25,707 nt of DNA, from IMG/VR virus record IMGVR_UViG_3300020438_000243, positions 1 through 25,707 of that record. The stretch is one strand, 5' to 3'. The translations under genes and the position numbers were made by a program. Under the pieces are notes generated by a model. That model was given only the letters and a program-made list of their open reading frames with translations, did not search any database and was not told the DNA's origin. The stretch comes from a virus. Positions 1-25,707 of this stretch are shown in pieces; position 1 is the first letter of the stretch; every line of letters begins with the position of its first letter.

Positions 1-35
1 GTTGAATCTACAACAAGTGCGTACCTATCTGCCAT
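1..35 (-). CDS. 5' end of a further gene, cut by the window edge
   Basis: An ATG at 35-33 overlaps the TAA of the preceding 46-aa gene as TAATG, the same one-base overlap used at five other junctions here. A good Shine-Dalgarno (AGGAG) lies about 9 nt upstream. Eleven complete codons are visible, giving MADRYALVVDS before the window ends. The opening resembles the start of the 125-aa protein at 185-562 (MAHYAKVTDG) in style only. The function is unknown; position suggests another fibre-module virion or accessory protein. Confidence 0.7.
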   Translation of the reverse strand, partial: MADRYALVVDS

Positions 36-175
36 TATTCTACTCCTACGCTCACCGTTCCGGACCTAGTTGTTACTACTATGGTACCGGCTGTTAATTC
101 GACTGTAACTGTAGCGGATCTAGCCACTACTTTTAATGTTGCTGCTTCTGCTGGTTGTTCTCCTATAAAAGGCAT
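35..175 (-). CDS. 46-aa protein with a fibre-type N-terminus (MPFIG)
   Basis: This short ORF has ATG at 175-173 and TAA at 37-35. It is preceded by a strong RBS (TAGGAGAATAAT) that overlaps the TAG of the upstream gene, and it is followed by a TAATG overlap into the next start. The protein begins MPFIGEQPAEAATLK and is then a Thr/Val-rich beta-like stretch (SATVTVELTAGTIVVTT). The MPF[IL]G opening matches the start of the 382-aa fibre protein at 563-1711 (MPFLGKSP). It could be a free-standing or degenerate adaptor head of a fibre. The RBS and both tight junctions make it credible as a gene despite its size. The function is not known. Confidence 0.7.
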   Translation of the reverse strand: MPFIGEQPAEAATLKVVARSATVTVELTAGTIVVTTRSGTVSVGVE

Positions 176-184
176 ATTATTCTC

Positions 185-562
185 CTACGAACTTCGGGTA
201 TCTTCTACTTCATCCCATGTTTTATTGGTTTCATTCCAATTATATAATTTGCCGTCATCAGGAAGTGCTGTAGGAGGCTCCCATAGATAAGTACTAGAAT
301 TTAGTGTCCAGCTTGAAAAAGGTTGTGGTGCATAAAAACCAACACCATCATAATGATATCCAATTCCTGCATAATTTTTTCTTAAAGCAATTCCTCCATC
401 GGGATCGTCTCCATTAGGAGTATAATGAACATTACCTCTTGTATTATAAGACGTCTGAATCCACTCTCCCGGGCTATCGTCTACAAAATTATCAAAGAAC
501 TCTGCTTCTGCTACAAGTACTTTTTGTACGATACCATCTGTTACTTTAGCATAGTGTGCCAT
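185..562 (-). CDS. 125-aa fibre-module protein of a conserved marine-phage type, function unknown
   Basis: The protein starts MAHYAKVTDGIVQKVLVAE. It has a core with WIQTSYNTRGNVHY, ALRKNYAGIGYHYD and PQPFSSWTLNSSTYLWEPP, then an acidic Asp/Asn/Glu-rich end. This combination is familiar from memory as a small conserved protein repeated in T4-like cyanophage and other marine-phage structural regions, often annotated as hypothetical or structural. No catalytic motif or membrane segment is visible. The start is immediate after the upstream stop (TAA then ATG), with the RBS GGAGC lying inside the last codons of the upstream gene. The most likely role is a virion or fibre-associated component, inferred from neighbours. 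Confidence 0.8.
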   Translation of the reverse strand: MAHYAKVTDGIVQKVLVAEAEFFDNFVDDSPGEWIQTSYNTRGNVHYTPNGDDPDGGIALRKNYAGIGYHYDGVGFYAPQPFSSWTLNSSTYLWEPPTALPDDGKLYNWNETNKTWDEVEDTRSS

Positions 563-1711
563 TTATTGCTCCATTTTCATATAATAAACTGATACAATAC
601 TTGTGGAAGTAAAACCCGAACCACTAGTAGTATGAAATCTTATTTTTCTACAATCCTTGCCAGACCCTAAGTCAACATGGCCGTATGATTCAATAAAATA
701 GTTTGAGCCCTGTAAACTAGAGTGCATTTTGTAGAGCCAACGTCTTCCAGCATCTGGAGATGCCCACTCGGCAGTTCCATAAAAAGCAGTATTAGACCAA
801 TCACTAAACTGTCCTCCAGCAGTGTTATAGTTAACTCCGGTAAAACTAGTTCCAGATGCATACCAGCTATTATTATGGTATCCTGACGTTTTGAAAGCAG
901 AATCATCTGATAATTGAAGAATCATACTATTACCTGCAGAATTACATTTTACTGCAAAAAAAGTAACTAATATTTTATTACTTCCAGTTGGGATAGTAAA
1001 TTCTATATTATCTTGCCCCGCTGTTGCTGTTACAGTGCCCTGTGAACATTGAATATAACCACCACCACCACCAGCTTCTGCCCAAGTTAAGCCTCCTGTA
1101 TTTCCTGACTGGGCTGAAAGAAAGTACCCATTAGTAGGAGAATTACTAACTTGTAATCTAGCCTCATTAACTGCATCATCAGCTATACCAGCTTGTACTA
1201 CTGCGTCATCTCCTATCTTAGCTGAAGTAACTGCGTCATCTGCTATTTTTGCTGTACTTACCGCTCCATCTGTTAGTTCTGAAACTGTGATAGAGTTTGC
1301 AGCAAGATCTTGGGCAACAATAACATCTACACCAATTTTTGCGGATGTAATCGCATTATCTGCAATTTTTGCGGTTGTAACCGCACTATCTGTAATTTTT
1401 GCGGTAGTTATACTACCGTCATCAACACTAGGAGGAAGAGTTTTTGGCCCTTCAAAGCCTATAATATAGTCAATTACGTCATTACTTGTAAGTGCGCTAG
1501 CAAATACTATTGTTGAGCCACTTACTGTATAGGCGGCTACTGGTGCTTGTGTTACACCGTTTAAAGAGACCATTAAAGATTGTGTGGCTATTGGTGTATA
1601 GGCTACGCTATCTTTTGTCAAATTATAAGTAGCGGTAGCCGAAGTAGTAATTGCATCTAGCAATACAGTATGATTTCCGTTTTTTGTTGGTGATTTTCCT
1701 AAAAATGGCAT
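563..1711 (-). CDS. Tail fibre protein: adaptor head, decapeptide stalk, receptor-binding-type tip
   Basis: This is a 382-aa modular fibre. Residues about 1-90 form an adaptor-like beta domain (LMVSLNGV...YTVSG...ASALTSNDVIDYI) related to the stand-alone 108-aa protein at 2768-3094. Residues 97-186 are nine consecutive decapeptides of the ADDAVTSAKI type. Residues 188-213 are the stalk-tip junction (NSPTNGYFLSAQSGNTGG...LTWA) and a glycine run. Residues about 218-382 are a Trp/Tyr/Ser-rich C-terminal domain clearly paralogous to that of the upstream gene at 1712-2428. The ATG directly follows that gene's stop. The assembled protein is probably a trimeric adhesin; receptor and trimer state are inferred. 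Confidence 0.85.
   Translation of the reverse strand: MPFLGKSPTKNGNHTVLLDAITTSATATYNLTKDSVAYTPIATQSLMVSLNGVTQAPVAAYTVSGSTIVFASALTSNDVIDYIIGFEGPKTLPPSVDDGSITTAKITDSAVTTAKIADNAITSAKIGVDVIVAQDLAANSITVSELTDGAVSTAKIADDAVTSAKIGDDAVVQAGIADDAVNEARLQVSNSPTNGYFLSAQSGNTGGLTWAEAGGGGGYIQCSQGTVTATAGQDNIEFTIPTGSNKILVTFFAVKCNSAGNSMILQLSDDSAFKTSGYHNNSWYASGTSFTGVNYNTAGGQFSDWSNTAFYGTAEWASPDAGRRWLYKMHSSLQGSNYFIESYGHVDLGSGKDCRKIRFHTTSGSGFTSTSIVSVYYMKMEQ
1080..1184 (-). repeat. Dispersed 105-bp repeat, copy A
   Basis: By eye this segment matches 3893-3997 at 96 of 105 positions without gaps, including a 32-nt exact block. It encodes the last residues of the decapeptide stalk and the NSPTNGYFLSAQSGNTGG junction of the 382-aa fibre. 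Confidence 0.9.
1154..1423 (-). repeat. Nine decapeptide repeats in the 382-aa fibre
   Basis: Residues 97-186 divide exactly into nine 10-residue units such as TDSAVTTAKI, ADNAITSAKI and ADDAVTSAKI. Two divergent units (GVDVIVAQDL, AANSITVSEL) match the opening units of the 238-aa neighbour. Confidence 0.85.
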
Positions 1712-2428
1712 TTATGTCCCCATTTCCATGTAATAAACTGCTACAATACCTGAGGTAGTAAAGCCCGCACCTCCGGAGCTATGAAATCTTACTTTTCTAC
1801 AATCCTTACCAGCCCCTAAGTCAACATGACCATATGTTTCAGCAAAATAGTTTGAGCCAGCAAAACTACCACTCATTTTCCAACTCCAATGTCTTCCAGA
1901 ATCTGGAGAAGTCCATTCACATGACCCAAACTGAGCAGTATTACTCCAATCAGTAAACTGTGCTCCAGCAGTGTTATAGGTGGTTCCCGTTATATTTCCA
2001 GTTCCATTCCATGTGTAAGCACTGGAGTTATGGTATCCTGTTGTTTTGAAAGCAGAATCATCCGATAATTGAATAATTAAACTATTAGAAGATGCAGCAG
2101 TTACCATATCATAAAAAGAAACTAGTATTCTATCAGTTCCGGATGTAACAGTAAATTCTATATTATCTTGCCCTGCTGTGGGTGTTACTGTACTTCCTGA
2201 CTGAGTATAACCTCCTCCACCTGCAGCTGCTCCCCAGGTTAGTCCTCCAGTTGCGGAAGATTTTGCTTTTAATACATAATTATTAGTTGGACTATTATCT
2301 GCATATAATTTTGCTTCAGTTACTGCATTATCCTGTAGTTCGGAAACAGTAACAGCATTGGCAGCAATATCTTCTGCAAGAATTACATCAGCACCTATAC
2401 CATGAGTATTTAGCCTAGTTAAAGCCAT
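1712..2428 (-). CDS. Short tail fibre or tip protein, paralogue of the next gene
   Basis: This 238-aa protein lacks the MPFLG adaptor. It opens with three decapeptides (residues 12-41: GADVILAEDI, AANAVTVSEL, QDNAVTEAKL), then the junction NSPTNNYVLKAKSSATGG and a glycine run. Residues about 73-238 form a tip domain that parallels the 382-aa protein segment by segment: TAGQDNIEFT, QLSDDSAFKT, YNTAG.QF.DWSNTA and YGHVDLG.GKDCRK. The start overlaps the upstream stop as TAATG, with GGAG upstream. It is probably a receptor-binding fibre or a tip that associates with another fibre. Loss of the adaptor suggests it docks differently or is a duplicated tip. Confidence 0.8.
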   Translation of the reverse strand: MALTRLNTHGIGADVILAEDIAANAVTVSELQDNAVTEAKLYADNSPTNNYVLKAKSSATGGLTWGAAAGGGGYTQSGSTVTPTAGQDNIEFTVTSGTDRILVSFYDMVTAASSNSLIIQLSDDSAFKTTGYHNSSAYTWNGTGNITGTTYNTAGAQFTDWSNTAQFGSCEWTSPDSGRHWSWKMSGSFAGSNYFAETYGHVDLGAGKDCRKVRFHSSGGAGFTTSGIVAVYYMEMGT

Positions 2429-2763
2429 TAGGTAATCTCCATAAACCCTAGAGTAGCATCAATTGCTGAGGCTGTGCCTGATTTTACTCGTAAAACATCT
2501 GTTGTTTCTAAAACATATTTTTGTCCTGCTAGTACTTCTAATGTGGTTCGTCCCGGAATACTCACAGTATCAAGAACTTGAAAGTCTGCGTTTGATGCAG
2601 AAGTATCTTGCATTTGTACTGTAACATTTACAGCATTTGCTGTCTTATTACAAAGTGCCAAACCAAGAATTATTGTAGTTGTACTAGATGGAACAGTATA
2701 TAAATCAACATAAGCTGAGTGATTTACACTTGCTGCGAATGCATTTTTAAATGTATTTGCCAT
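2428..2763 (-). CDS. 111-aa beta-sandwich-like fibre-module structural protein
   Basis: This small protein is composed almost entirely of predicted beta segments: DLYTVPSSTTTIILGLALCNKT, VNVTVQMQDTS, TTLEVLAGQKYVLETTDVLRV, IDATLGFMEIT. The pattern resembles small virion proteins of marine tailed phages. It has no signal peptide or catalytic motif. The RBS AGGAT lies before the ATG, there is a short gap from the upstream stop, and the end overlaps the next start as TAATG. The likely role is a virion decoration or fibre-connector protein, inferred from context and composition. Confidence 0.7.
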   Translation of the reverse strand: MANTFKNAFAASVNHSAYVDLYTVPSSTTTIILGLALCNKTANAVNVTVQMQDTSASNADFQVLDTVSIPGRTTLEVLAGQKYVLETTDVLRVKSGTASAIDATLGFMEIT

Positions 2764-2767
2764 AATT

Positions 2768-3094
2768 TTATCCTAATGCGATTGCCAATGCTGTAGCGTC
2801 GTCTACTAATGCAAAGGTTCCTGCTCCTGCAGAAAATTCTAATTTATCTGTGTTTATAGTTACTACATCATTTGCTGCAGCTCCATTTGTTAAAACTACA
2901 GAAGTACCATTTGTTGCTGCGTAATCTACTCCATTATCTAATAGTACACCATTTAAAAATACCATTAATTCACCAACATTATAAGTTACTGAAAATGTAG
3001 TTTGATTACTTGTTGCTACAAATTCTGTAACAGAATTAGTATTTATTGTACCTGCTATGGTAGATACTGACGAAGCTACTGGTGATGTTGACAT
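2768..3094 (-). CDS. 108-aa stand-alone fibre adaptor-domain protein
   Basis: Residues about 25-90 read FVATSNQTTFSVTYNVGELM, then VFLNGVLLDNGVDYAATNG, then VVLTNGAAANDVVTI. This is a beta domain commonly found near the N-terminus of phage tail fibres. The same pattern (LMV.LNGV...Y...G...V...A...NDV) forms the head of the 382-aa fibre at 563-1711. Here it stands alone, followed only by a short Ala-rich tail. The start overlaps the upstream stop (TAATG), with AGAGGA as RBS. It may be a connector between the tail tip and fibres, or a decayed fibre head. Confidence 0.75.
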   Translation of the reverse strand: MSTSPVASSVSTIAGTINTNSVTEFVATSNQTTFSVTYNVGELMVFLNGVLLDNGVDYAATNGTSVVLTNGAAANDVVTINTDKLEFSAGAGTFALVDDATALAIALG

Positions 3095-3360
3095 TATCTA
3101 TCCTCTGGATTCTTAGCCATCTTTTCATCATGTGCAGCTTTGGCTGCAATAACATCTGAGGTATGTACTGCTGCACAAATTGCTTTTACTTCAGTAGATT
3201 GACTACTATAGTCTTGGCCAGCTTCAATCGTATAGCGATGAAAAGAGCGAGAAATTTCTACTCCATCTTTTTTAATTACTGTAGCGGTTCTTACCTGTAC
3301 GGTTTTAAAAGGGCCGACTACCTCTATTTTATCTTCTTCTGTTGATTCTGCGAGTGCCAT
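3094..3360 (-). CDS. 88-aa small conserved phage protein, unknown function
   Basis: The protein is charged and soluble-looking: an acidic start (ESTEEDKIEV), a beta-type middle (TVQVRTATVIKKDGVEISRS) and a helical C-terminus (EVKAICAAVHTSDVIAAKAA). It has no recognised catalytic motif. The strong RBS AAGGAGGAATT directly precedes the ATG, so the start is secure. It sits between two fibre genes. The style recalls small proteins seen in marine-phage fibre regions. A role as fibre chaperone or assembly factor is possible, but nothing in the sequence proves it. Confidence 0.7.
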   Translation of the reverse strand: MALAESTEEDKIEVVGPFKTVQVRTATVIKKDGVEISRSFHRYTIEAGQDYSSQSTEVKAICAAVHTSDVIAAKAAHDEKMAKNPEDR

Positions 3361-3369
3361 AATTCCTCC

Positions 3370-5691
3370 TTATGCCGTATAATAAAAGCCGCCACAATAA
3401 AGCCAGCTACTTCCGCTTGTTTTTAACTGTGAAATCGGCCAGCCATCAAAACCACTTGCTGGCTGAAAACTTATATAAGTTTGCCCTGCACTAACACTAC
3501 CGAAATGTGCATTAGCACTAGCCCAATATTTTGAGTAGCCAATATCGACCGATCCAGAACTATTACTGTTTTGTTCATCTAAGCAAGTAAACGGTAGTCC
3601 TCCAAGGTACAAATTACCCGACGCACTTCCATGACTAGATCCAGTAGGGCTGATAGCTATCTTAAAGGTAACATACCTGCCTATTTTTGTGTACCATCCA
3701 TTTTGATAGTTATACGATACTGATGAAAAGCTTCCGCTACTTGGTTGAAAAGCAGGAGTAAAAGTTCCTTCTTCGTAGTCATCTAATAAGTTTGCTGCGG
3801 TTGCTGAGTTTACACCTAAATAAATACCTGATGATGCTGAAGCAGGCAGTAAATTATTACTTGACGAACTCCATCCATCAATTCCAGCAGCAGCCCAAGT
3901 TAATCCGCCAGTGTTTCCTGATTGGGCTGAAAGAAAATACCCATTAGTAGGAGAGTTACTAACTTGTAATCTAGCCTCATTAACTGCGTCATCTGCTACG
4001 GCTGCTTGTACAACTGCATCATCCGCTATAAGTGCGGAAGTAATCGCATCGTCAGCTATAAGTGCAGAAGTAATCGCATCATCTGCAATAAGTGCGGAAG
4101 TAATCGCATCATCTGCAATAAGTGCGGAAGTAATCGCATCGTCAGCTATCTTAGCTGAAGTAACTGCATCATCTGCTAGATCAGCAGTTACGATAGTACC
4201 ATCTACAATTTTTGCTGATGTAACTGTATTATCCCCTGGAGTTACACCACTTGACCCATCTAATAATATGTTTGTAGGACGATAAGGATAAACAAATATC
4301 ACACTCGCACTTTCTACATAAACAATCGGTTGTGATATTGTAGGTTCAGTGGCAGTTAAACCACCTGCAGAAGAAGAGCTTAAGTAATACCATTGTCCGA
4401 CTGTCAAACCATGAGAAGATATTGTAAATCTTCCTGCTTGTGCTACAGTAAAGTTATTTGAATCTGCTACTGCTGTTACAATTCCGAGTGCAAGAGTTGA
4501 ATTATCATTTGCTTGTGCTTTTACCCAACTAGATCCATTGTGTCTTATTGCATCTTTTGCTACAAGTCCATGACTTGATTGAGTAATATCAGTTGTGTTT
4601 CCAGTCGAAGAACCCCCTCCACCTGATACTGTAATTGTTTTAGTTGCACCAGTTCCACTAGCTGTTACTCCTGATCCTACAAAATTTAGAGTAGTAGCTG
4701 CTGTTGATAAAGATGAGCCTTCCTCTTGTACTGTAAGAGAGCTACCAGAACTATCATTTACCCAAGCATAGTCTGAGCCATTCCAACCAAGTATTTGTCC
4801 GTTTCCAGCACTACTTTGATTTAAGTGTGTGTCAACCCTCGCATTTGTATAGTATAAATTGGTTGAGCCCTCTGTAATTTCATCAGAGTTATCTTTTGTA
4901 GCTACCTGTGCATCCACATATGCTTTTACTGATTGTTGTGAGGCTACATGAGTTGCACTATTTGAAGCCATATTGTCTTCATCTTTTAGTGCATTTGTTA
5001 TTCTTGCATCAGCTCTCGCACTTGTAAAGTATAGATTACTTGATCCTTCACTTAAATTATCTGTATCTGCTGCTGCAATTCTCGCATCAGCTCTCGCATT
5101 TGTAAAGTATAGGTTACTTGATCCTTCACTAACGTCATCTGTATCTACACCCGTATAATTTCTTGTATTTGTAACAATTTGATTTCCCATTAAACCGTGG
5201 GAAGAGCATTGATAGTGTAATACTAACGGTGTAGCGTCAGCTACTACAATTTGTGTATATGCTCCGGATGACCCAGGAGTACCGTTAGTTGTTACTCCAG
5301 TAGAATAAGCAGTAGTTTTTGCAGATTCATAGTAAAAAAGAAGTGGATGACCGCTATTTGAACTATCTGCTTGGTCAAACTTATATGTGTTTCCAGGAGC
5401 AAGTATAAGTGTTGGAGAAAATGATCCGTCTATCTTATACCCAGAACTTGAACCAGAGCCATTATATCTATGAGTCGCATCTTTTGTAGCTACTGTAACT
5501 TTAAAAGTAACCGCAGAACTTTCATGACGAATTCCTCCGGCTTCTCCAACAGTAATAATATCTCCATTGGCATCACGGACAAAAATTCGTTGGTCTTTAG
5601 CATTAAGTGCAACTTCGCCTACAGCTATATCACTTGCTGTAGGCTTAGAAAGAGCTGTTTCACTCTTTTTTACTTTAATTACTACTGGCAT
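3370..5691 (-). CDS. 773-aa tail fibre with cupredoxin-like domain, decapeptide stalk and C-terminal tip
   Basis: This is a long mosaic fibre. Residues 1-55 form a fibre-type head (KPTASDIAVGEVALNAKDQR, then IFVRDANGDIITVGE). Residues about 58-176 resemble a cupredoxin, with candidate copper ligands H115, C162, H165 and M168. Residues about 183-290 carry [LI]SEGSSNLYFTNARADARI-type repeats. Residues 486-575 are nine decapeptides, four of them exact ADDAITSALI. The junction NSPTNGYFLSAQSGNTGG follows at about 579-600. Residues about 635-773 form a tip with DDYEEGTFTPAF and NGWYTKIGRYVTF, typical of phage fibre ends. The RBS is AGGAC. It probably recognises the host surface. The head and the complete tip suggest it can act as a whole fibre. 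Confidence 0.85.
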   Translation of the reverse strand: MPVVIKVKKSETALSKPTASDIAVGEVALNAKDQRIFVRDANGDIITVGEAGGIRHESSAVTFKVTVATKDATHRYNGSGSSSGYKIDGSFSPTLILAPGNTYKFDQADSSNSGHPLLFYYESAKTTAYSTGVTTNGTPGSSGAYTQIVVADATPLVLHYQCSSHGLMGNQIVTNTRNYTGVDTDDVSEGSSNLYFTNARADARIAAADTDNLSEGSSNLYFTSARADARITNALKDEDNMASNSATHVASQQSVKAYVDAQVATKDNSDEITEGSTNLYYTNARVDTHLNQSSAGNGQILGWNGSDYAWVNDSSGSSLTVQEEGSSLSTAATTLNFVGSGVTASGTGATKTITVSGGGGSSTGNTTDITQSSHGLVAKDAIRHNGSSWVKAQANDNSTLALGIVTAVADSNNFTVAQAGRFTISSHGLTVGQWYYLSSSSAGGLTATEPTISQPIVYVESASVIFVYPYRPTNILLDGSSGVTPGDNTVTSAKIVDGTIVTADLADDAVTSAKIADDAITSALIADDAITSALIADDAITSALIADDAITSALIADDAVVQAAVADDAVNEARLQVSNSPTNGYFLSAQSGNTGGLTWAAAGIDGWSSSSNNLLPASASSGIYLGVNSATAANLLDDYEEGTFTPAFQPSSGSFSSVSYNYQNGWYTKIGRYVTFKIAISPTGSSHGSASGNLYLGGLPFTCLDEQNSNSSGSVDIGYSKYWASANAHFGSVSAGQTYISFQPASGFDGWPISQLKTSGSSWLYCGGFYYTA
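3893..3997 (-). repeat. Dispersed 105-bp repeat, copy B
   Basis: This is the partner of 1080-1184, in the 773-aa fibre gene in the same frame and at the same stalk-tip position. The flanking tip sequences are unrelated, so the repeat marks an exchange or duplication junction. Confidence 0.9.
3967..4236 (-). repeat. Nine 30-bp/decapeptide tandem repeats in the 773-aa fibre
   Basis: Residues 486-575 divide exactly into nine decapeptides. Four in a row are ADDAITSALI, and the 30-bp units at 4081-4110 and 4111-4140 are identical. Unit boundaries keep frame, so copy-number change would alter stalk length without breaking the gene. Confidence 0.9.
5001..5148 (-). repeat. Two imperfect 70-bp units (period 78 bp) in the 773-aa fibre
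   Basis: The segments at 5001-5070 and 5079-5148 are closely similar and encode SEGSSNLYFT[NS]ARADARI. A third, more diverged copy (EGSTNLYYTNARVDTHL) lies near 4820-4880. Confidence 0.8.
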
Positions 5692-5703
5692 AGTATTGTC
5701 CTA

Positions 5704-6819
5704 TTAGCTATAAGTGCCGCCGTCTATAGTTGTTGTCCAAGAGATAGTATCAGAAGATGATGTATATAAAAGTATTCCATCATTTGAGCCGCCACCATCT
5801 AAAGCGGAAAGTGTATTTGCTGTATTTGCTACAAGTACTGAACCTTTTGCTGCTGCTGAAAGTCCTGTTCCACCATCTGCAACTGCAAGGTCGGTAATTC
5901 CCGTAATAGTTCCACCTGTAATAGCAGCATTTGCAGTTTCTATATCAGCTATAAGAGTCGCAACGGCATACCCTGTTCCACTTGTATCTACTGTAGTAGT
6001 TGGAGCCGCTTGTAGATTTTTAAATAATTTCCATTTTTGGTCTCCAGCATCACGGAAAAGACCACTATATTCATCTTGTGACCCAGAATCATCGTATAGT
6101 CCATAAAAACCAATATCAATACTGTCCGAAGAATTATTTCCAGTTGCTAAAGCAAGCATAGAATCTGCGACATTTACAGTCGTAGAAGATACAGTAGTAG
6201 TTGTACCTGATACTGTAAGATTTCCAGAGATTGTTACGTTTGTTGGAAATCCAATATTAATTTTATTATCTGATACTGTAGTTTCAATTTCATTTGCAGT
6301 ACCTTCAAAAGTAAGAGTATCGGTTCCTACTGTAACAGTATCATTTGAACCACTATCAGCAGCTATTGTTAAAGAAGTTGATAAGGCTGCCCAACTAAGT
6401 ACACCTGAACCGTTAGTTTGTAAGTAGTACCCATTAGTTATAGCCCCAGGTAGCGTATAAGTTAAATCGCCGGATAAAGCTGCGGGAGCTTGAACAGTAA
6501 TAGCACTAGTACCATTAGAGGTGGCTTCTAAAAGCTTTAGCCCACCTTGATCTTTTAGTTGTAGCTCATCTAATCGTTTATCAGCATCGACTAGTATAGC
6601 ACTGCTTGCAGTTAGAGTTCCAGCAGTATGATCAAGCATGTCCGTAAAATGTGATCCTCCAACAATTTCTGGAGTATTACCACCACCACTAACATTTCCT
6701 ATGGCTAATTTTTTGCCGTAAGTACCACCTGTACCATATGCATAAAATAGCTCACCTTGTGGAACACTCGTAGGTTTTCCATTTCCTGTGCTTCTTTTAA
6801 TTTGAATTGTTTGAGCCAT
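5704..6819 (-). CDS. 371-aa tail fibre or virion structural protein of marine-phage type
   Basis: The N-terminus (TIQIKRSTGNGKPTSVPQGE) resembles the head of phage fibre proteins that begin with a QIKRS...P..L..GEL pattern. Around residues 195-225, VTISGNLTVSGTTTTVSST followed by TVNVADSMLALATGN is a block familiar from T4-like cyanophage structural proteins. Residues about 130-145 carry a diverged junction (NGYYLQTNGSGVLSWA) like those in the other fibres. The C-terminal part is Gly/Thr/Ser-rich with ADGGTGLSAAAKGSVLV. The RBS is GGAG about 9 nt upstream. It is likely a fibre or fibre-connector; receptor binding is unproven. Confidence 0.8.
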   Translation of the reverse strand: MAQTIQIKRSTGNGKPTSVPQGELFYAYGTGGTYGKKLAIGNVSGGGNTPEIVGGSHFTDMLDHTAGTLTASSAILVDADKRLDELQLKDQGGLKLLEATSNGTSAITVQAPAALSGDLTYTLPGAITNGYYLQTNGSGVLSWAALSTSLTIAADSGSNDTVTVGTDTLTFEGTANEIETTVSDNKINIGFPTNVTISGNLTVSGTTTTVSSTTVNVADSMLALATGNNSSDSIDIGFYGLYDDSGSQDEYSGLFRDAGDQKWKLFKNLQAAPTTTVDTSGTGYAVATLIADIETANAAITGGTITGITDLAVADGGTGLSAAAKGSVLVANTANTLSALDGGGSNDGILLYTSSSDTISWTTTIDGGTYS

Positions 6820-6840
6820 TTATAAAACTCCGAATTATCC

Positions 6841-7248
6841 CTAATAGGATCCTGCGTCTATTGTATCAGAATCGCCTGCAGCTGCACCCACCATTATGGG
6901 AACCCACTGAAAAGTGCCTGAGCTTGTTTCTCTATAGACTTTGAATTGTTCATCATCGGTATCATACCATGTGTCTCCCTCTGAGACGGTTGACCCCGTA
7001 GGGGCGGATGTACCTCTAAAATTTTGATCTGCTAACTGTTTGAGAGCAGTATCTAAATCTGTTGCTGTTATTGTATTATATGGAGTAGTAACTACATTGT
7101 TTGCATCTAATGTGCCAGGAATGGTAGTTGAAATAGCTAAGTGAGATAAAGTTAGTTGGGTTTTATCATCATTAATATCAACAGTAATATTATCCCCTGT
7201 AGCAGTTATTTCAGTAACATCTTCTGTTATTTCTATTGTGGTACTCAT
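6841..7248 (-). CDS. 135-aa fibre-module protein with a GDTWYDTDDEQFKVY motif
   Basis: The N-terminal half is beta-type with acidic residues (TIEITEDVTEITATGDNITV). A helical linker (TDLDTALKQLADQ) follows, then SEGDTWYDTDDEQFKVYRET. That last motif is a common small beta module in phage tail-fibre proteins. The ATG overlaps the upstream stop as ATGA and there is little Shine-Dalgarno signal, so translation is probably coupled to the upstream gene. It is most likely a fibre connector or minor structural protein; the exact role is unknown. Confidence 0.7.
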   Translation of the reverse strand: MSTTIEITEDVTEITATGDNITVDINDDKTQLTLSHLAISTTIPGTLDANNVVTTPYNTITATDLDTALKQLADQNFRGTSAPTGSTVSEGDTWYDTDDEQFKVYRETSSGTFQWVPIMVGAAAGDSDTIDAGSY

Positions 7249-7583
7249 CTTGTCACTTCAGGGGTTAAAGTCACATCTCCTTGTAAAAGTCGTTTAACTA
7301 TACCATCACTTGATGTAAAAATTTCTAAATCGTATACGTACTGTCCGGCAGATATTGCTGAACTAGTTGCAGCCGCTAATTCCATTTTTAATTTTCCTGC
7401 AGCAGCATCTGTTTTAGTCACTGTAAAGCTAGCAGAGGCTGAACTTGCAGTAACTGATGTACGCAGCTGTGCCCTACCTGAATAATTAGTCAGATTTAAG
7501 GCTGTTCCTGATTCCTTAACAACCAGGTCTAAAGCAAAGTCGGAACCTTGGTCAATTACTAAGTTATATGTTGCTGCGCTCAT
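7245..7583 (-). CDS. 112-aa beta-sandwich tail or fibre-connector protein, first gene of the fibre operon
   Basis: The protein starts ATYNLVIDQGSDFALDLVVK, then NLTNYSGRAQLR and SAGQYVYDLEIF. This layout (IDQG..F...., LT.Y..R.Q.R, Y.YDLE) is typical of small phage proteins that sit upstream of fibre genes and are thought to be Ig-like or baseplate-type connectors. It is led by the near-consensus promoter at 7604-7632. The predicted leader is only about 14 nt and carries GGAGA as RBS. It is likely the first cistron of the fibre transcription unit and may join the tail tip to fibres, which is inferred. Confidence 0.75.
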   Translation of the reverse strand: MSAATYNLVIDQGSDFALDLVVKESGTALNLTNYSGRAQLRTSVTASSASASFTVTKTDAAAGKLKMELAAATSSAISAGQYVYDLEIFTSSDGIVKRLLQGDVTLTPEVTR

Positions 7584-7603
7584 TTACATTTCTCCATGCT
7601 GAA

Positions 7604-7632
7604 ATTATATCCCAAAGGACATATTTAGTCAA
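7604..7632 (-). promoter_or_regulatory. Sigma70-type promoter of the fibre module
   Basis: On the minus strand TTGACT (7632-7627) is followed after exactly 17 nt by TATAAT (7609-7604). It lies in the short gap between the J-like gene (stop at 7642) and the first fibre-module gene (start at 7583), so initiation would fall near 7597. The -10 is a full consensus hexamer and the -35 matches 5 of 6. No terminator hairpin is visible between the J-like stop and this promoter, so readthrough from upstream likely adds to its output. Confidence 0.85.
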
Positions 7633-7641
7633 GTTTTATTT

Positions 7642-10600
7642 TTAACTAGGTACAGATGACCCCAGCCAGCCCAGAATTACACGATTATTCTGTGAATTAT
7701 CACGAATTAAAATACGTTGAAAATGTGAATCTAGGGTAATATTTGCATAGGTTTCGCCTGCACTTGTATTTGCAGAAAAATGTGTGCCTCCTCCATTGAT
7801 ATGATACCCTTGAATATTCCATCCTGTTGCAGAAGCTGGTCCGATATATCCTGAGCTGGCTATAATTTTTCCTTGAAACTCCGCATTACCACTACTATCT
7901 ACTTTAAAGTTTTTCGTTGCTATTGCTCCAGTAGATAAATTAAAATAAGCATATCCAGTTCCGCCTGAACCTGTTGCAAACGCAGTTCCAATAGGATTAT
8001 TTGAGTTTTCTGTTAAAGTAGTTCCAACGGATCGAAGAATACCAGTAGTAATACTACTTCCATCTATTGTGGTTATATCGCTTCCACCATCTTGTAATAG
8101 ACCCGTACCAGTATCAAATGTTACTACCCCGCTAAAGTTTGTGTATCGTACTATATTTGAATAAGTTACTTCTACTGTACTGGCGGTAGCTAGAGATTCA
8201 CCAAAATATCTAACTGTATAATGTATATTTGAAGAAGTAGGATCTTGAGTTCTTGGTTCATTTGTCCACTTATCTACTGCAGAACTATCCGATAGTCCAA
8301 GAACTTCTGTTGCCCCAGACCCTCCATTAATATCTCCACTACTAAAGGTATAAGTGGCTTCGCCAGGAGCACTAGGAGGAGTTCCTGGAGTGGTTTGTTT
8401 TTCATAATAAAGGTAACCTTGAACAGTTCGTGTTCCAGAATCTCCGTCTGTGCCCTGCTCTCCCTGCTTAACTTTTGGTATAGATACAACAGTAGTAGTT
8501 TCCCAAGTTGTATCATCTTGTTGTTTTTCTCTTACTGCTACAGTAAAGACCTGAGCAGTTCCTGAACCGTATGCTACTGCTGCGTTTGTATTATGAACAA
8601 CTTTTGTATATTTATTACCAGAAGTAGCGTCTTTAAAAGAACTGTCTGCTTTTCCTGCCTCTGTAGAGTTATTAGGATTAGCATTAGTTGCAAAATCTCC
8701 TGTAACTTTAAAAATAGGACTGTCATACCCGATAGCATCCGCATATAACTGTATATTACTATAAGACGTGCTTAAGGTACCATCTGCTGCATAATTGAGC
8801 ATATCTGGCTGAAGATAGGCTGTAGCTGCACGACCTGTAAAAGCTACATTAATTCTTAAATCATTTTGTACATTATAGGTATTACCACTTCTCTTAACAG
8901 TTGCTATAACAGAATCTTTTATATAGTCTGGTCTGAAAGCTTGTCTTGCTACCGTTTTATTAGTACTATTTGCTGTTACTGCAAAAGCGGCACTAGTATC
9001 ATTCAGTTTTGACTCAGTATAAAGTATATCGTCCGAAATTATAGCTGCGACTTTTGCTCCATAAAAATCAGAACCAACTTTTAGACGAATAATATCACCA
9101 AGTTGAAATCCAGAAGTAAATCCATCACCGCCAGTTCTTATTACTTTATTCGAATACCTTCCTGTAGCAACAGATACATTAGAATTTACATGAGTCCATC
9201 TATTATTTTCAACTCCACCACTATTATTCGGAGCAAAATCATTTATATCATATATAATATTTTCTACTACTGAATTTTTAAATTCTACCTGAGTACTTCC
9301 GATTAATCTTAAATAGTCATTAGTGGTGTCCGGAGTATGATCAAATAGTATATATGCCAAAAGAACTGCGGGAAAATCACTATTAGTATATGTCATAGCA
9401 ACCATATCTTGAGTAAAAGTACTAGCAGTTGTCGGGGAGGGGTTAGTAAGAGGATCCTCCTCTATAGCTCCAAGACTTCTCAGTTTCCAAGCATCTTTCA
9501 TTATTTTAAAAGTAGTACCATCAACAACATGTTTATCGGTATTAGACTCAGCACCTCTAGGTACTCCGAATACTCGGAAACCTGAATAACTTCCATAAGG
9601 ATCTTGAACTTCAAATGTTGTATACGTAAACTTACTTCGTCTATCTGAAGTTACTGCCCTAACTCCTACCTTATACACTCCGTCTTCGAGACCGGACATT
9701 GCGAACTGAAAAGTTGAAGGATTTCCTACAGGTAACACCGGTGCATTGGGATTAGTCTGTATTTCAAAACCTGTAACAGGCTCATATACTGTGCCATCAT
9801 CGTTTAAGGGAGCTTCCCATTGAACAATAACTTCCTCTTTTAAAGTTCTTTCAGTAGAAGCCCGTAATACATATACAGCGGGAGGTGCCGGACAAGTATC
9901 TTTTTCAAGTATATAAATAGATTCAGGAGTATCTAATTCAAATTCTCTATCAACAGCGTCGAACTTAGAGTTATAAAATTCTACGGCTGTAATACCAATA
10001 TTTCCTGTATCTTCTTCAGTAATTCCTAAAATTTGATATTCTTTATAAGAGTATGCTTGAGTTTTATCGTCTTTTTGCTCTTTTATAGCCCAGATAGAGT
10101 CACTCGTAACTAAATCTCCGCTAAATTTTCCAGTACATTTAATTACTGTCTTACCTGCCACCACAGATACATTACTACTAGTAAAAGGAAGTGTTTCGAT
10201 TGCTGTAGTATTAACAAGTTGTAATAAAAGATCATTGCCGTTCTGGGCATCTCTAGCAATCGCAATCTGCTTTCTAACATTATCATCAGTTTCGGTAGTA
10301 TCAATAGTGGTTGAAGCATAATCATAAGGAGAGCTAGAAGCGGGTAAAAATGCCGTTTGAATCTCATCTCCTCTATTATAAGTTGTACCACTAATAATGG
10401 CTGTATCTTGAGATAGTATTACTTTTCTGACATTAACCAAAGCTGCTATAGTATATGTCGATGAGGAAGAAAAAGTGTATGAAGATACTTCTGTACCTCC
10501 ACCGTCAACTTGGACACCTCCTGACTCGACAGAAACATCTCTATCTAATGTTAATTGAGAGTTTGTATTAGTATCTACTACTGTGTGTGCAGAAACTCTA

Positions 10601-13119
10601 CCACTAAATTGCATGCCATAAAGATCTGGTTGTTGTACATTAATTACATCTCCTGGAGTTAGAAAAGCAGCAGTAAGACTTGTTTCAAAAGAGATTACTT
10701 CTTTTTGTTTTGTTGATGTCCATAGCTTCCATTTACCATAACGTAGTGCTTGCCCTTCTGAAGTACATCCAAAAGCTTGAGCCTCAGTTTTTATAATTTT
10801 ACCTGTTTCTAAAATATTTTCTCTATCTTCTACAATTATAGGCTCTAGTCTAAATTGAGAATTAGGATTATTCCATGTAACAATTATTTGATTAGCTCTT
10901 GTTTTACTACCTGTACTTTCTGATTTTATATCACCATTAATAATATTAGCAGGACCAAAATTATAAACTGGAGCCGATGGAGAATCTTGAACAGTTAGCA
11001 TTTGACCATCTAACCAATACAACATTCCTCTAAAAACAGTGCTCATATCTTTCAAAACTTTATAGCAATCAGTAGCTTTTGTTAAGTATATGTTTGCTCT
11101 AAATCGAGGTTCGGTTCCTCCCTTACCATCGGGAACGAGTTCATCACAATACTTTGCAATTTTGTAAAGAGCAAATTTATCAATATCTATTTCATCCAAG
11201 AAACCTCCGAGACCGTATCTATCATTAGAAAGCATATCATAAAAAACCCAAGCAGGATTATCAGAATATTTTAAAACTGATTGAAAAGTACCGTCCCAAA
11301 GACCTTGATATTGAGCTATACCATTTGTAAGGTCTTCTTCCCTAGTCTTATAGTTGCTAGGAAGTTTAATTTTCTTTCCTAAAACATCATATGTACGAAC
11401 AGGGTTTGCACTATAATCTCTTGAACTAAAAGTTATCGCTGCCAAAGCAGTAAAAGGATAATTTAACTTTTCTTTTATAATTGCAACAACACTCGCTATT
11501 GCTGAGGCATCTGCGGCAGTAGGATTATTATCATCCGCCTTCCCGTTATGTTTTTTTAATTTAACTCTACTAGGATACGGAGTCGGGCCTGGAGGACCGG
11601 TAACTGAAGTCTCATACTCACTATCACTGTTAGGATTGTCTGTGGCTGTAGGAGTGAGTCTAGTTACCTGAAGACATATATCTTCGTAAGGTTGGTATTT
11701 TTCTGTAAAAACTTTATAATCCCTACTAAAGGCAGTTTTGGTACCACTATAAGACTCTACTACCATGTTATTCTCAACATGAACCATTCCTTTATCCAGC
11801 ATCCACTCTCCATCTCGTTTAAACCATACATGCATTTGGTGAGCTACTGCGTGTCCATATTGATTACCATTTTGACCCATATGAAATAACCCACTAGGAA
11901 ATCTGAGTTGTACACGAATTTCATCAATCTCTGAAACTTGACTTTCTGACATTCCTTGATTAGTAAACGTAATACTTTTTGTTTGAAGAGTTATACGAGA
12001 AGAAGAAACATTTCCCTTGTTATTATCCTGTGCACCTGCGTCATGATCATCTTTAAAATTTTCAGTATATGCGGTGGGGGAGGCTCCAATACTATTAAAC
12101 TCCTCTCTCCAATAAACAGTACTACCTTGGTCAAAATCTGTTGAAGACCTCCAATGATTACCGTCTACAATAAATAAACTTTTATCAGTATCGGCTAAAT
12201 TCACACTAATACTTGAGGTACCTGTACCTGCTAATTGAAGTAAAGGCTCTTGATTCTCTGTTCCTCTTCTAAATTGGACATTACTATCTTTTGTTGAACC
12301 TTCTTCTCCCGATGAATCAGCAACTGCACTTAACCCAAATTGTTTATTGCTAAAAGAAGTTGCACCTGCATAATCATTATCTACTTTTATATATCTATTA
12401 CCGCTTGCAGTCTCTATAACCGCACTTAAAGCTAGATCACCTTTTAGAGATAAAATTGTACCATTACTAACATCGTCTTGATTAAAAAAAGAAAGCGCGT
12501 ACATAGCGTAAGTTGCACGAGCTCTAAGTCTTGCTTGATTACCATCAGCGCTGGTAGTTATTGTACCATTATTTAAAATTGTACTTATATAAAAATCTGT
12601 AAAAAAAATACCCTTTGAATCGTATACTCTAAAATTAAAAGCACCCTTAGCAATAGCTTGTCCATCTTTATATATTTGTTTAAAAGGAGTTCCACTAGTA
12701 GCTTCAATGTCTATGTAACCAGACTGACTCTGCTGCGGGTTTGGAGCAACTATCGTAATAATTTTAGCACTTATATCAACATAGTCAAAAACAAAAAGAA
12801 ATCTTTTATGCTCGTCATCAGTCTCATCTATATGGTTTATCGCTGTAGGATCAGATAAAGTAGTAGTTACTCCCGTTCCCACACTACCCGAAATAGTTAG
12901 TTTATCATTAAAAAAAGAAGATTCATTAGCAGCATCATAAATTGGATCGCCATCCAAAAATACAGAATTTTCTGCATTACTTAATCCTTGTACTGGGCCT
13001 TCACATAATAAATCTGTAACAGAAATAGTTTGTTCTTTTGCATTGAAAGCCCCTCTTGCCCATGCATTTGCAAGAGAAAATCTTCTACGATCTCTAGCGG
13101 TTATTGAACCTTGTGCCAT
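7642..13119 (-). CDS. Lambda J-like tail tip attachment (central fibre) protein, 1825 aa
   Basis: This protein follows the L-, K- and I-like genes, as in lambda. Its N-terminus (QTISVTDLLCEGPVQGLSNA) is typical of J-type proteins. Residues about 560-840 match the conserved hub region (LSNDRYGLGGFLDEIDIDKF, then FRGMLYWLDGQML, NQIIVTWNNP, PGDVINVQQPD). Residues about 1075-1165 look like a fibronectin type III domain (PPAVYVLRAST ... VIVQWEAP ... YKVGVRAV). The C-terminus (KVDSSGNAEFQGKIIASSG) resembles the J end region. At 1825 aa it is longer than lambda J (1132 aa), largely through an N-terminal insertion and the region after the FN3 domain. The RBS AAGGAGAAATAG is strong. It forms the tip spike and host contact point; receptor unknown. 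Confidence 0.93.
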   Translation of the reverse strand: MAQGSITARDRRRFSLANAWARGAFNAKEQTISVTDLLCEGPVQGLSNAENSVFLDGDPIYDAANESSFFNDKLTISGSVGTGVTTTLSDPTAINHIDETDDEHKRFLFVFDYVDISAKIITIVAPNPQQSQSGYIDIEATSGTPFKQIYKDGQAIAKGAFNFRVYDSKGIFFTDFYISTILNNGTITTSADGNQARLRARATYAMYALSFFNQDDVSNGTILSLKGDLALSAVIETASGNRYIKVDNDYAGATSFSNKQFGLSAVADSSGEEGSTKDSNVQFRRGTENQEPLLQLAGTGTSSISVNLADTDKSLFIVDGNHWRSSTDFDQGSTVYWREEFNSIGASPTAYTENFKDDHDAGAQDNNKGNVSSSRITLQTKSITFTNQGMSESQVSEIDEIRVQLRFPSGLFHMGQNGNQYGHAVAHQMHVWFKRDGEWMLDKGMVHVENNMVVESYSGTKTAFSRDYKVFTEKYQPYEDICLQVTRLTPTATDNPNSDSEYETSVTGPPGPTPYPSRVKLKKHNGKADDNNPTAADASAIASVVAIIKEKLNYPFTALAAITFSSRDYSANPVRTYDVLGKKIKLPSNYKTREEDLTNGIAQYQGLWDGTFQSVLKYSDNPAWVFYDMLSNDRYGLGGFLDEIDIDKFALYKIAKYCDELVPDGKGGTEPRFRANIYLTKATDCYKVLKDMSTVFRGMLYWLDGQMLTVQDSPSAPVYNFGPANIINGDIKSESTGSKTRANQIIVTWNNPNSQFRLEPIIVEDRENILETGKIIKTEAQAFGCTSEGQALRYGKWKLWTSTKQKEVISFETSLTAAFLTPGDVINVQQPDLYGMQFSGRVSAHTVVDTNTNSQLTLDRDVSVESGGVQVDGGGTEVSSYTFSSSSTYTIAALVNVRKVILSQDTAIISGTTYNRGDEIQTAFLPASSSPYDYASTTIDTTETDDNVRKQIAIARDAQNGNDLLLQLVNTTAIETLPFTSSNVSVVAGKTVIKCTGKFSGDLVTSDSIWAIKEQKDDKTQAYSYKEYQILGITEEDTGNIGITAVEFYNSKFDAVDREFELDTPESIYILEKDTCPAPPAVYVLRASTERTLKEEVIVQWEAPLNDDGTVYEPVTGFEIQTNPNAPVLPVGNPSTFQFAMSGLEDGVYKVGVRAVTSDRRSKFTYTTFEVQDPYGSYSGFRVFGVPRGAESNTDKHVVDGTTFKIMKDAWKLRSLGAIEEDPLTNPSPTTASTFTQDMVAMTYTNSDFPAVLLAYILFDHTPDTTNDYLRLIGSTQVEFKNSVVENIIYDINDFAPNNSGGVENNRWTHVNSNVSVATGRYSNKVIRTGGDGFTSGFQLGDIIRLKVGSDFYGAKVAAIISDDILYTESKLNDTSAAFAVTANSTNKTVARQAFRPDYIKDSVIATVKRSGNTYNVQNDLRINVAFTGRAATAYLQPDMLNYAADGTLSTSYSNIQLYADAIGYDSPIFKVTGDFATNANPNNSTEAGKADSSFKDATSGNKYTKVVHNTNAAVAYGSGTAQVFTVAVREKQQDDTTWETTTVVSIPKVKQGEQGTDGDSGTRTVQGYLYYEKQTTPGTPPSAPGEATYTFSSGDINGGSGATEVLGLSDSSAVDKWTNEPRTQDPTSSNIHYTVRYFGESLATASTVEVTYSNIVRYTNFSGVVTFDTGTGLLQDGGSDITTIDGSSITTGILRSVGTTLTENSNNPIGTAFATGSGGTGYAYFNLSTGAIATKNFKVDSSGNAEFQGKIIASSGYIGPASATGWNIQGYHINGGGTHFSANTSAGETYANITLDSHFQRILIRDNSQNNRVILGWLGSSVPS

Positions 13120-13129
13120 CTATTTCTCC

Positions 13130-13900
13130 TTATGCAGCGTCGACCGTCGTTGGGTTATTATTTATTTCTTGTTCTGGAGTCATCCATCCTATATTACGTT
13201 GTCTTTGTTTTTGACCAGTTATTGCATCAAAAGAAATAGGCTGACCAGGTATTCTAAGATTTCCATAAAGAACAGGTACAGGGTCTCCCTCAATAACATT
13301 TTGCTCCGCTCCATTAAACATATAAGAAGATTCTTGGTCTCCATCTGTCGCAGGGTCAGGAGCCATCATTTCCGATATGCCAGTCATTGCTAAGTTAATA
13401 GCTAATCCTGCTGCTAATAGACCACCTAAACTGCCTGTTGCAGCAGTAGCAACAGCTGTGCTAAAACCAATGGAAGTAGCTGCTACGGGGATTCCTGTAA
13501 TTCCAGCACTTACTCCCATAGTAGTAATAGTACCAAGAGTAGTAGTACCTCCTGCTGCTATAGGAGCAGCCATCCATCCACCAGATAATGCAAGAACTGT
13601 AAGTATTGCCATAGCTGCCAGTATCTTTCCTATACCTTTTGATCCAGCAGGTACAGGAGTAATTGTTATATCTCCTGATTTAATAGGCAATAAGAGTTGC
13701 ACATCTTCCTCAACTTTTGCATCAGCAACATCAATAATAAATCCAATATCATTCTCATGACAATCAATTAAATGTTTTTTAAACCCAGAAAAATTTACAT
13801 CAGCACAACGCAATACATCTTGTATTGTTTCTGCTTCTACAGTAAAACTGCTTGTAAACTTTTGTCCAAGCTCTCCTTCTAAGTATACTTTACGTAGCAT
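13130..13900 (-). CDS. Lambda I-like tail assembly protein, 256 aa
   Basis: Residues 1-85 form a ubiquitin-like or ThiS-type N-terminal region (RKVYLEGELGQKF ... DVQLLLPIKSGDITITPVPA). A long Gly/Ala-rich hydrophobic segment follows at about 88-175. The C-terminal motif (QNVIEGDPVPVLYGNLRIPG) is typical of the lambda gpI tail-assembly family. It lies between the K- and J-like genes, overlapping the upstream K-like ORF by 11 nt, with AGGAG as RBS. The family is needed for tail-tip assembly and may not remain in the mature virion. The hydrophobic stretch is expected for the family and is not evidence of a host membrane protein. Confidence 0.9.
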   Translation of the reverse strand: MLRKVYLEGELGQKFTSSFTVEAETIQDVLRCADVNFSGFKKHLIDCHENDIGFIIDVADAKVEEDVQLLLPIKSGDITITPVPAGSKGIGKILAAMAILTVLALSGGWMAAPIAAGGTTTLGTITTMGVSAGITGIPVAATSIGFSTAVATAATGSLGGLLAAGLAINLAMTGISEMMAPDPATDGDQESSYMFNGAEQNVIEGDPVPVLYGNLRIPGQPISFDAITGQKQRQRNIGWMTPEQEINNNPTTVDAA

Positions 13901-14588
13901 ATCTATACACTCCTGTTATAGATTTGTACCATACTGGGTACAAACTTTCTCTACATGATAATCGATTATAAGCATGGTGATAAAAAATATCATCTCCAAT
14001 ATACACACCACAATGATTATTAACCTTTGCCATTAGTTTAAAAATTAAAACATCATTAGGTTGTATATCTTCTAACTTAACTGGTACATGATTCCAATCT
14101 TTTATAATTTCTTCTGTAAAATAATCTAAATCTTTATCCCACCAATCATCTTCAAACATAGCTCTTGGAGGAATTATAATATTTTGTTCTGATAAATAAT
14201 CTCTTAACGCTTCAAAACAGTCCATCTCTCCAAATTTATAGTCGCGTCCATATAAATCTGTTAAATCTTTTTTCGGAGATACTATATTTAGTTCCATATC
14301 AGGATAACTAAATATATAATAAGGTATTCCTAAAGCATTGCAATACTTTATGTCATTGTCGCTTGGCTCATTAGTAACATCTGGATGACTATGTACTATT
14401 GCTGTAATATCTGTGGTACGTAATATTTTTAAATATTCTTGTGAATCAATAATAAAATCATCCCCCTGCTCTGCAATATTTGTACAAGGAAACCACTTTT
14501 TTTGTCCTTTTACAACTGCTAATATTCCACAGCCTTCTCTTGGATATTCTTTTTCAAAATGTTCTTGAATTTCTTCTAAATACTGCAC
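13890..14588 (-). CDS. Lambda K-like tail tip protein: JAMM protease-like domain plus NlpC/P60 domain, 232 aa
   Basis: The N-terminal half has a JAMM/MPN signature: E18 in EGCGI and H66-S-H68-P...P-S76-x-x-D79 (HSHPDVTNEPSDND), so zinc-ligand positions appear intact. The C-terminal half is NlpC/P60-like, with candidate nucleophile C124 (GEMDCFEALRDYL), H192 (NNHCGVYIGDD) and H204/H205. The two-domain order matches lambda gpK. It probably processes a tail-tip component and cuts peptidoglycan peptide stems during entry. The start is GTG, with TAGTG overlapping the L-like stop and AGGAAG upstream; no better in-frame ATG is near. Confidence 0.92.
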   Translation of the reverse strand: MQYLEEIQEHFEKEYPREGCGILAVVKGQKKWFPCTNIAEQGDDFIIDSQEYLKILRTTDITAIVHSHPDVTNEPSDNDIKYCNALGIPYYIFSYPDMELNIVSPKKDLTDLYGRDYKFGEMDCFEALRDYLSEQNIIIPPRAMFEDDWWDKDLDYFTEEIIKDWNHVPVKLEDIQPNDVLIFKLMAKVNNHCGVYIGDDIFYHHAYNRLSCRESLYPVWYKSITGVYRYAT

Positions 14589-16735
14589 TACCTGAACTTC
14601 CTACTTCCGGGGAATCCTCCAAAGGGTAATAATGCGGCAGTGTTCCGTTCGGAGTTTGGAACAGTATCTTTGCCCATAGCTTCTTGAACGTCCGCTACAA
14701 ACTGATACCGTTTTTTACAAGACATTAATAATTTACCACAAACATCCCCAGGCGTCCAAAATAAAGAATCTGAAGCAGGCCTCTCTCCACTACTTGCAGA
14801 TAAAGCTGTAGAATTTCTCCAAATAGTAGACGTTTCCACAAAATCAATAGTACCTTGATTACTGTCGCTAGTCATAGGATACAAAACATAACTATTTCTT
14901 AAAGCATCCGTAGTATTGATAGTGTACGCTCTATCTGTCCAGCCATCATAGTGATGAACTAATTGCCATACAGAACTATTTCTAGAGGGCATTGTTGTTA
15001 CAGTACCTGTTGCTCCAGTATATAGCCAAAATATCTCATCACCACTATCCGTAGTATAAAGTATATCTCCCGTGACTAGAGACATAGTATTACTCCCAGC
15101 TGCATTTAACGTGGAAGCTATTGGTATAATTGCTGCTCCTGGTCGATCAAAAGTTACTGTTGCATTATTGGCTACATATCCTGTTCCTGCTGATGTTATA
15201 CTTACACCTGTTACTGCACCGCCACTGACTGTAGCTGTTGCGACTGCTCCTGTTCCTCTTGTTCCCCCAAAAGTAACTAATGGAGGAGTGGAAGAATATC
15301 CAGCACCTCCTGCTGTTATTGAAATAGCTGTAATTTTACCAGCGTCGGCACCAGTTCCTACAGTTACTGTACCCGTAGCTCTAGAGTAAGCACTACCTGT
15401 TCTCTTTTGCCATGTAGTACCACTTAAAGTGTGTGTTATTCCAAAAAATATAATAGGTTCATCATTTATAGTGTAATAAACTTTATTGCTAGTTGTGGCT
15501 GTTTGTTCGTAACTACCATTTAATTCCCAACTACATGCACCTTTTTTTCTACGAACAACTTTTGCAAAAGGAAGAGGTCCGGGTTCTGTTCCTGAACTAG
15601 CACTTCCTCCACTAGTAGTAATTATAGGCAAAGCTTTTCCAACTGTTAATTGACTTTTTTCTACATCTGCATTCGCAGTTCCTATATTAGTTACTGTTCT
15701 AATATATTTACCATCAATTATGATTTCGTCCCCGATTGAAATCTCGTCAGTAAAGTCTGTAGTCCAATTACCAGCGCTGCCGGTTCCACGTAGTGTATTT
15801 AATGTTCCAGAAGTTACATGGACGGTGCCACTTAAAGCTGTAGTTGTAAACTCTTTTTTACCTTTATATATCCAGCTACAGTATTTACCTACTACTTCTC
15901 TTCTAGGTACTCGTAAACCTGATAAATCAAAGGGAGAAGCTAGTTCCATAGTTACCATTATATTAGTTTTGGAACTAATTCTATCAATAATAAAAACGGA
16001 CTTAGGTAGTTCAATAATATCTGTTGCAGAAGCTGCATCTGTAGCTCTTCCGGAACTAACTTTTAAATACTTTTCTAATGTTCTACGTCGTGTAACTTTT
16101 TTTCCAACTAAATTATCTAGTTTAAAATCTGGTAAGCCACTTCCTGTGGCTCCGGTAGCTTCTGCTCTTTGAGAATCAAAAGCATTTTGAAACGTAGAAC
16201 TAGTTCTAAGTAAAGATTCTACATTTGCTATAGTTAGTGTTGGCCGGCTATGTGCTCCATCATTACTAATATCTATTCCGTCTATTCCTATAGGAAATCC
16301 ATAATAAACATTTTTATTAAAAACTACTTCACCATAGGCATCAGTTCTAATATCAGTTCCAGTTACTTCCATTCCTACTTCTGGAACTGCGGGCCAACCC
16401 GTAGCTGGAGTTGTAGCCCCAGTTTTAGTATCTATTGTAACAGACTGTGAATCAACAGTTGCTCCATTTACTAGAGCATTTATTGAGGCTGCTACTCCTG
16501 TAGACTTATTAAGTCCTGTAAGAACCAAGGAAGAATCATCTGATAAAGTTTGAGGAGTATTTAATGTTATAGTATTATAATCAGCACTTACTTTTAGTAT
16601 TCTTGGAACTGTAGATACTCCTGAATGAAAATAAAGAGTTGTTGTAGGACTATACTCTAATTCAAATAAGTCAATAATAGCTTCAGAAACTTCTAAACTT
16701 TGAATATCAGTTGAAATTAAGTTATCTTGTGTCAT
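14588..16735 (-). CDS. Lambda L-like minor tail protein, expanded to 715 aa with four cysteines
   Basis: The start (SLEVSEAIIDLFELEYSP), the middle (GIDGIDISNDGAHSRPTLTI) and the end (WTPGDVCGKLLMSCKKRY, then LLPFGGFPGSRKFR) match the gpL minor tail family. Lambda gpL is 232 aa, so this version is about three times longer. Only four cysteines are present: C286, C401, C666 and C673. The C-terminal domain of lambda gpL binds an iron-sulphur cluster through four conserved Cys, so the same is likely here. Residues about 455-535 are two copies of a Gly-rich repeat (AISITAGGAGYSSTPPLVTF, then VSITSAGTGYVANNATVTF). The ATGA overlap with the M-like gene and a weak RBS suggest coupled translation. Confidence 0.9.
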   Translation of the reverse strand: MTQDNLISTDIQSLEVSEAIIDLFELEYSPTTTLYFHSGVSTVPRILKVSADYNTITLNTPQTLSDDSSLVLTGLNKSTGVAASINALVNGATVDSQSVTIDTKTGATTPATGWPAVPEVGMEVTGTDIRTDAYGEVVFNKNVYYGFPIGIDGIDISNDGAHSRPTLTIANVESLLRTSSTFQNAFDSQRAEATGATGSGLPDFKLDNLVGKKVTRRRTLEKYLKVSSGRATDAASATDIIELPKSVFIIDRISSKTNIMVTMELASPFDLSGLRVPRREVVGKYCSWIYKGKKEFTTTALSGTVHVTSGTLNTLRGTGSAGNWTTDFTDEISIGDEIIIDGKYIRTVTNIGTANADVEKSQLTVGKALPIITTSGGSASSGTEPGPLPFAKVVRRKKGACSWELNGSYEQTATTSNKVYYTINDEPIIFFGITHTLSGTTWQKRTGSAYSRATGTVTVGTGADAGKITAISITAGGAGYSSTPPLVTFGGTRGTGAVATATVSGGAVTGVSITSAGTGYVANNATVTFDRPGAAIIPIASTLNAAGSNTMSLVTGDILYTTDSGDEIFWLYTGATGTVTTMPSRNSSVWQLVHHYDGWTDRAYTINTTDALRNSYVLYPMTSDSNQGTIDFVETSTIWRNSTALSASSGERPASDSLFWTPGDVCGKLLMSCKKRYQFVADVQEAMGKDTVPNSERNTAALLPFGGFPGSRKFR

Positions 16736-17124
16736 GGTTGATAAATACGCACAAAGCTTGCCGACATTGAATAATGATCACTATTAGAATACTGAGTACT
16801 CCATTCGGAACAAACTACACGTATTGTTTTCTCTCCTGTGGTTGTTGTATTATCAGTATCAGGAATAGTAAAATTAAAACTAGTTACTCCTGCTTTATCG
16901 TCAAAAAATTTATTAAGATCATCAATAGTTGCTTTGGTTCTGTTTACAAAATTAAGTGTAAAAGTTTCGTCAATAGAATTAAGACCTGATTTAGCACGTT
17001 GTTCGTAGCCATCTCCAAATTTTGCACTCCGTACTCTTGGAGCAGAACTACGAGCTAAAGTTTTGTCAGGAATTATCGTTGCGGTAGTAATACTTGTACC
17101 TGAAATTTGAAACCCAATAGCCAT
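16732..17124 (-). CDS. Lambda M-like minor tail protein, 130 aa
   Basis: The PRVRSAKFGDGYEQRAKSGL, DETFTLNFVNRTKATID and DDLNKFFDDKAGVTSFNFTI motifs are characteristic of the phage minor tail (gpM) family. These proteins form rings at the distal tail tube above the tip. The length is close to lambda gpM. The start overlaps the tape measure stop as TAATG, with GGAG upstream, and the end overlaps the L-like gene as ATGA. Placement directly after the tape measure gene is as expected for a distal tail protein. Confidence 0.9.
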   Translation of the reverse strand: MAIGFQISGTSITTATIIPDKTLARSSAPRVRSAKFGDGYEQRAKSGLNSIDETFTLNFVNRTKATIDDLNKFFDDKAGVTSFNFTIPDTDNTTTTGEKTIRVVCSEWSTQYSNSDHYSMSASFVRIYQP

Positions 17125-20100
17125 TATGCTGCTCCATAAGGATTAAGAATACCACCAGAACGTTTCTGATATTGTAATTCTTCTTGTACTGCTTTCGCAA
17201 CTACTTTTCCTAAATCTTGTCCCATTCCTTGACCTCGTGACTCACTAGTTGCATTTCCATTATTATCAACATTTACATTGACTGTAACATTATTTGTACC
17301 GCCACCTAAGCCGGTTCCTTGTACTGGAATAGCACCTCCACTAGGTAAGGGAACAACTGCTTCATTACCATGTAAAGTAGCTTGATATCCAGAACTAGGA
17401 CCTCTCGCTACGCCTCCTACGGTATAACTTCGTCCCTTAAGTTTAGGAGTAATACCTCCATCTGCAAAACCTAAAGCTCCGAGAGCTTTTAGCATTAGAC
17501 GTTTTGCAATAATTTTTGCAAGTTCTGCTAGCATAGATTTTGCCATACTTGCGAAAGCTTCTTTAGCAGATTTTGCACCCGTAATCATATCTTCAAAAGC
17601 ACCACTCATACTGCTTTGAATAGTCTCGTATAATGCTGATGTTTCTTCTAATTGTAGATTTAAATCAAAAGTTGCGCTCGCAGCTTTTATTGCATCCTTT
17701 TTTTGTTGGTCTGTTGCATTTTCATCTAACCTACCTAAGGCTTGCTTTTGAGCTTGTTTCCTTGGGTCGAGTGATAACTCTCCTAATGCTTTTTGTGCGT
17801 CTGCTTGCTCATTTTGTAAAGCGTTAACTTGAATCTGATTATAATTTTTCAAAGCATGTACTTGATCTCGCAAAACTTGTAATTTAGCTTTTGCTGTTAC
17901 CACTCCTCGGTCGGCTGCGGCTTGTTCAGCTGCAGTTCCTATAGCATATGCTTCCCTTTGCTTTGTCTCTGCTGCAAATTGATCATTTATTGCTTGGTGT
18001 ATCTTTCCATTTGCTCCCTCTATTGATTCTATTGTTCGTTGTCTTTTTTCTAATCCTAACTGTACTTTATTTCTTCCTCCGCCACCCAGCATAGATTCCT
18101 CTCTTCTTCTTCGAGAATCTTCTAATATTTGTGCTTCCAGCATACCAGTTGTATCTTGACTAATTGCTGCTTGAGCAAGCATAAACCCAAGCTTCATTTG
18201 CTCAAGGCGTGCCTTTTCCCTAGCTAACCTAACTTCTTCTACATCTAGAGCTATTTTGTGATTTGCTAATTTAACAGCATTCTCAGCAGCAATCTTTGCT
18301 TCTTTATTTAGCTCAGTTTCATCTCTTCCATACTCTGCTCGGGCTGTAGTCTGGGCCGTGAGTGCAACTTTTAAATTTTCCTGTAGTTTTAAGGACTTAG
18401 CTTGTCTTCCTAGCTCAGCGGCTTGAAAATTTGCCATTTTTTGTTCCACCGTTATTCCAAGAGTTTTCATTTGTGCAGATTCTAATTCTAAACGGTTTCT
18501 CTTCTCCAGCATGGGTCGAATTTCTTCAGAAAGCTTATTCATAGCCTTCTGAATCCTCATAGTTCTAGCTAATTGCTTAATTGCGGCTTCTAAAGCTTTA
18601 TTATTATCTACAATTTTTTTGCCATACTCATCTACTTCAAACTTACTATTCTTTATTAATAAAGTTATTTTATTCCATTCTTCTTGTGCTTGTCTTGCTG
18701 CATCTGGATTATCAGTCGAAGTAAACGCTATAGTACCACTACTTGTATCTACAAACTGTCTATTTTGGGCAAGGAGATCTCTTTTTTGTTGATATTGACT
18801 CCTAAGTTCAGCCTTCTTATTTATTCTTGCCTGCGCAGTATTACCTTGCTCTTCTGCCATACCTTGAAGGCCTTCTGATTGTACTTTTATAGACTTAGCG
18901 CCTACCATACGTAATTGTGCAGTTGGATCAAATTGAAGCCCCTCTCCAATCAAAGCTCTAAGTTCATCATTAAATTCTTTAATACTGTCCTTAGCCTTAG
19001 CTACACCCATACCGTAAGTTTGCCATTTTTGTTGTACTTTATCTAACTCAACAGCTTGCTTTGCAGTTAAGTGCCCTTGTTCTTCAAACAGCTCTACATA
19101 AGCCTGGACTTCAGGGTTTAATTGTGCAAGATTTTTTAATACTTCTAATGTACCATCTGAAGCTTTTTGCCAATGAGGATCTTGCATAGCTTTTTTGTGA
19201 GTTTCAGCAGCCTCTAGTCCCACTTTATTTAATCTTCCTATAAGAGGAATCGTATTTACTGCATTATTAAAGGCTTGCCCCATCCATTGGGTACCTGGAA
19301 CGGGTTGATTTAGAAATGATTTAATGTCATTTAGTAATTTAGTAGATTCTTTTTGTGCAGGGGGCGGTCTTTCTTGAAGTGTTCTTAGCTCCCGAAGCTT
19401 ACCTATTATATTGGTACTTGTAAAAGCTTGCCCTATTTGTTTAACTTGCTCTCCCAGAGTTAAAAATGATTTATACTGTGCCATTTTCTTAAGCTCTTCA
19501 TTCAGTGTTTTATTAGATTTTTCAAGCTTTTCTATTCTTAGCTGTAACTTTTCCGCCTCTTCTCCAATAGGATAAAGTTTATCTAACCAACCGAGTAGTA
19601 GTTCGCCAACCATAGCTCCTAAACTTAACCACATTCCTATTGAAAATAATTTTGCTAGGTGCGTTCCTATATTACCTACAAATGAAACCATGGAGGTTCC
19701 TAAAGACATTAGTGCTAATTTTGCTTCTTGTACATAATGCTTTACATGTAAACCCAGCTTTTTCCATGAATTACCATGAGCTGCTTCATGCTTTTTCAGA
19801 AGAAGTCGTCTTTGCGCATAATTAGTTTCTAGTAGTGCTAATTGTTCTACCGTAGCTCCTTGTAGGTAACCTGTTAATACCATATTGTGCTCTTTCATTT
19901 GTGCCTTGGCATTGTCAAGAATTTTTCTAGCATTATTTTGAGCCGCTTTAGTATCAGAAGTGCCTAATAAAAATGCAGCACCGGATCCTTTTGATGCAGA
20001 TGTCGTATCTTTTCCTAATGAACCTAAAACACCTGCAGAACTTTTTCCTATAGAGGCAGAGTCCCTTCCCATTAGTTTAATTGCATCTTTTGTTTTATCT

Positions 20101-21095
20101 ATTTCACCTCTATAATCTTTTAAACCCTCTCTTTGCGCCTCTAAACTTTTATTTACTTTCTTTCCCCAGTTTTCGAAGGAAGGAATAAGGCTCTTAATAA
20201 TAGGAAGAGCCATTAAAGTTAAAGCAGCAGTCAAAGCTCTTGTGTTTCCAGCAAGAAAATCAAAAACAGGTCGCAATCCTTTCATAGCCCCAGTTTTTAT
20301 AGAGTTCATTAAATCATCAAAACTAACAAGAAATTTATTTAAAGAGGCAGCAGAAGGATCCATTATTTCATTAATAGCTCCAAATTTTTCTTCTGCTTGT
20401 GTTAAGGTTTCGATTGCTACTGCTTGGCTTTTCTGAAAAGTAGTTAAATCATCTTTTGCTAGTCCTAAAGTATCGGCATATTTTTGTGTAGCATCATCTA
20501 GTCTAAGAATAATACCTAGTTCATCTAACAATTCTGGTTCTGCTTTAGTAATACCACGAACTAAACGATTAAATGAATCTGTTAAGTCTCGTCCCAAAGC
20601 ATTTGAAACATTTTTAGCCGCCACTCCTAATCTATCTAATTGTTCGGGACTTAATCCAGCAGCTGTACCAATAGCGGCTGCTTTTGCAGCTTCTGCATAC
20701 GCTATCTGCCCTCCGGTTGCTTCTTTGATACTTGCTGTAATTGTTTTATATGCTACCCCCGATACGGCTCCTAATGCTTCTTGACCCGCTATAAGGTTAA
20801 CAACATCACTTGCGCTTTTAAGAAATTGAAATGCAGCAGATACAGCAAATACTTGAGCAGCTAACGTTGCATAAACACCAACTAAGCCTCCCACTCCTTG
20901 CTGCATTTTTGAGAAACTTTTTACACCACGGTTAGACATATCCGCAGCGCCACCCATATTTCTACGAGCATTGTTAGATTTATTGCCTAAATCATCCATG
21001 CCCTTGGCGGCTTTTTTAGATTCTACTCCTACTTTCTTTAGAGTACCATCATCATCCGCATGTACATCTATTTCAATTTTATTCTTTTTTGCCAT
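17124..21095 (-). CDS. Tape measure protein, 1323 aa (lambda H-like)
   Basis: This is a very long, Ala/Lys/Gln-rich helical protein with coiled-coil stretches (residues about 760-1130) and hydrophobic segments near 60-105, 285-310 and 458-510. The C-terminal segment at about 1150-1215 (MSGAFEDMITGAKSAKEAF ... MLKALGALGFADGGI) matches the lambda tape-measure C-terminal domain. It is followed by GNEAVVPLPSGGAIPVQG, a typical end for this family. It sets tail length and is probably ejected with DNA. By the lambda ratio (853 aa for about 135 nm) the tail would be roughly 200 nm, which is inferred. The start overlaps the chaperone fusion stop as TAATG. Confidence 0.95.
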   Translation of the reverse strand: MAKKNKIEIDVHADDDGTLKKVGVESKKAAKGMDDLGNKSNNARRNMGGAADMSNRGVKSFSKMQQGVGGLVGVYATLAAQVFAVSAAFQFLKSASDVVNLIAGQEALGAVSGVAYKTITASIKEATGGQIAYAEAAKAAAIGTAAGLSPEQLDRLGVAAKNVSNALGRDLTDSFNRLVRGITKAEPELLDELGIILRLDDATQKYADTLGLAKDDLTTFQKSQAVAIETLTQAEEKFGAINEIMDPSAASLNKFLVSFDDLMNSIKTGAMKGLRPVFDFLAGNTRALTAALTLMALPIIKSLIPSFENWGKKVNKSLEAQREGLKDYRGEIDKTKDAIKLMGRDSASIGKSSAGVLGSLGKDTTSASKGSGAAFLLGTSDTKAAQNNARKILDNAKAQMKEHNMVLTGYLQGATVEQLALLETNYAQRRLLLKKHEAAHGNSWKKLGLHVKHYVQEAKLALMSLGTSMVSFVGNIGTHLAKLFSIGMWLSLGAMVGELLLGWLDKLYPIGEEAEKLQLRIEKLEKSNKTLNEELKKMAQYKSFLTLGEQVKQIGQAFTSTNIIGKLRELRTLQERPPPAQKESTKLLNDIKSFLNQPVPGTQWMGQAFNNAVNTIPLIGRLNKVGLEAAETHKKAMQDPHWQKASDGTLEVLKNLAQLNPEVQAYVELFEEQGHLTAKQAVELDKVQQKWQTYGMGVAKAKDSIKEFNDELRALIGEGLQFDPTAQLRMVGAKSIKVQSEGLQGMAEEQGNTAQARINKKAELRSQYQQKRDLLAQNRQFVDTSSGTIAFTSTDNPDAARQAQEEWNKITLLIKNSKFEVDEYGKKIVDNNKALEAAIKQLARTMRIQKAMNKLSEEIRPMLEKRNRLELESAQMKTLGITVEQKMANFQAAELGRQAKSLKLQENLKVALTAQTTARAEYGRDETELNKEAKIAAENAVKLANHKIALDVEEVRLAREKARLEQMKLGFMLAQAAISQDTTGMLEAQILEDSRRRREESMLGGGGRNKVQLGLEKRQRTIESIEGANGKIHQAINDQFAAETKQREAYAIGTAAEQAAADRGVVTAKAKLQVLRDQVHALKNYNQIQVNALQNEQADAQKALGELSLDPRKQAQKQALGRLDENATDQQKKDAIKAASATFDLNLQLEETSALYETIQSSMSGAFEDMITGAKSAKEAFASMAKSMLAELAKIIAKRLMLKALGALGFADGGITPKLKGRSYTVGGVARGPSSGYQATLHGNEAVVPLPSGGAIPVQGTGLGGGTNNVTVNVNVDNNGNATSESRGQGMGQDLGKVVAKAVQEELQYQKRSGGILNPYGAA

Positions 21096-21948
21096 TATCC
21101 TTTAACATTATGGGTGTATGTTTGTCCACCGCCTGTTTTAGATTTGCGTTCTTCTTGTTTACGTTTTCGTTCTGCTTCATCAGCTGCATTCTTTACTACA
21201 ATTCTTTCAATTAACTTCATGAAATAAACGGTTATTTTTTTATCTTCTATTTCATGCAAGTTTAGAAAAAACTCACAAGAAGACCACTCTTTACCTAGAT
21301 AGGTTCCCGACATTCCATCAAAACTATCTTTTAATTGCCCAAATATAAAAAATGCCACTTGAACCTCCTCAGGGTAGAGGGTTTCCTGTGGCATTCTTCT
21401 GGGGTCGGGGGTTTCGCCCGTTTGTTCACATATTTTTAAATATGTTTCAAAATCAAGTTTACTTGAAGAATTTTGTGTGTCTGCAACAAGCAGCCTTTCT
21501 ATTTCAGCTACTTGTTCTTCGTAAAATTTTCAAGATCACCTACAGTTTCTGTTACCCACGTATCGAAATCATTCGCATTTTTCATGAGCATTTCTGCATT
21601 ATCTGCAGTGTAGGGCAAACAATCATCTGGGTCAAAAGCCGCAACATCCACCAAAAGAAGCTCTTCTAGGTAGGAATATTTTAGGCCGCTCCACCCTTTG
21701 ATAATGGCTTTGCAGTATTCTTCTAAGAACTTATCATCATCCAGATCTTCTTCGGGTTGGCGAGTTTTCTTGTTCCACTTTGTTCTTAAACAACGCTTTC
21801 GAAGTTTAACTAATTCTTCTCTTGCTAGATAGCAGAGACTTACAGTCATTCCTTCATACCCAGGGTAGTCAAGAGTTAAAGTTTTACTAGGAGTCATTAA
21901 ACTCGCAAGTGATACAGGGTCTTTTTTTGTACTAGTTTGATCTGGCAT
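21095..21948 (-). CDS. Tail assembly chaperone G-T-type fusion made by -1 frameshifting (284 aa)
   Basis: Translation starts at 21948 and follows the G-like frame to F142 (codon TTT 21525-21523). It slips back one base and reads TAC at 21523-21521, then continues open to the TAA at 21097-21095. The extension adds 142 aa: YEEQVAEIERLLVADTQ, then a middle with ETPDPRRMPQETLYP, then a charged end (DEAERKRKQEERKSK). The only AUG within it (21394) has no convincing RBS, so fusion is more likely than separate translation. In lambda, gpG and gpGT in fixed ratio bind the tape measure and recruit tube subunits. The tape measure gene starts at the last base of this stop. Confidence 0.9.
21485..21516 (-). 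promoter_or_regulatory. Frameshift-stimulating hairpin
   Basis: On the minus strand AACAAGTAGC (21516-21507) pairs over 10 bp with GCTGCTTGTT (21494-21485), with one G-U wobble, around a 12-nt loop. It starts 6 nt after the slippery heptamer, the usual spacing for a -1 frameshift stimulator. The zero-frame stop TAG (21510-21508) lies inside the 5' arm. Energy is not computed here. Confidence 0.8.
21508..21948 (-). CDS. Tail assembly chaperone, lambda G-like, 146 aa
   Basis: This soluble protein lies just before the tape measure gene, the usual place of the G chaperone. Its segments include LTLDYPGYEGMTVSLCYLAR, EELVKLRKRCLRTKWNK and LLLVDVAAFDPDDCLPYTA. It ends LENFTKNK at a TAG that is bypassed when the ribosome slips four codons earlier. 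The ATG at 21948 has AAGGA upstream, and the gene is the first after a promoter at 21980-22008. It binds the tape measure protein during tail assembly and is absent from the virion in lambda. The family call rests mainly on position plus the frameshift, since chaperone sequences diverge strongly. Confidence 0.88.
   Translation of the reverse strand: MPDQTSTKKDPVSLASLMTPSKTLTLDYPGYEGMTVSLCYLAREELVKLRKRCLRTKWNKKTRQPEEDLDDDKFLEEYCKAIIKGWSGLKYSYLEELLLVDVAAFDPDDCLPYTADNAEMLMKNANDFDTWVTETVGDLENFTKNK
21523..21529 (-). promoter_or_regulatory. Slippery heptamer A AAT TTT for -1 frameshifting
   Basis: In the G-like frame the codons are GAA AAT TTT ACG, so the heptamer A AAT TTT fits the X XXY YYZ rule exactly. 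It lets both tRNAs re-pair as AAA TTT. The -1 frame is then open for 142 codons to the tape measure start. Confidence 0.9.
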
Positions 21949-21979
21949 TACATGAATCCTTATTAAAATTTATAGAAAT

Positions 21980-22008
21980 AGTATAATTCAAAAGACAAGA
22001 AATGTCAA
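21980..22008 (-). promoter_or_regulatory. Sigma70-type promoter of the chaperone-tape measure-tip operon
   Basis: On the minus strand TTGACA (22008-22003) is followed after exactly 17 nt by TATACT (21985-21980). The -35 is full consensus and the -10 matches 5 of 6. The predicted start is near 21973, giving a leader of about 25 nt before the ATG at 21948. It lies directly downstream of the terminator at 22033-22055. Confidence 0.88.
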
Positions 22009-22032
22009 GAATTATTTTTGGGGGGTGAAATG

Positions 22033-22055
22033 AAAAAAGGGACCGAAGTCCCTTT
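22033..22055 (-). terminator. Rho-independent terminator with UUCG tetraloop after the major tail protein gene
   Basis: On the minus strand AAAGGGAC and GTCCCTTT form a perfect 8-bp stem closed by a TTCG loop (C-UUCG-G, unusually stable). The run TTTTTT covers 22038-22033. The stem begins 8 nt after the TAA of the major tail gene. On the plus strand there is no comparable U tract, so it acts for minus-strand transcripts. Confidence 0.93.
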
Positions 22056-22063
22056 ACAAGCAT

Positions 22064-23809
22064 TTAATATGAAGAAGGTGGGAAATAAGTAATTGTCTCA
22101 ATTTCATCCGCATCACCCAAACTAGTAGGCAGAGCCTGCATATTAGTTTCTAGTGATATAATATCTTCAATTGAGTGCGTAGGTACTTCAATGTGTGCTG
22201 CCGGTAGTATGAGCTGGAATCCAGCATCAGTACCAGTAGAAACGCAAGCTGCACTTCCTCCAACATCCATTGTTACCTTAAACTTATTCACAACTTTTGC
22301 TAATGCATTGGTGCCTACCATATCGGTAAAGAATTGTCGTGAGGTTCCATTCAATCCTACTTCACCAGCAGCATCATCAAGCGTTAGATAACAAGTAGCT
22401 GCAGCAGTTGCAGTTCTTGTACCTGTTACGTGCTCTAGTGGCTTGTTAATTGCTCCTAGTTCCTCAGGAACTAAATAAGTAACATTATTGGAAATTGTAA
22501 AACTTCCACCAGTCAGGGTTAAGCTGTACTTACCGTTAGCAACCGTACCTGTATTTGCATTATAAGTACCTGCAGCAATGGCTACTAGTCCTCCAGCATT
22601 ACCTAGATTTTCGGCCTCGACTTTACTATCGAATAACGCGAACTCAGTAGTAGTATTAGTAGTACCTGCATAAGTACTTGTCTCATCACCAACACGAACA
22701 AATTTATGTGAACCATTTAGGTCAACATTACCTGTACAGCCGGTAATATGTACTTGATCTCCTGTTTTGAAATTATGAGGAGTACTTGTAGTAATAACCT
22801 CATTAGTTACATCAATTGCACTAATAGTAGCAATCGCTCCTGGAAAAGTACCACTAACTTTATCTGCAGCATCTGCTGTTTCAATACTAACCGATGTTAA
22901 ACGGTTACGAATAAAGTTTTTAGTACTAGATATTCCTTCATCAATTGCTTGGGTCGCAGTATGAGTACCGCTAGTATTTATCGCAGTTAGCCAATGCACA
23001 GATCTACTATTTAAAGTATTAATCCATAGATCTCCTATTACAGGATCTCCACCGGAATCAACTCTATCAGTAGCTCCTGCTAAAGCTGAAGGTGACGAAG
23101 TATTTCCGTCTGCAATACAAACATTATCGGAAACATCATTAATTTCTTTTGCGAATCCTGACCAGTTTAGTGTTGCAATACCATCAACATCAAAATCAAT
23201 GCTAACCTCATTAACAACAGCTTCTGGAAGACGATACACTAAAGGATTAGTAGCATCCGTATCGATCAAAAACCAGAATACTAAACTATTTAAAGCGGAG
23301 CGGTTAGATTCTGTAGTTACTATTTCCATAGTAGCATCACTACTAGAACCGGCCTTTGGAGTCAATACTGGTCCGGAAACGGCGGAAGCCGCCCTAGTAA
23401 ATCCGCCTGTTAGTGTATAAGCATCTGCTCCGAACATATGTGCCCAAAGTACTTCTTCAACACCATGACCTTCAGATGCAGAGTCTGCTCTTTTAACACC
23501 TACTCCACTTGATAGAGAGGGCGCTGTACTTTCGAAGGGACGAATATAACTACTAAACGACCATTCTGCAGGAGCTAGTGAGTCCGTAAACATACGACGT
23601 CCTCTACGTGATATACCTGCCGTACTTTCCATTTCTGCGAGTGTTATCTCAGAAGTGTTTGTTGTTTGAGAAAAGCTGTAGCCATCTAATATAGGAATCT
23701 CCCAAAAAGCTCCTTTACCTAGATTTGCAGCATCCTCAGTATTATCCGCTGTAGCTCGAAATTGTACGAAAAATCGAGTATCACGACTAAAATATAGCTG
23801 ATCTGCCAT
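22064..23809 (-). CDS. Major tail tube protein, 581 aa, with a C-terminal-half insertion
   Basis: The N-terminal part (WEIPILDGYSFSQTTNTSEI, TLAEMESTAGISRRGRRMFT, DSLAPAEWSFSSYIRPF) has the style of major tail tube proteins of marine phages. Residues 200-220 (NEVSIDFDVDGIATLNWSGF) continue the tube-like beta pattern. Residues about 325-415 look like an added beta domain (TTSTPHNFKTGDQVHITGCT, then VDLNGSHKFVRVGD). At 581 aa it is more than twice lambda gpV (246 aa). It follows the tail terminator and ends before a strong terminator, consistent with high expression. The RBS AGGAG is clear. The fold is inferred from motif style and position. Confidence 0.85.
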   Translation of the reverse strand: MADQLYFSRDTRFFVQFRATADNTEDAANLGKGAFWEIPILDGYSFSQTTNTSEITLAEMESTAGISRRGRRMFTDSLAPAEWSFSSYIRPFESTAPSLSSGVGVKRADSASEGHGVEEVLWAHMFGADAYTLTGGFTRAASAVSGPVLTPKAGSSSDATMEIVTTESNRSALNSLVFWFLIDTDATNPLVYRLPEAVVNEVSIDFDVDGIATLNWSGFAKEINDVSDNVCIADGNTSSPSALAGATDRVDSGGDPVIGDLWINTLNSRSVHWLTAINTSGTHTATQAIDEGISSTKNFIRNRLTSVSIETADAADKVSGTFPGAIATISAIDVTNEVITTSTPHNFKTGDQVHITGCTGNVDLNGSHKFVRVGDETSTYAGTTNTTTEFALFDSKVEAENLGNAGGLVAIAAGTYNANTGTVANGKYSLTLTGGSFTISNNVTYLVPEELGAINKPLEHVTGTRTATAAATCYLTLDDAAGEVGLNGTSRQFFTDMVGTNALAKVVNKFKVTMDVGGSAACVSTGTDAGFQLILPAAHIEVPTHSIEDIISLETNMQALPTSLGDADEIETITYFPPSSY

Positions 23810-23871
23810 AAATTATCTCCTATCTACCTTGAAAAGACTGGGTCGTGAACCTTTGTTCGTGCCAGAATTTT
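23810..23871 (-). other. Short spacer before the major tail gene
   Basis: It contains the RBS AGGAGATAATTT and a weak imperfect hairpin (GAAC-AAAG-GTTC inside CTGG/CCAG). No sigma70-like -35/-10 pair and no U-tract terminator are seen, so transcription probably reads through from upstream. Confidence 0.5.
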
Positions 23872-24324
23872 CTAATATCGAACCTCTATTAGGATTTCTC
23901 CTACTCCTAGAGGATCTAACACACCTTCGTCAGTATCAATACTAACTATTGTGATTTGTTGAGTCGTTTGTGTAACTCCATTTCTGTCTTTATACTCCAA
24001 ACGACTGTTATCTTCTAATGCAGTCTCAACATCTTCTAATAAATTATCTAATGCTTCTACTGATTCTTCCTCGTTCACATAACAGCGTACTGTTATATTT
24101 AGAAATCTATTTTTATAACCCCCTGTTTGATACTCTCTACTTTCAGCACCAGCGTTTAAATGTATAGCTGGAAACTCTTCAACTTCATCCCAGAATTTTA
24201 ACCTAGCACTTGTTTCTGCAACTGATGATCTAAATAAACCCCGCCCATCTATTTCTGCAAGTTTATCTGCCAGTGCTTTTGTAATTCCTGATCTACGAGA
24301 AGTATAGGTTCTGTTTGTTACCAT
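23872..24324 (-). CDS. Tail terminator-like protein, 150 aa
   Basis: An N-terminal helix (RSGITKALADKLAEID) is followed by DEVEEFPAIHLNAGAE, a beta strand (YKNRFLNITVRCYVNEEE), a helix (EALDNLLEDVETALED) and a final strand (GEILIEVRY). This layout and length are typical of tail terminator proteins of the gpU type, which form a ring that stops tube growth and joins the head. It lies just upstream of the major tail gene, as usual. The RBS AGGAG and a TAATG overlap with the preceding gene fix the start. Confidence 0.83.
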   Translation of the reverse strand: MVTNRTYTSRRSGITKALADKLAEIDGRGLFRSSVAETSARLKFWDEVEEFPAIHLNAGAESREYQTGGYKNRFLNITVRCYVNEEESVEALDNLLEDVETALEDNSRLEYKDRNGVTQTTQQITIVSIDTDEGVLDPLGVGEILIEVRY

Positions 24325-25700
24325 TATACTCTCCTAGTATAAAATCTTCCTAATGCTAAGTTGGCTGCGATTTCTCGTATTGATGCATCAATTAATTGTC
24401 TAGGATCTCTATGTCCGTCTTCCCATGGCTCTCTTCCCACACCCGATTCATATACTTGATAGGGATTTTTTTCATAAGTGTATCCAAAACTTGGAAATCC
24501 TCGAGCCGTTCTAGTTGCTTCTGTTATTCTAACACTACTTGCAAATTTACCTGTTTGATTTTCTAGTCGAGGAGCTTTCATATTTTTCTTAACAGTTTCT
24601 GGTAGTTTCTGGTTTATCATTACCATAATAGTAAACATAGACTGTTGATTTGTATCTTTTGCACTAAATTGTTTTAGTCTACGCTTACGACCGATAGATG
24701 CTACATTATTTGTTTTTGCATTATTTTTTGCTTTTTTATTTAACTTGGACGGTTTTTTATTATCATCAATTTTTATATCTTCAGTAGTAACCCGAGCCCC
24801 TTTTATTTTCTTGAAGGGATCCATTATTTTTTTCACTACTTTTTTTCTTGTTGCACCCGCTAAAGAGTCAGACCCTTCTAGATTAGGAATATCTAATTTT
24901 TCTAAGGCATTTCTAAGTGCTGTTTTTATTCCTTTTTCTTTTTTTCCGGCTTGTTGTAGATTTTCAAGAGCAGAACCAAGAGATACATGTACAGTTCCTT
25001 TTTTTAAATCTTTTATAACCTCTAACTCTGTTTTTATTTCTTCTAACGCCGCTCTGTTTTTCTTACTCAACTTGGAGAAGTTACCTCCAGGCATCCCTTG
25101 TTTCGTTAAAGAATCATGTATTGCATCATTTATCTGATGTGCAACATTAGAACCAACATGTTCTAAATTGAAGACAGCCCCTGCCCTATCTGCGTCGACA
25201 TAGCCTCTTCTTTCTGACTTTCTAATAGGTGTAGCGCCTAATGCTGCTACAATATTCTTATAAAAAGTATCTAATTCGTCCTTATACTTACGTGTAATTA
25301 ATTTATAAAGATTTATATCACCGCCCTCTTTTTGTGTTACTGTAACAGTTATTGAGGTCTTGGTTCTGCTATTTATTTCTACGCCGCTGTCTTTTTTGGC
25401 AGCAGCGGCATCAAAGTTTTTCTTTACGGCTGCAGTTAGTGTATTCAATTCTGTATTAAATGTGTTTCTAAAATCACTCATATTAATACCGGATTGTTCC
25501 GCATGCGCTAAATTTGTTGGCGCGTCATCGCCCCTTTTACTATTTAATAAAGTATTCATTACACGTCTAATTTCTTTACTATCAAAATAGAAAATATGGG
25601 TTTCTTTATTATTAGTATGTTCTCTATAAGATTTATCGGGGTCTTTTCGCATCTCCGCATCGAGTTTTAATAAAAAAGCTTTTAATCTAGGTGATGCCAT
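24324..25700 (-). CDS. 458-aa neck or tail-completion protein with gp10-like C-terminal domain
   Basis: The last roughly 95 residues contain LENQTGKFASSVRITEATRT, YTYEKNPYQVYESGVG and HRDPRQLIDASIREIAANLA. This is the pattern of small HK97 gp10-type tail-completion or neck proteins, which normally span 100-150 aa and lie just before the tail terminator, as here. The first 360 residues are helical, Lys/Asn/Asp-rich, with a basic stretch (KKPSKLNKKAKNNAKTNN) and no recognised domain. The ATG lies 7 nt from the window edge, so the RBS is outside view and an upstream start cannot be excluded. It is likely a head-tail joining component with a large N-terminal extension. Confidence 0.75.
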   Translation of the reverse strand: MASPRLKAFLLKLDAEMRKDPDKSYREHTNNKETHIFYFDSKEIRRVMNTLLNSKRGDDAPTNLAHAEQSGINMSDFRNTFNTELNTLTAAVKKNFDAAAAKKDSGVEINSRTKTSITVTVTQKEGGDINLYKLITRKYKDELDTFYKNIVAALGATPIRKSERRGYVDADRAGAVFNLEHVGSNVAHQINDAIHDSLTKQGMPGGNFSKLSKKNRAALEEIKTELEVIKDLKKGTVHVSLGSALENLQQAGKKEKGIKTALRNALEKLDIPNLEGSDSLAGATRKKVVKKIMDPFKKIKGARVTTEDIKIDDNKKPSKLNKKAKNNAKTNNVASIGRKRRLKQFSAKDTNQQSMFTIMVMINQKLPETVKKNMKAPRLENQTGKFASSVRITEATRTARGFPSFGYTYEKNPYQVYESGVGREPWEDGHRDPRQLIDASIREIAANLALGRFYTRRV

Positions 25701-25707
25701 TTAAAAA

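Follow-up and report, generated by a model that had tools for sequence, protein, structure and literature searches.

Among the closest described systems is that of phage lambda, in which the tail assembly chaperones gpG and gpGT result from a -1 programmed frameshift (Levin 1993; Xu 2004, as summarised in PMC5009743). There too two ORFs overlap, and a -1 slip near the end of the first fuses two chaperone domains. A large survey found that the direction of the shift is conserved among orthologues using ribosomal frameshifting (PMC3711429). An earlier case of opposite directions is that of the Listeria phage coat proteins, which shift by -1 in A118 and A500 and by +1 in PSA (PMC5009743). This is a precedent for corresponding phage genes with opposite directions, although it concerns the extension of a structural coat protein, not a tail chaperone, and involves other elements. 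Tail genes of haloarchaeal viruses have also been suggested to use either frameshift direction.

The window analysed here, i.e. the whole stretch of 25,707 nucleotides of the IMG/VR record IMGVR_UViG_3300020438_000243, comes from a marine phage. On its minus strand it carries a chaperone pair (21948-21095) that follows the gene of the major tail protein and precedes that of the tape measure, as in lambda G/GT (Table 1). A programmed -1 ribosomal frameshift of the lambda kind very probably makes a chaperone fusion from this pair, as judged from the sequences. The mechanism itself is already known, and a fusion chaperone is what one would expect. The less expected part is an apparent -1/+1 switch between orthologues at the same Phe codon. 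The window differs from lambda in having A_AAT_TTT and not G_GGA_AAG, together with a strong conserved 3' hairpin that holds the stop and a candidate Shine-Dalgarno-like element on the 5' side, and its proteins belong to phrog_313 and phrog_3914. The upstream chaperone matched 898 phage records in a protein search and has a dN/dS of 0.114 in the clade of the window. Its first 142 residues and the 142 codons of the -1 frame give a predicted fusion of 284 amino acids, and the TAA that ends the gpT-like segment overlaps the tape measure ATG at 21095 (TAATG). The elements of the site, their conservation and covariation, the coding selection on the -1 frame and the homology of both halves can all be read directly in the sequences.

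Table 1. Features of the chaperone pair and its surroundings in the window, in order of transcription
Feature	Position	Strand	Remarks
Major tail protein	22064-23809	-	First in gene order, before the chaperone pair
Upstream ORF, gpG-like tail assembly chaperone, 146 aa	21508-21948	-	phrog_313 'Tail assembly chaperone', E=1.4e-14
AGGTGA, anti-Shine-Dalgarno match, candidate 5' stimulator	21536-21541	-	Ends 6 nt 5' of the heptamer
Slippery heptamer A_AAT_TTT (-1), extended motif GAA_AAT_TTT_AC	21523-21529	-	Phase verified
-1 frame (gpT-like) segment, 142 codons, TAC 21523 to stop 21097-21095	21095-21523	-	phrog_3914 'tail assembly chaperone', E=1.2e-9
5' arm of 11-bp stem, conserved 7-bp core 21514-21508	21506-21516	-	RNA fold and covariation; putative stimulator
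Zero-frame stop TAG, within the 5' arm	21508-21510	-	Ends the upstream ORF when no shift occurs
3' arm of stem, core 21493-21487	21485-21495	-	RNA fold and covariation
ATG at which gene callers would begin a 99-aa protein (21394-21095)	21392-21394	-	An internal Met within the fusion is more likely
Tape measure protein, 1323 aa	17124-21095	-	phrog_3779, E=1.2e-47; Tape_meas_lam_C

The site reads CTT GAA AAT TTT ACG AAG AAC AAG TAG, and the phase of the heptamer, GA[A AAT TTT], fits a -1 slip. In the -1 frame the last upstream stop is 22 nt away from the stop of the zero frame, which confines the slip to about 21 nt; the heptamer, at -19, falls inside this interval. The main features of the original prediction were confirmed here: the heptamer in correct phase (21529-21523), a 6-nt spacer (ACGAAG) followed by a hairpin holding the zero-frame stop (TAG 21510-21508), and a -1 frame open for exactly 142 codons up to the tape measure start (21523-21098). 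The junction that it gave for the fusion, ENF followed by YEEQ, is right by translation. A stem was also found as claimed, although its length of 10 bp becomes 11 bp in the minimum free energy structure; the stem first described is the same one minus the last G-U pair next to the loop. In the ORFs of this AT-rich window, canonical XXXYYYZ heptamers occur in phase at 0.73% of codons, which gives a probability of about 0.036-0.05 of finding one by chance in the 5-7 available overlap positions. This is weak evidence alone, and the conservation among relatives was therefore needed to decide.

The upstream protein found 79 IMG/VR loci and related queries added others; once identical contexts had been taken out, 193 distinct loci were left. 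The -1 frame is open in 142 loci with AAATTTT and in 9 with GGGAAAC (L211, L215, L216, L224, L226, L227, L229, L232 and L234), and the +1 frame is open in the other 42, all of which have TTT_CGT or TTT_CGA. All 151 of the -1 loci carry one of the two heptamers. A locus that keeps both ORFs and has lost the site was looked for and found in 0 of the 193; instead, two groups have a different site. The same heptamer in 142 loci, with no siteless locus in 193, settles it as real. Within the clade of the window, GAA, AAT, TTT and the new-frame TAC are each invariant in 89/89, although related sequences make such counts overstate the number of independent events. TAC makes up only 18% of the Tyr codons of the window, yet it is used at the slip site in 89/89. 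Of 68 conserved degenerate codon columns in the clade 8 are invariant, and these four codons account for half of them. The arrangement in the window is far from chance. The mixed alignment of the -1 and +1 groups was too divergent for scanning. The uncultured G_GGA_AAC relatives resemble the window in their -1 direction, their homologous chaperones and a shift within one codon of the same place, and differ from it in the heptamer and in having no hairpin after it. One relative (L235, contig NYWC01000114.1), the only contig obtained from a scan of genome contigs, lies in a Gammaproteobacteria MAG, which is a weak hint at the class of the host and too little for host assignment.

The minimum free energy hairpin has 11 bp, pairing 21516-21506 with 21495-21485, and includes two G-U pairs, one of them adjoining the loop. 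Its energy is -14.4 kcal/mol, with a z-score of -3.8, or -4.6 when the heptamer is included, and 0/200 dinucleotide shuffles were as good. Covariation was examined by applying the structure of the window to 80 different sequences, which had been picked for their protein identity and without regard to structure. In these 80 sequences the 7-bp core is paired in 96% of cells, and the whole 11-bp stem shows 69 two-sided changes against 26 (sd 3.9) when partners were shuffled, with 0/1000 shuffles as high. Sliding the partner strand by 1-3 bases lowered stem pairing from 79% to 19-49%. The zero-frame stop in the stem is TAG or, in some relatives, TAA; the opposite base is C or T with TAG and T with TAA. 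In the 3' arm, the Leu codon at 21490 is CTT in 83/87 Leu rows, while most other Leu columns mix codons. The checks proposed with the original prediction, i.e. heptamer conservation, stem covariation and RNA folding, thus all came out in its favour.

The hairpin goes with AAATTTT and not with GGGAAAC or the +1 sites. For the 45 nt after the site, the median folding z-score reaches -3.3 within the clade and -2.5 for AAATTTT loci that are more distant, against +1.0 after GGGAAAC and -0.8 after TTT_CGN. The earlier description of the window as a differently built version of the lambda switch is in this respect a fair one. Distant AAATTTT relatives keep the stem with another sequence, such as CAGTTAG/CTAACTG in L102 and a 14-bp stem in L212. 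Three loci (L135, L167 and L170) have AAATTTT with nothing at the canonical stem position and another stem, CCCGAATAGA.../...TCTATTCGGG, about 15 nt from the heptamer, and the divergent members L127 and L160 fold poorly. In L007 the in-stem stop TAG is now TCG, which makes the short protein a few residues longer, up to the next stop; the stem is kept. A weaker heptamer may need the hairpin.

Shine-Dalgarno-like stimulators 5' of -1 sites are known from dnaX. The AGGTGA upstream of the heptamer, a six-base complement of the usual 16S 3' end, is present in 63/91 members of the clade. Of the about 80 rows with Gly at this element, 71 have the codon GGT, which makes up 24% in the rest of the gene, and the element may act as a stimulator. 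According to the model that we favour, most ribosomes would translate the upstream chaperone and stop at the TAG, while a minority would pause with AAT in the P site and TTT in the A site, because of the 11-bp hairpin at the mRNA entrance and possibly also because AGGTGA pairs with the 16S rRNA. If the two products work as in lambda, the tape measure would be coated by the short form, and the tail-tube protein would be brought in by the fusion, the rarer of the two. That slippage takes place and how often it does so are inferred, as are the parts played by the stem, AGGTGA and the chaperones.

A gene caller would see downstream only the ORF of 99 amino acids from 21394, as the original prediction had foreseen, and the possibility that this is an independent gene, perhaps translationally coupled, with no fusion being made, has to be considered. 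The ATG at 21394 is kept in 88/89 relatives and several isolates are so annotated. We nevertheless consider such a gene very unlikely. The 41 codons between the slip site and the ATG are under the same selection at the protein level as the rest of the T part (dN/dS of 0.225 and 0.242, respectively). In the whole downstream segment and in this part of it, the -1 frame is stop-free in 89/89 sequences of the clade, and both other frames have stops in 89/89. The codons before the ATG also align with those of the T5-like fusions (KYLKICEQ-GETPDP-like in the former, QYLILCES-GIEPDP in the latter). Reading by eye found no Shine-Dalgarno-like sequence at normal spacing before the ATG, which lies more than 110 nt beyond the zero-frame stop. 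The Met is simply a conserved residue of a P-D-P-x-x-M-P motif, and a separate start would leave the invariant heptamer and the covarying stem unexplained. The segment before the ATG can best be reached by translation from upstream, and the ATG is more likely to encode an internal Met of the fusion than to be a separate start.

The fusion could also arise by transcriptional slippage, the RNA polymerase gaining or losing a base, instead of by ribosomal frameshifting. The stretch AAAATTTT is A/T-rich, and for transposases the occurrence of both +1 and -1 among orthologues served to indicate transcriptional realignment (PMC3711429). This explanation is highly improbable here, as it predicts neither the exact XXXYYYZ phase and the covarying hairpin at 6-8 nt nor the TTT_CGN of the +1 group; furthermore, there is no homopolymer of more than 4 bases, and GGGAAAC lacks any long run. 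That one contig merely carries an indel from sequencing or assembly, which would split a gene that is really a single ORF, is practically excluded. Metagenome contigs do carry such errors, but 142 distinct loci, which come from many samples, share this split down to the base, and this refutes the idea. A probable case of the kind is seen in L076, where the upstream chaperone ORF is broken by an early frame change (~2500-2600), elsewhere in the gene; its slip site and stem are intact. Programmed ribosomal frameshifting is the reading retained for the window. Two further codon-constrained stretches in the same gene pair, described below, were counted against it.

The nearest cultured relatives are Demerecviridae, with Vibrio phage PG07 having 39% identity over 92% of the upstream protein (E=2e-27); a distant blastn search against phages gave only a 92-bp match in the tape measure. 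In the Demerecviridae loci (L081-L095 and L184-L209), TTT_CGT/A lies near the end of the upstream ORF and the downstream chaperone is in the +1 frame (42/42), whereas the window and its clade are -1 and not +1 with TTT_CGN. The pair of T5-like phages such as PG07 and Salmonella phage Shivani has homologous domains, the gene order of the window and, as there, a junction at Phe TTT; unlike the window, it has a +1 downstream ORF, UUU_CGU or UUU_CGA at the junction and no consistent hairpin. The fusions of the -1 and +1 groups are collinear through the junction in the alignment. TTT makes up 33-77% of Phe codons and CGT plus CGA 17-67% of Arg codons in T5-like phages; the same TTT_CGT/A pair in 12 lineages, which are not fully independent, is not explained by codon bias. 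The Arg of TTT_CGN belongs only to the tail of the short product, which is otherwise variable. In Shivani, the joined CDS has a span of 832 nt, as expected if one base is skipped, and joining at TTT(C)GTA gives a single protein up to the annotated stop. Canonical CCCAAAA heptamers, present in part of the T5-like group, were considered and rejected: numerous relatives do not have them, and the -1 frame meets a stop within 3 codons while the +1 frame is open for ~143.

In T5-like phages, a +1 slip at UUU_CGN appears to give the same fusion, again at this Phe codon. Among the isolates examined, Achelous, Gary, pVp-1, PG07 and 294E48.1 have the two chaperones annotated as separate genes, in line with the earlier remark that many marine pairs lack an annotated signal. 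According to the Sugarland announcement, the chaperone of this phage, like that of T5, has no predicted frameshift signal. A mostly unannotated +1 frameshift in Demerecviridae is probable, judging from the conserved sites. If true, this +1 site would have its UUU_CGN core in common with influenza PA-X.

A maximum-likelihood tree built from 47 fusions has a single change of direction, and the branch concerned has support of 100/99; on the -1 side there is at least one change of heptamer. It appears that the protein stayed the same while the direction, the slippery sequence and the stimulator were exchanged. An indel next to the shared TTT would interconvert the two arrangements, as a comparison of AAC_TTT_CGA with GGA_AAC_TTT_TCG suggests. 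We consider it likely that the direction flipped once, between +1 at UUU_CGN in T5-like phages and -1 at A_AAU_UUU or G_GGA_AAC in uncultured aquatic phages, at the same Phe codon; that an indel beside the shared UUU changed the frame; that the hairpin was kept or gained only with A_AAU_UUU; and that T5-like phages use a conserved +1 site. The chaperone family looks like an exception to the conserved direction found in PMC3711429, and no report of a direction switch in this family was found in the literature searched, key subscription papers being beyond reach. These phages offer a natural series in which the same protein junction would be obtained from three decoding signals, of which one acts in the other direction. 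With it one can study how the frame can change in a phage that has to keep its tail, and whether only a weak heptamer requires a hairpin. In addition, it provides a concrete annotation rule for T5-like phages, the group to which the 898 records matching the upstream gene belong.

The strongest constraint on synonymous codons in the gene pair was found at 21652-21672 (-), TACCTAGAAGAGCTTCTTTTG, with an observed/expected ratio of 1.84: the Tyr codon is TAC in 88/89, and the codons GAA and GAG for Glu and CTT, CTT and TTG for Leu are almost fixed. This stretch contains the near-palindrome AGAAGAGCTTCT and has no copies in the rest of the window. The second constrained stretch, in the T part, is CAAGTGGCATTTTT at 21348-21361 (-), where Val is GTG in 84/89, Ala is GCA in 84/89 and Phe is TTT in 89/89. 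Because of the codon constraint, a GTG start inside the T part, at 21358 and preceded by GAGGAGG, was weighed; it was rejected, the Shine-Dalgarno-like bases not being conserved. Copies of both constrained motifs elsewhere in the window showed no excess. In another part of the window, the tail fibre ORF at 3370-5691 (-) encodes a fibre-like protein with repeated ALIADDAITS units, and the opposite strand at 3911-4285 (+), antisense to this ORF, is open as a by-product.
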